Assembly: GCF_942548115.1 (NCBI RefSeq)
Contig: NZ_OW824151.1
Span: 744,001 to 808,000, forward strand
DNA from: Aeromicrobium sp. Leaf245
Lineage (GTDB): Bacteria; Actinomycetota; Actinomycetes; Propionibacteriales; Nocardioidaceae
Reading direction: 5' to 3'
Length of the DNA stretch: 64,000 nt
Shown here piece after piece: positions 1-64,000 of this stretch. Within the stretch, counting starts at the first letter, position 1; each line of letters starts with the position of its first letter. Made by a program: the position numbers and the translations under genes. Under the pieces are notes generated by a model that was not told the DNA's origin, did not search any database, and worked only from the letters and a program-made list of their open reading frames with translations.

Positions 1-105
1 GTGCGGAGCGGACTGGCCGGGAGCAGCCGTCGCGCCGGACTGCGCGACGCCCTCCGGGACGTCGTCCTGCGACGGGTAGCGCGGGTACGTCGGTGAGTCG
101 GTCAT
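1..105 (-). CDS. N-terminal fragment of an unidentified protein
   Basis: Reading leftward from an ATG at 105, an open frame runs off the window edge. It encodes about 35 residues beginning MTDSPTYPRYPSQDD, rich in Pro, Ser and Gln. A run of G and purines lies just upstream of the ATG and could serve as a ribosome site. Disordered N-termini of this kind are common on actinobacterial membrane proteins, but no domain is visible. It diverges from the LysR gene at 245, so it could be that regulator's target; this is inference from position only. Confidence 0.4.
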   Translation of the reverse strand, partial: MTDSPTYPRYPSQDDVPEGVAQSGATAAPGQSAPH

Positions 106-244
106 GGTTCCCCCGGGTCGTGATGATCTGGGGCGACCGTACGACAGGTGACCCGCTCCTGAGGCGAGAACAGAGGACTTTGTCCGACTTCGGGCACGCC
201 TGCACCGAGGACGCCGATCGCCGCGGCGCCGGTAGACTCACCGA

Positions 245-1234
245 GTGGAGCTGGAGCTGCGACACCTCAAGGTCGTGTGTGCCATCGCCGACGCCGGGAG
301 CGTCACGAAGGCCGCCGCCGAGCTGGGTGTCGCGCAGCCCGCGCTCACCGCGCAGCTGAGCCGCATCGAGCGTGCCCTGGGCGGCCCGTTGTTCGACCGC
401 GACCACCGCGGCGTGCGGCCCACGTCGCTGGGCGAGCTGGTCATCGCCCGGGCCCGCATGCTGCTGCCCGCCATGACCGGTCTGCTCGACGACGCCACCC
501 GGTTGAACGACCCCGAACGGGGGCGGAGCACCCCCGAGCACCTGTCCATCGGCTCCTCGTCGCCGGCCATCCTTGCGCCCCTCATCCAGCGGCTGGAGGA
601 GCGGCACCCCGACCTCGAGGTCTCCACGACCGCCTCGTGGTCGGCCGACGAGCTGGCCCGTGAGCTCGACGACGGGCGCCTCGACTTCGCCGTGGTCGGC
701 ATCTGCGGAGGCGACAGCACGCCGGGGGAGCGCGGCCAGGTGTGGCGCACGTTCTCGGTGGACCCCGTGTTCGTGATGCTCCCGCAGGACCACCCGCTGG
801 CGGACGTCGACGAGGTCGCGCTCGCCGACCTCGCCACCACCGGCTGGGCCGCCACCCCGGGCGACGGCTGCTTCCAGGAGTGCTTCGCGGCTGCCTGCGC
901 GCGCGAGGGCTTCGCGCCGCGCAGCCTCTACGTCGCCGACGCGGCCAGCTGCATCGACCTCGTGGCGTCCGGCACGGCCGTGGCGCTGTGCCAGCCCACG
1001 CGGGTCCTCCCGGGGCTGGCGACCAAGCCGCTCGCCGGAGTGCCCCTGAGCTGGCGCCACCTCGTCGGCTGGCGACCCGACTCCGTCGGCGCTGCCTTCG
1101 CCGACGAGCTGCTGCTCACCGTCCGCATGGCGCACGGTGACCTCGTCGCGCGCAGCGCCGTCTACGCCGACTGGTTGGGGCGGAACCCGGGCTTCGGCGA
1201 GCAGCACGACCCGGGCATCACCCCCGCGGTATGA
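245..1234 (+). CDS. LysR-family transcriptional regulator
   Basis: Predicted DNA-binding regulator of 329 residues, the usual LysR length. The N-terminal winged helix-turn-helix is clear at residues 15-40 (AAAELGVAQPALTAQLSRIE), followed by a substrate-binding effector domain from about residue 95. The GTG start at 245 gives the canonical 'ELRHLKVV' opening. A TAGACT box at 233-238 ends six bases before the GTG and no Shine-Dalgarno sequence is present, so a leaderless transcript is likely. It diverges from the truncated gene at the left edge, the typical LysR arrangement with a target. The effector cannot be told from sequence. Confidence 0.9.
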   Translation: MELELRHLKVVCAIADAGSVTKAAAELGVAQPALTAQLSRIERALGGPLFDRDHRGVRPTSLGELVIARARMLLPAMTGLLDDATRLNDPERGRSTPEHLSIGSSSPAILAPLIQRLEERHPDLEVSTTASWSADELARELDDGRLDFAVVGICGGDSTPGERGQVWRTFSVDPVFVMLPQDHPLADVDEVALADLATTGWAATPGDGCFQECFAAACAREGFAPRSLYVADAASCIDLVASGTAVALCQPTRVLPGLATKPLAGVPLSWRHLVGWRPDSVGAAFADELLLTVRMAHGDLVARSAVYADWLGRNPGFGEQHDPGITPAV

Positions 1235-1416
1235 CTCTTCCGGTATGACCCTCCAGGGCTGAACTGACAGTACGTTCTTGCCAACCCCTCGGGGGGGGCT
1301 GCGGAGGCGAACCCGTCTCCGGACGACAGCGTGGGGCGTGGCGGCGAGCCGTCCGTTCCGCAGGACGGCTGCACCCTGGCGACCCCAGCGTGCCGCCACG
1401 ACGAAGGAGATCCACC

Positions 1417-2520
1417 GTGAAGACTCCCAAGCGAACCCTCTTCGGCTCCCTGGCCGTCGCCGCCGTGCTGGCCACGGCGCTCGGCCAGCAGGCCAACGCC
1501 GCGCCGTCACCCGACGACGCCCCGCCCAAGGTCAGCATGCTCGGTGCGATGGAGCGCGACCTCGGACTCTCGGAGTCGCAGGCCAAGGCCCGCATCGCCG
1601 ACGAGGCCCAGGCCTCCAAGGCCGAGAAGTCGCTCGTCAAGAGCCTCGGCGCCGACTACGCCGGCTCCTGGTACGACGCGAAGAAGGGCACCCTCGTCGT
1701 CGCGGTGACCGATGCCGCCGCCGCCGAGGCCGTCACTGCGAAGGGCGCCGAGGCGCGCACCGTCGAGCGGTCGTCGTCGGAGCTGAACGGCTACATGAAG
1801 GACCTCAACGCGAAGAAGAGCGCAGCTCCCGACACCGTGGCCGGCTGGTACGTCGACGCCGAGTCCAACAAGGTCGTCCTTCTGACGCAGGACGTCGCCG
1901 CTGCCGAGGCGTTCGCCGAGAAGGCCGGCGTGCCGGCAGAGGCGTTCCAGGCCGAGGCCGCTCCCGAGCGTCCGCAGCCGCTCTACCAGGGCGGCGACGC
2001 CTACTACATCGGCGGCGCGCGCTGCTCCATCGGCTTCGCCGTCACGGGCGGCTTCGTGAGCGCCGGTCACTGCGGCACCACGGGCAGCACCACCTCGTCG
2101 CCGAGCGGCACGTTCGCCGGCTCGAGCTTCCCCGGCAACGACTACGCGTTCATCCGCTCGTCGGCGTCGATCACCGGCACCGTGAACAACTACAGCGGCG
2201 GCAGCGTCGCCGTCCGCGGATCCTCCAACGCGGCGATCGGGTCGTCGATCTGCCGCTCCGGCTCCACGACCGGCTGGCGCTGCGGCACCATCCAGGCCCG
2301 CAACTCCACGGTGAACTACGCCGAGGGCTCGGTGACCGGGCTCATCCGCACCACCGCGTGCGCCGAGCCGGGCGACTCGGGCGGATCGGCCATCTCCGGC
2401 AACCAGGCTCAGGGCGTCACCTCCGGTGGCTCCGGCAACTGCTCGGTCGGCGGGACGACGTACTTCCAGCCCGTCAACGAGATCCTCAGCGCCTATGGCC
2501 TGACCCTCAAGACCTCCTGA
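1417..2520 (+). CDS. secreted S1-family serine protease (streptogrisin/alpha-lytic type)
   Basis: Exported chymotrypsin-fold endopeptidase made as a preproprotein of 367 residues. Residues 1-28 form a signal peptide (KTPKR basic end, hydrophobic core, ANA cleavage site). A pro-region of about 155 residues follows, as in alpha-lytic protease. The mature domain begins near residue 185. The triad is visible: His218 in SAGHCG, Asp242 in NDYAF, Ser321 in GDSGGS. Cysteine pairs flank the His and Ser. The GTG start is chosen because GAAGGAGA lies 6-7 bases before it and the signal peptide begins there. It is followed by a strong terminator hairpin. Confidence 0.93.
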   Translation: MKTPKRTLFGSLAVAAVLATALGQQANAAPSPDDAPPKVSMLGAMERDLGLSESQAKARIADEAQASKAEKSLVKSLGADYAGSWYDAKKGTLVVAVTDAAAAEAVTAKGAEARTVERSSSELNGYMKDLNAKKSAAPDTVAGWYVDAESNKVVLLTQDVAAAEAFAEKAGVPAEAFQAEAAPERPQPLYQGGDAYYIGGARCSIGFAVTGGFVSAGHCGTTGSTTSSPSGTFAGSSFPGNDYAFIRSSASITGTVNNYSGGSVAVRGSSNAAIGSSICRSGSTTGWRCGTIQARNSTVNYAEGSVTGLIRTTACAEPGDSGGSAISGNQAQGVTSGGSGNCSVGGTTYFQPVNEILSAYGLTLKTS

Positions 2521-2537
2521 CCGGAGGAACCGCGCGC

Positions 2538-2584
2538 GGCGCGGACCCGGCACCCTCTTCCCCTGGAGGTGTCGGGTCCGCGCC
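2538..2584 (+). terminator. rho-independent-type hairpin after the S1 protease
   Basis: A 17-bp stem, with arms at 2538-2554 and 2568-2584 and one G-T mismatch, closes a 13-base loop 18 bases after the protease stop. Actinobacterial terminators often lack the U tract, as here. Confidence 0.7.
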
Positions 2585-2710
2585 GTTCGTCGTCTCGCGG
2601 GGGGTGCTCACGTGTTGCTGCGCTGCCTCGGCGGGACCGTCCTGGCTGCTGCGTCGCTGCGGGTGAGGCTTCGTGTGGTGGTGCGTCGCTGCGGCCGCGA
2701 GTGGACCTGC

Positions 2711-3135
2711 GCTCCGAAAGGGCCTCGACCGGAGCGGTGGGTCTCGCCTCGGGTGGGTCTGCGGGGCGCGGCCACGATTCTCCATTCGAGTGAGATCCAC
2801 GCACGATGCTTCTTTCTCGTGGACAGTGCCTCGCGAAGGAAGCATCGTGGCGACGGATCTGGCCTCTCAGGGGCAGTGATTCTCCATCGTCGTGGAACGG
2901 TCCACGAGAAGGGAGAATCCCTGCCCACCCGCCGTTCACCATCGCCCCGTCGGACGCAGGATTCTGCCTTCGCGCACAGCGATCCGAACGATGCTGCGTT
3001 CCGCACCGGATCCCGTAGCAAACGCAGCATCCTTCGACCCTTCGCGCACGAACGCAGAATCTTGCGTCCCCCGAGCCGCGCTCCGACCGCTCGCCCGACC
3101 CCGGACTTCGCCGCCGGTCGAGGCCCTTTCGGAGC
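2711..3135. repeat. composite hairpin element, copy 1 (inverted ends enclosing nested hairpins)
   Basis: Non-coding. The ends are a 22-bp perfect inverted repeat (2711-2732 and 3114-3135; core CTCCGAAAGGGCCTCGACC) that extends outward to about 34 bp with one mismatch. Inside lie three palindromic units. The first is an 11-bp perfect stem (2802-2812/2839-2849). The second has GATTCTCC/GGAGAATC arms (2878-2885/2912-2919) around a CGTGGA/TCCACG stem. The third is a nested pair: outer 2955-2967/3054-3066, inner GATGCTGCGTT/AACGCAGCATC (2990-3000/3021-3031). The remaining gap, 2585-2710 and 3136-3375, holds GC-rich imperfect GCTGCTGCG-type repeats. A homologue in inverse orientation lies at 27.5 kb and a relative at 40.9 kb. 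Confidence 0.85.
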
Positions 3136-3222
3136 GCAGGTCGACTCGCAGCCACAGCGGCGCAGCAGCAGGCGAAGACCCACCCGAAACACCGCAGCCG
3201 CAAGGCACGACCCACCCGCAGC

Positions 3223-3251
3223 AGATCGCGCCGACGCCCTCGGCGCGATCT
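3223..3251. terminator. perfect 12-bp hairpin upstream of the lysC promoter
   Basis: AGATCGCGCCGA at 3223-3234 pairs perfectly with 3240-3251 across a 5-base loop. It lies between the composite repeat and a TAGCAT box at 3301-3306 that could be the lysC -10 element. It would insulate lysC from upstream transcription. Confidence 0.55.
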
Positions 3252-3375
3252 CGCGGTCCCACGGCAGGAACGACGGTGGAGGCGGCCTGTCGCAGGCCGG
3301 TAGCATGGACGACGTTGCCCGGTCAGCGTCGCCCTGGCACGGTCCACCCCACCCCCGCACCTCAAGGACATCGTC

Positions 3376-5853
<2,478 letters not shown>

Positions 5854-5860
<7 letters not shown>

Positions 5861-6321
5861 ATCTCCTGGTCCGGTCCCGCCGGCCCGCCGACGCCGACGC
5901 GCTGGTCGCTGCGCTCGCGGGAGTGCACCAGCGCGACGCGTACCCCGTCCGCGCCTCGCGGGTGACAGCCGAGTGGCTGCTCGACGGCACCGACGTCGCG
6001 TGGGTGGCACAGCTCGACGGACGGGTCGTCGGGCAGGTCGCTCTCGTGCGTGCAGACGACGCCTGGGAGCTGACCCGCTTCTTCGTCGCGGTCGACGCGC
6101 GCGGCGCGGGCGCGGGCCGCGCCCTCCTCGACGTCGCCGAGGCGTGGGCCGACGCCGACGGTGTCCCGATGCGGCTCGTCGTCATGCAGCACAACCGCGA
6201 CGCGCAGGCTGTCTACGAGCGCCGCGGCTGGCAACGCGACGGCAGCACCACCGCCGACTTCTTCCTCGACGGCAGCGGTGTGGCGCCGGTGCTGCTGCGC
6301 TACTCCAGACCGCCCGGCTGA
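5854..6321 (+). CDS. GNAT-family N-acetyltransferase
   Basis: Predicted acetyl-CoA-dependent acyltransferase, 155 residues from the GTG at 5854 (MSDLLVRSRRPADADAL). The GNAT motif A region is visible as FFVAVDARGAGAGRALLD, near residues 72-89, with the VMQHNRDAQAVYERRGW segment (motif B) after it. GAGGTG lies four bases upstream. A GTG at 5848 is also possible, and the tandem repeat duplicates both start candidates, so longer N-termini are open in frame but unlikely. The substrate is unknown. It ends at a bidirectional terminator. Confidence 0.85.
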
Positions 6322-6335
6322 CCCGGCGCACGCAC

Positions 6336-6368
6336 GAAGGCCCCGCCGTCGAGCGGTGCGGGGCCTTC
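6336..6368. terminator. bidirectional terminator between convergent genes
   Basis: GAAGGCCCCGC (6336-6346) pairs perfectly with GCGGGGCCTTC (6358-6368) over an 11-base loop, between the GNAT gene and the convergent secreted-protein gene. Confidence 0.85.
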
Positions 6369-6377
6369 GCGCCGGGG

Positions 6378-7067
6378 CTACTCGGCCGCGAGCTGGTACG
6401 CGCGGGGCTCGGTCTCGCCGGCCATCAGGTACTCGATCGCGAACGCGGTCGGCGTCGTGCCGCAACGCGCGTAGCCGAGCGTCACGAGGACGTCCGCGGA
6501 CGTCCAGCCCTTGCCGTAGAGACCCTCGACCTCGGTCTTGGTGGCCTCGTCGCCGCCCTCGTACAGCTCACCGAGCGCGATGCCGTCACCGGCCTGCGGG
6601 TTGCCGATCGCCTTCCCGACGGCGCTCGAGGTGGTACCGGCGCCGGGCGCGTCGCTGTACGTGATGGTCTTGAGCGCCGTGGCGGTCGCGCAGGCGAAGG
6701 CGAACAGGTCCTGGCGCTTGCTCTTGGTGATCGTCTTGCCGTACTTGCCCTTCTTCTTGACCTTGTACTTCACGACGGTCGTGACCGAGTAGACCTTCGG
6801 GTCCGCGGCGATCTTGAGGGCGACGGACGCCTTGTCACGGGCGACGACCTTCTTGCCCTGGCGCACCGTGAGGCGGGCGTAGGTCACCTTGACCTTGCCC
6901 GAGGTGGAGTACCTCGGCTTGATGGTCGCTGTCTTGCCCGGCGCGGCGCTGGGGTCCGCGATGGTGCGGATGGTGACGCCCGTCGCGGCCTGGGCGGGCG
7001 CCACGAGCGTCAGGGTGGAGCCGACGCCCACGAGGGCGGCGACGAGCAGGACGAGGAGCTTGCGCAT
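6378..7067 (-). CDS. secreted protein of unknown function
   Basis: 229 residues with a clear signal peptide (MRKLLVLLVAALVGVG, hydrophobic core, AQA-A cleavage near residue 28). The mature part has two visible sections. Residues about 30-130 are Lys-rich and beta-like (KYGKTITKSKRQD), reminiscent of bacterial Ig-like repeats. The C-terminal section ends with GWTSADVLVTLGYARCGTTPTAF. I do not recognise a family. No operon partner is evident: it converges on the GNAT gene, with a terminator between them, and a 147-base gap separates it from the next upstream gene. Confidence 0.75.
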   Translation of the reverse strand: MRKLLVLLVAALVGVGSTLTLVAPAQAATGVTIRTIADPSAAPGKTATIKPRYSTSGKVKVTYARLTVRQGKKVVARDKASVALKIAADPKVYSVTTVVKYKVKKKGKYGKTITKSKRQDLFAFACATATALKTITYSDAPGAGTTSSAVGKAIGNPQAGDGIALGELYEGGDEATKTEVEGLYGKGWTSADVLVTLGYARCGTTPTAFAIEYLMAGETEPRAYQLAAE

Positions 7068-7214
7068 GGGACCGGTCCGTTCACGGAGATGGCGCCCGGC
7101 GGAGCGCGGGCCCGCTCAGCGTAGGAGTGGTGCGACGGCCGTGAGCAAGTCTTGCGCAGGAATGGCCCGTCGTGACCAGGCGCACCTGGTCGGTGCGGGC
7201 CACGCCTGGCCCGC

Positions 7215-7859
7215 TCACTCCGGCAGCGCGGCCCTCAGGGCGTCGACGAGGTGCTCGGGCGTGGTGCCGAACGACCGGCTCGCGAGCACGAGCTCGCCTT
7301 CTCGGGCGGGTGCGCGCACGACCACCGACTGCGAGCGGGCGGTGTCGCCGCTGCCCACCCGGACGCGTCGCCGCGTGGCGCGCACCTGCGTGCTGCGCCG
7401 GCCCTCGTGCAGGGTCACGATGTCGCCGCGCACCGTCACACGCTGCCGGGTCCGGCCGCGGACGGTGACGAACCAGAGCCAGGCCCCCACGGGCCACAGG
7501 CCGAGCAGGACGACGGGCGAGCGGCGCCCGGACGAGTCACCGAGGACGCTGGGGTCCCCCAGCGCGACGGTGGCCAGCACCGCCGCCGCCGTGGTGCCGA
7601 CCGTGAGGACGCAGAGGAACCGCCACGGCCAGGGACTGCCGTCGATGACGATGCTCCCGTCGACGACCCTCGGCGTGACCGGGCGGCGGGGGAGGAGGAT
7701 GTAGACGACGGCCATGAGGAAGGCCGCGCCCATGAGCCCGACCGTCGCGCCCATCGGCGCGTCGCCTCCGGACGCCGTCGCGGCCATGAGCACCCCGCCC
7801 CCGGTCATGAGCAGACCCATCGGCATGCCGAGGAGGACGACCTTGCGCTCGGGGCTCAT
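7215..7859 (-). CDS. membrane protein with C-terminal PH-like domain
   Basis: 214 residues. Four hydrophobic segments are seen: two near residues 8-28 and 36-55, and two near residues 83-105 and 118-137. A soluble C-terminal part (VTVRGDIVTLHEGRRSTQVRA and following) has the strand-rich look of bacterial PH domains and ends in a helix (TPEHLVDALRAALPE). Its ATG overlaps the stop of the acetoacetyl-CoA synthetase gene as ATGA, so the two are translationally coupled. Its role is unknown. Confidence 0.75.
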   Translation of the reverse strand: MSPERKVVLLGMPMGLLMTGGGVLMAATASGGDAPMGATVGLMGAAFLMAVVYILLPRRPVTPRVVDGSIVIDGSPWPWRFLCVLTVGTTAAAVLATVALGDPSVLGDSSGRRSPVVLLGLWPVGAWLWFVTVRGRTRQRVTVRGDIVTLHEGRRSTQVRATRRRVRVGSGDTARSQSVVVRAPAREGELVLASRSFGTTPEHLVDALRAALPE

Positions 7860-9829
7860 CGCGATGCGGCGACCGCAGCGACCTCGTCGAGGGCCGAGGG
7901 GTCGGCGAGGGCGCCTCGCGTGGCGGCCTCGTCGGCCGGGACTCCACGCAGGATCTTCTTGACCGGCACCTCGAGCTTCTTGCCCGAGAGCGTGCGGGGC
8001 AGCGCCCTCACCACGTGCAGCTCGTCGGGGACGTGGCGCGGCGACAGCCGGGTGCGCAGCTCTCGGGCCACGCTCGTGCGCAGGGCCTCGACGTCGGTGC
8101 CGTCGGGGTCGGCGAGTGACACCAGCAGCACGAGCGTCCCGGCTCCCCCTTCGTCGTCCTCGAGGTGCACGACCAGGCTGTCGTTCACCTCGGGCAGGCT
8201 CTCGACGACGGTGTAGAACTCGGCGGTCCCGAGCCGCACGCCGCCGCGGTTGAGGGTCGCGTCGCTGCGGCCGGTGATGGTGCAGGTGCCGCGCTCGGTG
8301 ATGGTGATCCAGTCGCCGTGGCGCCACACCCCTTCGATGTCCTCGAAGTAGGCGGCCCGGTAGCGCGAGCCGTGGTCGTCGCCCCAGAAGCCCACCGGCA
8401 TGGACGGCATCGGACCGGTGATGACGAGCTCGCCGAGGGACCCGACGACCGGCTCGCCGTCCTCGTCGAAGGACTCGACCGCCGCGCCCAGGCAGCGGCA
8501 CGAGATCTCGCCGGCGTACACGGGGACGGTGGGGGAGGCGCCCACGAACGCGGCGCACACGTCGGTGCCGCCCGAGACGGACTGCAGGTGCACGTGCTCG
8601 CCCACCGCGTCGTAGACCCAGCGGAAGCCCTCGGCCGGCAGCGGTGCCCCGGTGGACCCGACGCCGCGCAATGTCGACATGTCGCCGATCTCGCGCGGCA
8701 CGATCCCTTCCTTGCGGCACTGCAGCAGGAACGGCGCGCTCGTGCCGAAGTACGTGACGCCCAGCTCGTCGGCGTCGCGCCACAGCTGCCCGAGGTCGGG
8801 GTGGGCCGGGTTGCCGTCCCACAGGACGATCGTCGAGCCGGTCAGCAGGCCCGAGACGAGCAGGTTCCACATCATCCAGCCCGTGGTGGAGAACCAGAAG
8901 AACACGTCGTCGGCGCCGAAGTCGTGGTGCAGGCCCAGCGACTTGAGGTGCTCGAGGGTGATGCCACCGTGACCGTGGACGATGGGCTTCGGCAGGCCGG
9001 TCGTGCCGGAGGAGTAGAGGACGTAGAGCGGTGCGTCGAACGGCAGCCGCTCGAACGCGAGCTCGCCCGGCTCACCCAGCAGCTCGTCCCACGTCGTCGT
9101 GGCGGTGCCGTCGATCGCGGGCGCGGGCGCCCCGGGCTCCAGGTACGGCAGCCACACGAGGGTCTCCACGCTCGGGAGCGCGTCGACGATGTCGGCGACC
9201 TCGCCGCGCCGGTCCACCGGCTTCGCGCCGTAGCGGTAGCCGTCGACGGCCAGCACGACCGTGGGCTCGGTCTGCTTCCAGCGGTCGACGACGCTCTGGA
9301 CCCCGAACTCGGGGGCGCAGGAGCTGAAGACCGCTCCCAGACTGGCTGCCGCGAGCAGCAGCACGAGCGTCTCGGGCACGTTCGGGGCGTAGGCGGCGAC
9401 CCGGTCCCCACGGACCACGCCGGCGCGCTGCAGCCCGGCGCGAGCACGGGCCACCTGGTCACGCAGCTGCGCCGCCGTGAGCCGGACGTCGGCCCGCGAC
9501 TGCGAGCGCGCCACGACGACCACGTCGTCGTCGGCCCGGCCGGGGAGCCGCAGCATCGCCTCGGCGTAGTTGAGCCGCACCTCCGGGAACCAGACCGCAC
9601 CCGGCATGGAGGCGTCGGCCAGGGCAGGGGAGGGCTCCCCGTCGCCGGGAACGTCGAAGAACCGCCACACGGCCTGCCAGAACGCGTCGGGCTCCGCGAC
9701 GGACCAGCGCCACAGGGCGTCGTAGTCATGCGGGTCGGTGCCGACCGTGCGGGCGAAGTCGGCGATGCGCGGTGCGGCGTCGGGGTCGGGGCGCCACAGG
9801 ACCTCGGGGCTGCGATCGGTACCGGTCAT
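7856..9829 (-). CDS. acetoacetate--CoA ligase (acetoacetyl-CoA synthetase)
   Basis: AMP-forming acyl-CoA ligase of 657 residues, the length of acetoacetyl-CoA synthetases. It carries the P-loop-like [15 protein letters not shown] motif near residue 275, the adenylate-binding STTGWMMWN segment, and the C-terminal [12 protein letters not shown] catalytic-lysine motif. The N-terminal VLWRPDPDA and the FDVPGDGEP region match the acetoacetyl-CoA synthetase subgroup rather than acetyl-CoA synthetase. The ATG at 9829 has CCAGGAG upstream and is preferred over the longer open frame. It would allow use of acetoacetate, a ketone body or polyhydroxybutyrate product. Confidence 0.88.
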
Positions 9830-9860
9830 GCGGAGTGCTCCTGGAGTACGGGGTGGCGGC

Positions 9861-10673
9861 TCAACGCACGGCATCGTCGTCCGGGCGGACGTCGCTCGCG
9901 GTCCACACCAGGAGTCGCTGCACCAGCGGAACCGTGGCGGTCATGAGGCCCGGCACGATCAACCACGCCCAGGGCCCGTCGACGGGCTCCAGGAACAGCA
10001 GCATCACGAGGACGGCCACCAGCATCACGGAGAGCGCGAGGACCGCGCGCGCCTGCTGCACGCCGAACGCGATGAGCAGCCGGGAGCCGATCTCGTAGGC
10101 GAGGCCGACCACGACCAGGACGGCCAGGCCGCCCCAGAAGGCGCCTCCCGCCGAGGTGCCGCGCACCGCGCTGAACAGGTTGAGGCACGCCCAGCCGCCG
10201 GCCGTGATCAGCAGCCCGGCGACCAGCCCGGTGACCAGGGAGGCGCGCAACGGTGGGACGGTGGGGAGCCGGTAGTCGCGCACCGCCCACACGGCGTCCT
10301 CGCTGCGGTCGCGGACCGCGAAGCCGAGCCGCCGCGCGAGGTCGCCGGTCCCGTGCAGGGCGTCGGTCGCACGTCCGCGTGCGCTCCCGAGGGCGGCCCC
10401 GACGTCGATGGTGGTGCGCGGACCGCTGCGCTGGGGCTGCGGCGCCGTCACCGGCTGCTCGACGGCCTCGTCGTCGGACGGATCCGTGGCGCGCGAGTCC
10501 TTGCCCTTGAGTCGCGAGACGGCCGAGGCCTTGGGCGCTGCAGGCCGGACGGGTCGAGCCGTGCTCGACGCGGGGGCACCGGGGCGCACCACCGTCTTCT
10601 TGACGATCTTCTTGACCACGCGCGGCTGGGTGCTGCCGGCACCGTCGGCCTGCGTCGTGCCCTCCTCGACCAT
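9861..10673 (-). CDS. integral membrane protein of unknown function
   Basis: 270 residues. The first 90 or so are disordered and charged, with a KKIVKKTVV cluster followed by Ala/Pro-rich sequence. Four hydrophobic helices follow at roughly residues 147-167, 176-196, 205-222 and 228-248. It lies 31 bases upstream of the acyl-CoA ligase on the same strand and may be the first gene of that operon. No enzymatic motif is visible. A tRNA terminator separates it from tRNA-Pro. Confidence 0.75.
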   Translation of the reverse strand: MVEEGTTQADGAGSTQPRVVKKIVKKTVVRPGAPASSTARPVRPAAPKASAVSRLKGKDSRATDPSDDEAVEQPVTAPQPQRSGPRTTIDVGAALGSARGRATDALHGTGDLARRLGFAVRDRSEDAVWAVRDYRLPTVPPLRASLVTGLVAGLLITAGGWACLNLFSAVRGTSAGGAFWGGLAVLVVVGLAYEIGSRLLIAFGVQQARAVLALSVMLVAVLVMLLFLEPVDGPWAWLIVPGLMTATVPLVQRLLVWTASDVRPDDDAVR

Positions 10674-10726
10674 GGAGTCAGTGTGTCACAGCGCACGTCG
10701 TCCGGGTCGGGGAGCGCACGCACGAC

Positions 10727-10759
10727 GAAGCCCCCGGACCGTGGTGGTCCAGGGGCTTC
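10727..10759 (-). terminator. terminator after tRNA-Pro
   Basis: GAAGCCCC and GGACC arms (10727-10740) pair with GGTCC and GGGGCTTC (10746-10759), with one internal mismatch and a GTGGT loop, 20 bases beyond the tRNA 3' end on the minus strand. Confidence 0.8.
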
Positions 10760-10778
10760 GGATCCCGAAGGAGCTGGG

Positions 10779-10852
10779 TCGGGGTGACAGGATTTGAACC
10801 TGCGGCCTCGTCGTCCCGAACGACGCGCGCTACCAAGCTGCGCCACACCCCG
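10779..10852 (-). tRNA. tRNA-Pro (anticodon CGG)
   Basis: Read on the minus strand it begins CGGGGTGTGGCGCAGCTTGG and ends CACCCCG plus discriminator A. The 7-bp acceptor stem is perfect. The anticodon stem CGTCG/CGACG encloses TTCGGGA, giving CGG. The T loop is GGTTCAAATCC. CCA is not encoded. It decodes CCG, an abundant proline codon in this GC-rich genome. Confidence 0.97.
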
Positions 10853-10864
10853 GCGCTGTCCTCG

Positions 10865-11818
10865 CTAGGAGGACGAACCCGCTGAGTCTATCGCAGTGAG
10901 GGTGAGCAGGGTGGCCTCGGGTCGGCAGGCGAAGCGGACCGGCGCGAACGGTGAGGTGCCGAGCCCGCCCGACACGTGCAGCCACGACGGCGACGAGCCG
11001 GCGACCTGGTGCGTGCTCAGGCCCTTCACGCGGGCCCGGTCGAGGTCGCAGTTGGTCACCAGTGCGCCCACGAAGGGCACGCACAGCTGGCCGCCATGGG
11101 TGTGCCCGGCCAGGACGAGCGGGTACCCCTGGCGGGAGGCGTGGTCGAGCACCCGCAGGTACGGTGCGTGCGCCACGGCCACCGCGAGGTCGGCGTCGGC
11201 CCCGAGGGACGCGGCCGGCGGGACGGCCGCGAGGTCGTCGAGCTCCAGGTGCGGGTCGTCGACCCCGGCGAACGTGAGGCGCCGCCCGTCGACGGTGAGC
11301 GACCCGGTCGCGTTGTTCAGGTCGAGCCAGCCGTGCTCGGCCAGGCCCTCGCGCAGGTCCTCGAAGGGGAGGGTCGCGGCGCGTTCCCACGTGCCCCCGA
11401 CCTGGGTCCCGGTGCCACCGGTCAGGTACTTGAGAGGGTTCTTGGGCACCGGGGCGAAGTAGTCGTTGGAGCCGAACACGAACACGCCGGGGCGCTCCAG
11501 CAGCTCCCCGTAGGCCTCCAGCAGCGGGGGGACCGCGTCGTGGTGGGCGAGGTGGTCGCCGGTGCTGACCACCAGGTCGGGCTCGAGGTCGGCCAGGGAC
11601 CGCAGCCAGTCGGCCTTGCGCCCCTGGGCCGGCGTCAGGTGCGCGTCGGACAGGTGCAGGACCTTGAGCGGGCGGGCGCCCGACGGCAGCACCGGCACGG
11701 ACACGTGCCTCAGCGCGAACCACCGCGCCTCCCACCAGGCGTAGCCCAGAGCGGCCGCGCCGGCACCGATCACACCGGCTCCCACCACCACGGGCCGAGC
11801 CGCCACCGATGCCCTCAT
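10865..11818 (-). CDS. membrane-anchored calcineurin-like metallophosphoesterase
   Basis: 317 residues. An N-terminal hydrophobic segment (residues 8-30) acts as anchor or signal. All metal-binding motifs of the calcineurin-like family are present: LSDAHL (residue about 55), STGDHLAHHD, GSNDYF and LAGHTHGGQL. The second motif, GSND, replaces the usual GNHD, with Asn conserved. It is most like the YkuE/YaeI group of envelope phosphoesterases. The substrate is unknown. It is divergent from the YqeY gene. Confidence 0.9.
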   Translation of the reverse strand: MRASVAARPVVVGAGVIGAGAAALGYAWWEARWFALRHVSVPVLPSGARPLKVLHLSDAHLTPAQGRKADWLRSLADLEPDLVVSTGDHLAHHDAVPPLLEAYGELLERPGVFVFGSNDYFAPVPKNPLKYLTGGTGTQVGGTWERAATLPFEDLREGLAEHGWLDLNNATGSLTVDGRRLTFAGVDDPHLELDDLAAVPPAASLGADADLAVAVAHAPYLRVLDHASRQGYPLVLAGHTHGGQLCVPFVGALVTNCDLDRARVKGLSTHQVAGSSPSWLHVSGGLGTSPFAPVRFACRPEATLLTLTAIDSAGSSS

Positions 11819-11875
11819 GCTCCCAGCCTAGGTGCGTGGCCGAACGGCGCTCGCCCGCGGTGAGAGGATGTGGTC

Positions 11876-12337
11876 ATGTCAGCCCTGAAGGACCGCCTCC
11901 GTTCCGATCTCACCGCGTCGATGAAGGCCCGCGACGCCCTGCGCTCGAGCACGCTGCGCATGGTCCTCACCGCCGTGACCAACGCGGAGGTGGCCGGCAA
12001 GGAGGCCCGCGAGCTGACGGACGACGACGTGCTGACCGTGCTCACGTCGGAGGCCAAGAAGCGTCGCGAGGCCGCCGAGGCCTTCGAGGCGGGCAACCGT
12101 CCCGAGCTGGCCCAGAAGGAGCGCGACGAGGCCGCCGTCCTGGCCGAGTACCTGCCCGAGCAGCTGTCGGCCGACGAGGTCCGCGCGCTCGTCACGTCGA
12201 CCATCGAGCAGCTCGGCGTGGCCGGCGACGGCATGAAGGCCATGGGCCGGGTCATGGGCGCGCTGCAGCCGCAGGTCAAGGGTCGCGCCGACGGCGGCGT
12301 GGTGGCCGCCGAGGTCAAGAAGGCGCTCGGCGCTTGA
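11876..12337 (+). CDS. GatB/YqeY-domain protein
   Basis: 153 residues, the full length of the stand-alone YqeY family. The opening MSALKDRLRSDLTASMKARD, EKRREAAEAFEAGNRPELAQKE-type middle and YLPEQLSADEVRALV segment are typical. In GatB this domain helps recognise tRNA during amidation; the role of the free protein is not settled. The ATG at 11876 is preferred to a GTG at 11870 because GAGAGGA is spaced 7 bases from it. It ends near a long imperfect inverted repeat. Confidence 0.9.
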   Translation: MSALKDRLRSDLTASMKARDALRSSTLRMVLTAVTNAEVAGKEARELTDDDVLTVLTSEAKKRREAAEAFEAGNRPELAQKERDEAAVLAEYLPEQLSADEVRALVTSTIEQLGVAGDGMKAMGRVMGALQPQVKGRADGGVVAAEVKKALGA

Positions 12338-12371
12338 GGGAGGGCGCCGGGCCGGCGCGGTGCCGGCACGG

Positions 12372-12459
12372 CGGGAGGTAGGTGGCGCGCGTCGCCGGCG
12401 GTTCGGACGCAGGTGGCACGCAGGCACCGGCTCGGTATCCGCGCGCGCCCTACCTCCCG
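12372..12459. repeat. long imperfect inverted repeat between convergent genes
   Basis: CGGGAGGTAGG at 12372-12382 pairs perfectly with 12449-12459, and adjacent GCGCGCG tracts extend the arms. The loop of about 66 bases is GC-rich. It sits between convergent yqeY and the PBP gene and may end transcription on both sides. Confidence 0.6.
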
Positions 12460-12523
12460 ACGCGTGAGAGCGCGACCCTCCTACCGCCCGCGCGGGTCAC
12501 CGCCCATGTGCCGGGTCCCGCGA

Positions 12524-12540
12524 CGAGCAACCCCTGCTCG
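12524..12540 (-). terminator. short hairpin after the PBP gene
   Basis: CGAGCA (12524-12529) and TGCTCG (12535-12540) form a 6-bp stem with a 5-base loop, 8 bases beyond the PBP stop codon on the minus strand. Confidence 0.45.
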
Positions 12541-12547
12541 CTGCTGG

Positions 12548-14761
12548 TCAGTCGCGGTCGCCGTTCCCGTTGCCGTTCCCGTTGCCGCGGGGTGCGGGCT
12601 GCTGCTCGGTGTCGCGCCGCGTGGTCGTCGGGGCGTCGGCGCGGTCGTCGTCGTTGCTGCCGCCCGTGCTCCGCGCGGCCTGGCGCCGCGGCGGCGGGTC
12701 GAAGCGCTCGGGGCTCAGGTAGTCCTGAATCGTCCCCATGGCGTCCTTCCACATCGGACCAGACAGCGAGGAGCCGCCGGCCTGGGAGAAGCTCACGGGC
12801 GCGCCCTTGAGCGTGACGCCGACGAGGCTCGCCGGGTTGTCCTTGCTGTTGACGCCCGCGATCATCGACGCGGCGGCCAGCTCGGGCGTGTAGCCGACGT
12901 ACCAGACGGCCTGGCTGCTGTTCGTGGTGCCGGTCTTGGCCGCGGAGTCGATGCCGAGCCCGGTGCCGTTCTGGAAGCCGAAGCCGCCGGGCTGCTGGAG
13001 GCCTCGCAGGATGTCGTTGACCTGGGCTGCGACGTCCTTGCTCATGACCCGCTCGCACTGCTCGGGGTACTTCTTGAGCGACTCGCCGTTGGCGTCGAGG
13101 ACCTCGTTGACCGGGCGCGGGGCGCAGTACTCGCCACCCGACGCAGCCGCGGCGTAGGCGGCGGCCATGTCGAGGGTGCTGACCGACGTGACACCGAGGG
13201 TGAAGGACGGGACCTGGTTCGTCTCCGGCACCGTGATGCCCATCGACTCGGCCGCCTTGACCGTGTTGCAGAGGCCGGCGTCCTTCTCGAGCTGGGCGAA
13301 GTAGGTGTTCACCGACCGCCGGAGTCCCGTGACCATGTTGAAGGTGCCGGAGCCGGTGGAGTTCTTGACGTCCCACGTTCCGGTGCCGCGTCCCTCGCAG
13401 TCGTAGTAGGTCCCGGTGGGGATCTTCATCGTCTGGGGCGACCGGTACGACTTGGACGGAGGGATGCCGTCCTTCAGGGCCGCGATCGCGGTGAAGTACT
13501 TGAACGTCGAGCCGGCCTGGAAGCCGCCGGACTGGCCGTACTTGGCCGGCACGGAGAAGTTGAGGTAGGTCTGCCCGGCCTTCTTGTCGCGGCCCATCGG
13601 CTTGGACTGCGCGATGCCGCGCACGTTGCCGGTGCCGGGCTCGACGAGCGCGAGGGAGCCGATGGCCTTGTCCTTCGCGCCGACGCGGTTCTTGACGGCC
13701 TTGTTGATGGCCTTCTGCATGCGCACGTCGATGTTGGACTTGATGGTGAGCCCGCCGCGCTCGAGACGTGCCTGACGCTCCTGGACGGTGGCGCCGAGCG
13801 CCTCCTCGTCGAGCAGGTACTGGCGGATGTAGTCGCAGGAGAACGCGGCGACGGACTCCACGCAGCCGTTCGGGAAGCGCGTGAGCTTGAGGTCGAGCGG
13901 CGAGGCGATCAGCTCGTCGGCCTGGGACTGGGTGATCTTGCCCTGGGTGGCGAGGACCTGCAGCACGGTGTTGCGTCGCTGGAGGGCGCGCTCGGGGTAG
14001 ACCCGCGGGTTGAACTCCTCGGGGTTCTTCACGAGGCCCGCGAGCGTGGCGGCCTGCTTGACCGTCAGCTGGTCGGGGGAGACCGAGAAGTAGTGGTACG
14101 CGGCGGCGTTGATGCCGTAGGCGCTGTCACCGAAGTACGCGATGTTCAGGTAGCGCTCGAGGATCTCCTTCTTGGTGTGGGACTCCTCGTAGTTGATCGC
14201 CAGCTTCAGCTCGCGCACCTTGCGGGCCGTGGACTTGGCGGTGGCCGCGCGGATCTGCTCCTTCGTGGTCGCCTGCTGCACCAGCGTCAGCTTGACCAGC
14301 TGCTGGGTGATCGTCGATCCGCCCTGGGTCTGGCCGTCCGACGCGTTGTTGACCAGGGCGCGCAGCGTGCCCTTGAGGTCGAGGGCGCCGTGCTCGTAGA
14401 ACCGGTTGTCCTCGATGGAGATGATCGCGTTCTGCATCGTGCCCGCGATCTGGTCGAGCGGGACGTCCTGGCGGTTCTCCTCGTAGAAGTACGCCAGGAG
14501 GGTGCCGTCGGACGCGTAGAGGCGGGTGGTCTGCGGGTTGGGCACGTCGTCGAGCTCCAGTGGCAGCTCGACCACGTCGCGCGTGACGTCGTTGGCGGTG
14601 GCCGCCACGAACGCCGTGCCCGGGATGACCACGGCGGCCACGAGGACGCCCGCCGCGACGGCGAGCACGATCATGGTCCCCACGAGCGAGGCGCGGCTCG
14701 AGGTGGGGGGCGGCGTCTGGGCGATCCGCCGGACGTTGTCGGTGAGGTCGTCCCAAGGCAT
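12548..14761 (-). CDS. ponA2: bifunctional class A penicillin-binding protein (PonA2-like)
   Basis: Membrane-anchored peptidoglycan glycosyltransferase and DD-transpeptidase, 737 residues. A transmembrane helix spans about residues 25-50. The glycosyltransferase domain has EDNRFYEHGALD and QGGSTITQQLVK. The transpeptidase domain has all three motifs: SxxK as GSTFKYF, SxN as RSVNTYF, and KTGTTN. The tail is Gly/Asn-rich (GNGNGNGNGD). The ATG at 14761 is chosen because upstream in-frame sequence overlaps the divergent whiB promoter. Adjacency to whiB4 and two ArsA-like ATPases matches the Rv3679-Rv3682 (ponA2) block of M. tuberculosis. Confidence 0.92.
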   Translation of the reverse strand: MPWDDLTDNVRRIAQTPPPTSSRASLVGTMIVLAVAAGVLVAAVVIPGTAFVAATANDVTRDVVELPLELDDVPNPQTTRLYASDGTLLAYFYEENRQDVPLDQIAGTMQNAIISIEDNRFYEHGALDLKGTLRALVNNASDGQTQGGSTITQQLVKLTLVQQATTKEQIRAATAKSTARKVRELKLAINYEESHTKKEILERYLNIAYFGDSAYGINAAAYHYFSVSPDQLTVKQAATLAGLVKNPEEFNPRVYPERALQRRNTVLQVLATQGKITQSQADELIASPLDLKLTRFPNGCVESVAAFSCDYIRQYLLDEEALGATVQERQARLERGGLTIKSNIDVRMQKAINKAVKNRVGAKDKAIGSLALVEPGTGNVRGIAQSKPMGRDKKAGQTYLNFSVPAKYGQSGGFQAGSTFKYFTAIAALKDGIPPSKSYRSPQTMKIPTGTYYDCEGRGTGTWDVKNSTGSGTFNMVTGLRRSVNTYFAQLEKDAGLCNTVKAAESMGITVPETNQVPSFTLGVTSVSTLDMAAAYAAAASGGEYCAPRPVNEVLDANGESLKKYPEQCERVMSKDVAAQVNDILRGLQQPGGFGFQNGTGLGIDSAAKTGTTNSSQAVWYVGYTPELAAASMIAGVNSKDNPASLVGVTLKGAPVSFSQAGGSSLSGPMWKDAMGTIQDYLSPERFDPPPRRQAARSTGGSNDDDRADAPTTTRRDTEQQPAPRGNGNGNGNGDRD

Positions 14762-14851
14762 GTGGCCCAGGATACGGAACGTTCCTGAGGATCGCGGGAC
14801 GCGACGTCGAGGGCGCCGTGGTCCCGGAAGGTCCTGGATTCGACAGGACCA

Positions 14852-14959
14852 TAGTCCCTTAGGACTACTCATAGTTGGGCACGATGGGGTCTGCCACCCG
14901 AACCTGAACGCTCTTAGCGTTCTCTTTGTTAGAGAAACCTTGTCGGCCTCGGGGCCGAC
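14852..14959 (+). promoter_or_regulatory. whiB4 upstream region: palindrome and three consecutive leader hairpins
   Basis: TAGTCC/GGACTA (14852-14857/14862-14867) forms a perfect palindrome with a 4-base loop. Three stems follow: GAACGCT/AGCGTTC (14906-14912/14916-14922), TTCTCT/AGAGAA (14920-14925/14931-14936) and GTCGGCC/GGCCGAC (14942-14948/14953-14959). The first two share TTC and cannot both form completely. The ribosome site GGGAGGT (14964-14970) follows directly. The alternatives could be operator DNA or RNA switches; the sequence alone does not decide. Confidence 0.55.
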
Positions 14960-14978
14960 TCTCGGGAGGTTGATCACC

Positions 14979-15239
14979 ATGGGGTGGAACCAGAACTGGG
15001 CCGGCCAGGCCGCGTGCCGTGGCAAGTCCGACGCACTGTTCGTCAAGGGCGCTGAGCAGAACCGCGCCAAGCAGGTCTGCGGCGGTTGCTCCGTCCGGGC
15101 CGAGTGCCTCGCGGAGGCGCTCGACAACCGGATCGAGTGGGGCGTCTGGGGCGGCATGACCGAGCGCGAGCGTCGTGCGCTGCTGCGTCGTCGGCCGAAC
15201 GTGGCCACGTGGCGCAGCATCCTGCAGCAGACCGCCTGA
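14979..15239 (+). CDS. whiB4: WhiB-family Fe-S regulator, WhiB4/WblA type
   Basis: Small actinobacterial regulator carrying a redox- and NO-sensitive [4Fe-4S] cluster. 86 residues. Four cluster cysteines are at 13, 34, 37 and 43 (CGGCSVRAEC), then the family GVWGG turn (GVWGGMTERERRALLRRRP) and a basic tail that binds DNA. GGGAGGT precedes the ATG by 8 bases. Placement between a PonA-type PBP and two ArsA-like ATPases is the same as M. tuberculosis whiB4 and Streptomyces wblA, which supports orthology. The leader is unusually structured. Confidence 0.93.
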   Translation: MGWNQNWAGQAACRGKSDALFVKGAEQNRAKQVCGGCSVRAECLAEALDNRIEWGVWGGMTERERRALLRRRPNVATWRSILQQTA

Positions 15240-15309
15240 GCACGGCCGTCTGAGCAGTACCGTCAGCTCGTAGCCGTCCGGCGTCCGAGCCTCGGCCCGG
15301 ACGGGTGCG

Positions 15310-16539
15310 TCACCGCCCGGCGATGAGCTCGCCGATGCGTCGCAGGCCGTCGAGGTCGTGCACGTCGGTGGGGAGCGCGGCCACGGGCACCGTGGGCACC
15401 CTCGGGTGGCTGCCGGTGAACCGACGCTGCACCTTCTCCTCGCGCGCTGCGACCCGCTCGCGGTCGGCGTGCACGTCGAGCAGCTCGGCCACGGCCTCGT
15501 CGTAGGCGCCGGTCCCGGACTCGCGGAGTCGACCGGCCCCGCTCTCGGCGTCGGCCGCGGTCAGGCCGCCGGGCGCGCGCTCGTGCACCCGGTTGACGAC
15601 CAGCCCGGCCAGCGGCATGTCCTCCTGGGCGAGCCGCTCCACGAAGTAGGCCGCCTCGCGCATCGCGTCCGGCTCGGGTGCGGCGACGACGAGGAACGCC
15701 GTGCCGTCGGCCTGCAGGAGCGAGTAGGTGGCCTCGGCGCGCTGGCGGAAGCCGCCGAACAGGGTGTCGAAGGCGGCCACGAACGTCTGCACGTCCGTGA
15801 GCACCTGGGCGCCGAGCACCTTGTTCAACGCGCTCGTGACGATGCCGAAGCCCGCGCTCAGCAGTCGTGCCGGACCCTTGGCGGGCGCGAGCAGCAGCTT
15901 GATGAACCGTCCGTCGAGCAGGCTCGACAGTCGCTCGGGGGCGTCCAGGAAGTCCAGCGCCGACCGCGAGGGGGGCGTGTCGACGACGATCAGGTCCCAG
16001 TCGGGCACCTCGGGATCGTCGCTCGCCGCTGCGTGCAGCTGGCCGAGCTTCTCCATGGCCATGTACTCCTGCGTGCCCGCGAACGAGCTCGACAGCGCCA
16101 CGTAGAACGGGTTGGTCAGGATCTGCTGCGCCTTCTCGGCGGTGGCGTGCGCCTCCACGACCTCGTCGAAGGTCCGCTTCATGTCGAGCATCATGGCGTC
16201 GAGCGAGCCACCGGCCGACGTGTCGACGTCGGCGACGGGGCGTGGGGTGTTGTCGAGCTCGGTGAGCCCCATCGCCTGCGCGAGCCGCCGGGCGGGATCG
16301 ATCGTCAGCACGCACACCCGTCGGCCCTGCTCGGCCGCGCGCAGCGCGAGCGCCGCCGACGTGGTGGTCTTGCCCACGCCGCCGGACCCGCAGCAGACGA
16401 TGATCTGGACGGTGCGGTCCGCCAGCATCGCGTCGACGTCGACGCGGCCCGCCGCCGACCCGGGGAGGCCGCGGGCCGGCTGACGCGAGCGACGCTTCGC
16501 TGCGCCGCCCTTGGCGGTGGAGGAGGAGCGCCCGCTCAT
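15310..16539 (-). CDS. ArsA-like ATPase, second subunit (Rv3680-type)
   Basis: Cytosolic P-loop ATPase of the ArsA/GET3 (SIMIBI) class, 409 residues. A basic N-terminal extension (MSGRSSSTAKGGAAKRR) precedes the deviant Walker A CCGSGGVGKTTTSAALA near residue 53 and the DTPPSRSALDFLD switch motif. Its ATG overlaps the stop of the upstream ATPase gene as ATGA. The pair corresponds to M. tuberculosis Rv3679-Rv3680, annotated as anion-transporting ATPases and, in that species, linked to envelope redox and glycerol/NO tolerance. No ArsB-like partner is present, so membrane pumping is doubtful. Confidence 0.9.
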   Translation of the reverse strand: MSGRSSSTAKGGAAKRRSRQPARGLPGSAAGRVDVDAMLADRTVQIIVCCGSGGVGKTTTSAALALRAAEQGRRVCVLTIDPARRLAQAMGLTELDNTPRPVADVDTSAGGSLDAMMLDMKRTFDEVVEAHATAEKAQQILTNPFYVALSSSFAGTQEYMAMEKLGQLHAAASDDPEVPDWDLIVVDTPPSRSALDFLDAPERLSSLLDGRFIKLLLAPAKGPARLLSAGFGIVTSALNKVLGAQVLTDVQTFVAAFDTLFGGFRQRAEATYSLLQADGTAFLVVAAPEPDAMREAAYFVERLAQEDMPLAGLVVNRVHERAPGGLTAADAESGAGRLRESGTGAYDEAVAELLDVHADRERVAAREEKVQRRFTGSHPRVPTVPVAALPTDVHDLDGLRRIGELIAGR

Positions 16540-17510
16540 GCCGTGCCGCCCTTCAGGTCGATCGAGTCGTCGAGGATCCGGGCCAGCTCGAAGAGCGCGC
16601 CGTGGTCGACACCGTCGCCGAGCAGCGGAAGCTCGACGAGCGGACGCCCGCAGTCGCCGATGACCTCGCGCTGCTCCTCCTGGAGCTGCTGCCTCTCGAC
16701 GTGCGCCCGCCCCTGGGCGAGGAGCGGTCCTGCGGCGTCGCCGGGCAGGGCCGCCGACTCCAGCGCCGCCGCGGCGGCTGCGTCGTCGAGGCTCCCCGAC
16801 GCGAGCGCCTCGCGCGTGGGGGCGGTGATCAGCTCGGGGCGCACCAGGTTGAGCAGCACGTGCCCCACGGGCAGCCGGGCGCCCTGCAGCTCGGCGATGC
16901 CGTCGATCGTCTCCTGCACCGGCATCTCCTCGAGCACCGTCACGAGGTGCACGTGCGTCGACCGGGCGCGCATGAGCTGCATGATCGAGTCGGCCTGGCG
17001 CTTGATCGGCCCGACCTTGGCCAGGCCGGCCACCTCGCTGTTCACGTTGAGGAACCGGGTGATGCGGCCGGTGGGAGGTGCGTCCATGACGATCGCGTCG
17101 TAGCGGTCCGAGCCCTGCCGGCGGGCGGTCTCGTAGACCTTGCCCGTGAGCAGCACGTCGCGGACGCCGGGGGCGATGGTGGTCGCGAAGTCGATGATGC
17201 CGAACTTGTCGAGCGCCTTCCCGGCCCGGCCGAGCCGGTAGAACATCTGCAGGTACTCCAGCAGCGCGGCCTCGGGGTCGATCGCGAGCGCGTAGACCTC
17301 GCCGCCGTCGAGGCCGGACGCGATCTTGCGCTCCTCGTACGGCAGGGGCGCCACGTCGAAGAGCTGGGCGATGCCCTGGCGTCCCTCGACCTCGCACAGC
17401 AGCACGCGCCGCCCACGGCTGGCCAGGGCGGTGGCGAGGGCGGCGGCCACGGTGGTCTTGCCCGTCCCACCCTTGCCGGTGACGACGTGCAGCGGGGTCC
17501 AGACGGTCAC
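16536..17510 (-). CDS. ArsA-like ATPase, first subunit (Rv3679-type)
   Basis: 324-residue P-loop ATPase. Walker A is VTGKGGTGKTTVAAALA at residues 10-26, with the signature first lysine of deviant Walker motifs. Switch II is MDAPPTGRITRFLN near residue 150. The family is known to dimerise around nucleotide, and here two distinct subunits encoded back-to-back probably form a heterodimer. The gene lies upstream of its partner with overlapping stop and start. Both are convergent with whiB4, across a 70-base gap holding no gene. Confidence 0.9.
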   Translation of the reverse strand: MTVWTPLHVVTGKGGTGKTTVAAALATALASRGRRVLLCEVEGRQGIAQLFDVAPLPYEERKIASGLDGGEVYALAIDPEAALLEYLQMFYRLGRAGKALDKFGIIDFATTIAPGVRDVLLTGKVYETARRQGSDRYDAIVMDAPPTGRITRFLNVNSEVAGLAKVGPIKRQADSIMQLMRARSTHVHLVTVLEEMPVQETIDGIAELQGARLPVGHVLLNLVRPELITAPTREALASGSLDDAAAAAALESAALPGDAAGPLLAQGRAHVERQQLQEEQREVIGDCGRPLVELPLLGDGVDHGALFELARILDDSIDLKGGTA

Positions 17511-17556
17511 GGGACGAGCCTACCGACGTCGTCGGAGGCGGCGAGCCGAATGGATC

Positions 17557-18072
17557 TCAGCGGCGCGAGGCGGGCCGGCGTGCGGTGCCGGTGCGACCAG
17601 TGGTCGTGGAGCCGCGCTTCGTCGTCGTGCGAGGTGCGGGCCTCGCGGCGCTCCGCGTGGCCGCAGCGGCGCGGGGCTTCGGCTGCGGCTTGGCGGCGCG
17701 GGTGGTCGCCGTCCGTCCGGACGGTGGGCGCCGGGTGGAGGTCGTGGCGGTGGTGCGCTTGGTCCCCGAGCGCGCGGCGGTCGTCCGTGCCCGTGCCCGT
17801 GACGGCGGCGGCGGGCTGACGAGGTGCACGACCACGTCGCGCAGGGCCAGCACCAGGTAGACCGCGGCGGCCACCGCGAGGAACCACGCCACCGGGTTGG
17901 CCAGCAGGAAGGTCGTGTCGGTGCCGGCCGGCGTGAGCGGCGGGAGCTCGGTGAGCTCGTCGCCGGTCAGCGAGAACACCTGCAGCAGGAACGGGACGAT
18001 CTTGGCCACGCCGACGACGACGGCCGACACCACGAGGGCGCGGCCGATCCGTGTCGTGGGGAAGATCGACAT
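17557..18072 (-). CDS. small membrane protein with Arg/Thr-rich tail
   Basis: 171 residues. Two hydrophobic helices lie near residues 11-33 and 57-77. The last 85 residues are almost entirely Arg, Thr, Ala, Pro and Lys, a strongly basic disordered cytoplasmic tail that could contact nucleic acid or the inner membrane surface. The ATG at 18072 is preceded by GGAAAGG; a longer frame to 18168 lacks such a site. No family recognised. It lies 46 bases upstream of the ATPase pair on the same strand and may belong to that operon. Confidence 0.7.
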   Translation of the reverse strand: MSIFPTTRIGRALVVSAVVVGVAKIVPFLLQVFSLTGDELTELPPLTPAGTDTTFLLANPVAWFLAVAAAVYLVLALRDVVVHLVSPPPPSRARARTTAARSGTKRTTATTSTRRPPSGRTATTRAAKPQPKPRAAAATRSAARPAPRTTTKRGSTTTGRTGTARRPASRR

Positions 18073-18197
18073 GGTGTGACCTTTCCACGCGACCGGGTCT
18101 CCTGTCCTGGAAACGAGAAGGATATGCGGGCCGCCGCTCGCCCCCTCCCGAGAACGGCGCCGTCGCACCCGGACCGGTCGCGGCTAGAGTCGGGCGC

Positions 18198-18356
18198 ATG
18201 ACGCAGTGGGAGTACTTGACGGCACCGGTGCTGGTGCACGCGACCAAGCAGATCCTCGACAACTTCGGCCGGGACGGGTGGGAGCTCGTGCAGATCGTGC
18301 CGGGCATGAACCCCGAGAACCTGGTGGCCTACTTCAAGCGACCGGTCCAGTCGTGA
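18198..18356 (+). CDS. DUF4177-family small protein
   Basis: Only 52 residues, MTQWEYLTAPV to YFKRPVQS. The WEY opening and the NFGRDGWELVQIVPG core are the hallmark of DUF4177, a small domain of unknown function. TAGAGT at 18185-18190 ends seven bases before the ATG and no Shine-Dalgarno sequence is present, suggesting a leaderless mRNA. The stop overlaps the GTG of the RidA gene (GTGA), and the same tiny gene precedes RidA in other actinobacteria. Confidence 0.88.
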   Translation: MTQWEYLTAPVLVHATKQILDNFGRDGWELVQIVPGMNPENLVAYFKRPVQS

Positions 18357-18817
18357 GCGACGGCATCGAGCGGCGGATCGCCGACCTCGGGCTCACGCTG
18401 CCCGAGGTGGTGCCGCCGCTCGCTGCCTACGTCCCGGCGGTGCGGTCCGGGCAGCACGTGTTCACCGCCGGTCAGCTGCCGCTGGTCGACGGCGAGCTCG
18501 TCGCCAAGGGCAAGGTCGGTGGCGAGGTGTCGGCCGAGGAGGCACAGGACTGCGCGCGCCAGTGCGCCCTCAATGCGCTCGCCGCCGTGAAGTCCGTCGT
18601 CGGCTCGCTCGACGACGTCGTGCGGATCGTGAAGGTCACGGTGTTCGTGTCCAGCACGCCCGACTTCACGGGGCAGCCGGTCGTGGCCAACGGCGCGAGC
18701 GAGCTGCTCGGCGACGTGTTCGGCGAGGCCGGCGTGCACGCACGCAGCGCGGTGGGCGTGCCGGTGCTGCCGATCGACGCACCGGTGGAGGTCGAGCTCG
18801 TGGTCGAGGTCGGCTGA
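18353..18817 (+). CDS. RidA-family deaminase
   Basis: Predicted reactive enamine/imine deaminase (YjgF/YER057c/UK114 family), 154 residues, the usual length plus a short N-terminus. Seen: VRSGQHVFTAGQLPLVDG, the CALNALAAVKSVVGSLDDVVRIVKVTVFV core and ARSAVGVPVLPIDAPVEVELV at the C-terminus, where RidA carries its substrate-binding Arg. The GTG overlaps the DUF4177 stop. Orthologous to M. tuberculosis Rv3678c by context. Confidence 0.92.
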   Translation: MSDGIERRIADLGLTLPEVVPPLAAYVPAVRSGQHVFTAGQLPLVDGELVAKGKVGGEVSAEEAQDCARQCALNALAAVKSVVGSLDDVVRIVKVTVFVSSTPDFTGQPVVANGASELLGDVFGEAGVHARSAVGVPVLPIDAPVEVELVVEVG

Positions 18818-18819
18818 CC

Positions 18820-19641
18820 GTGCGGGTGCCCATGCCGGCGTCGTTCCGTGACCGCGTGGCGACGTGGGACGGCACGGCCGCGCCGACGCGCGACGCCGCG
18901 ACCATCGCGTTGCTGAGGCCCAGTGCCGGTGGTCCCGAGACCTACCTCCTGCGGCGCCAGGCGTCGATGGCCTTCGCGCCGGGCATGTACGTCTTCCCCG
19001 GCGGTGGGCTCCAGGAGTCCGACCGCGAGGTCGTCGGCTGGGCGGGGCCGACGTCGAGCCAGTGGGGCGACCGGCTGGGGTGCGACCCCGACACGGCGCG
19101 GGCGCTGGTGGTGGCCGCGGTGCGCGAGACCTTCGAGGAGTCCGGGATCCTGTTCGCCGGCACCGACGCCGGGTCGGTCGTGGCCGACACGTCCTCCCCG
19201 GAGCTGCAGAAGGCCCGGCTCGACCTCGACGCCGGCGAGCTGAGCTTCGGCGACTTCCTGGGCAGCCGAGGTCTGGTGCTCCGCTCGGACCTGCTCGGCG
19301 CGTGGGCGCACTGGATCACCCCGGCCTTCGAGCCACGTCGGTACGACACCCGGTTCTTCGTCGCGGCCGTCCCGCGGGGGCAGAGCGTGGGCACCTTGCC
19401 CGGTGAGGCCGACCGCGCGGTGTGGGCCCCGATCGCGTCGGTCCTCGAGAAGGTCAAGGCGGGGGAGGCGGCCATGCTGCCGCCGACCTGGATCACCTGC
19501 CGCGAGCTGGTGCGGGTCGACCCCGCCGGCGTCGTGGACGAGGCCGCGTCGCGCGAGATCCGGCCCATCGAGCCGAAGCTGGTGAACGTCGACGGGGAGT
19601 GGTTCCTCGACAACCCGATCGAGGAGGAGACCCATGGCTGA
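18820..19641 (+). CDS. NUDIX hydrolase
   Basis: 273 residues. The Nudix box is split: GGG at the first glycine (residue about 63) is separated by an insertion of some 40 residues from the RETFEESGILF helix, the arrangement seen in NUDT7/NUDT19-like CoA or nucleotide diphosphatases. A W/F-rich C-terminal region follows (WITPAFEPRRYDTRFF). The GTG at 18820 is chosen because GAGGT lies 9 bases upstream; an ATG at 18832 is the alternative. The stop overlaps the MBL gene by 8 bases. Confidence 0.87.
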   Translation: MRVPMPASFRDRVATWDGTAAPTRDAATIALLRPSAGGPETYLLRRQASMAFAPGMYVFPGGGLQESDREVVGWAGPTSSQWGDRLGCDPDTARALVVAAVRETFEESGILFAGTDAGSVVADTSSPELQKARLDLDAGELSFGDFLGSRGLVLRSDLLGAWAHWITPAFEPRRYDTRFFVAAVPRGQSVGTLPGEADRAVWAPIASVLEKVKAGEAAMLPPTWITCRELVRVDPAGVVDEAASREIRPIEPKLVNVDGEWFLDNPIEEETHG

Positions 19642-20404
19642 CGCTGTGACGGTGACCGAGCGTGCGTCGGTCGTGCGGGCCGACAACCCGGGCATCATGA
19701 CGCTCGAGGGCACCAACACGTGGATCCTGCGGGAGCCCGGCGCCGCCCGGTCGGTCGTCGTCGACCCCGGCCCCGACGACGCGGCCCACCTCGACGCCGT
19801 GCTCGAGGTCGCCGGCGAGGTGGCCCTCGTCCTGTACACGCACCACCACGGCGACCACACCGATGCCTTCGCCACGTTCGGCGAGCGGACCGGGGCGCCG
19901 GCGCGTGCGGTGTCCGAGCGGTTCTGCTCGGACGCGCCGCCCCTCGTCGACGGCGAGGAGATCGACGTCGACGGCCTGCGCCTGGAGGTGGTGCCGACGC
20001 CGGGCCACACCCGCGACTCCGCCTGCCTGCGCCTGCTCGACGAGCCGTCGGTGCTCACCGGTGACACGGTCCTGGGGCGCGGCACCACCGTGGTGGCCCA
20101 CCCCGACGGCGCCCTCGGGCCCTACCTCGACTCCCTCGCCAAGCTGCGCCAGCTGGTCGAGGAGGGCACCGCCGGTCGCCTCCTGCCCGGCCACGGACCT
20201 GTCGTGGACGACGCCGCCGCGGTGCTCGACCAGTACGTCGACCACCGGCAGGAACGCCTGGACCAGGTGCGCGCCGCGGTCGAGGCCGGTCGCACGACCC
20301 CGCGCGCCGTCGTCGAGCACGTCTACGCCGACGTCGACCCCGTCCTGTGGGACGCCGCCGAGCTCAGCGTCCGCGCCCAGCTGGAGTACCTGCAGGAGGC
20401 CTGA
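19634..20404 (+). CDS. metallo-beta-lactamase-fold hydrolase (LACTB2/Rv3677c-like)
   Basis: 256 residues. The metal site motif is THHHGDHTDAF near residue 75, with further ligands in PTPGHTRDSACL, LTGDTVLG and LPGHGPVVDD. The LEGTNTWIL opening marks the LACTB2 subgroup, members of which act as nucleases or thioesterases. Last gene of a tight four-gene operon (DUF4177, RidA, NUDIX, MBL). Context equals Rv3677c, though the crp and nth genes usually nearby are absent here. Confidence 0.9.
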   Translation: MADAVTVTERASVVRADNPGIMTLEGTNTWILREPGAARSVVVDPGPDDAAHLDAVLEVAGEVALVLYTHHHGDHTDAFATFGERTGAPARAVSERFCSDAPPLVDGEEIDVDGLRLEVVPTPGHTRDSACLRLLDEPSVLTGDTVLGRGTTVVAHPDGALGPYLDSLAKLRQLVEEGTAGRLLPGHGPVVDDAAAVLDQYVDHRQERLDQVRAAVEAGRTTPRAVVEHVYADVDPVLWDAAELSVRAQLEYLQEA

Positions 20405-20413
20405 CCCGTCCCT

Positions 20414-20475
20414 CCGTCTCGGACACTTCCGGGTGACTCAGCAGGTCGCGAACGCCCCGCACGTGTCCGGGACGG
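20414..20475. repeat. intergenic inverted repeat with CGGACAC/GTGTCCG arms
   Basis: CCGTCTCGGACAC (20414-20426) pairs with GTGTCCGGGACGG (20463-20475) with one G-T mismatch, enclosing 36 bases. The arm and the adjacent TTCCGGG resemble the hairpins at 31.3 and 41.1 kb. It lies between the convergent MBL and typA genes, just before a separate perfect terminator. Confidence 0.7.
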
Positions 20476-20502
20476 GAGCACGTCGTCGGCCGGGGAGGCA
20501 TG

Positions 20503-20540
20503 CGAACGGGGCACCTCCCGGGTGGGAGGTGCCCCGTTCG
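20503..20540 (-). terminator. typA terminator (17-bp perfect stem)
   Basis: CGAACGGGGCACCTCCC at 20503-20519 pairs perfectly with 20524-20540 over a GGGT loop, 14 bases after the typA stop. Confidence 0.9.
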
Positions 20541-20554
20541 ACGGGCGAGGTGCG

Positions 20555-22423
20555 TCAGCGGCGCGACTTCGCGGCGCGGGCGCGCTCGGAGGCGTTCAGG
20601 ATCACCTTGCGGATGCGCACGTGGGTGGGGGTGACCTCCACGCACTCGTCCTCACGGCAGAACTCCAGGCACTGCTCGAGCGACAGGCGCTTCGGCGGGA
20701 TGACCTTCTCGAAGTTGTCCGACGTCGCCGAGCGGATGTTGGTCTGCTTCTTCTCCTTGGTGATGTTGACGTCCATGTCGTCGTCACGGGAGTTCTCGCC
20801 GACGATCATGCCCTCGTAGACCTCGGTGGCGGGCTCGACGAACAGCACGCCGCGCTCCTGCAGGTTGGTCATCGCGAACGAGGTGACCGCACCGGCCCGG
20901 TCGGCCACGAGCGAGCCCGACGGGCGGGTCGAGATCTCGCCGAACCAGGGCTCGTAGCCCTCGGAGATGTGGTGAGCGATGCCGGTGCCGCGGGTGTCGG
21001 TGAGGAACTCCGTGCGGAAGCCGATCAGGCCGCGGGCGGGGACCAGGAACTCCATGCGGACCCAGCCGGTGCCGTGGTTGATCATCTGCTCCATGCGGCC
21101 CTTGCGGACGGCCAGCAGCTGCGTGATGGTGCCGAGGTACTCCTCGGGCGCGTCGATGGTCAGGCGCTCGACGGGCTCGTGCAGCTTGCCGTCGATCTCC
21201 TTGGTGACCACCTGCGGCTTGCCGACGGTGAGCTCGTAGCCCTCGCGCCGCATCTGCTCGACGAGGATCGCGAGGGCCAGCTCGCCACGACCCTGCACCT
21301 CCCACGCGTCGGGGCGGTCGGTGGGCAGCACGCGGATCGACACGTTGCCGATGAGCTCGGCGTCGAGACGGTCCTTGACGAGGCGGGCCGTGACCTTCGT
21401 GCCCTTCTCGCGGCCGGCGAGCGGCGACTGGTTGGTGCCGATCGTCATGGAGATGGCCGGCTCGTCGACGTGGATCAGCGGCAGGGCGACCGGGTTCTCC
21501 GGGTCGGCCAGCGTCTCGCCGATGTTGATGCTCGCCATGCCGGCGATGGCGACGATGTCGCCCGGACCGGCGGACTCGCCGGGCTTGCGCTCGAGCGCCT
21601 CGGTGATGAGCAGCTCGGTGACCTTGACCCGCTCGACCGAGCCGTCGCGCTTCATCCACGCGACCTGCTGGCCCTTCTTGAGCGTGCCCTCCTTGACGCG
21701 GACCAGCGCGAGGCGGCCGAGGAAGGGCGAGGAGTCGAGGTTCGTGACGTGCGCCTGCAGCGGCGCGCCCTCGGTGTACTCGGGGGCCGGCACGGCGTCC
21801 ATGATCGTCTGGAACAGCGGGACCAGGTTCTCGTTGTCGGGCAGGCCGCCGTCGTCGGGCTTGTTCAGCGAGGCACGACCGGCGCGGGCCGACGCGTAGA
21901 CGACGGGGAAGTCGAGGGCGTCGTCACCGGCGTCCTCGGGCAGCAGGTCGAGGAACAGCTCGTAGGTCTCGTCGACGACCTCGGCGATGCGCGAGTCGGG
22001 ACGGTCGACCTTGTTGACCACGAGGATGACCGGCATCTTCGCGGCGAGCGCCTTGCGCAGCACGAAGCGCGTCTGGGGCAGTGGGCCCTCGGACGCGTCG
22101 ACGAGCAGGACCACGGCGTCGACCATGGACAGGCCGCGCTCGACCTCACCACCGAAGTCGGCGTGGCCGGGGGTGTCGATGATGTTGATCGTCACGCCGC
22201 CCTCAGGAGCACCGGGGCCCGCGTAGCGGACGGCGGTGTTCTTCGCGAGGATCGTGATGCCCTTCTCGCGCTCGAGGTCGCCGGAGTCCATGACCCGGTC
22301 GGTGACCTCCTGGTGGTCGGTGTAGGCACCCTGCTGCTGGAGCATGGCGTCGACGAGGGTGGTCTTGCCGTGGTCGACGTGGGCGACGATCGCGACGTTG
22401 CGCAGATCGAGACGGGTGGACAT
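20555..22423 (-). CDS. typA: translational GTPase TypA/BipA
   Basis: Ribosome-associated GTPase of the EF-G superfamily, involved in stress adaptation and 50S assembly in other bacteria. 622 residues, full length. G motifs seen: [10 protein letters not shown] (residues 14-23), DTPGHADF and NKVDRP. The C-terminal BipA-specific domain, ending [15 protein letters not shown] and [14 protein letters not shown], is present. The ATG at 22423 has GAGGAAC upstream; longer in-frame sequence is rejected. Monocistronic, with its own strong terminator. Confidence 0.96.
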
Positions 22424-22551
22424 GCAGGGAGTTCCTCGCGCTGGATGACAGGGGAGCCGGGGCCGGCTGAGGCCGGAGGGCCCCCAGAAGTCTAGTCGGC
22501 CGGTGGACGTGCTCCTGCCACATGGCGGCACCAGCGTCGAAACTAGATGCA

Positions 22552-22597
22552 GATCACAATCATCGCGTGATCACAATGGTTGCATGTGCGTTAGCAT
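22552..22597 (+). promoter_or_regulatory. marR promoter with direct repeats
   Basis: GATCACAAT occurs twice, at 22552-22560 and 22569-22577, 17 bases apart. This AT-rich patch is unusual here. TAGCAT at 22592-22597 lies six bases before the GTG of the MarR gene, so transcription probably starts at or next to that GTG. The repeats would then cover the -35 region, a plausible autoregulatory operator. Confidence 0.55.
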
Positions 22598-22603
22598 CTT
22601 CCG

Positions 22604-23071
22604 GTGACCATCGAACGCGGAGCGGTGCACGAGCGCCTGGAGGCGTTCGTCCAGAGACTCATGAGCTGTGTGCACTCCGAGGGCCTCGACCAGCTCGTCG
22701 AGCTCGACCTCTCCATGACGCAGGCGCGAGCGATGTTCACCGTCGCCCACGCCGACCGCCCCCTCGCGATCAACGAGATCGCGACAGCCATCGGACTCTC
22801 GGTGGCTGCCTCAGGTCGCACCGTCGACCAGCTCGTCAAGCTCGGCGCCCTCGAGCGCCACGAGAGTCCGGAGGACCGTCGGGTGAAGCTCGTGGGCCTC
22901 ACCAAGCACGGCTTCGACTTCGTGGACGAGCAGATGGAGCACAAGCGTCGGGCCCTGCGCGTCGTCGCGGACCGGCTCGACCCCCAGCACGCCGAAGACC
23001 TGCACAGGATCCTCGGCCAGATCCTCGCGAGCGACGCCTTGCGACTGCCAGAGAAGGAAGACCATGTCTGA
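22604..23071 (+). CDS. MarR-family transcriptional regulator
   Basis: 155 residues. The winged helix is visible: recognition region PLAINEIATAIGLSVAASGRTVDQLVKLG (residues about 50-78) and wing ERHESPEDRRVKLVGLT. N- and C-terminal helices would form the dimer. There is no Shine-Dalgarno sequence before the GTG, consistent with a leaderless start. It overlaps the downstream MFS gene by 8 bases, so it very likely controls that efflux pump and itself. Confidence 0.92.
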   Translation: MTIERGAVHERLEAFVQRLMSCVHSEGLDQLVELDLSMTQARAMFTVAHADRPLAINEIATAIGLSVAASGRTVDQLVKLGALERHESPEDRRVKLVGLTKHGFDFVDEQMEHKRRALRVVADRLDPQHAEDLHRILGQILASDALRLPEKEDHV

Positions 23072-24647
23072 CCAGACCGCCGTCGGTGCGGCACCCTCCA
23101 TCCCGGACGACGACCGCATCACCCCGGACATCCTGAAGATCGCCGGTGTCGTCGTCCTCGGCGCCATCATGTCGATCCTCGACATCACCGTCGTGAACGT
23201 GGCCCTGCCGACGTTCCAGGAGGCGTTCGACGTCTCCGAGCTGTCCACCGTCGCGTGGTCCGTGACCGGCTACACGCTGGCGCTCGCCGCGGTCATCCCG
23301 CTCACGGGCTGGGCGGCCGACCGCTTCGGAACCAAGCGCCTCTACATGGCCGCGATCGGCCTGTTCACCATCGGCTCGGTGCTGTGCGCCACGGCCTGGA
23401 GCATCGAGTCGCTCGTGGCCTTCCGCGTCCTCCAGGGCCTCGGCGGCGGCATGCTGATGCCGCTGGGCATGACGATCATGACCCGGGCCGCCGGCCCGCA
23501 CCGCATGGGGCGCCTCATGGCCATCCTGGGCATCCCGATGCTCCTCGGCCCGATCATGGGTCCGATCCTCGGCGGCTGGCTCATCGAGATCGCCTCGTGG
23601 CACTGGATCTTCCTGATCAACCTGCCCCTCGGCCTCGCGGCGCTCGTCTACGCGCAGATCATCCTGCCGAAGGACGAGGCCGAGCCGAGCGAGTCGTTCG
23701 ACTTCATCGGGATGCTGCTGATGTCCCCGGGCCTCGCGCTCTTCCTGTTCGGTGTCTCCTCGATCCCCGAGACCGGCACCGTGGAGTCGACCCGGGTGCT
23801 CGTGCCTGCGATCGTCGGCGCCCTGTTGATCATCGGTTTCGTCTTCTGGGCCTTCCGGCCGAAGCACCCGCTGCTCGACCTGCGGCTGTTCAAGGACCGC
23901 AACCTCGCGGTCTCGACGATCACCATGTTCCTGTTCGTCGGTGCGTTCTTCGGTGCGCTGCTGCTGGTGCCGACCTACTTCCAGCAGGTTCGTGGCGAGA
24001 GCGTCCTCAAGGCCGGCCTCCTCGTGGCGCCGCAGGGACTGGGCGCCATGCTGACCATGCCGATCGCCGGCACCCTGGTCGACAGGATGCCGATCGGCCG
24101 GATCGTGCCGTTCGGCTTCGTCGGCATCATCGTCGGTGTCGTGGGACTCGCGACGAGCACGGATCCGAACACCCCGCTGTGGCACATCATGGGCTGGTTG
24201 TTCGTCATGGGCCTCGGCATGGGTGGCACGATGATGCCGATCTTCACCTCCGCGCTCAAGACGCTCAAGGCGCACGACGTGGCCCGCGGCTCCACGCTCA
24301 TCAACGTGGTGCAGCAGGTGGCCAGCTCCATCGGCGTCGCCATCATGACGGTGCTGCTGACCAACGGGTTCAAGGACTCCGCCGCGGTCACGGCCGGCCA
24401 GGCGATCGGCGAGGCCGAGCGGACCGGCACCCCACCGCCGCAGGAGGCCCTGGAGGTCGCCCAACGGCTCGGCGACGGGTTCCAGGCCACCGTCCTGCAG
24501 GACATGGCCGACGCGTTCCACAGCACCTACCTCGTGGCGCTCGCGCTCATCGTCGTGGCGCTCGTGCCGGTCGCGTTCATGCCGCGCAAGCGCGAGGAGT
24601 CCAAGCTCCTCGCCGACGAGGACCGGCCTCCGGTCGTCGTGCACTGA
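23064..24647 (+). CDS. MFS drug transporter, DHA2 (EmrB/QacA) family
   Basis: Inner-membrane proton-coupled multidrug exporter of 527 residues with 14 predicted helices, starting near residue 27 (GVVVLGAIMSILDITVVNVALP). Family motifs are visible: motif A GWAADRFGTKRLYM, motif C LGIPMLLGPIMGPILGGWLIE, and the DITVVNVALP motif specific to 14-helix members. GAAGGAAG precedes the ATG. It is co-transcribed with the MarR regulator and ends at a 42-bp palindromic terminator. Substrates are unknown. Confidence 0.93.
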   Translation: MSDQTAVGAAPSIPDDDRITPDILKIAGVVVLGAIMSILDITVVNVALPTFQEAFDVSELSTVAWSVTGYTLALAAVIPLTGWAADRFGTKRLYMAAIGLFTIGSVLCATAWSIESLVAFRVLQGLGGGMLMPLGMTIMTRAAGPHRMGRLMAILGIPMLLGPIMGPILGGWLIEIASWHWIFLINLPLGLAALVYAQIILPKDEAEPSESFDFIGMLLMSPGLALFLFGVSSIPETGTVESTRVLVPAIVGALLIIGFVFWAFRPKHPLLDLRLFKDRNLAVSTITMFLFVGAFFGALLLVPTYFQQVRGESVLKAGLLVAPQGLGAMLTMPIAGTLVDRMPIGRIVPFGFVGIIVGVVGLATSTDPNTPLWHIMGWLFVMGLGMGGTMMPIFTSALKTLKAHDVARGSTLINVVQQVASSIGVAIMTVLLTNGFKDSAAVTAGQAIGEAERTGTPPPQEALEVAQRLGDGFQATVLQDMADAFHSTYLVALALIVVALVPVAFMPRKREESKLLADEDRPPVVVH

Positions 24648-24660
24648 CACCCGCCGCATG

Positions 24661-24702
24661 CGCAGCGACCCCCGACACCTCGAGGTGTCGGGGGTCGCTG
24701 CG
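24661..24702. terminator. 42-bp perfect palindromic bidirectional terminator
   Basis: Arms of 19 bp (CGCAGCGACCCCCGACACC and its complement) meet at a TCGA loop with no mismatch. Part of the right arm (TGTCGGGGGTCGC) is repeated again at 24703-24715. It separates the convergent MFS and SDR genes. Confidence 0.9.
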
Positions 24703-24720
24703 TGTCGGGGGTCGCAGCTC

Positions 24721-25497
24721 TCAGGAGGTCCGGTGCACCTTGTGCTGCGACGCCTGCGCGATCGGCTTGACGACCACGAGGTCGACGTTCACGTGCTGCG
24801 GTCGGGTGGCGATCCACGCCACCACGTCGGCCACGTCGTCGGCCGTGAGCGGCTCGTCGACACCGGCGTACACGGCCTCCGCCCGCTCGGCGTCGCCGTC
24901 GAACCGCGTGAGCGCGAACTCCTCGGTGCGCACCATCCCGGGGGCGACCTCGCACACGCGCACGGGACGGCCCAGGAGCTCGAGGCGGAGCGTCTCGGTC
25001 ATCACCGCGACCCCGTGCTTGGCCGCCGTGTACCCGCCGCCGCCCTCGTAGGCGATGCGCCCGGCGGTGGACCCGACGTTGAGGATGGTGCCGGCGCCGC
25101 TGGCCTCGAGCGCGGGGAGCAGGGCCCGGGTGACCTGCAGGGTGCCGATCACGTTGATCTCGTACATGCGCCGCCAGTCCTCGGCGTCGGCGTGCTCCAC
25201 GGGGTCCAGGCCCAGGGCGCCACCGGCGTTGTTGACGAGCAGGCTCACCGCGGGACCCGCGGCCTCGGCGAGCGCTCGCACCTGCTCGGCATCGGTCACG
25301 TCGCAGGGCACGGCGATGCCGTCGATCTCGGCGGCGAGGGCCTGGATGCGATCGGCGCGGCGCGCGGCGCAGACGACGCGGTAGCCCGCGGCTGCGAGGT
25401 GCCGTGCGCTCGCGGCGCCGATGCCGCTGCTGGCGCCGGTGACGACGGCGACGGGACGGCCAACCTGCTGGGACGGGGCGGGACTCTGCTCGACCAT
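24721..25497 (-). CDS. short-chain dehydrogenase/reductase (Rv0484c-like)
   Basis: NAD(P)-dependent oxidoreductase of 258 residues, classical [11 protein letters not shown] at residues 20-27 binds the cofactor, NNAGG is near residue 89, and the catalytic Ser (NVGSTAG) and YTAAK follow at about 137 and 151. The C-terminus ([23 protein letters not shown]) resembles the serine/3-hydroxy acid dehydrogenase subgroup. Divergent from mshA, as in the Rv0484c-mshA arrangement of M. tuberculosis. The substrate is not determined. Confidence 0.88.
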
Positions 25498-25579
25498 GAC
25501 GCCATCGTCGCACCGGTGTCGACGTCGACGGCGCGCCCCTCTCGCTGCGGAGGTGGGCGGGGAGCGTCAAGATGGTCCG

Positions 25580-26863
25580 GTGACGACCTCCCGCCGACCC
25601 CGCCGCGTGGCCATGCTCTCGGCGCACACGTCGCCCCTGGAGCAGCCGGGCAGCGGCGACGCCGGCGGGATGAACGTCTACGTGCTCGAGCTGGCCCGTC
25701 GCCTCGCCCGGCGCGGCGTCGAGGTCGAGGTGTTCACGCGGGCCACGTCGCGACACCTCCCGCCCGTGGTCGAGGCCGCGCCCGGTGTGGTGGTGCGGCA
25801 CGTGACGGCCGGACCGTTCGAGGGACTCACCAAGGACGACCTGCCCAGCCAGCTGTGCGGCTTCGTGCGCGACGTCCTGCGGGCCGAGGTCGTGGCCGGC
25901 CCCGACCACTTCGACCTCGTCCACAGCCACTACTGGCTGTCCGGCCAGGTCGGGACGGTCGCGGCCGAGCGATGGGACGTGCCGCTCGTGCACACGATGC
26001 ACACGATGGCGAAGGTCAAGAACGCCCACCTCGCCGAGGGCGACCGGGCCGAGCCGATCGGCCGCGTCGCGGGCGAGGAGGAGATCGTGCGCATCGCGGA
26101 CCGGCTGGTGGCCAACACGCAGGAGGAGCGGCGCGAGCTCGTCGACCTGTACGGTGCCGCGCCGGACCGGGTCGACGTCGTCCATCCCGGGGTCGACCTC
26201 GAGGTGTTCCGCAGCGGGCGCCGCGACGAGTCCCGCACGCTTCTCGGCCTTCCCGACGGCGCCGCGGTGCTGCTCTTCGCCGGCCGCATCCAGCCGTTGA
26301 AGGCTCCCGACGTGGTGCTGCGCGCGGCTGCCGTCATGATCGATCGCGACCCGGCGCTGCGGGAGCGGCTCCAGGTGGTGGTCGTCGGCGGTGCCTCGGG
26401 CAGCGGGCTGGATCGTCCGACCTCTCTCGTCGAGCTGGCAGACGACCTCGGGATCGCCGACGTCGTCCGGCTGGAGCCGGCGGTCACCCAGGCGGAGCTG
26501 GCCGGCTGGTACGCCGCCGCCGACGTGGTCTGCGTGCCGTCGTACAACGAGTCGTTCGGGCTCGTCGCGATCGAGGCCCAGGCCTGCGGCACCCCGGTCG
26601 TCGCCGCGCGCGTCGGGGGTCTGTCGACGGCGGTCGCCGACGGCGTGAGCGGTGTGCTGGTCGACGGCCACGACCCGCGGGACTACGCCGACGCGCTGCA
26701 CCCGCTGCTCACCGACCGGGCCCATCGCGACGCCCTGGGCCAGAAGGCGGTGGCGCACGCGACGGGCTTCGGCTGGGACGCGACCGTCGACCGGGTGCTG
26801 GAGGTCTACGCCCGGGCCTTCGACGAGCGGGCCGGCGACAACGGGACGACGAAGGACGCGTGA
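25580..26863 (+). CDS. mshA: D-inositol-3-phosphate glycosyltransferase (mycothiol synthesis)
   Basis: GT-B fold enzyme that transfers N-acetylglucosamine from UDP-GlcNAc to inositol-3-phosphate, the first step of mycothiol synthesis. 427 residues. The N-terminal [22 protein letters not shown] and HSHYWLSG are diagnostic of MshA. The C-terminal nucleotide site has [22 protein letters not shown] with the E-x7-E pattern. CAAGAT at 25568-25573 ends six bases before the GTG, suggesting leaderless expression. The SDR-mshA-YbjN neighbourhood is conserved in mycobacteria. Confidence 0.95.
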
Positions 26864-26867
26864 GGAC

Positions 26868-27377
26868 ATGAGCGCCGACCTGACGACCGACCAGCGCCAG
26901 GCGCTCGAGGTGATCCTCGACGCGGTGGCCTCAGCCGGGCTCGACCACGTGCGGCACGGCCTCACCGTGGTCGAGGTCGACCTGCCGGGGGAGCGCAAGC
27001 TCAAGACCACGACGCGCCTCGACGTCGGCCGGCACACGCTGGGCGTGCACGCCTTCGTCGCGCGCAACCCCGACGAGAACCACGAGGGCGTCTACCGCTG
27101 GCTGCTCGAGCGCAACCTCAAGCTGTACGGCGTCGCGTTCGCCATCGACTCCGCGGGCGACGTCTACCTCGACGGCCGGCTGCCGCTGCACTCGGTCACG
27201 GCCGACGAGGTCGACCGTCTCCTCGGCGCCGTGCTCTCGGCGTCGGACGACTCGTTCAACACGATCCTCGAGCTCGGCTTCGCCTCGTCCATCCGCAAGG
27301 AGTGGGCGTGGCGCGAGTCCCGCGGCGAGTCGACGGCCAACCTGGCCGCCTTCGAGCACCTGCGCCCGAAGGACTGA
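26868..27377 (+). CDS. YbjN-domain protein (Rv0487-like)
   Basis: 169 residues. Type III secretion chaperone-like YbjN fold: alternating helix at the N-terminus, strand-rich VVEVDLPGERKLKTTTRLDV and LGVHAFVARNPDENHEGVYRWLLERN, which is the conserved core. It begins 4 bases after the mshA stop with TGAGGA as ribosome site, so it is an operon partner of mshA, as in other actinobacteria. Function unknown, though the linkage suggests a housekeeping role near mycothiol metabolism. Confidence 0.88.
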   Translation: MSADLTTDQRQALEVILDAVASAGLDHVRHGLTVVEVDLPGERKLKTTTRLDVGRHTLGVHAFVARNPDENHEGVYRWLLERNLKLYGVAFAIDSAGDVYLDGRLPLHSVTADEVDRLLGAVLSASDDSFNTILELGFASSIRKEWAWRESRGESTANLAAFEHLRPKD

Positions 27378-27518
27378 CGGGCGGTTCGTCGGGCGGCGTC
27401 GGTCGGGTGGGCCCTCGCTTGCTGCTGCGTCGTTCGGCCGGGCCTTCGCCTGCTGCTGCGGCGGTCGATCGGGCTCTCGCTCGCTGCCGCGTCGCTGTGG
27501 CTGAGAGTCGCGGTGGCG

Positions 27519-27772
27519 TCCGAAAGGGCCTCGACCGGCTGAGGGGTCCGGTGTCGGGCGAGCACGCGGGGTGCGGCCCGGCCCACGCAAGATTCTGCGT
27601 TCTCGCGTCCGAGCTCGAAGGATGCTGCGTTCGCCACGAGATCCCGCAGGAAACGCAGCATCGTTCGGGTTCTCGCGCGCGAAGGCAGGATCGTGCGTCC
27701 GACGGGCGGCGTGACGCTCGGGCGGTCGACGATTCTCCCTCGGCGTGGGACGGTCCACGAGAAGGGAGAATC
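27519..27772. repeat. composite hairpin element, copy 2 (one end missing)
   Basis: Starts with TCCGAAAGGGCCTCGACCGG (27519-27538), the same end as copy 1. A nested hairpin follows, outer 27586-27598/27685-27697 and inner GATGCTGCGTT/AACGCAGCATC (27621-27631/27652-27662), then the GATTCTCC/GGAGAATC unit (27731-27738/27765-27772) with CGTGG/CCACG inside. Order and sequence match copy 1 read backwards. No right-hand end is seen before the ssuB stop at 27804. The preceding 27378-27518 holds three degenerate repeats built on CTCGC-CTGCTGCTGCG. Confidence 0.85.
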
Positions 27773-27803
27773 CCTGCCCGGGCAAGTCACCGAGCGCCTC
27801 AGA

Positions 27804-28586
27804 TCAGGGGTGCGAGATCGCCTCGCGCACCTTCGTGGTGAGCGCGGTGAACTCGGGCAGGGCGCGCAGGTCCGCCGGGGCCACCTTGCGGCTGCTGGTG
27901 GAGAAGCGGGCCGACTCGTCGAGCACGATACGGCCGGGACGCGGGCTCATCACGAGGACGCGCGAACCGAGGAACACGGCCTCGTCGACCCCGTGGGTGA
28001 TGAACAAGATGGTCTTGCCCGTCTCGCGCCAGATCGTCAGCAGCTCCTCCTGCAGGCGCTCGCGGGTGAGGGCGTCGAGCGCACCGAAGGGCTCGTCCAT
28101 GAGGACGATCTCGGGGTCGTTCGTGAGCACGCGGGCGATCTGCGCGCGCTGCTGCATGCCGCCCGACAGCTCGTAGGGGCGCAGGCCCGCGACGTCGGAC
28201 AGTCCGACGAGCTCGAGGTAGCGCTCGGCGGTGCGGTGCCGCTCGGCCTTCGCGACGCCGCGCACCTTCGGGCCGAGGGCCACGTTGTCCCGCACGTCGA
28301 GCCACGGGTAGAGCGTCGGCTGCTGGAACACGACGCCGCGCTCGCGACCCGGGCCGCGCACGGGCCGACCGCCGACCTCGACGGTGCCGCGCGTCGGCTC
28401 GACGAAGCCAGCGAGGAGGCGCAGCAGCGTCGTCTTGCCGCAGCCCGAGGGTCCCGCGAGGGTCACGAGCTCTCCCGGCTCGATCGTCAGGTCGATCCGG
28501 TCGATCGCGCGCACCGACCCGTCGCGGGTCCGGAACTCCTGCTCCAGACCCGCGACGGTGACGGCGAGGTCGTGGCGCTCACTCAC
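27804..28586 (-). CDS. ABC transporter ATP-binding protein, nitrate/sulfonate/taurine type
   Basis: 260 residues with the full ABC set: Walker A GPSGCGKTTLLRLLAG (residue about 45), Q-loop VFQQPTLYPW, signature LSGGMQQRAQIARVL, Walker B IVLMDEPFGALD and switch His FITHGVDEA. These match SsuB/TauB. The start overlaps the binding-protein gene by 8 bases. It energises uptake with the permease at 29652 and receptor at 28579, most likely of alkanesulfonates or taurine. Whether it serves the sulfur locus at 43-49 kb is inference. Confidence 0.92.
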   Translation of the reverse strand: MSERHDLAVTVAGLEQEFRTRDGSVRAIDRIDLTIEPGELVTLAGPSGCGKTTLLRLLAGFVEPTRGTVEVGGRPVRGPGRERGVVFQQPTLYPWLDVRDNVALGPKVRGVAKAERHRTAERYLELVGLSDVAGLRPYELSGGMQQRAQIARVLTNDPEIVLMDEPFGALDALTRERLQEELLTIWRETGKTILFITHGVDEAVFLGSRVLVMSPRPGRIVLDESARFSTSSRKVAPADLRALPEFTALTTKVREAISHP

Positions 28587-29649
28587 CGGCGGCGGCCTCC
28601 GCCGGTCCGGGGTCGACGCCGTCGGCGTAGTCGGACTCGGGCGCGACCTCCGCGATGCCGTCCTGCGTGAGCAGGAACTCGGCCGTGGTGAAGAGGTCCT
28701 GTCCGAGCTTGCCGCCCAGGTAGTCGGCGCCCACCTGCTGAGAGGCGTCGAGGAACACGAAGCCCTCGAACTGCTTCTGCGCCTCCGCGGCGGTCACGCC
28801 CACCTCGACGGCCACGCTCTCGGCGGCCTTCTCCGGGTCGCTCTTGATCTGCTTGACCGCGTAGTCCTGCGCCTTCGCCCACACGGCCAGGACCTCGGGG
28901 TTGTCCTCGATGAAGGAGTCGTCGGCGATCGCGAGATCGAACGTCGGCTTGCCCGCCTTCGCCGTGTCCTCGCTCGTGAGGATGACCTTCCCGCCGTCCT
29001 TCTTCAGCTCGCTCAGCGTCGGGTCCCAGATCCACGCGGCGTCGATGTCGCCGCGCGACCAGGTCGGGGCGATCTGCTCGGGCTCGGAGTTGACCAGCTT
29101 GTAGTCGGAGGCGTCCTCGCCGGCGTCGGCGATGGCCTGCAGGAGGGAGAAGTGCGCCGTGGAGCCGAACGGGGTGGCGATGGTCTTGCCCTTGAGTCCG
29201 GCGATGTCGGTGGCCTCGCCCCCGCGCACGGCGAGCGACTCGGCGGAGCCGATGACGTCGTGCACCCAGATGACCGAGACGGGCAGGTCGAGCGGGGCCG
29301 ACAGCGCCTTGGTGCTTGGCGAGGAGCCGGCGAGGCCGATGTCGAGGCTGCCGCCGCCGAAGGCCTGCACGACGTCGCCGCCGGACGCGAAGTTGCTCCA
29401 CTCGATGGTGGCGTTCGGCAGGCAGTTCTCGAGGATCCTCTGGTCCTTCACGACGACGTCGCCGTTGGGGATCTTCTGGTAGCCGATGCGCACGGTCGTG
29501 TCGACGGACTCGTCGGCCTCGAACGGACACGCGTCGGCGGACGCCTGCGTGGTCTCGCCGCCGACGCCGCAGGCCGTGAGGCCGAGGGTGGCCACGACGG
29601 CGGCCAGCGCGGCGGCGACGGGGGTGCGGGACAGGAGGGGGGTCTTCAT
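28579..29649 (-). CDS. substrate-binding lipoprotein of sulfonate/taurine ABC transporter
   Basis: 356 residues. Lipoprotein signal with lipobox LTACGVGG (Cys about residue 27). The mature NMT1/SsuA-like domain shows VRIGYQKIPNGDVVV, AFGGGSLDIGLAGSSPS and GKTIATPFGSTAHFSLLQA, the TauA-type ligand pocket segments. Cys at about residue 41 and 76 could form a disulfide. It is placed between permease and ATPase genes in a three-gene operon. The name taurine-binding is by resemblance; ligand specificity is not visible. Confidence 0.9.
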   Translation of the reverse strand: MKTPLLSRTPVAAALAAVVATLGLTACGVGGETTQASADACPFEADESVDTTVRIGYQKIPNGDVVVKDQRILENCLPNATIEWSNFASGGDVVQAFGGGSLDIGLAGSSPSTKALSAPLDLPVSVIWVHDVIGSAESLAVRGGEATDIAGLKGKTIATPFGSTAHFSLLQAIADAGEDASDYKLVNSEPEQIAPTWSRGDIDAAWIWDPTLSELKKDGGKVILTSEDTAKAGKPTFDLAIADDSFIEDNPEVLAVWAKAQDYAVKQIKSDPEKAAESVAVEVGVTAAEAQKQFEGFVFLDASQQVGADYLGGKLGQDLFTTAEFLLTQDGIAEVAPESDYADGVDPGPAEAAAGE

Positions 29650-29651
29650 GG

Positions 29652-30470
29652 TCAGGCCTTTCCTCGCCAGGGGACGAGCTTCTTCTCGACGGTGCGGATG
29701 AGTGCGTCAAGGGCGATCGCGGTGAGGCCGATGACGATGATGCAGGCGATCGACAGGGCGATCTTGTTCTGCGTTCCCGAGAGGTAGGCCAGGCCCCCGA
29801 TGCCCGGCAGTCCGTTGACCAGCTCGGCGGCCACGACGGTGGTCCACGCGAAGCCGACGGCGACACGGAGACCACTGAGCACGTCGGGCAGGGTCGCGGG
29901 GAGGATCACGGTGGTGATGGTCTGACGCCGCGTGGCGCCGAGCGACCGGACGGCGTTCACCTGGTCGTCGCGCACGCCGCGGACACCGTTGAGGGTCGCG
30001 AGCGCGATCGGCGGGAACGCGGCGAGGAACAGCAGCGACACCTTCGACGTGTCACCGATGCCGAACCACGCCACGAGGAAGCCGAGGTAGGCCAACGGCG
30101 GCAGCGACCGCAGGAAGTCGACGTACGGGCCGACGACCCGCGAGAACCAGGGAACGGTGCCCATCGTCAGGCCGAGGGGGATGCCGACGAGGATGGCCAG
30201 GGCGAGCCCGCCACCGATCCGCTGCAGGCTCACCAGCAGGTGCTCCCACAGGTAGTAGCCCTCCTCGCCCCGCACGACCCGGTCGACGCCACCACCGATC
30301 GCGTGGTCGGTGTTGGCGCGCACGAACGCGTCCCACACTTCCAGCGGGCTCGGCGTCAGGTAGGCCGGACGCACCACGTCGGCCGCAGCCACCAGCGTCC
30401 ACGCCGTCAGCACGACCACCAACGTCGCGACGGGTGGCAGCCAGCGCGACGGCGCGGGAGGACGGATCAC
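29652..30470 (-). CDS. ABC transporter permease, sulfonate/taurine type
   Basis: 272 residues from the GTG at 30470, with six helices. The cytoplasmic coupling motif is EAA-like (AVRSLGATRRQTITTVILPATLPDVLSGLRVAVGFAW in segments), typical of SsuC/TauC. The frame stays open to a GTG at 30602, which would add 44 Arg/Pro-rich residues and collide with the divergent gene's promoter; the shorter start fits family length, but neither has a clear ribosome site. First gene of the transporter operon. Confidence 0.88.
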   Translation of the reverse strand: MIRPPAPSRWLPPVATLVVVLTAWTLVAAADVVRPAYLTPSPLEVWDAFVRANTDHAIGGGVDRVVRGEEGYYLWEHLLVSLQRIGGGLALAILVGIPLGLTMGTVPWFSRVVGPYVDFLRSLPPLAYLGFLVAWFGIGDTSKVSLLFLAAFPPIALATLNGVRGVRDDQVNAVRSLGATRRQTITTVILPATLPDVLSGLRVAVGFAWTTVVAAELVNGLPGIGGLAYLSGTQNKIALSIACIIVIGLTAIALDALIRTVEKKLVPWRGKA

Positions 30471-30616
30471 GAGGAGTGACCGTATGGCGCGCCGACGCCG
30501 GGTGGCGCCGGGTCCAGCATCCGGGAACGGTCTCGCCTGGCTCGTGCGATGGGCTAGGCGAGCGTCGCCCGCGGTCACCGTGACCGGAGTCGGGCCGCTC
30601 ACGTAGCGTTGGTGCC

Positions 30617-31267
30617 GTGAAGGCTCTGGTGTTCTGCGACGTGACGGACCCGTGGTCGTACGTCGGGGTGACGCGCTTCGAGCGCGCGGCCGGGATGTTC
30701 ACGATCCTCACGGGGGAGCCGCTCGACGTGTCCTTCCGCGCCCGGCTCCTGGAGCCCGACGCGCCCAGCTCGGGCAGACCGCTGCGCGCGGTCCTGGCCG
30801 AGCGGCTCGGGGGCGACGACAAGGTCGACCTCGTTGACGCGCAGGTGACCGCGGCTGCTCGCATCAGCGGCATCGAGCTCAACCTCGCCGAGGCGGTCGA
30901 GGCCAACAGCCTCGACGCTTGGCGGCTCCTCACCTGGGCCGACGAGGCGGGGCCGGGGCTGCAGCGCGAGCTCGCCCACCAGCTCTGGCGGGCCCACCTG
31001 CTAGAGGGTGCCGACCTCGCGGACCCGCTCGTGCTGTCCAGTCGGGCGGCTCTCGTCGGGCTCGACCTCGAGACGGCCGACGCCCTGCTGGCGAGCGACG
31101 AGTACGCCGATGCGGTCCGCACCCAGGACGAGACGGCGCGGTCCCTCGGCGTGACGCAGCTCCCCTACGTCGTCGTCGAGAACCGGTGGACCCTCGCCGG
31201 TACCCAGTCGCAGGACGACTACGTGCAGGCGCTCCACCAGATCCACCGCGAGTGGCGCGACGCGTAG
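30617..31267 (+). CDS. DsbA-family (FrnE-like) thioredoxin-fold protein without active-site cysteine
   Basis: 216 residues of the FrnE/2-hydroxychromene-2-carboxylate isomerase branch. The active-site region is VFCDVTDPWSYVG: the motif usually written DPWCYLG has Ser in place of Cys, so the only nearby thiol is Cys8. The cis-Pro loop QLPYVVVENRWTLAGTQS is intact. Mycobacterial relatives use mycothiol. TAGCGT at 30604-30609 lies seven bases before the GTG and no ribosome site is present, suggesting a leaderless mRNA. Divergent from the ABC permease. Confidence 0.8.
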   Translation: MKALVFCDVTDPWSYVGVTRFERAAGMFTILTGEPLDVSFRARLLEPDAPSSGRPLRAVLAERLGGDDKVDLVDAQVTAAARISGIELNLAEAVEANSLDAWRLLTWADEAGPGLQRELAHQLWRAHLLEGADLADPLVLSSRAALVGLDLETADALLASDEYADAVRTQDETARSLGVTQLPYVVVENRWTLAGTQSQDDYVQALHQIHREWRDA

Positions 31268-31276
31268 CCCCGTCTT

Positions 31277-31324
31277 GGACACGTCCGGGGCACTCGGGCG
31301 GGTCCGGATGCCCCGGAACTGTCC
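31277..31324. repeat. intergenic hairpin of the GGACA-TCCGGGGCA family
   Basis: GGACACGTCCGGGGCA (31277-31292) pairs with TGCCCCGGAACTGTCC (31309-31324) with two mismatches. Flanking CCCGTC and GACGGG lengthen the arms loosely. The same core builds the second hairpin of the 40.9-kb element. It lies between two genes on the same strand. Confidence 0.75.
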
Positions 31325-31360
31325 GAAACGCAGGGACGGGCTGGCGGTAGGGTCGTCGCC

Positions 31361-32107
31361 ATGACCTACACGCTCGTCCTCCTGCGCCACGGGCACAGCG
31401 AGTGGAACGCGAAGAACCTGTTCACCGGCTGGGTCGACGTCGACCTCAACGAGCAGGGCGTGGAGGAGGCCCACCGCGGGGCCACGCTGCTGGCCGACGC
31501 CGGCATCGCCCCCGACGTGTCGCACACGTCGCTGCTGCGTCGGGCCATCCGCACGTCGCAGATCGTGCTCGACGGCATCGACCGGCACTGGATCCCGGTC
31601 AAGCGCTCGTGGCGGCTCAACGAGCGTCACTACGGCGCACTGCAGGGCAAGGACAAGAAGGCAACCCTGGAGGAGTACGGCGAGGAGCAGTTCATGACCT
31701 GGCGCCGTTCCTACAGCACCCCGCCGCCGGCGCTCGACGACGACAGCGAGTTCTCGCAGGCCAAGGACGCCCGCTACGCGGCGCTGCCCGACGAGCTCCT
31801 GCCGCGCACCGAGTGCCTCGCCGACGTGCTCGACCGGATGCTCCCGTACTGGTACGACAGCGTCCTCCCCGACCTGCTCGACGGCCGGACCGTGCTCGTG
31901 ACGGCGCACGGCAACTCGCTGCGCGCCCTGGTCAAGCACCTCGACGGCCTGGGCGAGGACGAGGTCGTCGGCCTCAACATCCCCACCGGCATCCCGCTCG
32001 TCTACGAGCTCGACGACGACCTCAAGCCCGTCACGAAGGGCGGCCAGTACCTCGACCCCGACGCCGCCGCCGACGCCATCGCCGCGGTGGCGAACCAGGG
32101 CCGCTGA
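31361..32107 (+). CDS. gpmA: 2,3-bisphosphoglycerate-dependent phosphoglycerate mutase
   Basis: Glycolytic enzyme converting 3- to 2-phosphoglycerate through a phosphohistidine. 248 residues. The catalytic [10 protein letters not shown] (His10/11) is at the N-terminus, [12 protein letters not shown] near residue 87 and the second histidine in [21 protein letters not shown] at 31348-31353 ends seven bases before the ATG and no Shine-Dalgarno sequence is seen, again a leaderless pattern. The mshA-ybjN ... gpm1-senX3-regX3 order parallels Rv0486-Rv0491. Confidence 0.96.
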
Positions 32108-32130
32108 CCCTTCCGCCGACGGCGTGGTCC

Positions 32131-32478
32131 TCAGCGTCGTTCCGCGCGCTCCAGGACGGACAGCAGGGCTTCGACCGACTGGGTGGCGCGCACCCAGACG
32201 CGATCGAGCAGCAGGGCGAAGGTGACGGACAGTGCCAGCATCACGGTCCCGAACCAGACCAGCACGGGGACAGGACCCAGCAGGCCCAGCACCACGACGA
32301 GCACCAGCATGGCCAGCACGACGGACCAGAGCGCTGCCTGGGCCGGCCGGCCCAGGCGGAGCAGGGTCGCGCGACGACGGACGACGGGCAGCCACCGGTC
32401 CCCGTCGAGCCCGCCCGGCGCCTGGCCCGTACGCATCGCCCTGCGGAACAGCCGCCTCTGCTCGCGCTCGGTGGACAT
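32131..32478 (-). CDS. small membrane protein of unknown function
   Basis: 115 residues with a basic, Arg-rich N-terminus (about 45 residues), two hydrophobic helices near residues 48-67 and 71-90, and a C-terminal amphipathic helix (VWVRATQSVEALLSVLERAE). No family recognised. It lies 30 bases downstream of regX3 on the same strand and could be part of that operon; it converges on gpmA. Confidence 0.65.
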   Translation of the reverse strand: MSTEREQRRLFRRAMRTGQAPGGLDGDRWLPVVRRRATLLRLGRPAQAALWSVVLAMLVLVVVLGLLGPVPVLVWFGTVMLALSVTFALLLDRVWVRATQSVEALLSVLERAERR

Positions 32479-32508
32479 GCGCGCCAGGTTGTCGGCCGGA
32501 CGGGACGC

Positions 32509-33189
32509 TCAGGCGTCGAGCTTGTAGCCCAGGCCGCGGACGGTGGTGAGGGTGGCGGGGTTGGCGGGGTCGGGCTCGATCTTGGCCCGCAGGCGCTTGA
32601 CGTGGACGTCGAGCGTCTTGGTGTCGCCCACGTAGTCGGCGCCCCACACGCGGTCGATGAGCTGGCCTCGGGTGAGGACCCGGCCGGGGTTGCGCAGGAA
32701 GAACTCGAGCAGCTCGAACTCCTTGAGCGGCAGTCGCACGGTCTCGCCGTCGACCGACACCAGGTGGCGCTCGACGTCCATGCGCACGCGGCCCGCCTCG
32801 AGCACGGCGTCGTCGTCGATCTCGTCGGTCGCGCCGCGGCGCAGGACCGCGCGGATGCGGGCCACCAGCTCGCGCGGCGAGTACGGCTTGGTGACGTAGT
32901 CGTCGGCGCCGAGCTCGAGGCCCACCACCTTGTCGACCTCGGTGTCCTTGGCGCTCACCATGATGATCGGCACGCTCGACGTCTGTCGCAGCTGACGGCA
33001 CACCTCGGTGCCGGGCAGCCCGGGCAGCATCAGGTCGAGCAGCACGATGTCGGCGCCGTTGCGCTCGAACTCGGTCAGGGCGTCGGGTCCCGTCTCGGCG
33101 ATCGCGACGTCGAACCCCTCCTTGCGCAGGACGTACGACAGCGCTTCGCTGTAGCTGGTCTCGTCCTCGACGACCAACACTCGTGTCAC
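32509..33189 (-). CDS. regX3: phosphate response regulator RegX3 (OmpR family)
   Basis: 226 residues. Receiver domain with acidic pocket E8-D9, phosphoacceptor Asp52 (LLDLMLPG), Ser/Thr and Lys105-like switch (TKPYSPRELVARI). The C-terminal winged helix has LPLKEFELLEFFLRNPGRVLTR in pieces and DVHVKRLRAKIE. The GTG overlaps the senX3 stop (GTGA). RegX3 binds direct-repeat PHO boxes, and such an array lies between senX3 and phoU. Confidence 0.95.
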   Translation of the reverse strand: MTRVLVVEDETSYSEALSYVLRKEGFDVAIAETGPDALTEFERNGADIVLLDLMLPGLPGTEVCRQLRQTSSVPIIMVSAKDTEVDKVVGLELGADDYVTKPYSPRELVARIRAVLRRGATDEIDDDAVLEAGRVRMDVERHLVSVDGETVRLPLKEFELLEFFLRNPGRVLTRGQLIDRVWGADYVGDTKTLDVHVKRLRAKIEPDPANPATLTTVRGLGYKLDA

Positions 33190-34325
33190 GGGATCTCCTC
33201 ATCGAGGTCGTGCTGGAAGCGGGGGAGCACCAGCGTGAAGGTGGAGCCAGCGCCGGGCTCGCTCCAGACGTCCACGGAGCCGCCGTTGCTGGCGGCCACG
33301 TGCTTGACGATGGACAGGCCGAGCCCCGTGCCGCCCGTGGCGCGGGCGCGGGCGGGGTCGACGCGGTAGAAGCGCTCGAAGATGCGCTCGAGCTCGGGCC
33401 CGGCGATGCCGATGCCGTTGTCGGCCACGCTGATGCGCACGTCGTCACCGTCGAGCGCGGCGGTCACCGCCACCTTGGAGCCCTCGGGGCTGTAGGTCAC
33501 GGCGTTCTCGACCAGGTTGCTGACGGCGGCGTGGAGCTGGGCGCGGTCGCCGTGGACCATCAGGTCAGGCTCGACCGACCGCGCGATCTCGATCTGCTTG
33601 CGCTCGGACTCCGTGGCCGAGTGCTCGCAGGCCTCGGCGACGAGCTCGTCGACCTTCACGGTGGCCGCGTCCTCGCTGGCGACGTCGTTCTGCAGGCGCG
33701 ACAGGTCGATGATCTGCTGCACCAGCCGGGTGAGACGTTCGCTCTCCGTCTGCATGCGCGAGGCGAACCGCACGACCGACTCCGGGTCGTCCTTGGCCTC
33801 GGAGACGGCCTCGGCCAGCAGGTTGAGCGCACCCACCGGTGTCTTCAGCTCGTGGCTGACGTTCGCGACGAAGTCGCGGCGGATGTTCTCGACCCGCTGC
33901 TGGTCGGTGCGGTCCAGCGCGAGCACGATGATCAGCCGCGACGTGAGAGGGGCGACGCGGACCTGCACGTGGGCGGGGGTCCCGCGTCGGCGCTGCAGGG
34001 TCAGGTTGGACTCACGCACCTGACCGTCGCGACGTACCTGCTGGACGAGGCCGCGGATGTCCTCGGACTCGATGCGGTTGTCGCGCACGATGCCGAGCGC
34101 CACGGCCGGGGCCGACGCCTGCAGCACCTCGTCGGACGGGCCCAGCAGGACGGTGGTCGACGACAGGACCGACAGCACGGCCTCCGCGCCCGGGGGCACG
34201 AGGGGAGTCGGCTCGTCGGGAACGGCGTTCTGGCGGCGTTCGCTGAACAGCCACAGGAAGGTCACCGCGGCACCGAGGGCGGTGCCCACGGCACCGGCGA
34301 CGACGAGACCCGCACTGATGTCCAC
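33186..34325 (-). CDS. senX3: phosphate sensor histidine kinase SenX3
   Basis: 379 residues. One transmembrane helix (residues 6-27) with very little extracytoplasmic sequence, then a PAS-like region, the HisKA dimerisation box with His158 (VSHELKTPVG), and HATPase motifs N (NLVENAVTYSP), G1 (DNGIGI) and G2 (GTGLGLSIV). In mycobacteria SenX3 senses phosphate through the Pst-PhoU system. Consistent with that, phoU is divergent across a PHO-box promoter here. Confidence 0.95.
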   Translation of the reverse strand: MDISAGLVVAGAVGTALGAAVTFLWLFSERRQNAVPDEPTPLVPPGAEAVLSVLSSTTVLLGPSDEVLQASAPAVALGIVRDNRIESEDIRGLVQQVRRDGQVRESNLTLQRRRGTPAHVQVRVAPLTSRLIIVLALDRTDQQRVENIRRDFVANVSHELKTPVGALNLLAEAVSEAKDDPESVVRFASRMQTESERLTRLVQQIIDLSRLQNDVASEDAATVKVDELVAEACEHSATESERKQIEIARSVEPDLMVHGDRAQLHAAVSNLVENAVTYSPEGSKVAVTAALDGDDVRISVADNGIGIAGPELERIFERFYRVDPARARATGGTGLGLSIVKHVAASNGGSVDVWSEPGAGSTFTLVLPRFQHDLDEEIP

Positions 34326-34397
34326 GCCCCGATGCTAGGCCCATCGTGAGCAGCCACCCGTGCCCGAACCCCCTCTGACGTGCGCCTTTCTGCGGCT

Positions 34398-34451
34398 GTT
34401 CACACCTCGTTCACCAGGCGTCGCCATCCGTTCACCGGCTTCTCCTAGGGT
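34398..34451 (+). promoter_or_regulatory. PHO-box direct-repeat array and phoU -10 box
   Basis: Units GTTCACACCTC (34398), GTTCACCAGGC (34409), GTCGCCATCC (34420) and GTTCACCGGCT (34430) follow at 11, 11 and 10 bases. Direct repeats of GTTCACC with 11-base spacing are the binding sites of actinobacterial PhoP/RegX3. TAGGGT at 34446-34451 ends seven bases before the phoU ATG, so the array covers the -35 region. It probably also controls divergent senX3-regX3. Confidence 0.8.
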
Positions 34452-34458
34452 CCCTCTC

Positions 34459-35109
34459 ATGCGTGATGCGTATTACGAGCAGCTCGACACGATCGTCGAC
34501 GACCTGGTCCAGCTGACCGGGACCGTCCGCAAGGCTGTCGCTGCCTCCACTGCCGCCCTGCTCAACGCCGACGGCCCGCTCGCCGAGCAGGTGATCGCCG
34601 GCGACAAGCAGATCGATGAGTCCACCGAGGAGATCGAGGAGCGTGCTCTGCTCCTCCTCGCCACCCAGCAGCCGGTCGCGACCGACCTGCGGCAGCTGGT
34701 CGCCACCCTGCGGATGCTGACCGACCTGCAGCGGATGGGCGACCTCTCGGTCCACGTGGCGAAGGTGGCGCGCATGCGCATGCCCGACGTCGCCGTGCCC
34801 ACCACCCTGCAGCCCACGATCATGGCGATGGCCTCGGTGGCCGACCAGATGATCCACGCGGCGTCGCGCATCGTCGCCAACCGCGACATCGACGCCGCCA
34901 CCAAGCTCGAGGACACCGACGACGAGATGGACCGTCTCCGCAAGGACCTGTTCCGGGCGTTGCTCGGCGGGACCTGGGAGCACGGCATCGAGCCGGCGAT
35001 CGACCTCGCCCTCCTCGGCCGCTACTACGAGCGCATCGGCGACCACGCCGTCTCCATGGCGCGCCGGGTGGTCTACCTCGTCACCGGCGAGCTGGCACCG
35101 GGCGTCTGA
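34459..35109 (+). CDS. phoU: phosphate transport regulator PhoU
   Basis: Helical-bundle protein linking phosphate uptake to SenX3, 216 residues. Two homologous three-helix repeats are seen (residues about 5-100 and 115-210), each with the metal-binding E(D)xxxD pattern, for example DKQIDESTEEIEERA and LEDTDDEMDRLRKDL. The ending YYERIGDHAVSMARRV is the family signature. It probably has a leaderless start under the PHO-box array. No pst genes lie in the window. Confidence 0.95.
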   Translation: MRDAYYEQLDTIVDDLVQLTGTVRKAVAASTAALLNADGPLAEQVIAGDKQIDESTEEIEERALLLLATQQPVATDLRQLVATLRMLTDLQRMGDLSVHVAKVARMRMPDVAVPTTLQPTIMAMASVADQMIHAASRIVANRDIDAATKLEDTDDEMDRLRKDLFRALLGGTWEHGIEPAIDLALLGRYYERIGDHAVSMARRVVYLVTGELAPGV

Positions 35110-35128
35110 CGCCTGCGGGGCCCGCACG

Positions 35129-35170
35129 AAGGGCCGTCCGCGATCCTCGGGGGGATCGTGGGCGGCCCTT
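35129..35170 (+). terminator. phoU terminator
   Basis: AAGGGCCG (35129-35136) and CGATCC pair with GGATCG and CGGCCCTT (35163-35170), with a small internal mismatch, 20 bases after phoU. Confidence 0.8.
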
Positions 35171-35248
35171 GTCGTCGTGGCGGGGCGGGGGAGGGCACGA
35201 AGGCGTCGATGCCTCCGGTCACCGTCCGGTCCCGGGAGTACCGCGGGG

Positions 35249-35815
35249 TCAGCCGGCCGGGTTCTCCTCGGCCTCGGCGGCCTCCTCGGTGGCCTGCTGC
35301 TCGTCCGTGGTGTCGCTCGGCGGGGTCTCGGCGACGTCGGCGTAGCTGGCGTTGCGTGCGACGACGGGGACGGAGATCTCGACCTCGCCCGCGTCGGAGA
35401 AGGTCAGGGTGACGTCGGCGTAACGGCCGACCGGGAGGGTCGCGCCGTCGATGCCGGCGAGCTCACCGGCCCGACCGATCGTGAAGAGCTGGCGGGGCGC
35501 GAGCTCGACGTCGGTGGCCGGGTCGGCCGTGACGGAGCCGGAGCCTCCGAGCGGCGTGATGGTGACCGACTCGAGCGTCTGCGGGGAGTCGGTCGTGTTG
35601 AGCACGCCGGCGGAGAAGGCGAGCGTGTCGTCGCTGCCGGCGACGAGCAGCGCGTTGTAGAGCTGGACGTCGCCGGTGCGCAGGTTGGCGCCGATGCCGG
35701 GCTGGTACTGCTGGTTGGTGGCGGCGCCACCCCCGGTGCCGCAGGCCGAGAGGCCGAGCGAGGCGGCGAGGATCATGCTGGCGGCCGTGAGACGGCGCGT
35801 GCGAACGGTGGGCAC
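35249..35815 (-). CDS. lipoprotein, LpqE-like position beside carD
   Basis: 188 residues. Lipobox LSACGTGG gives a lipid-modified Cys at about residue 25. The mature domain is a strand-rich copper-chaperone-like or Ig-like fold (DVQLYNALLVAGSDDTLAFSAGVLNTTDSPQTL in segments), and the tail is Glu/Ala-rich and disordered. Mycobacterial lpqE (Rv3584) lies divergent from carD in the same way. Function is not established; the assignment rests on position and the shared general plan. Confidence 0.75.
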   Translation of the reverse strand: MPTVRTRRLTAASMILAASLGLSACGTGGGAATNQQYQPGIGANLRTGDVQLYNALLVAGSDDTLAFSAGVLNTTDSPQTLESVTITPLGGSGSVTADPATDVELAPRQLFTIGRAGELAGIDGATLPVGRYADVTLTFSDAGEVEISVPVVARNASYADVAETPPSDTTDEQQATEEAAEAEENPAG

Positions 35816-35998
35816 CGGGCACCTGCTTCTGCGTCGGGGAGGGTCGTCGTGCGGATCATATCGGAGCGCGGCGACCTGCCGGGGTCCGGCCCCGCGGCGA
35901 TCGGAGCGGGCGGAACCTACCGCTCGGGAGCCTGGAACGCCCGGAATAGCCGTCCGTGGCGCGTGTTAAACTGATCACCTACGAAAGGTGCCGCGTTT

Positions 35999-36484
35999 AT
36001 GACTTTCACTGTCGGCGAGACGGTTGTGTACCCCAATCACGGGGCCGCAGTCATCGAAGACATCGAGAAGCGGACGATCAAGGGGGAAGAGCGGGACTAC
36101 CTGGTCCTGCGCATCGTTGCCCAGAACGACTTGGTGGTTCGTGTTCCTGCCTGCAACCTCGACCTCGTGGGCGTCCGCGACGTCGTCGACGCCGACGGCC
36201 TCGAGCGCGTGTTCGGCGTCCTGCGGGCCGAGCACGTCGAGGAGCCGACCAACTGGTCGCGTCGCTACAAGGCGAACCTGGAGAAGCTGCACAGCGGCGA
36301 CGTGCTCAAGGTGGCCGAGGTCGTGCGCGACCTGTGGCGCCGTGACCACGAGCGGGGCCTGTCGGCCGGCGAGAAGCGCATGCTCGCCAAGGCTCGCCAG
36401 ATCCTGGTCTCCGAGCTGGCTCTCGCGGAGAAGACCAACGAGGACAAGGCCGAGCTGCGGCTCGACGAGGTCCTCGCCTCCTGA
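35999..36484 (+). CDS. carD: RNA polymerase-binding regulator CarD
   Basis: 161 residues. The N-terminal Tudor-like domain ([20 protein letters not shown]) binds the RNA polymerase beta subunit, and the C-terminal helical domain carries the DNA-contacting tryptophan ([12 protein letters not shown]). It stabilises open complexes at rRNA and other promoters. GAAAGG lies 10 bases before the ATG, and TAAACT at 35967-35972 is a probable -10 box. In contrast to mycobacteria, ispD does not follow; the next gene, ispF, is convergent. Confidence 0.96.
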
Positions 36485-36498
36485 GCCGATCGATCCTC

Positions 36499-36531
36499 GA
36501 CGGCCCTCGCCCCTTCCGGGCGGGGGCCGTC
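36499..36531 (+). terminator. carD/ispF bidirectional terminator
   Basis: GACGGCCC (36499-36506) pairs with GGGCCGTC (36524-36531), with an inner CGCCC/GGGCG stem around TTCC, between convergent carD and ispF. Confidence 0.85.
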
Positions 36532-36550
36532 GTCGTTCTCGGGGTCGCGC

Positions 36551-37033
36551 TCAGGCCCGGGCGACCAGTGCGGTGGCGATCGCGGCCACGCCCTCGCCCC
36601 GCCCGGTGAGGCCGAGGCCGTCGGTCGTGGTGGCGGAGATGCTCACCGGTGCGCCCACGACGTCAGAGAGGTGCGCCTGGGCCTCGTCGCGTCGCGGCCC
36701 GAGCCGGGGCGTGTTGCCGACGACCTGCACGGCGACGTTGAGCACGGCGAACCCGGCGTCGGCGAGCAGCCGCACGGTCTCGGTCAGGAAGGTCGTGCCC
36801 GAGGCCCCCGCGAACCGGGGATCGGCCGTGCCGAAGCGCGACCCGATGTCGCCGAGGCCGGCGGCCGAGAGCAGGGCGTCGACCATCGCGTGGCACGCCG
36901 CGTCGCCGTCGGAGTGCCCCTCGAGCCCGGCGTCCTCACCCGGCCACTCGAGACCGGCCAGCCACATCGCGCGTCCGGGCACGAGGCGGTGGACGTCGGT
37001 GCCGATGCCGGTGCGCAGGTCGGGCAGGCTCAT
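36551..37033 (-). CDS. ispF: 2-C-methyl-D-erythritol 2,4-cyclodiphosphate synthase
   Basis: MEP-pathway enzyme that cyclises CDP-methylerythritol 2-phosphate, for isoprenoid precursors. 160 residues. Zinc ligands are in GTDVHRL (Asp, His) and [17 protein letters not shown], and the C-terminal substrate loop is [18 protein letters not shown]. Full length. The partner ispD is not next to it, unlike the usual ispD-ispF pair, so it is either elsewhere or its order was changed by inversion. Confidence 0.95.
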
Positions 37034-37050
37034 GGGTGCATCCTGCCCGA

Positions 37051-38325
37051 CTACCAGCGCGCGGTGTCCGGTGGCAGCTTCTTGCTCGTCGGTCGGATCA
37101 CGTAGGAGATCGCGCCGCTGCCACCGAGCCACGCCTTCTCGAACTGCGCCCGGTCGTACACGCGACGCACCGAGGTGTTGCTCGGAGCGGCCGGGTCGTT
37201 GACGATCACCTTGCCGGTCGAGGTGAAGCCCACGATCACCATGAGGTGGCCCGGGGTCGAGGAGATGGGCGCCCCGGACAGACCGCCGCGCGACCACGCG
37301 AGCGAGGCGACGACGGGGATGCCGGCCTTCACGAAGGCCTCGGCGTCGCGCAGGTTGGCCAGCCGGGTGACGAACGCGTCGAAGCCGAAGCGACCGGCGT
37401 ACGCCGTGTTGAAGGGCCAGTTGCCGGCGCCGCCGTAGGCGTAGTCGTACGTGTAGGTCGCGGCGTGGTCGACCCACGGGTCGGCGCCGGCGATGCCGCC
37501 GGTGTCGGGCGTGCCCGGCCGGTCGCCGAAGAAGCGGAGGACCATCGAGGTGGAGGTCGGCGAGCACCAGGCCTCGCCGCCGTTGCCGAACTGCGGGTAG
37601 TGGCCGCGGTGGATCATCTGCGAGTACTTCGGGACCTTCAGCTCGACCGTCTTCGTCATCGTCGTGCGGCTCGTGGTCACTGAGCGCGACGTGAACGTCG
37701 AGGCGATGGCGCCGGCGGACTGCAGCGTCGGGGAGCCCGTGGTGCCGGGCTTGCGGAAGAGCATGACGCGCAGCTGGTAGCCGTCGAAGCCACCGGCCTT
37801 GGTGGCCATGAGCGTGTCGACGTTCATCTTCGCGAGGTCGTCGGACTGAGCCGGGTAGGAGGTGCGCTTGACGTCGGAGGCGCTGAAGGCCCAGGCGCCG
37901 ACGCTGTCCCAGCTGCCGACGGTGGAGCCGGAGCGGACCCGGGCGTCGACGCGGATCCAGGTGCCACGTGGCGTGGTCGCGTTCCACGACGGCACGAGGG
38001 CCTTCGCCTTGAACCCCGTGGACGCCCACGGGCTGGTCCAGGAGCCCCACTCGTAGGTCGTGGCCGCTCCCGAGGTGTGCGGGTCGTCGTAGCCCCAGCG
38101 GTTGGTCGTGCTGCCGAGCCGCACCTCGTTCGACGCGACCGTGGTCGCCACCCGTGCGCCCTTCGACAGCTCGGCCGAGCTGGACCAGCGGGTCATGAGG
38201 GAGGCGTCGGACGCGGCCTGTGCCGGGGCCGCGGGAAGCAGCACCAGCGAGGTGACGAGTGCGGTGACAGCGGCGCCGACGACCGTGGACGGTCGACGAG
38301 CAGCATGCCGAAGGGGAAGAGGCAT
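37051..38325 (-). CDS. secreted C39-like (Peptidase_C39_2) cysteine protease-fold protein
   Basis: 424 residues. Signal peptide with an Arg-rich start (RHAARRPS), hydrophobic core and AQA-A cleavage near residue 37. A beta-rich accessory domain spans about 45-220. The C-terminal papain-like domain has Cys254 in [11 protein letters not shown], His360 in [11 protein letters not shown] and Asp377 in VNDPAA, the catalytic set of Peptidase_C39_2. It lies between ispF and cysS, an insertion relative to the mycobacterial order. It probably acts outside the cell on peptides or cell-wall cross-links; the substrate is unknown. Confidence 0.87.
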
Positions 38326-38417
38326 CCTCCGAGGGTAGGTGACGCCTGGGGTGCGTGGGGCGGTTGTGGCGAATCCACGTGGCGGGAACGGTGCCGGCGG
38401 GCCGATAGGATCCGGGG

Positions 38418-39848
38418 GTGAGCCTGCGCCTGTACGACACCGCCACCCGGCAGCAGCGCGACCTCGACCCGGTCGTGCCCGGCAAGGTCGGCATCTACCA
38501 CTGCGGCCTCACGGTGCAGGGGCCGCCGCACATCGGGCACATCCGCAAGGAGGTCGTGTTCGACGTCCTGCGCCGGTGGCTCGAGCGCGCCGGCTACGAC
38601 GTCACGATCGTCGCGAACGTGACCGACATCGACGACAAGATCCTGGCCAAGGGCGAGGAGCAGGGCCGGCCCTGGTTCGCGGTGGCCTACGAGAACGAGC
38701 GGGCGCTGCACGCCGCCTACGAGGTGCTGGGCTGCCGCCCGCCCACCTACGAGCCCCGCGCCACGGGCGTGGTGCCCGAGATGATCGAGCTGATGGAGAC
38801 GCTGATCGAGCGCGGCCATGCCTACCCCGCCGCGGACGGATCGGGTGACGTCTACTTCGACGTCCGCTCCTGGGCCGACTACGGCGAGCTGAGCAACCAG
38901 AGCGTCGACGACATGCAGGCCGCCCCCGACGCCCCGGCCGACGGGAAGCGCGACCCCCGCGACTTCGCGCTCTGGAAGGGGCACAAGCCCGGCGACCCGG
39001 AGTCGGCGTCGTGGCCCACCCCGTGGGGCCGTGGGCGCCCGGGATGGCACCTCGAGTGCTCCGCGATGGCCGCCAAGTACCTCGGCACCGAGTTCGACAT
39101 CCACGGCGGCGGGCTCGACCTGCGCTTCCCGCACCACGAGAACGAGATCGCCCAGTCGCGCGCCGCCGGACAGCCGTTCGCGCGCCTGTGGATGCACAAC
39201 GCGATGCTCAACCTCAGCGGCGCGAAGATGTCCAAGAGCGTCGGCAACACGCTCATGGTGAGCGAGGTCGTCAAGCGGGTGCCGGCCATCGCGCTGCGGT
39301 ACTACCTCGTGGCGGCGCACTACCGCTCGATCATCGAGTTCACCGAGGAGTCGCTCGCCGAGGCCGCCGTGGCGTTCGAGCGCATCGAGGGCTTCGTGCG
39401 GCGGGCCGACGAGGCCGTGCGCGCGGCGGGCGGCGACGTCGAGCCAGGTGAGGTCGGCGACGCCTTCGCCGCCGCCATGGACGACGACCTGGGCGTGCCG
39501 GCGGCGCTCGCGGTGCTGCAGGCGGGCGTCACGCAGGGCAACACCCTGCTCGCGTCGGCGGCCGACGGCCCCGAGCTGCGCACCGTGCTGGCCACGGTGC
39601 GCGCGCAGCTCGACGTGCTCGGGCTCGACCCGCTCGGCGAGCACTGGACGTCGGCCCAGGGTGCGGGGGCGGGCGCGGCCGAGGGTGCCCTGGCGCCGCT
39701 CGTCGACGCCCTGCTCGAGCAGCGGCAGGAGGCGCGGGCGGCGAAGGACTTCGCCACCGCCGACCGAGTACGTGACCAGCTGGCTGCGGCCGGCATCGAG
39801 ATCGAGGACACGGCGCAAGGTCCGCGCTGGTCCGTGAAGGGACGATGA
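38418..39848 (+). CDS. cysS: cysteinyl-tRNA synthetase
   Basis: Class I aminoacyl-tRNA synthetase, 476 residues, full length. HIGH-type motif [15 protein letters not shown] (residues about 37-50), zinc ligands Cys29, Cys in [13 protein letters not shown] and HHENE, and KMSKS ([11 protein letters not shown]). It charges tRNA-Cys in the cytosol and is not the MshC ligase paralogue. TAGGAT at 38406-38411 ends six bases before the GTG without a ribosome site, so the mRNA is probably leaderless. Overlaps the methyltransferase gene downstream. Confidence 0.96.
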
Positions 39849-40795
39849 TGGCCGGCAACAGCCAGCGCCGAGGCGCGATCAAGAAGACCGGCAAGGGCAA
39901 CCCCACCGCCGGGTCCGGCGGCCGACGCCGCAAGGGCCTCGAGGGCAAGGGCCCCACGCCGCGTGCCGAGGAACGCCCCAACCACAAGGCGTACAAGATG
40001 GCGCGCGCCACCGACAAGCGCGAGGCCGCGCGCCCCAAGCGCAAGAACAGCGACGGTGGCCCGGAGTGGGTGGCCGGACGCAACAGCGTCGTCGAGCTGC
40101 TCCGTGCGAAGGTCCCGGTGGCCGGGCTCTACATCGCCGAGGGCGCCGAGCGCGACGAGCGGATCCGCGAGATCTTCAAGCTGGCCGCCGACCAGCACGT
40201 GTCGCTGCTGGAGATCGGCCGCATCGAGATGGACAAGCTCACCGGTGGTGCCGTGCACCAGGGCGTGGCCGCCAAGCTCAACGCCTACGACTACGCGCAC
40301 CCCGACGACCTGCTCGCGCGTGCTGCCGAGCAGGGCGTCCCGCCGCTCATCGTCATGCTCGACGGTGTCACCGACCCCCGGAACCTCGGGGCCGTGGTGC
40401 GGTCGGCGTCGGGCTTCGGAGCCCACGGCGTCGTCATCCCCGAGCGTCGGGCCGCGCAGATGACGGCCGCGGCCTGGAAGACGTCGGCCGGGGCGGCGGC
40501 GCGGGTGCCCGTGGCGCGTGCCACCAACCTGACCCGTCAGCTCAAGGCCTACCAGGAGGCCGGGCTCATGGTCGTCGGCCTCGCTGCCGACGGCGACGTG
40601 GCTCTGCCCGACCTCGACCTCGCCGACGGTCCGCTCGTCGTCGTGATCGGCAGCGAGGGCAAGGGCATCTCCCGCCTCGTGGGCGAGACGTGCGACCAGA
40701 TGGTCTCGATCCCCATGGCCTCGAGCCTGGAGAGCCTCAACGCCGGCGTGGCCGCGGGCATCGCGATGTACGCGATCGCGCAGCGGAGGGTCTGA
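39848..40795 (+). CDS. rlmB: 23S rRNA (guanosine-2'-O)-methyltransferase RlmB-type (SpoU family)
   Basis: SPOUT-class methyltransferase, 315 residues. A basic disordered N-terminus of about 70 residues (GNSQRRGAIKKTGKGN, then KRKN) is typical of actinobacterial members. An RNA-binding L30e-like domain follows (VAGRNSVVELLRAK). The knotted SAM domain has LDGVTDPRNLGAVVRSA, VIGSEGKGISRLV and SLNAGVAAGIAMY, the three SpoU motifs. ATG 39848 fits the GAAGGGA spacing better than ATG 39845. Pairing with cysS is conserved in actinobacteria. Confidence 0.94.
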   Translation: MAGNSQRRGAIKKTGKGNPTAGSGGRRRKGLEGKGPTPRAEERPNHKAYKMARATDKREAARPKRKNSDGGPEWVAGRNSVVELLRAKVPVAGLYIAEGAERDERIREIFKLAADQHVSLLEIGRIEMDKLTGGAVHQGVAAKLNAYDYAHPDDLLARAAEQGVPPLIVMLDGVTDPRNLGAVVRSASGFGAHGVVIPERRAAQMTAAAWKTSAGAAARVPVARATNLTRQLKAYQEAGLMVVGLAADGDVALPDLDLADGPLVVVIGSEGKGISRLVGETCDQMVSIPMASSLESLNAGVAAGIAMYAIAQRRV

Positions 40796-40928
40796 GGTCC
40801 CTGCGGCTGCGCTGCGGCGGGTCGGTGAGGTCCTGCGGCTGCGCTCCGTCGGGTCGTTCTCGGCCTGCGGCCGCGCTCCGTCGGGTCTGAGGTCCTGCGG
40901 CTGCGCTGCTGCAGCTCGTCGTGGGGGC

Positions 40929-41183
40929 GGCCTCCGAAAGGGCCTCGACGGAACGGGGGCGCCGGGCTCGATCGGGCCTCCCGGCTGCGGGTCCACGCGT
41001 TCTGACGACTTCGTGTCGATTTCTCTGCGAGGGATCGACACGAACTCGTCAAAACGCGTGTTCTGGACAGTTCCGGGGCATCTGGACCCCGATCCGTGCC
41101 CCGGAAGTGTCCAGAACGGGATGACGGCCCGGGGGCTCGGTCGGGGCGCTGGGTCCGCTCCGGTCGAGGCCCTTTCGGAGGCC
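40929..41183. repeat. composite hairpin element, copy 3 (different hairpins inside the same ends)
   Basis: Ends GGCCTCCGAAAGGGCCTCGA at 40929-40948 and its inverted match to 41183 are the same as in copies 1 and 2. The two hairpins inside differ. One has 25-bp arms with two mismatches (40996-41020/41034-41058; core TTCGTGTCGAT). The other has 21-bp arms with one mismatch (41060-41080/41097-41117; core GGACAGTTCCGGGGCA). They abut. 40796-40928 carries degenerate repeats of a CCTGCGGCTGCGCTCCGTCG unit. 41184-41262 shows GTCTCGATAC...ACTCGAC, resembling a common actinobacterial palindrome. Confidence 0.85.
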
Positions 41184-41262
41184 GACCGCCTCGAGGCGGC
41201 GGGGTCTGGACGCTCTCGTGGTCTCGATACAGCAGGACGCCTTCGGCGTGCACCACTCGACC

Positions 41263-41304
41263 CGCCTGAACCGTTCCCTCGCTGCGCTCGGTCAGGTTCA
41301 GGCG
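41263..41304 (-). terminator. galE terminator overlapping its stop codon
   Basis: CGCCTGAACC (41263-41272) pairs perfectly with GGTTCAGGCG (41295-41304), which includes the galE stop. The loop contains CTCGCTGCGCTCGG. Confidence 0.6.
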
Positions 41305-42314
41305 TCGTAGCCCTGGGGGTACTGCGACTGCCAGGTCCAGGTGTCGCGGCACATGTCGTCGACGGTGCGCGAGGTCGTCCAGCCCAGCTCCTGCTCGGCC
41401 TTGCTCGGGTCGGCCCAGAAGGCGGGCAGGTCGCCGGGTCGGCGGTCGACGACGTCGTAGGGGATCTCGCGTCCGCTGGCGCGCTCGAAGGCGTGGATCA
41501 TCTCCAGCACCGACGTGCCCTGACCGCTGCCGAGGTTCCAGGCGTGCACGCCCGGCTCGTCGGCGAGGATCGCGTCGAGGGCGACCACGTGGCCCTCGGC
41601 GACGTCCTGGACGTGGATGTAGTCGCGCTCGCACGTGCCGTCCGCCGTGGGGTAGTCGCCGCCGAAGACCGACAGCCGCTCACGTCGGCCCACCGCCACC
41701 TGGGCGATGAACGGCACCAGGTTGTTGGGGGTGCCCTGCGGGTCCTCGCCGATGCGGCCGGAGGGATGGGCGCCCACCGGGTTGAAGTAGCGCAGGAGCG
41801 CCACCCGCCAGGCGGGGTCGGCCGCGGCGACGTCGGTGAGGATGCGCTCGGTCATGACCTTCGTCTGGCCGTAGGTGCTCGAGGAGTCCAGCGGCTGGAA
41901 GTCCTCGACGTAGGGGACCGGTGCCTTCTCGCCGTACACGGTGGCCGAGGACGAGAACACGAGCGTGCGCACGTCGTGGGAGCGCATGGCCTCGAGGAGG
42001 GTGAACGTGGATCCCATGTTGTTGGCGTAGTACTCGAGCGGCTTCTGGGTGCTCTCGCCGACCGCCTTGAGCGCGGCGAAGTGGATGACGGCGTCGAACC
42101 CGCGACCCAGCACCGCATGCGTCGCCGTGCGGTCGGTCAGGTCGACCTCGTGCAGAGCGACGTCGCGACCAGCGAGCTCGCCCACGCGACGCACCGCCTC
42201 GGCCTTGCCGTTGACGAGGTTGTCGACCACCTCGACGTCGTGACCCTGCTCGAGGAGGGTGAGGACGGTGTGGGAACCGATGTAGCCGGCACCGCCGGTG
42301 ACGAGGACACGCAT
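41298..42314 (-). CDS. galE: UDP-glucose 4-epimerase
   Basis: NAD-dependent interconversion of UDP-glucose and UDP-galactose for galactose use and cell-wall galactan. 338 residues. Rossmann motif VTGGAGYIGSH at residues 4-14, catalytic Ser in SSSATVYG and Tyr-Lys in YGQTK (about 147-151). The RYFNPVGAHPSG and GDYPTADGTCERDYIHV segments are GalE-specific. Length and ends are normal. It converges on rlmB across the third composite repeat. Confidence 0.95.
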   Translation of the reverse strand: MRVLVTGGAGYIGSHTVLTLLEQGHDVEVVDNLVNGKAEAVRRVGELAGRDVALHEVDLTDRTATHAVLGRGFDAVIHFAALKAVGESTQKPLEYYANNMGSTFTLLEAMRSHDVRTLVFSSSATVYGEKAPVPYVEDFQPLDSSSTYGQTKVMTERILTDVAAADPAWRVALLRYFNPVGAHPSGRIGEDPQGTPNNLVPFIAQVAVGRRERLSVFGGDYPTADGTCERDYIHVQDVAEGHVVALDAILADEPGVHAWNLGSGQGTSVLEMIHAFERASGREIPYDVVDRRPGDLPAFWADPSKAEQELGWTTSRTVDDMCRDTWTWQSQYPQGYDA

Positions 42315-42401
42315 GGCGTCACGCTACCGAGGCGCCCGGCAGCCGACCCAGCCTGCCGTCGCCGACGCGCGGTCCGGTGCTTCTGCGGGCAGGATCGACG
42401 C

Positions 42402-42881
42402 ATGACCTGGTTCTCGTCGAAGCGTTCGTCGTCCGCCGTCGTCACGGCCGACCGGGAGCAGGTGTGGGCGGTCCTCACCGACCCCGACGCCGTGGCCGAC
42501 ATGACGCCGCTCGTGCGCAGCATCGAGGTCGACGGCGACCACTGGCGCTGGTCGATGGACGAGGTGCCCGGCCTCGGCGTCAGCATCGCGCCCGCGTTCA
42601 CGGTGCGCATGGAGTCCGACGAGCCGAGCCGGCTGTCCTTCACGCACGACCCGCCCGAGGGCGAGCGTGAGCGGGCCGGCGTCGAGGGCGTCTACACGCT
42701 CACCGAGCACGAGCAGGGCACCCTGCTCGACATCGACCTCGAGGTCCGGGTCGACCTGCCCCTGGCGAAGCTGGCCAAGCCCGCGGTGAGGACCGCGATG
42801 GACGGGGTCCTCGCGACCATGGGTCGCGGCTTCGGCCGGGCCCTGCTCGACCGCCTCGACGCCGACCAGGTCGACGCCTAG
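42402..42881 (+). CDS. SRPBCC-family (polyketide cyclase/START-like) protein
   Basis: 159 residues with the helix-grip pattern: an opening strand and helix (SSAVVTADREQVWAVLTDPDAVADMTP), central strands, and a long C-terminal helix (ALLDRLDADQ). Such proteins bind hydrophobic ligands or act as coenzyme Q- or cyclase-like factors, but nothing in the sequence fixes the role. CAGGAT lies seven bases before the ATG. It stands alone, divergent from galE and convergent with the SsuD gene 10 bases away. Confidence 0.82.
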   Translation: MTWFSSKRSSSAVVTADREQVWAVLTDPDAVADMTPLVRSIEVDGDHWRWSMDEVPGLGVSIAPAFTVRMESDEPSRLSFTHDPPEGERERAGVEGVYTLTEHEQGTLLDIDLEVRVDLPLAKLAKPAVRTAMDGVLATMGRGFGRALLDRLDADQVDA

Positions 42882-42891
42882 GCGCGCGGCG

Positions 42892-44019
42892 TCACTCCGC
42901 GAGCCCCCGAGCGCTCAGGATGGGCCGGACGCCCTCGGCGAACCAGTAGGCCTCCTCCACGTGCGGGTAGCCGGAGAGGACGAACTCCTCGATGCCGATG
43001 TCGGCGTACTCGCCGATGAGGTCGGCGACCTCGCCGTGGCTGCCGACGAGCGCCGTGCCCGCGCCGCTGCGCACCAGTCCCACGCCCGCCCAGAGACCGG
43101 GGTGGACCTCGAGGCTCCGGGCGCTCGTGGGTGCCACCCCGCCGTGCAGCTCGCGCATGCGTCGCTGGCCCTCCGACTCGCTGTCCGCCAGAGCCGCCTG
43201 CGCCTTCGCGACGTCGGTCGGGTCCAGCTCGGCGAGCATGCGGTCGGCCACCGCCCAGGCGTCCTCGCTCGTGTCGCGGCTGATGGTGTGCAGCCGGATG
43301 CCGAAGCGCACCTCGCGACCCTCGTCGGCCGCGAGCTTGCGGATCCACGCGATCTTCTCGGCGACCGCGTCGGGCGCCTCGCCCCAGGTGAGGTAGGTGT
43401 CGACCTGCCGCGCGGTGACGGGTCCGGCAGCCGCGGACGAGCCACCCAGGTAGATCGGTGGCACCGTGCCCGGCTGTCGAGTGCGGGCGTCCTCGACGTC
43501 GTAGTGCTCACCGGTGAACGACGAGCCGGCCTCGGTGAAGGCGTCGCGGAAGACCTGCAGGAACTCCTCGGCCCGGCGGTAGCGGTCGTCCTTGGTGACG
43601 CGATCGCCGAAGCGCAGCTGCTCGGACGGGTCACCGCCCACCACGACGTTCAGCAGGAGGCGGTCGCCGGACACGCGCTGGAACGTCGACGACATCTGCG
43701 CGAGCAGCGTCGGACTGATCAGGCCCGGGCGCAGGGCGATGAGGAACTTCAGCCGGCTGGTGTGCGCCAGCAGCGCCGATGCGACGACCCAGGCGTCCTC
43801 GCACGGGGTGCCGGTCGGGGTCAGGACCCCCTCGAAGCCGAGCCGCTCGGCGGTGCGGGCGACGTCGACGAGGTAGTCGAGGTCGGGCTCGCGGTACCGA
43901 CCGGCGGTGTTCTCGGCGCCACCGCCGCGCGCCACGTCGGCCGGCACGGAGTGCCCACCGCCGACGAGGGTGCGACTGTCGCCGGTGGTGGGCAGGAACC
44001 AGTGGAACGTCAGGCTCAT
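42892..44019 (-). CDS. ssuD: FMNH2-dependent alkanesulfonate monooxygenase-like (SsuD)
   Basis: Luciferase-like monooxygenase, 375 residues. The LTFHWFLPTTGDSRTLVGGGH opening, LKFLIALRPGLISPTLLAQM and GGDPSEQLRFGD match SsuD, which cleaves C-S bonds of alkanesulfonates releasing sulfite. Reduced flavin would come from the reductase at 48498. It lies at the distal end of the sulfur locus, 65 bases after the SfnB-like gene. Substrate range (sulfonate or related) is inferred from family. Confidence 0.88.
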   Translation of the reverse strand: MSLTFHWFLPTTGDSRTLVGGGHSVPADVARGGGAENTAGRYREPDLDYLVDVARTAERLGFEGVLTPTGTPCEDAWVVASALLAHTSRLKFLIALRPGLISPTLLAQMSSTFQRVSGDRLLLNVVVGGDPSEQLRFGDRVTKDDRYRRAEEFLQVFRDAFTEAGSSFTGEHYDVEDARTRQPGTVPPIYLGGSSAAAGPVTARQVDTYLTWGEAPDAVAEKIAWIRKLAADEGREVRFGIRLHTISRDTSEDAWAVADRMLAELDPTDVAKAQAALADSESEGQRRMRELHGGVAPTSARSLEVHPGLWAGVGLVRSGAGTALVGSHGEVADLIGEYADIGIEEFVLSGYPHVEEAYWFAEGVRPILSARGLAE

Positions 44020-44084
44020 GAGACGAGCATGACGCCGCGACAGAAGGTGGACCGCTGGTCCCACATCCCGGACTCGTCCACCGA

Positions 44085-45269
44085 CTACACCTGCGCCGTG
44101 CGTGGCGGGGGTGTCCCGGCGACGGCCCATCGGCCCAGGTGCTGCAGCTTCCAGCGCACGGGGTCGTGGAGCGTGTGGGTGCGCGCGTTGCGCCAGTGCC
44201 GGTCGTGGGCCCCGGTGGCCGTGCCGCGTGCGGCCGAGCGGGTGCCGCCCAGCTCGAACCCCACCGACGTGACCTCGAGGGCCGCTCGGTCGCCCAGCAC
44301 CTTCGCGGCGGCCACGGAGAGCGACGCCTCGGTGGCGGCCGCGTCGGACGGCTCTCGCCACGTGGCGTCGACGGCGCGTGCGGCGACGTCGAGCGCGGCC
44401 TCGGCGGCACGGACGGCCACCTCCAGCTCGCCGTAGCGCTGGACGAGCAACGGATCGTCCTGTGCGCGGTCGACCCCGGACTCGAACCAGGGCCGCGAGG
44501 ACGTACGGGTGAAGGTCGCCGCGTCGGTCAGCGCGCCTCGCGCGATGCCCACGTCGATCGCTGCGTGCAGCAGCTGGGCGAAGGCCCCGTAGCCGTGCGG
44601 ACCGCCGACCGCGGCCTCCCGCTCGGCGACGTGGGTCAGTGGGACGCGCACGGCGTCGAGCCGCACCGTGCCGCTGGCGGTGGTGCGTTGGCCGAGGGCG
44701 TCCCAGTCGTCGATCACCGAGACGCCGGGCGTCTCGGCCGGCAGGAACGCGATGCGGTCCGCACCGTCACGGTCGCGGGCCAGCACGGCGAGCCAGTCGG
44801 CCAGCACGCTCCCGGTGGCGTAGAACTTCTCGCCGTCGACCACGGCCCACCCCTGGTCGTCGATCCGGACGCGGGTGGCGATGTCGGTGACGGTCGCTCC
44901 CGTGCGCTCGGACTGCGCGTTGGCCACGCGGGCTCCCCTGAGGACGTCCCCGAACAGCTGCTGCTGGAGGGCGGGGGACCCGGCGATCTCGGCGAGTCGC
45001 AGGTACACGAAGTGGCTCTGGGGCACCTGCGCGACGCTCGGGTCGACCGTGGCGAGCAGCCGCAGGAGCTCGGCCGCCTCGACTGCCCCGCCGCCCGGTC
45101 CGCCGTGGGTGGCCGGCACCGTGACGGCCAGGGCGCCGAGCGCGGACAACAGGTCGAGCTCCGCGCGCGGAAGGGCCCGCTCCCGGTCGCGCTCGCCCGC
45201 TCCTGCGGCGATGGTCGGCAGGTGCTCGGCGACGGTCACGACGAGCTCGGACGGCGGGACGGTGCTCAC
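44085..45269 (-). CDS. SfnB/DszC-like acyl-CoA-dehydrogenase-fold flavoenzyme
   Basis: 394 residues of the acyl-CoA dehydrogenase superfamily, in the sulfur-acquisition branch (SfnB, DszC) that uses FMNH2 and oxygen. Seen: VTVPATHGGPGGG, ANAQSERTGATVTDI, VVDGEKFYATGS, and the C-terminal HWRNARTHTLHDPV, the flavin and substrate region shared with DszC. The catalytic Glu of true dehydrogenases is not evident. The GTG overlaps the OsmC stop as GTGA. A paralogue lies at 45904. Confidence 0.83.
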   Translation of the reverse strand: MSTVPPSELVVTVAEHLPTIAAGAGERDRERALPRAELDLLSALGALAVTVPATHGGPGGGAVEAAELLRLLATVDPSVAQVPQSHFVYLRLAEIAGSPALQQQLFGDVLRGARVANAQSERTGATVTDIATRVRIDDQGWAVVDGEKFYATGSVLADWLAVLARDRDGADRIAFLPAETPGVSVIDDWDALGQRTTASGTVRLDAVRVPLTHVAEREAAVGGPHGYGAFAQLLHAAIDVGIARGALTDAATFTRTSSRPWFESGVDRAQDDPLLVQRYGELEVAVRAAEAALDVAARAVDATWREPSDAAATEASLSVAAAKVLGDRAALEVTSVGFELGGTRSAARGTATGAHDRHWRNARTHTLHDPVRWKLQHLGRWAVAGTPPPRTAQV

Positions 45270-45733
45270 GACGGCAGGGGCTCGCGGGTCCAGGAGGACC
45301 GGAAGTCCAGCCCGCTGCGCTGGAAGAGCTGGGTGACGGGGCAACGGCGTTCGAGCTCGCTCACGAACCGGTCGAAGGCGGCCTCGTCGGCATCGGTCTC
45401 GACCGTGGCGACGACGCTGACGGCGCGGAAGTTCGCGTCGCCCTCGGCGCCGCCGACGAACACGGACGGATCGAGGTCGCCCTGGGCGTGGAAGGTGAAC
45501 GCGCCGAGGGTGAGGCCGAGGTCCTTCGCGACGAGGGTTGCGGTGATCTGGTTGCACGACGTGAGCGCGCCGAGCGTGTACGCCAGCGGGCTGGGGGCCG
45601 CGTCGGATCCGCCGAAGGCCGGGTAGGTGTCGGCGTGGAAGACGTGGGCGTTGTCACCTCCGACCGTGATCTGCTGCGCGACACCGTGGCCGGTGCTCTC
45701 GACGACGAACGGGACGAGGGTGGTGGTGCTCAT
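45266..45733 (-). CDS. OsmC-family protein
   Basis: 155 residues of the OsmC/Ohr superfamily, which reduces organic hydroperoxides with two cysteines. Cys60 is in LGALTSCNQITATL and Cys131 in RRCPVTQLF, so both family cysteines are present. It has the YhfA-like plan rather than Ohr. It leads an operon with the SfnB-like gene and probably SsuD, where it may detoxify peroxides or sulfur oxidation products made by the monooxygenases. Confidence 0.88.
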   Translation of the reverse strand: MSTTTLVPFVVESTGHGVAQQITVGGDNAHVFHADTYPAFGGSDAAPSPLAYTLGALTSCNQITATLVAKDLGLTLGAFTFHAQGDLDPSVFVGGAEGDANFRAVSVVATVETDADEAAFDRFVSELERRCPVTQLFQRSGLDFRSSWTREPLPS

Positions 45734-45840
45734 GAGGGGTCCTCTCGTTGGGTGGTGCGACCAGCGTCGACCTCGCGGTCGACGCCTGGGTCGCGTGTCG
45801 AGCAGTGGGCTGGTCTGCGTGAAGGGCAGCGGGGTGCTAG

Positions 45841-45882
45841 GCCCGGGCGGGGACCGGTGCGTGACCGGTCACCCGCCCGAGC
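45841..45882 (-). terminator. terminator after the second SfnB-like gene
   Basis: CGGGCGGG and ACCGGT (45844-45858) pair with ACCGGT and CCCGCCCG (45864-45879), one mismatch, starting 22 bases after the stop. It separates the two halves of the sulfur locus. Confidence 0.75.
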
Positions 45883-45903
45883 GGTCCTGGGTGGGAGAGG
45901 GGC

Positions 45904-47157
45904 TCACGTGTACCAGCTGGGCTCGGGGATCTTCCCGAGCAGCGCGTACTCGCCGACCTCGCGACGCTTGTACGCCACGGGGTCGTGGAGCGTGTGCGTC
46001 CGCGCGTTGCGCCAGAACAGGTCGAGGCCGACCTTGTTGCTGGATGCCCGCGCCCCGGTGAGCTCGAAGATCTTCGTGCCTACCTCGAGGGCGACGTCGT
46101 TCGCGAGCTGCTTGACCGCGGCCACCCGCACGGCCACCCGCCCACGTGCCTCGGGCGTCAGGTCCTCGCGCGGCGCGTGGAGAAGGGTGGAGATCTCCCG
46201 GCCCACCTCGTCGGCCAGGGCCTCGGCGGCCCACAGCTGGCTCTGGAGTCGGCCGTAGCCCTCCAGGACGTACCACTCCTCGCTCGCGCTGGCCTTGTCG
46301 TCGCCGCCGTAGGGCCACGGTCGCGTGGTCGAGCGGGTGTAGGCGGTCCCCGCCTTGAGGCCACCTCGCGCGATGCCCAGGTAGAAGTTGCTGAAGACGA
46401 GCTGGATCGTCGGCAGGTTGAGGGTGCCGTAGACCAGCTCGACCAGCTCCTTGTCGACGTAGCCGGCGGCGGCCGCCCACGGCACTCGGACGTCCGTGAT
46501 GGTGACGCCCCCGGACTCGGTGAGCCGCTGGCCGAGGTTGTCCCAGTCGTCGTGGAACACGATCCCGGGCTGGTCGCTGGGGACGATCGCGAAGATGTGC
46601 TTCTCGGTGCCGTCGAGGACACCCTCGAGGACGGTGAGGTCGCTGACCTTCGAGCCGGTCGAGAACGACTTGCGACCGTTGTAGACGATCTCGTCCCCCT
46701 CGTCGCGGATGGTGAGGTCGCCGTCACGGGGGTTCACGGCGCCGCCGAAGAAGAGGTTGCCGGTCGTGTAGAGCTCCTCGACCGCGGTGATCTGCTCGGG
46801 TGTGCCCACGAGGCGGACCGCCCAGGCCCACAGGTAGTGGTAGGCCAGCAGCTGGCCGATGGACCCGTCGCCGGAGGCGACCTCACGCACGACCTGGTAC
46901 GCGAGGTCCCACGTCTGGCCCGCGCCGCCGTGCTCGGCGGGACCGAGCAGCGTGACGAGGCCGGCATCCTTGAGCAGCTGAACCTCGGCCGTGGGCACGG
47001 CCTGGGCGCGATCGCGCTCGACGGCGTCCGCCGCCAGGATCCCGGCGACGTCGGCCGCTCGCTCGAGCCAGCCCTCGCGGGTGGTGGGTCGGGCCTGGTC
47101 GGCCCAGGGGGAGGAGGTGACGGCCTCCTGCACGGTGATGTTCTCGGTGGTGGTCAT
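45904..47157 (-). CDS. SfnB-family sulfur-acquisition flavoenzyme (DszC-like)
   Basis: 417 residues. The acyl-CoA dehydrogenase fold with the sulfur-branch signatures: GQLLAYHYLWAWAVRLVG, FFGGAVNPRD, VYNGRKSFSTGSKVSDL and LFWRNARTHTLHDPVAYK. The ending motif is nearly identical to that of the 44085 paralogue. CAGGAG lies 10 bases before the ATG. Just downstream of sfnG on the same strand, 100 bases away and beyond a hairpin. In Pseudomonas sfnB accompanies sfnG in dimethyl sulfide or sulfone use. Confidence 0.87.
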   Translation of the reverse strand: MTTTENITVQEAVTSSPWADQARPTTREGWLERAADVAGILAADAVERDRAQAVPTAEVQLLKDAGLVTLLGPAEHGGAGQTWDLAYQVVREVASGDGSIGQLLAYHYLWAWAVRLVGTPEQITAVEELYTTGNLFFGGAVNPRDGDLTIRDEGDEIVYNGRKSFSTGSKVSDLTVLEGVLDGTEKHIFAIVPSDQPGIVFHDDWDNLGQRLTESGGVTITDVRVPWAAAAGYVDKELVELVYGTLNLPTIQLVFSNFYLGIARGGLKAGTAYTRSTTRPWPYGGDDKASASEEWYVLEGYGRLQSQLWAAEALADEVGREISTLLHAPREDLTPEARGRVAVRVAAVKQLANDVALEVGTKIFELTGARASSNKVGLDLFWRNARTHTLHDPVAYKRREVGEYALLGKIPEPSWYT

Positions 47158-47213
47158 AGTCTTGCTCCTGTTCCTTGCGCTAGTGGGGAATGCCGCCCGT
47201 CGGGGTCTCGCCA

Positions 47214-47248
47214 CCCCGGCGGGCACCCGCCGGCCTCTGCCGCCGGGG
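47214..47248 (-). terminator. sfnG terminator-like hairpin
   Basis: CCCCGGCGGGCA (47214-47225) pairs with TGCCGCCGGGG (47238-47248) with a one-base bulge, 11 bases beyond the sfnG stop. Confidence 0.7.
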
Positions 47249-47258
47249 GATCGTGGTG

Positions 47259-48395
47259 TCAGGCCGACGTGAGGGCGTCCTCGCCGAGGGTCCCGGCCTC
47301 GACGGCCTGCGTCTCGAGCTCCCGGACGATCGGCAGCACCTTCTCGCCGAAGTACGCGATGTCCTCGAGGTAGTGCAGGAAGCCGAGCAGGAACAGGTCG
47401 ACGCCGCGCTTCTTGTACTCGACGATGCGGGTGGCCACCTGCTCCGGCGTGCCGACGAGCCCGGTGCGGAACCCGTCGTTGTACTGGACGAGGTCCCGGA
47501 AGGAGGAGTCGGCCCACATCCCCTTGCCGTCGCTCGTGCTGCTGCCGGCCTGCTGGACGGCCTGGCGGAAGCCCTCGACGGCGTCGGGGTTGGCCTTCGC
47601 GATGATCTCCTCGAGCACGTCGCGGGCCTCGGCCTCGGAGTCGCGGGCGACGACGAAGCCGTTGAGGCCGAACCTCACCTGCCCCTCGCGTCCGGCGATC
47701 GACGCGTTCTGGTTCACCTCGAGGTACTGCTCGGTGAAGCCGTCGAGGTCCTTGCCGTTGGAGAAGTACCAGTCGGCCACCGAGCCGCCGTTGCGGCGGG
47801 CTGCCGTGGAGTTGCCGCCCTGGAAGATCTCCGGGTGCGGACGGCCCGGCACGTCGACCGGTCCAGGCTTCAGGGTGAAGTCGTGGATCCGGTAGAAGTC
47901 GCCGCGGTGCTCGAACCCCTCCTCGGTCCAGAGCCCTCGCAGCACGCGGATGAACTCCTCGCTGCGGCGGTAGCGCTCGTCGTGCTCCAGCCACGGCTCG
48001 CCGAGGCCGGTGAACTCGTCCTTGAACCAGCCGGACACGACGTTCACCGCCGCGCGACCGCCGGAGATGTGGTCGGCGGTGATGATCCACTTGGCCAGCA
48101 CCGCCGGGTGCCAGAGACCGGGGTGGACGGCGGCGATGACCTTGAGCTTCTCCGTCTGGGTGAGCAGGCCGAGGCTGAAGCTCGTCGACTCGTGCTGCTG
48201 GTCGGCGCCGTACGACGCGGTGTAGCGGACCTGGCTGAGGGCGTACTCGAAGCCGACCTGCTCGGCGAGCTGGGCGACCTTCACGTTGAAGTCGTAGCTC
48301 CAGTCGGTGCGCTGCTCGATGGTGCTGGTGACGAGTCCGCCGGAGACGTTGGGGACCCAGTACGCGAACTTCAGGGGATCGGTGCTGATGGGCAT
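47259..48395 (-). CDS. sfnG: FMNH2-dependent dimethyl sulfone monooxygenase
   Basis: Luciferase-like monooxygenase, 378 residues. The opening LKFAYWVPNVSGGLVTSTIE, then GFEYALSQVRYTASYGADQQHE, and AVNVVSGWFKDEFTGLGEPWLEHDERYRRSEEF in segments are the hallmark of SfnG, which converts dimethyl sulfone to methanesulfinate. With the flavin reductase upstream it forms a two-component system. Methanesulfinate or sulfonate would then go to the SsuD-type enzyme. CAGGAAGG precedes the ATG. Confidence 0.93.
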   Translation of the reverse strand: MPISTDPLKFAYWVPNVSGGLVTSTIEQRTDWSYDFNVKVAQLAEQVGFEYALSQVRYTASYGADQQHESTSFSLGLLTQTEKLKVIAAVHPGLWHPAVLAKWIITADHISGGRAAVNVVSGWFKDEFTGLGEPWLEHDERYRRSEEFIRVLRGLWTEEGFEHRGDFYRIHDFTLKPGPVDVPGRPHPEIFQGGNSTAARRNGGSVADWYFSNGKDLDGFTEQYLEVNQNASIAGREGQVRFGLNGFVVARDSEAEARDVLEEIIAKANPDAVEGFRQAVQQAGSSTSDGKGMWADSSFRDLVQYNDGFRTGLVGTPEQVATRIVEYKKRGVDLFLLGFLHYLEDIAYFGEKVLPIVRELETQAVEAGTLGEDALTSA

Positions 48396-48497
48396 GGCGA
48401 AGCAGCCCCTTCCTGGTGAGAGGTGATGGAGGTGGTGAGGAGGTGGCGGGGTCGGCTCAGTCGTGACATCGCTCGGCGAGCGGCGAGTGGACTCGCA

Positions 48498-48983
48498 TCA
48501 GAACGCCTTGTGGGTGCCGAAGGTGCGCTGCCAGTAGGTGAGCGGCTGGTGGTCGCCGGTCTCGGCGGACACGACGGTGCCGAGCACGAGCACGTGGTCG
48601 CCCGCCGGCACGGTGCCGGTCACGTCGGCCAGGACCCAGGCATGGACGTCGTCGAGGCGCGGTGCGCCGTCGTCGCGCCACCCGATGTCGGCGAAGCGGT
48701 CGTGGACCTTCGTCGCGAACCGCAGGGCGACCTGGTCCTGGTGGGCCGCGAGCACGTTGACACCGAAGCGCCCGCCGCGCTGCAGGCGGGCGAGAAGGCT
48801 CGACGTCCGCGACAGGGACAGCAGGATCATCGGCGGGTCCATCGAGAGCGACATGACGCCGCTCAGGGTGGTGCCGTGCGGGCGCCCTGCGGCCGACGTC
48901 GTGACGATGGTGAGCCCGGTGGCGAAGTTCGCCATGGCGTTGCGCAGGGCCGTCTCGAGCGTGGTGTCCACGGACACGGTCAT
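48498..48983 (-). CDS. flavin reductase (NAD(P)H:FMN), HpaC/SsuE-like function
   Basis: 161 residues of the flavin reductase-like split-barrel family. Seen: ANFATGLTIVTT, GTTLSGVMSLSMDPPMILLSL, GRFGVNVLAAHQD. The ATG at 48983 has GGGAGGACGAG upstream; a longer frame to 49049 is rejected. First gene of the sulfur locus, 102 bases upstream of sfnG. It would supply FMNH2 to SfnG, SsuD and the SfnB-like enzymes. Confidence 0.9.
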   Translation of the reverse strand: MTVSVDTTLETALRNAMANFATGLTIVTTSAAGRPHGTTLSGVMSLSMDPPMILLSLSRTSSLLARLQRGGRFGVNVLAAHQDQVALRFATKVHDRFADIGWRDDGAPRLDDVHAWVLADVTGTVPAGDHVLVLGTVVSAETGDHQPLTYWQRTFGTHKAF

Positions 48984-49100
48984 CTCGTCCTCCCCAGGTG
49001 TGCGGTGGTGATGTGTCCACCGTGGACCGCGGGGAGGGGGTCGTGGCACCTGCTCAGGAGGTGGGACGTCCTGGGGCGTCCGGTCGGCCCGTGCTAGTCG

Positions 49101-49988
49101 TCAGGCAGCGGTCGCGCGCAGGGCGTTGATCGAGTCGTCGGTGCAGGTGTCCCAGAACCCGCCGACCGCGTCCTCCACGTGGGCGAAGGAGTCTGCCGCG
49201 AACAGCACGTCCTGGTAGTGGGTGATGTCGTAGTCGGTGGTGCCCATGGCCACGACGTCGAGCGGCTTGATCGTCATGCCGCGGAACTCCTCGATCTCGC
49301 CGGGGCTCGACAGGATTCCCGCGCCGAAGGCCTTCAGGCCGTCGGGCTCGTGCACCACGCCGAACTCGAGGGTGAACCAGAAGACCCGGCTGACGAACTC
49401 GAGCGCCTCGGCCGTCTCGACGCGACGGGCCGCCTGGCCCGCGGCCTCGTACAGGCGGGTGAACCGGGGGTCGGCGAGCGTGTTGCCGTGCCCGACGACC
49501 TCGTGCAGCACGTCGGGCTCGGGCGTGTAGAGCGGGACGGAGTGGTGGCGCACGTACTGGGTGGCCCAGAAGCCGTGGTCGGCGAGGGCGCCGTAGAACT
49601 CGCGCAGGGGCACGAGCCCGGCGGCAGGGCGGTACCGGAAGCCGGTGATCGGCTCCAGCCGGTCGGACAGCTCCTCGAGCTGCGGCACGCGGTCGAGCGG
49701 GAGGTCGAGGGCGGCCTTGCCGTCGAGGAACTCGCGGCAGGCGTAGGTCTCGTGCTTGGCGAGGAGGTCCTCGCTCACGACGCGCCACACCTCGTGCTCG
49801 GCGTCGGTGTAGGGCGCCTCGGGGGCGGGCTCGCCGGGCTCCCACCGGTGGGCGAGCGTGGCCAGGAGGTCACGGCGCTCGCGGTACTCCGGGTCGTGCA
49901 GCCCGGGGTGGTCGGCGCCCAGCTCGACGGTCATCCGGCCGTCGTCGGTCTGCTTCACGGGGGCGAAGTACTGGCCTTCCTCGAACAC
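49101..49988 (-). CDS. phhA: phenylalanine 4-monooxygenase
   Basis: Pterin- and iron-dependent aromatic amino acid hydroxylase making tyrosine from phenylalanine. 295 residues, typical for the bacterial monomeric enzyme. Iron ligands are in LHEVVGHGNTL (two His) and WFTLEFGVV (Glu). GFRYRPAAGLVPLREF is the family core. The GTG at 49988 has a perfect AGGAGGA 5 bases upstream. A TCACAT/ATGTGG imperfect palindrome lies at 50075-50092 in its promoter. No pterin dehydratase is adjacent. Confidence 0.93.
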   Translation of the reverse strand: MFEEGQYFAPVKQTDDGRMTVELGADHPGLHDPEYRERRDLLATLAHRWEPGEPAPEAPYTDAEHEVWRVVSEDLLAKHETYACREFLDGKAALDLPLDRVPQLEELSDRLEPITGFRYRPAAGLVPLREFYGALADHGFWATQYVRHHSVPLYTPEPDVLHEVVGHGNTLADPRFTRLYEAAGQAARRVETAEALEFVSRVFWFTLEFGVVHEPDGLKAFGAGILSSPGEIEEFRGMTIKPLDVVAMGTTDYDITHYQDVLFAADSFAHVEDAVGGFWDTCTDDSINALRATAA

Positions 49989-50133
49989 GGGTCCTCCTGT
50001 CCGCGGACGACCGGGTGGGGGTCCGCCATGGGTGGGAGCGGTGCCGGGGTGAGGCACACGCCGATGACGCAGCAATGTGGTGCTGGTCACATCCATCCAA
50101 CCATGGGCCTACACGGACCGGAAGGTCGTGGCG

Positions 50134-50739
50134 CTACTCGCCCGTCGAGCCGTCGATCGCCTCGCGCAGGAGGTCGGCGTGGCCGTTGTGGCGGCAGTAC
50201 TCCTCGATCATGTGCACGACGATCCATCGCAGGGAGAGCGGCTCTCCCGTGCCGCGCCAGGGGCGCACGCCGAGGGTGTCGAGGCCGTCGGCCGCCGCCT
50301 CGAGTGCGGCGTCGGACCTCGCGACGGACTCCTTCCAGAGCGTCAGGACGTCGGCCGGGTCGTCGTCGACCGCCGAGTGCCAGTCCCAGTCGGCGTCGGC
50401 CTGCCAGTCGGTGCTCCGCCAGGGCTCCGACGGCTCGCGTCCGAGGAACACCTCCCCGAACCAGGAGTCCTCGACGTAGGCGAGGTGCTTGAGCATCCCG
50501 CCCAGCGTCATGGTCGACGGAGGGTGCGTCGCGGCCAGCTGGTCACGGGTCAGCCCCTCGAGCTTCCACGCGAGCGTGCGGCGGTGGAAGTCCAGGAAGC
50601 CCCGCAGCGTCGACATCTCGTCACCCGCGAAGGGCGGATCGATCCGGCCGTGCTCATCGGCCGCCCGCGGCCCGGCACCCCCGCCGTGCTCATCGGCCGC
50701 CCGCGGCCCGGCACCCCCGCCGTGCTCATCTGTGGTCAT
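50134..50739 (-). CDS. DinB-family (DUF664) protein with repeated N-terminus
   Basis: 201 residues. The DinB four-helix bundle begins at PPFAGDEMSTLRGFLDFHRRTLAWKLEGLT and carries metal-type histidines (GGMLKHLAYVEDSWF, WIVVHMIEEYCRHNGHAD). Members are often mycothiol- or bacillithiol-dependent transferases or isomerases. The first 30 residues are two copies of DEHGGGAGPRAA plus a partial third, from a 36-bp tandem repeat, and are probably a recent expansion. Exact function is unknown. Confidence 0.85.
   Translation of the reverse strand: MTTDEHGGGAGPRAADEHGGGAGPRAADEHGRIDPPFAGDEMSTLRGFLDFHRRTLAWKLEGLTRDQLAATHPPSTMTLGGMLKHLAYVEDSWFGEVFLGREPSEPWRSTDWQADADWDWHSAVDDDPADVLTLWKESVARSDAALEAAADGLDTLGVRPWRGTGEPLSLRWIVVHMIEEYCRHNGHADLLREAIDGSTGE
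50650..50730. repeat. 36-bp tandem repeat in the dinB 5' end
   Basis: Units start at 50650, 50686 and (partial) 50722 with GTGCTCATCGGCCGCCCGCG. The period is 12 codons, so copy-number change keeps the frame. Confidence 0.92.
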
Positions 50740-50783
50740 CCCTCACTCCAGCACGTGGCCGGGGAGCGCGGCAAGAGGACGCG

Positions 50784-50948
50784 TCAGCGACCGAGGAGGT
50801 GGCGCAGCACCCCACCGCTGCGGGGCTCGTCGGGATGTCCGGCGCACCACTGGTCGTCGGGGACCGTGGCGCGCACCTGGGCGACGTGCTGGCCGCAGCC
50901 GGCCCAGGTGGTCTTGGAGCAGGTGGAGCAGGTCACGGGTCGGCACAT
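50784..50948 (-). CDS. small conserved cysteine-rich protein
   Basis: 54 residues, MCRPVTCSTCSKTTWAGCGQ to LLRHLLGR, too short for many gene finders. Five cysteines (positions 2, 7, 10, 18, 36) with a CxxC and the TTWAGCGQH core suggest a zinc site. CAGGAG lies 8 bases before the ATG. It sits 15 bases downstream of the carboxymuconolactone-decarboxylase-like gene on the same strand. Small proteins with this TWAGCGxH pattern are widespread in actinobacteria; their function is unknown. Confidence 0.75.
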   Translation of the reverse strand: MCRPVTCSTCSKTTWAGCGQHVAQVRATVPDDQWCAGHPDEPRSGGVLRHLLGR

Positions 50949-50963
50949 GTCGGGACTCCTGGG

Positions 50964-51329
50964 TCAGGGGGTGGTGGGTGCGGGCTCGTCCTCAGGCGCG
51001 AACTCGCAGAACGCGTCGTAGGCGCGCGGGCCGTGGATGGTGGCGGGGCCGCCGTGCATGAGGAACGTGACGCCGATGGCCTCGGCGGCCTCCTGGCGGG
51101 TGGCGCCGGCGCGGGCGGCGGCCTGGGCGTGCGACGCGATGCATCCGTCGCACCCCTCCACGACGCCGATCGCGAGCGCGATGAGCTCCTTGGTGCGGAC
51201 GTCGAGGGCGCCGTCGGCGAAGGCCGCGCGGTGCAGCTCGCCGAAGCCCGCGTAGACGTCGGGGACAGCGCGCCGGAGGGCGCGGTGCAGGGGCGACAGC
51301 TCGTCGAGCACGGCCTTTCCGTGGGTCAT
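50964..51329 (-). CDS. carboxymuconolactone decarboxylase (AhpD-like) family protein
   Basis: 121 residues. The AhpD core is clear: LDVRTKELIALAIGVVEGCDGCIASHAQAAARAGATRQE, with the CDGC pair near residue 59-62 and the His that make a redox-active CxxC relay. It is probably a peroxidase or thiol-reductant partner rather than a decarboxylase. GAGGAGA precedes the ATG at 51329. It is divergent from the CsoR/CstR-type repressor, with an operator palindrome directly upstream, so it is almost certainly its target. Confidence 0.9.
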   Translation of the reverse strand: MTHGKAVLDELSPLHRALRRAVPDVYAGFGELHRAAFADGALDVRTKELIALAIGVVEGCDGCIASHAQAAARAGATRQEAAEAIGVTFLMHGGPATIHGPRAYDAFCEFAPEDEPAPTTP

Positions 51330-51345
51330 GACGAATCTCCTCTCC

Positions 51346-51403
51346 ATCCCCCTGGGGGGATCCTGTCAGGACGCTATCACACATCCCCCTGGGGGGTTAA
51401 GAT
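51346..51403. promoter_or_regulatory. twin CsoR/CstR-type operators in the divergent promoter
   Basis: ATCCCCCTGGGGGGAT (51346-51361) and ATCCCCCTGGGGGGTT (51383-51398) lie 37 bases apart centre to centre. C-tract/G-tract palindromes are the known operators of CsoR-family proteins. The first abuts the ribosome site of the AhpD-like gene; the second overlaps the TAAGAT -10 box (51398-51403) of the repressor gene. Confidence 0.85.
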
Positions 51404-51409
51404 GCGAGC

Positions 51410-51664
51410 ATGCACCTGGAGCCCGAGGACACCAAGGCCGTCGCCCTTCGCATGAAGCGCGCCCACGGCCACCTGGCCAGCGTCATCCGCATGCTGGAGG
51501 AGGGCGCGGAGTGCGAGGACGTCGTCACGCAGCTGGCCGCCGTGAGCAAGGCCCTCAGTCGCAGCGGCTTCGCCCTCGTGAGCACGGGGATGCAGAAGTG
51601 CGTCACCGAGGGCGAGGACGTCGACGTCGCCCGGCTGGAGAAGGTCTTCCTGTCGCTCGCGTGA
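51410..51664 (+). CDS. CsoR/CstR-family (DUF156) repressor
   Basis: 84 residues, all-helical family. Cys35 and Cys64 are present, but the copper-ligand His of CsoR, four residues before the second Cys, is Gly60 here (STGMQKC). Loss of that His with retention of both Cys resembles CstR, which senses persulfides, rather than Cu(I) sensors. TAAGAT ends six bases before the ATG and no Shine-Dalgarno sequence is seen, so it is probably leaderless and autoregulated. It controls the AhpD-like gene. Confidence 0.87.
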   Translation: MHLEPEDTKAVALRMKRAHGHLASVIRMLEEGAECEDVVTQLAAVSKALSRSGFALVSTGMQKCVTEGEDVDVARLEKVFLSLA

Positions 51665-51669
51665 GGCCC

Positions 51670-52965
51670 CTACCCGAGCACGCGCTCGAGGTAGGGGTTC
51701 GAGAACACGCGGTGCGGGTCGAGCTCGTCGCGGATCGCGACGAAGTCGTCGAAGCGGGCGTACCGACCGCTGAGGTAGTCGGCCCCGAGCGTGTGCATCT
51801 TGCCCCAGTGCGGTCGTCCCTCGTGCGCGGTGAACACGTCCTGCGCGGCCGCGAAGTACGCCGTCGGGTCGACCCGGTGGTACTGGTGCACCGCCACGTA
51901 GCAGTTGTCGCGCTCGTGCCCTGTCGACATCCACACGTCGTCGGCGGCCGTGAACCGGACCTCGATCGGGAACGACACCGTCTCGTGTCCCGCGCCGAAC
52001 CACTGCTGAAGCGACGCGATCACCTCGGGCAGGGCCGCCCGCGGCATGGCGAACTCCGACTCGCGGAACCGGACGCGCCGCGGGGAGACGAACACCTCGT
52101 GGGAGTGGTCCGCGTACTCGCGGGCCGACAGCGCCGACCCGCTCAGGTGGTTGATGCGCGGCACGAGTGACGGAACGCGACGGCCCACCCGGTTGGCCAC
52201 CTCGAACAGGCCGTTGCTCAGGAGCTCGTCGTCGACGAGGTGCCGCACCCGCCCCACGGGTGCGCGCTCGGACCCGTCCGGCACCCTGTTGTTGCGCTTG
52301 ACGAGCGCCTTCTCCGTATGCGGGAACCAGTAGAACTCGAAGTGGTCGTTCTCCTCGACGAGCTCGGGAAGCCGGTCCAGCACCTCGGGCAGCGCCATCG
52401 GCTCCTCGCGGGCGTGCAGCAGGAACGTCGGCACGCACTGGAGCGTCACCTCGGTCACGATCCCCAGCGCGCCGAGCGTGACGCGGGAGGCCCCGAACCA
52501 CGGGTGCTGCTCGTCGATCTCCATCACGTCGCCGTCGGCGGTGACGAGCTGCACCCCGACCACCGCTGCGGAGATGCCGTGCAGTCGGTGGCCCGTCCCG
52601 TGGGTGCCCGTGGACACCGCGCCCGCCACCGACTGGGGGTCCACGTCGCCGAGGTTCGGCAGCGCCAGCCCCAGCGCGAGCAGGCGTGGGTTGAGCGCGT
52701 GCAGCGAGATGCCCGCCTGCACCCGCACCCGAGACGTGGCGGCGTCGTGTCCGAGCACGGCGTCCATCCTGTCGAGCCGCAGCAGCACGCCCTCGGTGGC
52801 CGCGATCGGCGTGAACGAGTGGCCGGCGCCGTAGGCCTTGACCGGCAGTCCCTCGGCGCGTGCCGCGCGCACCGCCTCGACCACCTCCTGCGTCGACGCC
52901 GGGTGCAGCACCCGCCGCGGGTGCGCTCGGACGCTGCGGGCCCAGTTCTGCCACAGGACGCTCAT
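51670..52965 (-). CDS. D-arabinono-/L-gulono-1,4-lactone oxidase family protein
   Basis: FAD-linked oxidoreductase of the VAO family, 431 residues. The FAD domain has VKAYGAGHSFTPIAATEG and STGTHGTGHRLHGISAAV. The C-terminal ALO domain ends RPHWGKMHTLGADYLSGRYARFDDFVAIRDELDPHRVFSNPYL in segments, the HWGK motif being diagnostic. The N-terminal region (WARSVRAHPRRVLHPAST) lacks the flavinylation His seen in some members. It may oxidise sugar lactones; M. tuberculosis has a similar dehydrogenase (Rv1771). Only 19 bases from the next gene on its strand. Confidence 0.9.
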   Translation of the reverse strand: MSVLWQNWARSVRAHPRRVLHPASTQEVVEAVRAARAEGLPVKAYGAGHSFTPIAATEGVLLRLDRMDAVLGHDAATSRVRVQAGISLHALNPRLLALGLALPNLGDVDPQSVAGAVSTGTHGTGHRLHGISAAVVGVQLVTADGDVMEIDEQHPWFGASRVTLGALGIVTEVTLQCVPTFLLHAREEPMALPEVLDRLPELVEENDHFEFYWFPHTEKALVKRNNRVPDGSERAPVGRVRHLVDDELLSNGLFEVANRVGRRVPSLVPRINHLSGSALSAREYADHSHEVFVSPRRVRFRESEFAMPRAALPEVIASLQQWFGAGHETVSFPIEVRFTAADDVWMSTGHERDNCYVAVHQYHRVDPTAYFAAAQDVFTAHEGRPHWGKMHTLGADYLSGRYARFDDFVAIRDELDPHRVFSNPYLERVLG

Positions 52966-52984
52966 CGCGCCGCCGACCGCTCGC

Positions 52985-54178
52985 TCATCCGAAGTTCTTC
53001 CCTTCTCCGCGATACGTGGGCACCGTCTCGGCGCGGCCGGCGTCGTCGACCAGCGTGACCGCGTCGAAGCGCTCGCACATCTCGCCGGCCTTGGCGTGGC
53101 GGAACACCACGCGGTCGCCGATGCGCAGGCCGCGGGCCGCCTTGCCCCTCACCGGGGTCTGCACCTCGCCCACCCCCTCGGTGCCGAGGAGCGTGAGCCC
53201 CTCCGGCCACACCGGAGTGGGCATGCGGTTGGCCTGCGCCGGCCCTGACGCCGTGTAGCCGCCGGCGAAGCACGTGGCCACGTCCTTGGCGGGCCGGCGG
53301 ACGACGTCGAGCACGAAGTAGGCCGCCGGGTGCGCCTCGAACGCGTCGTATCCGTCGAAGAGCGTGGGGGTGAACAGCCCCGAGCCCGCCGTGAGCTCGG
53401 TGATGGCGGGATCGGCCCCGGTGACCTCGAGGCTGCCGGTGCCGCCCGCGTTCACGATCTCGAGGTCGGCGTGCTGCGAGACGGCGCGGACGACGTCGCC
53501 CCGACGGTGCGCGAGCTCGGTGCTGGAGATCCGCTTGACCATGCGGACGGCCGGCGACGTGTCCGGCAGCCCCGCGACCTGCGCGTCGTAGAACATGACG
53601 CCCACGAGGTCGAAGCCCGCGTGGGCGCTGACGGCGCGGGCCAGGGCGCCCGCCTGCTTGGCCGAGTGCACGGGCGAGCGGCGCACGCCGAGGTGGATCG
53701 GGTGGACCCCGAGGACGCCAGGACGCAGGGAGGCGTCGACGTCGAGGCAGACGCGCAGCTCGGGGTGGGACCCTCCGACGAGGGTGTCGACGACCCGGAG
53801 GGCCTCGACCGAGTCGATCATCAGCGTGATCGCCGCCCGGCGCCGCTCGCCCTCGATGCTGCGCTCGGTGAGGAGGAGCAGACCCGCGCGGTCGACGGTC
53901 GGGTAGGCGAGCAGCACGTCGTCGGTCACGCCCTGGTCGACGAGCCAGCAGCTCTCCGCCAACGAGTAGGACATGACGCCGGCGAAGCCCGGACGGGCGA
54001 GCGTGCGCTCGATGACCGACCGCACCCGCACCGACTTGCTGGCCACGCGGATCGGCACGCCGGCTGCGCGCCGCACGAGGTCGTCGGCGTTGGCCCACAG
54101 TGCCGGGGCGTCGAGCGCCGCGAGGGGAGCCGAGAGTGGAGCGGTGGCCGAGAGCAGGCGTGCGAAGGGTGCGCTCAC
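52985..54178 (-). CDS. PLP-dependent amino acid deaminase/aldolase (alanine racemase N-terminal fold)
   Basis: 397 residues of the D-serine dehydratase-like/fold-III family. The PLP lysine lies in RVASKSVRVRSV (about residue 48), followed by TIM-barrel segments GVMSYSLAESCWL and LRVCLDVDASLRPG. The C-terminal domain (HAKAGEMCERFDAV) has His and Cys that bind zinc in D-serine dehydratases. It is upstream of the lactone oxidase with 19 bases between, a probable operon; the linked pathway is unknown. Confidence 0.87.
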   Translation of the reverse strand: MSAPFARLLSATAPLSAPLAALDAPALWANADDLVRRAAGVPIRVASKSVRVRSVIERTLARPGFAGVMSYSLAESCWLVDQGVTDDVLLAYPTVDRAGLLLLTERSIEGERRRAAITLMIDSVEALRVVDTLVGGSHPELRVCLDVDASLRPGVLGVHPIHLGVRRSPVHSAKQAGALARAVSAHAGFDLVGVMFYDAQVAGLPDTSPAVRMVKRISSTELAHRRGDVVRAVSQHADLEIVNAGGTGSLEVTGADPAITELTAGSGLFTPTLFDGYDAFEAHPAAYFVLDVVRRPAKDVATCFAGGYTASGPAQANRMPTPVWPEGLTLLGTEGVGEVQTPVRGKAARGLRIGDRVVFRHAKAGEMCERFDAVTLVDDAGRAETVPTYRGEGKNFG

Positions 54179-54236
54179 CCGCTCAGGATGGCACGACCTG
54201 GAGGGTCAGCGGGAGGGCCCGGACGCAGGCTCGTGC

Positions 54237-54647
54237 TCAGTCGCCGAGCAGGGGGCCGAGCAGGCCGTCGAGCAGGCCGGGAGTCGCGCTGGGCTCCGGC
54301 GCGGCGCTCGACGGAGCGGGAGCGGGGCGCTGGGTGGTGGCCGCCGGTCGGGGCGAGCTGGCGCGAGGAGCCGACGTGCGAGGGGCCTTCGACGGTGCCG
54401 CCGTCGCGCGGTCCGACGGCTTGGGGTCGGCCGGCTCGTCGGTGTCGTCGGACGACTTCGTGGGTCGCGGTGTGGGCGACGGCTTCGTCGTGGGCGGCGT
54501 CAGCGACGTGGTCGGGACCCCGGCCGGCGCGTCGCTGGCGCTCGACCGGTCGCCGCCACCCGTGGCGGACACGAGGGCGACCGTGCCCACGGTGAGCATG
54601 GCCATCACCGCGAAGGCAGTGGTCAGGCTGACGGTGCGAATGCGCAT
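54237..54647 (-). CDS. Pro/Thr/Ser-rich exported protein
   Basis: 136 residues. The N-terminal hydrophobic segment (residues 7-28) is a signal or anchor. The rest is a low-complexity Pro/Ser/Thr/Ala stretch, then a short C-terminus LLDGLLGPLLGD. GAGGACCC precedes the ATG at 54647, and longer frames run into the tRNA repeat array and are spurious. No domain recognised; it is probably a wall-spanning or secreted linker-like protein. Confidence 0.65.
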   Translation of the reverse strand: MRIRTVSLTTAFAVMAMLTVGTVALVSATGGGDRSSASDAPAGVPTTSLTPPTTKPSPTPRPTKSSDDTDEPADPKPSDRATAAPSKAPRTSAPRASSPRPAATTQRPAPAPSSAAPEPSATPGLLDGLLGPLLGD

Positions 54648-54737
54648 GGGGTCCTCGATGATCGGCGGCGTCGTCCACGGTAGAGGAGGACGTGCACCCC
54701 TGTCTGTGACGGCAGTCGCCCTACGATGGGTCGGTAC

Positions 54738-54810
54738 GCCTCCGTAGCTCAGTTGGTAGAGCGCCTCACTTGTAATGAGGATGTCGCGGGTTCGACTCCT
54801 GTCGGAGGCT
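54738..54810 (+). tRNA. tRNA-Thr (anticodon TGT)
   Basis: Acceptor GCCTCCG/CGGAGGC perfect; D arm GCTCAGTTGGTAGAGC; anticodon stem CCTCA/TGAGG around CTTGTAA gives TGT; T arm GGTTCGACTCC. 73 bases, CCA not encoded. Its 3' half is the template of the downstream repeat array. Confidence 0.97.
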
Positions 54811-55185
54811 CTGATTCGACGGTGGATATGAGCGCGCCGCACGTGTCATGAGGATGTCGCGGGTTCGACTCCTGTCGGAGGCTCTGATTCGACGGTGGAT
54901 ATGAGCGCGCCGCACGTGTCATGAGGATGTCGCGGGTTCGACTCCTGTCGGAGGCTCTGATTCGACGGTGGATATGAGCGCGCCGCACGTGTCATGAGGA
55001 TGTCGCGGGTTCGACTCCTGACGGAGGCTCTGATTCGACGGTGGATATGAGCGCGCCGCACGTGTCATGAGGATGTCGCGGGTTCGACTCCTGTCGGAGG
55101 CTCTGATTCCTCCCGAGGTGCAGGTTCGATATGAGTGCGCCGCACGTGTCATGAGGATGTCGCGGTTCGACTCCTGTCGGAGGCT
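54811..55185 (+). repeat. tandem array of tRNA-Thr-derived degenerate copies
   Basis: Four units of exactly 73 bases (from 54811, 54884, 54957 and 55030) and a fifth, divergent one of 83 bases ending at 55185. In each, the last 35 bases are identical or nearly identical to the tRNA from TGAGG through the T arm to CGGAGGCT. Positions 21-38 still match the tRNA at 14 of 18 places, including TGT at the anticodon. The first 20 bases are unrelated (CTGATTCGACGGTGGATATG), so no acceptor stem can form. The fifth unit has an 11-base insertion and a one-base deletion. 55186-55248 shows no gene. Confidence 0.9.
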
Positions 55186-55248
55186 CCGCCGCCGGACGGG
55201 GCGCCAGGTCGCGCGGGTCGAGGTCTGTCCGGCTGCTGGTCAGCCCTC

Positions 55249-55289
55249 TTGACAGGCCCTCTCGCATCTGTCTGAATACGTATTCAGAC
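55249..55289 (+). promoter_or_regulatory. promoter and palindromic operator of the molybdenum-hydroxylase operon
   Basis: TTGACA (55249-55254) is a consensus -35. The perfect 20-base palindrome GTCTGAATACGTATTCAGAC (55270-55289) covers the expected -10 and start site. The ATACGTAT core recurs before the LacI gene and in the ICL/SDR gap. Confidence 0.82.
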
Positions 55290-55311
55290 CGCTGCATCCG
55301 CAAGGAGCCCC

Positions 55312-55893
55312 ATGTCCGACGTCACCGCCCCCACGACGCTCATGGCCGTCGTCCCCGAGCCCTTGACCGCCGAGGCGTTCGCGCCGTACGGCGAGGTCAT
55401 CAGCACCGCCGGGCGCGAGTCGCTCGGCTACGACCTCTACGGCGACCGCGACGACAACTTCGTCGCCGGCTCCCTCGAGAGCGACCACCACGTCGAGGTC
55501 CTGCTGACCCGCCAGCACATCCGCGAGTACCGGATCAACTTCCTGGAGCGGCACTTCGAGATCGCCCAGGCGTTCATCCCGCTCGGCGGCAACCCGTTCC
55601 TGTGCGTCGTGGCCCGCCCCGACGCCCCCGAGGAGAACGGCATCCCCCGCCTGGACGAGGTGCGGGCCTTCTGGGTCCCGGGCGACGCCGGGCTCACGCT
55701 GCACCGCGGGACGTGGCACGAGCCCCCGTTCCCGCTGTCGAGCGGCGCGACGATGGTGGTCACGAGCCACCGGGCGCTCACCGAGGCGCTCGGCTCCACG
55801 CCGGACGAGAACGGTGAGATCCACTGGGGCGACGTGGACAAGCGGCACGTCACGGGCCGCACCGGCGTCGAGCTGCGGATCCAGCTGCCGTGA
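55312..55893 (+). CDS. ureidoglycolate lyase (AllA)-family protein
   Basis: 193 residues of the cupin-like AllA family, which releases urea from ureidoglycolate to glyoxylate. Seen: EAFAPYGEVISTAG, NFLERHFEIAQAFIPLGGNPFLCVVA, and LHRGTWHEPPFPLSSGATMVV with the metal or substrate histidines. AAGGAG lies 7 bases before the ATG. First gene of a four-gene operon with a molybdenum hydroxylase. No allantoinase or allantoicase is present, so purine catabolism is not certain and it may act on another ureido or keto acid. Confidence 0.86.
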   Translation: MSDVTAPTTLMAVVPEPLTAEAFAPYGEVISTAGRESLGYDLYGDRDDNFVAGSLESDHHVEVLLTRQHIREYRINFLERHFEIAQAFIPLGGNPFLCVVARPDAPEENGIPRLDEVRAFWVPGDAGLTLHRGTWHEPPFPLSSGATMVVTSHRALTEALGSTPDENGEIHWGDVDKRHVTGRTGVELRIQLP

Positions 55894-58271
55894 CCGCGGG
55901 GGTGGCGCCGACCCACGTCGGTTCACGGACCCGACGACTGCGCGGTGACGCCTTCCTCACGGGCCGCGCGCGCTACGTCGGCGACATCCGTCCGGCCGGT
56001 GCGCTGCACCTCGCGATCCTGCGGAGCCCGCACGCACACGCGCGCATCGTCGACGTCGACCTCGAGGCGGCACGCCGGAGCCCCGGCGTGGTCGCGGCGC
56101 TCGACGGCGTCGGCGCTGCCGAGCTGGCCGACCCGATCCCGCACTTCATCGACCCTGCGACGTTTGGCGGGCGCAGCGTCGAGGTGCGCTGCCTCGCGCT
56201 CGGCGAGGTCGTCCACGTGGGCCAGCCCGTGGCAGCGGTCGTCGCCGAGACGATCCACGACGCCGAGGCCGCGCTGGACGCGATCTCGGTGGAGTACGAA
56301 CCGCTGCCGCACGTCCTCGATGCGGTGCGGGCCCTCGAGTCGACCGCGCCGCGCGCATACGCCGACTGGCCGGACAACGTGGTCATGGCCGGCTCGTACA
56401 CCCAGGGCGACGTCGACGAGGAGCTCACGCGCTGCGAGCGCGTGCTCACGACGACCATGACGATCCAGCGCTACTCCCAGCAGCCGATGGAGACCCGCGG
56501 CTACGTGGCGACCTGGGACGAGCAGACCCGGCGCATGACGCTGCACGGCTCGTGCCAGAACCCGCACCCCCTGCGAGCCGTGCTGGCCTCGGCCCTGCGC
56601 CTCGGTGAGGAGCAGGTGCAGGTCGTGGTGCCCGACGTCGGCGGCGCGTTCGGCCTCAAGATGCACGGCCACCCCGAGGAGCCGCTCGTCTGCGTCTTGA
56701 GCCGGATCACTGGCCGCCCGGTGCGCTGGACCGAGCGGCGCAGCGACTGCCTGCTCGTGGGCGGACGCGAGCAGCACCACGAGGTCACGGTCGGCTTCGA
56801 CGGCGACGGCCGCGTGCGCGCGCTGCGCGACGACCTGGTCGCCAACGTCGGCGCCCTCGGCGCCGCGCCCGGCTGGGGCATGGCCTACCTGACCGCGCTC
56901 GCCTTCCCCACGGGCTACGACGTCCAGGTCGTCGACGCACGCTTCCGGATCGTGGCGACGAACAAGTCGCCGTGGAACGCCTCGCGCGGGTACGGCAAGG
57001 AGGCCACGAACCTCATGATGGAGCGCGTCATGGACCTCGTGGCGCGCGAGCTCGGCCTCGACCCCGCCGAGGTGCGGCACCGCAACCTCATCGCCGACGA
57101 CGCCTTCCCGTACAAGACCACCGCCGGGCTCAACATCGACAGCGGCCAGTACCACCTGGCGCTCGACCGGGTCCGCGCGCTCGTCGACGAGCCGGGCGTC
57201 CGCCGCGGGCAGCGGGAGCAGTCGGCCGACGCGACGGTGCGCACCGGCCTGGGCCTGGCCTTCGAGCTGACGCCGGAGGCCGGCGGCACGCCCGGCACCC
57301 TGGTCGGCGGCTTCGACACCTCGACCGTCCGCGTGGCGCCGAGCGGACAGGTCACCGTCCTGACCGGCGTCACCTCGCCCGGCGGCGGCAACGACACCGG
57401 CATCGCCCAGATCGTCGCCGACCGGCTCGGCGTCGCGCCTGCGGCGATCACCGTGGTGCAGGGCGACACCGACCGCTGCCCCTACGGCTTCGGCAACTTC
57501 AGCGGACGGAGCATGGTCGTGGGCGGCAGTGCCGCCGCGCTCGCCGCCGAGGACATCGCCCTGCGCCTGCGGACCGTGGCAGCGTCGCTGCTCGACGTCA
57601 CCGTCGACGAGGTCGTCCTCGCCGATGGCCGGGCTCGGGCGGGCGACCGTTCGTGCCCGCTCGAAGAGGTCGCCCTCACGGTGTACTCGCAGGCGTTCGG
57701 CGTCGCCGACGGCGTCACGCCGGCGCTGGAGTCGACGCGGGTCTACAAGCCCGACAACCTGACGTTCGTGCCCGACGAGCACGGTCGGCCGCAGACCTAC
57801 CCGACCTACTCCTACGCGGTGCACGCCGCCGTGGTCGACGTCGACGTGGAGACGGGCATCTCGACGGTGCGCCGCTTCGGCGTCGTGCACGACTGCGGGA
57901 CGGTCATCAACCCCACGCTGGTGGAGGGCCAGATGCACGGGGCCGTCGCCATGGGCATCGGCGCCGCGCTGATGGAGTCGATCGTCCACGACGACGACGG
58001 TTGCCTCGTCACGGACCGTCTCAAGCGCTACCTCATGCCGCGCGCGGGGGACCTGCCCGACATCGAGGTCGAGCACCTGGTGACCCCGAGCCCCTTCACC
58101 CTGCTCGGCGCCAAGGGCGCCGGCGAGGCGGGGGTCGGCGGCGCACTGTCGGCCGTGGTCAACGCGATCGACGACGCCCTGGCGCCGCTCGGTGTCGTGC
58201 TCGACCGGCTGCCCCTGACCCCGCCCACGGTCCTGGCCGCCTTGCAGACGGCCGAGGGGAGGAACGCATGA
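55890..58271 (+). CDS. xanthine dehydrogenase-family molybdopterin-binding (large) subunit
   Basis: 793 residues. Domains in order: small a/b hammerhead (GDAFLTGRARYVGDI), then molybdopterin domain with VPDVGGAFGLKMHGHPEE, NKSPWNASRGYGKEATNLMMERVMD, and the C-terminal GAKGAGEAGVGGALSAVVNAIDD containing the catalytic Glu. It would hydroxylate a heterocycle or aldehyde using water. The RGYGKEATN site differs from the CO dehydrogenase AYXCSFR loop. The GTG overlaps the AllA stop. The substrate is unknown. Confidence 0.9.
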   Translation: MTAGVAPTHVGSRTRRLRGDAFLTGRARYVGDIRPAGALHLAILRSPHAHARIVDVDLEAARRSPGVVAALDGVGAAELADPIPHFIDPATFGGRSVEVRCLALGEVVHVGQPVAAVVAETIHDAEAALDAISVEYEPLPHVLDAVRALESTAPRAYADWPDNVVMAGSYTQGDVDEELTRCERVLTTTMTIQRYSQQPMETRGYVATWDEQTRRMTLHGSCQNPHPLRAVLASALRLGEEQVQVVVPDVGGAFGLKMHGHPEEPLVCVLSRITGRPVRWTERRSDCLLVGGREQHHEVTVGFDGDGRVRALRDDLVANVGALGAAPGWGMAYLTALAFPTGYDVQVVDARFRIVATNKSPWNASRGYGKEATNLMMERVMDLVARELGLDPAEVRHRNLIADDAFPYKTTAGLNIDSGQYHLALDRVRALVDEPGVRRGQREQSADATVRTGLGLAFELTPEAGGTPGTLVGGFDTSTVRVAPSGQVTVLTGVTSPGGGNDTGIAQIVADRLGVAPAAITVVQGDTDRCPYGFGNFSGRSMVVGGSAAALAAEDIALRLRTVAASLLDVTVDEVVLADGRARAGDRSCPLEEVALTVYSQAFGVADGVTPALESTRVYKPDNLTFVPDEHGRPQTYPTYSYAVHAAVVDVDVETGISTVRRFGVVHDCGTVINPTLVEGQMHGAVAMGIGAALMESIVHDDDGCLVTDRLKRYLMPRAGDLPDIEVEHLVTPSPFTLLGAKGAGEAGVGGALSAVVNAIDDALAPLGVVLDRLPLTPPTVLAALQTAEGRNA

Positions 58272-59092
58272 TCCGCCACCGGTTCCGCCACGAGCGGCCG
58301 ACGGCGCTGGCCGACGCGGTGGCGGTGCTGGCCGAGGCCGGGCCACGTGCCCGCGTGCTGGGCGGTGGCACCCTGCTCGTCCCTGAGATGGTCGCGGGCG
58401 AGGCGTCCCCGGACCACGTGGTCGACCTCGGAAGACTGGGCCTGCAGCCGGTCCGCCTCGACGGGGACGACCTCGTCCTCGCGGCCACCGCCACCTACGC
58501 CGACGTGCTGGCGGACCCGCGGGTCGCCGAGCACGCGCCCACCCTCGTCGCGATGGCCTCCGGCGTCACGGGGGGCGTGCAGCTGCTCAACGCGGCGACG
58601 CTCGCCGGGTCCGCCTGCCAGGCGGCACCCGGGTCGGACGTCCCCGGCTGCCTCGCGGCGCTCGACGCCCGCTTCCGCCTGGCCAGCGAGGAGGGCGTGC
58701 GCGAGGTCGGCGTCGACGCGTTCTTCCTCCAAGCCCACCGCACCGCCCTGCGACCGGACGAGCTGCTCCTGGAGATCGTGCTCCCGAGCACGGCGGGACG
58801 CGCGCACGGGTACGTGAAGCTCAAGCACGCGGCGAGCTCGTGGCCGATCGCGACCGGGGCGTGCGTCCTCGACGCGGACGGCCGGCGTGTGCGGGTCGCC
58901 ATCGGCGCGGCCGGTCCCGTCCCCGTCGTCCTCGAGCGGGACGTGGCCCCCGGGGCCGGGGCGCTCGCGGCCGAGGTGGCGGCGCTGCTGCAGCAGACCT
59001 GGGACGACGTCCTGGCCGACGCCGGCTACCGGCGCAGCGTCGCGCCCGTCGCCGCCCGACGAGCTCTCGAGCAGGCAGGAGTCGCACCATGA
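58268..59092 (+). CDS. molybdenum hydroxylase FAD-binding (medium) subunit
   Basis: 274 residues, CoxM/CutM-like. The FAD-binding half has ARVLGGGTLLVPEMVAGEA and TGGVQLLNAATLAGSACQAAPGSD, corresponding to the family's AGGxS and TxGGN-type loops. The CO-dehydrogenase-type C-terminal domain follows (ASSWPIATGACVLDADG). It passes electrons from the 2Fe-2S subunit to an acceptor. Overlaps both neighbours by four bases (ATGA). Confidence 0.9.
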   Translation: MIRHRFRHERPTALADAVAVLAEAGPRARVLGGGTLLVPEMVAGEASPDHVVDLGRLGLQPVRLDGDDLVLAATATYADVLADPRVAEHAPTLVAMASGVTGGVQLLNAATLAGSACQAAPGSDVPGCLAALDARFRLASEEGVREVGVDAFFLQAHRTALRPDELLLEIVLPSTAGRAHGYVKLKHAASSWPIATGACVLDADGRRVRVAIGAAGPVPVVLERDVAPGAGALAAEVAALLQQTWDDVLADAGYRRSVAPVAARRALEQAGVAP

Positions 59093-59607
59093 GCCACGAT
59101 CCGACGGCTGCGTCGCAGGACGCGCCGCTCCGGCTCAGCGTCAACGGCGAGGACCGTGCGGTCGCCCTCGACCCGCGCCTCACGTTGCTCGAGCTGGTAC
59201 GTGAGGGTCTCGGTCTCACCGGCACCCACCTCGGCTGCCAGACGGGCGACTGCGGCGCCTGCACGGTGGCGCTCGACGACCGCAGCGTGAAGTCGTGCAT
59301 GGTGCTCGCAGGCAGCGTCGACGGCGCCGCGCTGACGACGATCGAGGGCTTCGCCGGAGGGTCCGCCCCCGTCGAAGGGGCCGAGCAGCTCGACGTCGTG
59401 CAGGAGTCCTTCTGGGACGAGTACGGGTTCCAGTGCGGGTTCTGCTTGCCTGGGATGCTGTTCGCCACGCGCGAGCTGCTCGCGACGAACGCCGACCCGA
59501 CGGACGAGGAGATCCGCGCGGCACTGGTCGGCAACCTGTGCCGATGCACCGGCTACCACAACATCGTGCGCGCGGTCCGCGAGGCGGCCGCGCGGATGCG
59601 GGCCTGA
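59089..59607 (+). CDS. molybdenum hydroxylase [2Fe-2S] (small) subunit
   Basis: 172 residues, CoxS/CutS-like. The plant-type ferredoxin cluster is GCQTGDCGACTV; the second, deeper cluster has CGFCLPGM and NLCRCTGYHNI. All eight cysteines are present. It completes the three-subunit (L-M-S) enzyme; the gene order here is L-M-S, rather than M-S-L. Last gene of the operon. Confidence 0.94.
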   Translation: MSHDPTAASQDAPLRLSVNGEDRAVALDPRLTLLELVREGLGLTGTHLGCQTGDCGACTVALDDRSVKSCMVLAGSVDGAALTTIEGFAGGSAPVEGAEQLDVVQESFWDEYGFQCGFCLPGMLFATRELLATNADPTDEEIRAALVGNLCRCTGYHNIVRAVREAAARMRA

Positions 59608-59690
59608 GCCCGCCGAGGCTGCTGTCCCGGCGGGGTGGTGCCCGGCTCGCCCGGACCACGGTCGGGAGTCCGTGCGCGGCTGCGAATCTT

Positions 59691-59720
59691 TTGCGGATAC
59701 GTATGCGCTGGTAGTAGCCT
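59691..59720 (+). promoter_or_regulatory. LacI-gene promoter with ATACGTAT operator
   Basis: GCGGATACGTATGCGC (59693-59708) is a palindrome around ATACGTAT, between TTGCGG (59691-59696) and TAGCCT (59715-59720), an 18-base spaced -35/-10 candidate. It suggests autoregulation. Confidence 0.65.
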
Positions 59721-59764
59721 GCGCGCAGTCAGACGGTCAGGCCGACGAGAGGCACGGGGTCCAC

Positions 59765-60781
59765 GTGGTCACCAGCAGGGACGTGGCGTCGGCCGCGGGC
59801 GTGTCCCAGGCGACGGTCTCGCGAACGCTGTCGGGCGCCGCGGGCGTCTCCGAGGAGATCCGGGCCCGTGTCATCAAGGCCGCCGAGGAGCTCGGCTACG
59901 AGCTGAACTTCGCAGCGCGGGCCATGCGGCTCAAGCGCAGCGGCACGATCGGTGTGGTCGTGGACCGCGTCACCAACCCGTTCTACCCCGAGGTCATCGA
60001 GTCCCTGTCGCGCACCCTCGACAGCCTGGACCTGCGGATGATCCTGTGGGACTCCCAGGGAGCGGGGGAGAAGGGCGCCATCCAGGCGATCGGCCAGAAG
60101 ATGGTCGACGGCCTCATCTTCACCACGGCCACGAGCACCTCCACCGCCCTGCGCACCGCGCTGGACGCCGGGGCCCCGCTCGTGCTCGTCAACCGCATCG
60201 TCGAGGGGGTGCGCTGCGACCAGGTCGACTCCGACAACGCGTCGGTCTCCTCGCGGGTGGCGCACTACTTCGCCGTCAACGGCAGGGTCCGGGCCGGCCT
60301 CATCACGGGCTCGCCCGACGCGAGCACCGCCCACGACCGGAGGGTCGGCTTCGTGCGGGGTGCGGCGGCGCACGGTGTGGAGATCCCGTCGGAGTTCGTC
60401 ATGGACGGCCGCTTCTCCCACCGCGGCGGCTACGAGGCGTTGCAGCGAATGTTCGAGCACCCCGACCCGCCCACGGCAGTCTTCTGCAGCAACGACCTCA
60501 GCGCCTTCGGCGCCCTCGACGCGGCCCGTGCCGCCGGCATCGTCGTGCCCGACGACCTGTGGATCGTCGGGTACGACGACGTCGACATGGCCTCCTGGGA
60601 GGCGTTCAGCCTCAGCACCGCTCGCCAGCCGGTCGAGGAGATGGTGCGCGTGGGTGTGCACCTGCTCCTCGAGCGCATCGACAGCCCGCGGCGTCCGTCG
60701 ACGCATCAGCGTTTCGTCAGCGAGCTGGTCGTGCGCGACTCCACGGGTTGGGTGCCGGTCCCCGAGCGCGCGCTCGTCTGA
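59765..60781 (+). CDS. LacI-family transcriptional regulator
   Basis: 338 residues. The helix-turn-helix and hinge are at the N-terminus (SRDVASAAGVSQATVSRTLSG, then RAMRLKRSGTIGVVVD), and a periplasmic-binding-like effector domain follows, with AVFCSNDLSAFGALDAARAAG near the C-terminal half. The GTG at 59765 gives the usual short N-terminus; the frame stays open upstream but that region contains its own promoter. It sits in the middle of a cluster with four ATACGTAT palindromes and is the likely binder of all of them. Confidence 0.92.
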   Translation: MVTSRDVASAAGVSQATVSRTLSGAAGVSEEIRARVIKAAEELGYELNFAARAMRLKRSGTIGVVVDRVTNPFYPEVIESLSRTLDSLDLRMILWDSQGAGEKGAIQAIGQKMVDGLIFTTATSTSTALRTALDAGAPLVLVNRIVEGVRCDQVDSDNASVSSRVAHYFAVNGRVRAGLITGSPDASTAHDRRVGFVRGAAAHGVEIPSEFVMDGRFSHRGGYEALQRMFEHPDPPTAVFCSNDLSAFGALDAARAAGIVVPDDLWIVGYDDVDMASWEAFSLSTARQPVEEMVRVGVHLLLERIDSPRRPSTHQRFVSELVVRDSTGWVPVPERALV

Positions 60782-60797
60782 GCGGCCGCTGCCCGAT

Positions 60798-60820
60798 CGG
60801 CGCCCACCGGGTGGGTGCCG
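60798..60820. terminator. bidirectional terminator between LacI and lyase genes
   Basis: CGGCGCCCAC (60798-60807) pairs with GTGGGTGCCG (60811-60820), one G-T pair, loop CGG, between the convergent genes. Confidence 0.65.
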
Positions 60821-60844
60821 CGTGCCGGGCCGGGCCCGGGCGGG

Positions 60845-61738
60845 TCAGCCCCGCTCGGGCAGCTGGGTGAGGACGGCCGCCTCGAGGTCGTCGACGCGAC
60901 CCTGGCCCATCAGGGCGTTCATCTCGTCGAGGCTCATCATCTGCGGCTGCCACGCGGCGGTCGACCCCGCGTCGCGGATCCCGGCGTAGAGCTCGGAGAT
61001 GACGCGCCCCGCGAGCCGGAGCGCGGCCGTGGGGTACAGCGCGATCGCGTAGCCCATCGCGTCGATCTCCTCGAGCGGCAGGATGGGGGTGCGGCCGGAC
61101 TCGGTGAGGTTCACGATCAGCCGGCCCGGGATCTCGGTGGCGATGCGCTCCAGGTGCTCGCGGCTCTCGGGCGCGTCGACGAAGACGGCGTCGACACCGA
61201 GGTCGTGGTAGCGCTTGCCCCGCTCGATCGCCTCGTCGACGCCGAGCGGGCCCAGCGCGTCCGTCCGGGCGATGACGAGGGCGTCGGCGCGGGTCCGCAC
61301 GGCGGCGGCGACCTTGCGCTCCATCTGCAGGACCGGGATGACCTCCTTGCCCTGCATGTGGCCGCACCGCTTGGGCGCGACCTGGTCCTCGATCTGCACC
61401 GCCGCGGCGCCGGCCTGCTCCAGGCGGCGCACGGTGGCCGCGACGGCGGTGACGTCGCCGTAGCCGGTGTCGGCGTCGACGATGACCGAGACGGGCGTGC
61501 TCGTCGTGATGGCCGCGACCGCGTCGACGACGTCGGTCATGCCGGTGACGCCGAGGTCGGGCTGGCCGTGGCGCCACGCCGCCACGGCGTACCCGCTGAG
61601 GTAGAAGGCCTCGAAGCCGGCCGCCGCGGCGCAGTGCGCCTCCAAGGGCGTGCCGCCGCCGGGTGCCGCGAGGACCCCGTCGCGGTCGAGGAGGCCCCGC
61701 AGGGTGTCGCCGGGGCTGGTGCGGGGCGTCGTCGTCAT
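60845..61738 (-). CDS. isocitrate lyase/PEP mutase superfamily C-C lyase
   Basis: 297 residues, the size of 2-methylisocitrate lyase and 2,3-dimethylmalate lyase. The Mg site is VDADTGYGDV, the catalytic loop KRCGHMQGKEVIP holds the Cys of true lyases (absent from PEP mutases), and ARTDALGPLGVDEAIERGKRY follows. AGGA precedes the ATG at 61738. It would cleave a 2-hydroxy-dicarboxylate or tricarboxylate to pyruvate or succinate plus an aldehyde or acid. Divergent from the SDR-LeuC operon with operators between. Confidence 0.9.
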   Translation of the reverse strand: MTTTPRTSPGDTLRGLLDRDGVLAAPGGGTPLEAHCAAAAGFEAFYLSGYAVAAWRHGQPDLGVTGMTDVVDAVAAITTSTPVSVIVDADTGYGDVTAVAATVRRLEQAGAAAVQIEDQVAPKRCGHMQGKEVIPVLQMERKVAAAVRTRADALVIARTDALGPLGVDEAIERGKRYHDLGVDAVFVDAPESREHLERIATEIPGRLIVNLTESGRTPILPLEEIDAMGYAIALYPTAALRLAGRVISELYAGIRDAGSTAAWQPQMMSLDEMNALMGQGRVDDLEAAVLTQLPERG

Positions 61739-61805
61739 GGCGGTCCTGTCGTCGGGGAGAAGATGGGGCGTGGGCCGCCGGTGCTCGGCGTCGGCGGTCG
61801 CGGTC

Positions 61806-61820
61806 GAGTATACGTATTCA
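61806..61820 (-). promoter_or_regulatory. ATACGTAT operator and -10 of the lyase gene
   Basis: ATACGTAT lies at 61810-61817, with right half GTATTCAG as in the 55.3-kb operator. On the minus strand TATACT (61812-61807) is a good -10 hexamer for the lyase gene. Confidence 0.7.
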
Positions 61821-61872
61821 GCCACGTGGGCTCCACCCCTTCGTCGCTCTGTGAGATTGTCTCGCGAAAGCG

Positions 61873-61910
61873 TTGACGACGCGGCAGCACGATGCTTGTA
61901 TACGTATACA
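61873..61910 (+). promoter_or_regulatory. SDR-LeuC promoter with perfect operator
   Basis: TTGACG (61873-61878), 17 bases, TTGTAT (61896-61901) make a strong promoter. The perfect palindrome TGTATACGTATACA (61897-61910) overlaps its -10 and start site, giving direct repression. The leader is about 70 bases. Confidence 0.8.
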
Positions 61911-61977
61911 GACACCGAGCGAAGGACCGGAACATCCGGATCCAGGGCGGCAGCCGCCCACTGAGACGGGAGACCGC

Positions 61978-62781
61978 ATGCGTGAGGACCAACCGCACAC
62001 CGCCCCTCTGGCGGGTCGCGTCGCGGTGGTCACCGGTGGCGCTCGTGGCATCGGCCGCGAGATCGCCCTGGCGGCGGCCGAGGCCGGGGCGCGTGTCGCC
62101 GTCACGGCGCGCCGGGTCGAGGACGCGCAGGGCACGGTCGACGACATCGTCGCCCGTGGCGGCGAGGGACTCGCCGTCGCGCTCGACCTGTCCGTGCGTG
62201 AGCAGGTCGCGCCCGCCTTCGCCCAGGTCGTCGAGTCCTTCGGCGCGCTCGACGTGCTCGTGTGCAACAGCGGCGTCGGTGGTCCGTCGGCGGCCCTGTG
62301 GTCGGTCACCGACGAGCAGTGGGACGACGTCGTCGACGTCAACCTCACCGGCACCTTCCTGTCGATCCGCGCGGCCACGCCCCACATGGTCGAGGCCGGC
62401 CGGGGCGTCGTGCTGGTGATCGGCTCCATGACGGGGAAGCGTCCACTGCTGCACCGGGCCCCGTACGCCGCCACCAAGCTCGCGATGGTCGGTCTGTGCC
62501 GGACGCTCGCCCTCGACCTCGGCGAGCACGGCGTTCGCGCGAACGTGGTCTCGCCGGGGTTCGTCGCGGGCGAGCGGCTCGAGTGGGTCATCGAGAACCA
62601 GGCGACGGCGCTCGGCTCCGACGTGGCCACCGTCCGCGAGGAGCTGCTCGACGGCACCCCGCTCAAGCGGTTCACCACCGCCGAGGACGTGGCGGCTACC
62701 GTCGTCTTCCTCGCCAGCGACGCGGCATCCGCGATCACCGGTGAGGACGTCAACGTCTCCTCCGGGCTGGTGATGTACTGA
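61978..62781 (+). CDS. short-chain dehydrogenase/reductase
   Basis: 267 residues, classical [11 protein letters not shown] (about residues 20-27) for NAD(P), VCNSGVGG in place of NNAG, catalytic Ser in VIGSMTGKR and YAATK, and the C-terminal [15 protein letters not shown]. Ribosome site CGGGAGA precedes the ATG. Its stop overlaps the LeuC-like ATG (TGATG). It would oxidise or reduce a hydroxy acid intermediate in the regulon's pathway; substrate unknown. Confidence 0.9.
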
Positions 62782-64000
62782 TGACCGGCACCCTCTTCGA
62801 CAAGGTCTGGGACCAGCACGTGGTTCGGTCCGCGCCGGGTGAGGCCGACCTGCTCTACGTCGACCTGCACCTCGTGCAGGAGGTCTCGAGCCCGCAGGCG
62901 TTCAGCCAGCTGCGGCTCGACGGCCGACCGGTGCGGCGCCCGGACCTGACCCTGGCGACCGCCGACCACGCGGTGCCGACACTGGGCCGTGGGCTCGCGC
63001 TCGCCGACGACACGGCACGCCTGCAGGTCGAGACCCTGACGCAGAACTGCGAGGACTTCGGCGTCCCGCTGTACGGCGTCGGTGACCCCCGTCAGGGCAT
63101 CGTCCACGTGATCGGCCCAGAGCTGGGCCTCACGCAGCCGGGGATGACGATCGTCTGCGGCGACAGCCACACCTCCACGCACGGCGCGTTCGGCGCCCTG
63201 GCGTTCGGCATCGGGACCTCGGAGATCGCCCACGTCCTCGCCACCCAATGCCTCCCCCAGCAGCGGCCCCGCACGCTCCTCGTCGAGGTGAGCGGCGAGC
63301 TCGGCCCCGGCGTCACCGCCAAGGACCTGGCCCTGACCCTGATGCACGAGCTCGGCACGGGCGGCGCCGCGGGCTACGCGGTCGAGTACCGCGGCGACAC
63401 CGTCAGCCGGTTGTCGATGGAGGGTCGCATGACCCTGTGCAACATGACCATCGAGATGGGTGGTCGGATCGGCATGGTCGCGCCGGACGAGACCACGTAC
63501 GCCTACCTGCGCGACCGCCCGTTCGTGGCGGCGATGGACCAGGGTCTCGACGAGCTCGTCGCCACCTGGGCCGAACTGCGCAGCGATCCCGACGCGGCCT
63601 TCGACGCGATGCGCCACGTCGACGCCACCTCCGTCGTGCCCATGGTCAGCTGGGGCACGACGCCCGCCATGAGCGTGCCCGTCACGTCGCGCGTGCCGCT
63701 GCCGGACGATCAGCCCGACCCCGACGCCGCGCGTCGCGCCCTGGAGTACATGGGACTGCAGGGGGGCGAGGCGCTCCAGGACGTCGCGATCGACCGGGTG
63801 TTCATCGGCTCGTGCACGAACGGCCGCATCGAGGACCTGCGCGCCGCGGCCGACGTGCTGCGCGGTCGTCACGTCGCCCCCGGCGTCGAGGCGATGGTCG
63901 TCCCGGGCTCCGCGGCGGTCCGTCGCCAGGCCGAGGAGGAGGGCCTCGGCGAGGTCTTCGAGGCCGCCGGGCTCTCCTGGCGCACGCCCGGTTGCTCGAT
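62781..64000 (+). CDS. aconitase-family hydratase, LeuC-like large subunit (truncated by window end)
   Basis: Starts at ATG 62781 and runs off the window after about 406 residues; the family is about 465. Seen: [58 protein letters not shown], and the Fe-S cysteine [13 protein letters not shown]; the last in-window residues, TPGCS, begin the second cluster pair. Isopropylmalate isomerase is the best-known member. Clustering with an SDR, a lyase and a LacI regulator, rather than leucine genes, suggests a catabolic homologue such as a dimethylmaleate- or citraconate-type hydratase. A LeuD-like subunit is expected just beyond. Confidence 0.88.

Follow-up and report, generated by a model that had tools for sequence, protein, structure and literature searches.

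A clade-restricted family of intergenic mosaic repeats in Aeromicrobium, with constant inverted ends enclosing varying hairpin cassettes

The window analysed here is a stretch of 64,000 nucleotides, positions 744001–808000 of the single 3,463,989-bp contig that forms the host genome (G000). At 2.7 kb it holds an intergenic element, copy A, between two tandem genes, with a core at 2712–3134. The 29-mer at 2704–2732 is matched by its exact reverse complement at 3114–3142, and the inverted arm reaches 36 bp from 2697 with one mismatch; the first-pass annotation had recognised this perfect inverted repeat but, on these measurements, understated it at 22 bp (34 bp with one mismatch). Longer outer inverted arms of copy A, 103 nt and 80% complementary, start at 2630 and end at 3216. 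Inside the frame, the nested hairpins described earlier were located as two hairpins plus a nested pair (Table 1). A separate 18-bp hairpin (94% complementary; window 2537–2585) stands between the 3′ side of an alpha-lytic-type protease gene and copy A, so that this gene has a terminator-like stem of its own.

Table 1. Features of the three element copies in the window.
Feature	Position in window	Strand	Support
Copy A left outer arm, degenerate repeat array, inverted relative to right array	2630..2711	+	inverted arms; flank profile of 81 G000 ends
Copy A left constant 19-bp end, within perfect 29-bp arm 2704–2732	2712..2730	+
Copy A hairpin cassette, GATGCTTC type	2802..2849	.
Copy A hairpin cassette, GATTCTCC type	2871..2926	.	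23/28 arm positions pair
Copy A nested cassette, outer hairpin, GATTCTGC type	2952..3069	.
Copy A inner hairpin within 2952–3069, GATGCTGCGTT type	2985..3036	.	20/26 arm positions pair
Copy A right constant 19-bp end	3116..3134	-
Copy A right outer arm	3135..3216	-	inverted arms; flank profile
Copy B left end, 1 mismatch	27518..27536	+
Copy B nested hairpin cassette, inner hairpin about 27616–27667	27584..27699	.	42/58 arm positions pair
Copy B hairpin cassette, GATTCTCC type	27731..27772	.	16/21 arm positions pair
Copy C left end, 1 mismatch	40932..40950	+
Copy C hairpin, differing from copy A hairpins	40994..41060	.	28/33 arm positions pair
Copy C second hairpin, GGACAGTTCCGG type, present in L048 and L083 too	41060..41117	.
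Copy C right end	41162..41180	-

The window does hold three copies, as first reported, all of them intergenic and two (B and C) between convergent genes. The description of copy B needs one correction: its left end is present, and a right end was looked for and not found. Directly beyond the right end of copy C lies a GGTCTCGATAC...CACTCGACC repeat (window 41219–41265), which is also present in the gap of a second Aeromicrobium genome, G005; similar repeats exist in actinobacteria. The earlier judgement that copy A has no convincing coding capacity held: seven ORFs of 100 aa or more overlap 2630–3216, none matched a Pfam family at E 0.01, and a degraded protein gene was rejected on this ground. 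A plasmid or phage origin was also rejected, because 2690–3150 had no blastn match in 72,556 plasmid and 50,697 phage records.

Searching the whole 3.46-Mb genome with the 22-bp end, as the first-pass annotation had proposed, gave counts far above control: 75 matches at up to three mismatches and none with the reversed pattern, which excludes chance recurrence of the ends (the search misses ends with more than three mismatches or an indel, such as those of the decayed frames L350 and L353–L355). The consensus end gave 81 matches, against 0 for its reversed control. Both of the grounds that had been named for abandoning an element family fell away, since the ends do not occur at control frequency and no remnant of a protein gene was found in the region. 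The most conserved stretch is the 19-bp end, CTCCGAAAGGGCCTCGACC, each base of which is kept in 85–100% of 81 G000 ends and 79–100% of 94 G005 ends; these ends were picked with up to two mismatches, a selection that inflates per-base conservation. Beyond the ends lie degenerate arrays of units of about 32–34 bp, inverted between the two sides.

When ends with up to four mismatches were paired inwards in the fetched G000 and G005 stretches, 72 pairs were obtained, 69 of 245–586 bp and three of ~1.5 kb. Sixty-four of the 69 fall into a single similarity cluster and five, copy C included, have only the frame in common; mean column identity is 87% among 18 full-size G000 copies. The end unit is repeated at steps of ~108–109 bp in several copies. 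L066 (1490–2023) has three consecutive left ends at ~109-bp steps and then one hairpin set, and end doublets occur in L060, L062, L080 and L082, the last at 140 bp. These multiple ends look like tandem duplication of an end-plus-spacer unit.

Hairpin sets and their order differ between copies within this one frame. The initial picture of hairpins as cassettes in a fixed frame is thus borne out by a conserved 19-bp end, interior sets that vary and hairpins that also occur frameless. In G000 the nested type stands by itself at L347 and L349, a simple type at L348 and another at L351 (called frameless because the gap holds no end at three mismatches), and G042 likewise has frameless hairpins at L143 and L180. 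The GGTGGATC hairpin type occurs in 19 of 49 genomes of the genus, 15 of which have no ends; G011 has 21 matches to it and no ends, and the single G011 locus examined consists of plain hairpins. The GATTCTTCC-type motif was found only in G000, G005 and G042 among 58 relatives searched, a set that did not include G065. Across 76 distinct hairpins, admitted beforehand only if 8 or more of 13 positions paired, the arms pair at 0.856 of positions versus 0.769 when arms are shuffled among copies (maximum 0.795 in 500 shuffles).

Single palindromes of ~60–75 bp, differing in sequence (by eye), were also seen in the gap downstream of trmH in genus members without the family (L268, L283, L284, L286, L291 and L293), so that palindromes may be customary at the 3′ ends of genes throughout the genus. 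A further palindrome, GGGAGATTCCCAGGTCGACCTGGGAATCTCCC, adjoins an element in G000 and is present in an element-free G005 gap (L064, L301).

The family is clade-restricted within Aeromicrobium. Ends with at most one mismatch were found in four of 49 genomes (75 in G000, 88 in G005, 75 in G042 and 96 in G065) and in none of the remaining 45, and among 148 other Nocardioidaceae genomes one had a single stray match. At two mismatches, in 39 genomes, G020 and G038 gave one match each, with no second end nearby. The exact 21-mer was found in 83 stretches of named records, searched with the window's own genome left out; the best 80 of the 83, through which these two genomes were sampled, all belonged to Aeromicrobium sp. 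CnD17-E or a Lake Pavin MAG, which we infer to be G042 and G065, respectively.

Empty sites, which the first-pass annotation had suggested seeking in sister strains, exist in sister species, most clearly at L066 (a gap of 936 bp versus 55 bp in CnD17-E and 58 bp in Pavin) and L081 (623 bp versus 26 bp in Pavin). No end was found in the matching gap in 10 of 32 comparisons of G000 sites, and the G005 gap that matches copy B holds a decayed frame. No target site duplication was definable, the empty sites having been compared by eye, with borders blurred by the outer arrays and by divergent gaps. At the trmH–epimerase gap that holds copy C, the four element-bearing genomes have remnants of one interior (by eye), G042 without ends; in the 26 other genus genomes with this locus, 21 gaps are of at most 120 bp, three are longer and two unclear.

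Counted in the fetched stretches, both flanking genes of the 50 G000 sites are shared with an element site in 11 cases in G005, 5 in CnD17-E and 7 in Pavin. Full occupancy among these three close species is biased, as most of the stretches taken from them had been selected because they contain ends. The 116 distinct paired elements, four of them oriented with low confidence, include 49 pairs with both flanking genes in common. Within the three close species, 37 of 38 pairs have kept their orientation, and flipping of the interior was rejected on this count. Pairs involving G000 have the same orientation in 4 of 11 cases and the opposite in 7, so that for G000 separate insertion is as good an explanation as common descent. 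The copy at the matching site was the best match in the other genome in 3 of the 49 pairs (median rank 11 among 27–39).

At the 13 sites common to CnD17-E and G005, median element identity is 0.792, compared with 0.711 for random pairs and 0.872 at fourfold positions of the flanking genes, and some orthology signal therefore persists at matching sites. Nine of these elements fall more than 0.05 below the fourfold identity of their flanking genes; the other four are within 0.05 of it or above, one of them at 0.95. Between G005 and Pavin the element median of 0.776 is near the fourfold value of 0.785, with no excess change, so that change faster than neutral is clear only in the closest pair. 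Low identity at matching sites comes partly from length change, with hairpins lost or gained. Across the three close species, then, sites and orientation are stable and interiors are usually closer to copies at non-matching sites. The retention of site and orientation by copies that are seldom each other's best match indicates that in these close species the sites are inherited and their contents partly exchanged or homogenised.

We favour, at a probability of about 0.6, the reading that the family consists of non-coding, non-autonomous intergenic mosaic repeats with past mobilisation in trans at the ends, vertical inheritance and homogenisation by gene conversion. The anatomy, the clade restriction, the intergenic placement with its convergent excess, the solo cassettes and the empty sites are observed. 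The frame is made up of the outer inverted degenerate arrays (~32–34-bp units) and the constant 19-bp end, and it encloses hairpin cassettes of several types that exist as solitary palindromic repeats as well. Copies would once have been placed in trans, by a transposase or recombinase with the constant ends as its substrate; frames would have gained cassettes when solitary hairpins inserted into them or recombined with them; and copies would now pass down by vertical descent, with ectopic gene conversion homogenising them. That the ends were once mobilised in trans is probable; neither a transposase with these ends nor a target duplication was found, so that the case for mobility rests on the empty sites and the copy number. 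Putative host effects, on RNA 3′ ends or through cruciforms between convergent genes, are unproven and would be secondary.

RAYT is the transposase usually invoked for such repeats. No RAYT (Y1_Tnp, PF01797) was found in 19 genomes that included G000, G005 and G042, with G065 outside the set; as a control, the search was positive in 5 of 14 named genomes. A RAYT-driven REPIN was rejected on this result for three of the four hosts, which points to an as yet unnamed mobiliser or to recombination alone. In the fetched stretches no transposase gene lies between ends, except an IS30-family insertion in three G005 copies.

That insertion encodes a 342-aa transposase with HTH_38 and rve domains and sits in element hairpin stems in all three full G005 copies (L088, L089 and L090). 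In G065 (L313, L315, L317, L318 and L320) four IS30-family fragments at contig edges adjoin these same hairpins; a full copy, L313, is located elsewhere. A 3-bp CTG repeat was seen by eye on both sides of two of the G005 copies. IS elements are already known to insert into palindromic repeats (PMC1525189, in part).

An unlikely alternative is a classical MITE family, in which a deleted transposon has 19–36-bp inverted ends bound by a transposase and an ordinary interior that diverged after insertion. Several features seen here are those of such a family, namely inverted ends conserved at either side, a lack of coding capacity, dispersal of the copies and empty sites. Against it, the interiors are not variants of a single sequence (the frame is all that 5 of 69 pairs have in common), the hairpins also occur alone and the outer arrays extend beyond the ends. 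Nor did the fetched stretches contain a duplication or a parent element: the three 1.5-kb G005 pairs, considered as an autonomous version, were rejected as such, being elements with the foreign IS30-family insertion in a hairpin stem. Decidedly unlikely, too, is a non-coding cassette system, by analogy with integrons, in which some recombinase would recognise ends or hairpins and capture or exchange cassettes inside fixed chromosomal frames. Were this true, sites and orientation would persist and contents turn over, as an integron does with genes.

None of 158 element sites in the four genomes (50, 53, 21 and 34 sites) lies inside a called gene. These sites comprise 61 convergent, 81 tandem and 16 divergent gene pairs, compared with 73, 361 and 95 among 529 element-free pairs in the same stretches; in G000 alone the counts are 24, 24 and 2 (n = 50) against a background of 14, 69 and 21 (n = 104). 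Genes were called by a simple codon-position method, sites common to several species are counted in each genome, and a site was dropped if a called gene was lacking on either side or if its gap exceeded 2,500 bp. The association with intergenic and convergent sites could be only a matter of tolerance. Copy A folds more strongly than every one of 100 dinucleotide shuffles, with z −14.6 for RNA and −11.9 for DNA. G–U and A–C cells number 19 versus 13 on pairs found from both strands and 97 versus 62 on the union, and so there is no clear strand preference.

Both sets of observations bear on selected bidirectional transcription terminators or insulators, kept between convergent genes for their RNA hairpins on both strands. 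The convergent excess (61 of 158 sites versus 73 of 529 pairs, with sites common to species counted repeatedly) and the folding of both strands, with similar wobble and A–C cells on both-strand pairs (19 and 13), speak for this explanation, which we nevertheless regard as improbable: 81 of the 158 sites are tandem and 16 divergent, sister species have gaps of only 26–58 bp at two such sites, and 2400–3500, which covers copy A only, holds no terminator-like site of a GC-rich stem plus T run (shuffle mean 0.3). Moreover, a stem of 8 bp or longer lies no more than 75 nt from the stop in 0.146 of 199 element-facing genes and 0.148 of 135 others; replacement of terminators by elements was rejected, as the genes' own 3′ hairpins are equally frequent with or without a facing element. 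Strand-specific structured RNAs or small RNA genes, suggested by the very strong predicted fold (z −14.6) and by the lean towards G–U on the union of folds (97 versus 62), which folding itself may cause, are highly improbable given 19 versus 13 cells on both-strand pairs, mixed orientation relative to tandem genes (31 co, 26 anti), only two tRNAs, none in the element, as Rfam matches at gathering score in the 64-kb window, and no sigma-70-like promoter in 2400–3500 (a weak test in this phylum).

The family offers a countable system in which to follow the combination and spread of intergenic palindromes. Its hairpins are seen alone, inside frames and in frameless relatives, and close species have common sites, often without common contents. 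The first-pass annotation knew of no described element of this kind, a view that stands for the family itself, no description of Aeromicrobium or nocardioid palindromic repeats having been found in openly licensed papers, and falls for the plan, which resembles that of NIMEs and BIMEs. In the portions of PMC3898611 available to us, neisserial intergenic mosaic elements (NIMEs, dRS3 plus RS repeats) are non-coding intergenic combinations of short constant inverted repeats, dRS3 being ATTCCC(N8)GGGAAT, with variable repeat families. Our elements likewise have constant inverted repeats flanking interchangeable units in intergenic space; unlike the NIMEs of those portions, their end CTCCGAAAGGGCCTCGACC is not dRS3 but a different 19-mer inside a longer arm, their interiors are hairpins also found alone and their host is an actinomycete.

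BIMEs are mosaics of palindromic units (PMC2817692, in part), and BIMEs or REP dimers lie mostly between convergent or co-directional genes (PMC2817692 and PMC3733652, in the parts available). The present family shares the mosaic of palindromic units and a similar placement in gene gaps, but REPs are units of 20–40 bp, whereas here constant ends and outer arrays hold several hairpin types over ~245–590 bp and, unlike REP/REPIN systems, no RAYT was found (G000, G005 and G042). Bacterial MITEs such as Correia/NEMIS have terminal inverted repeats and are non-coding, dispersed and foldable, as far as the available parts of PMC3733652 and PMC3898611 go. The elements here also have a terminal inverted repeat (a 29-bp perfect arm, the MITE criterion being 15–30 bp) and no coding capacity. 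Unlike MITEs, which are of 70–300 bp with one interior, and in Correia a TA target duplication, they have interchangeable interiors, no demonstrated duplication and, in the fetched stretches, no autonomous relative with the same ends. The element family is thus new, and the general kind to which it belongs, the intergenic mosaic repeat, is already known.
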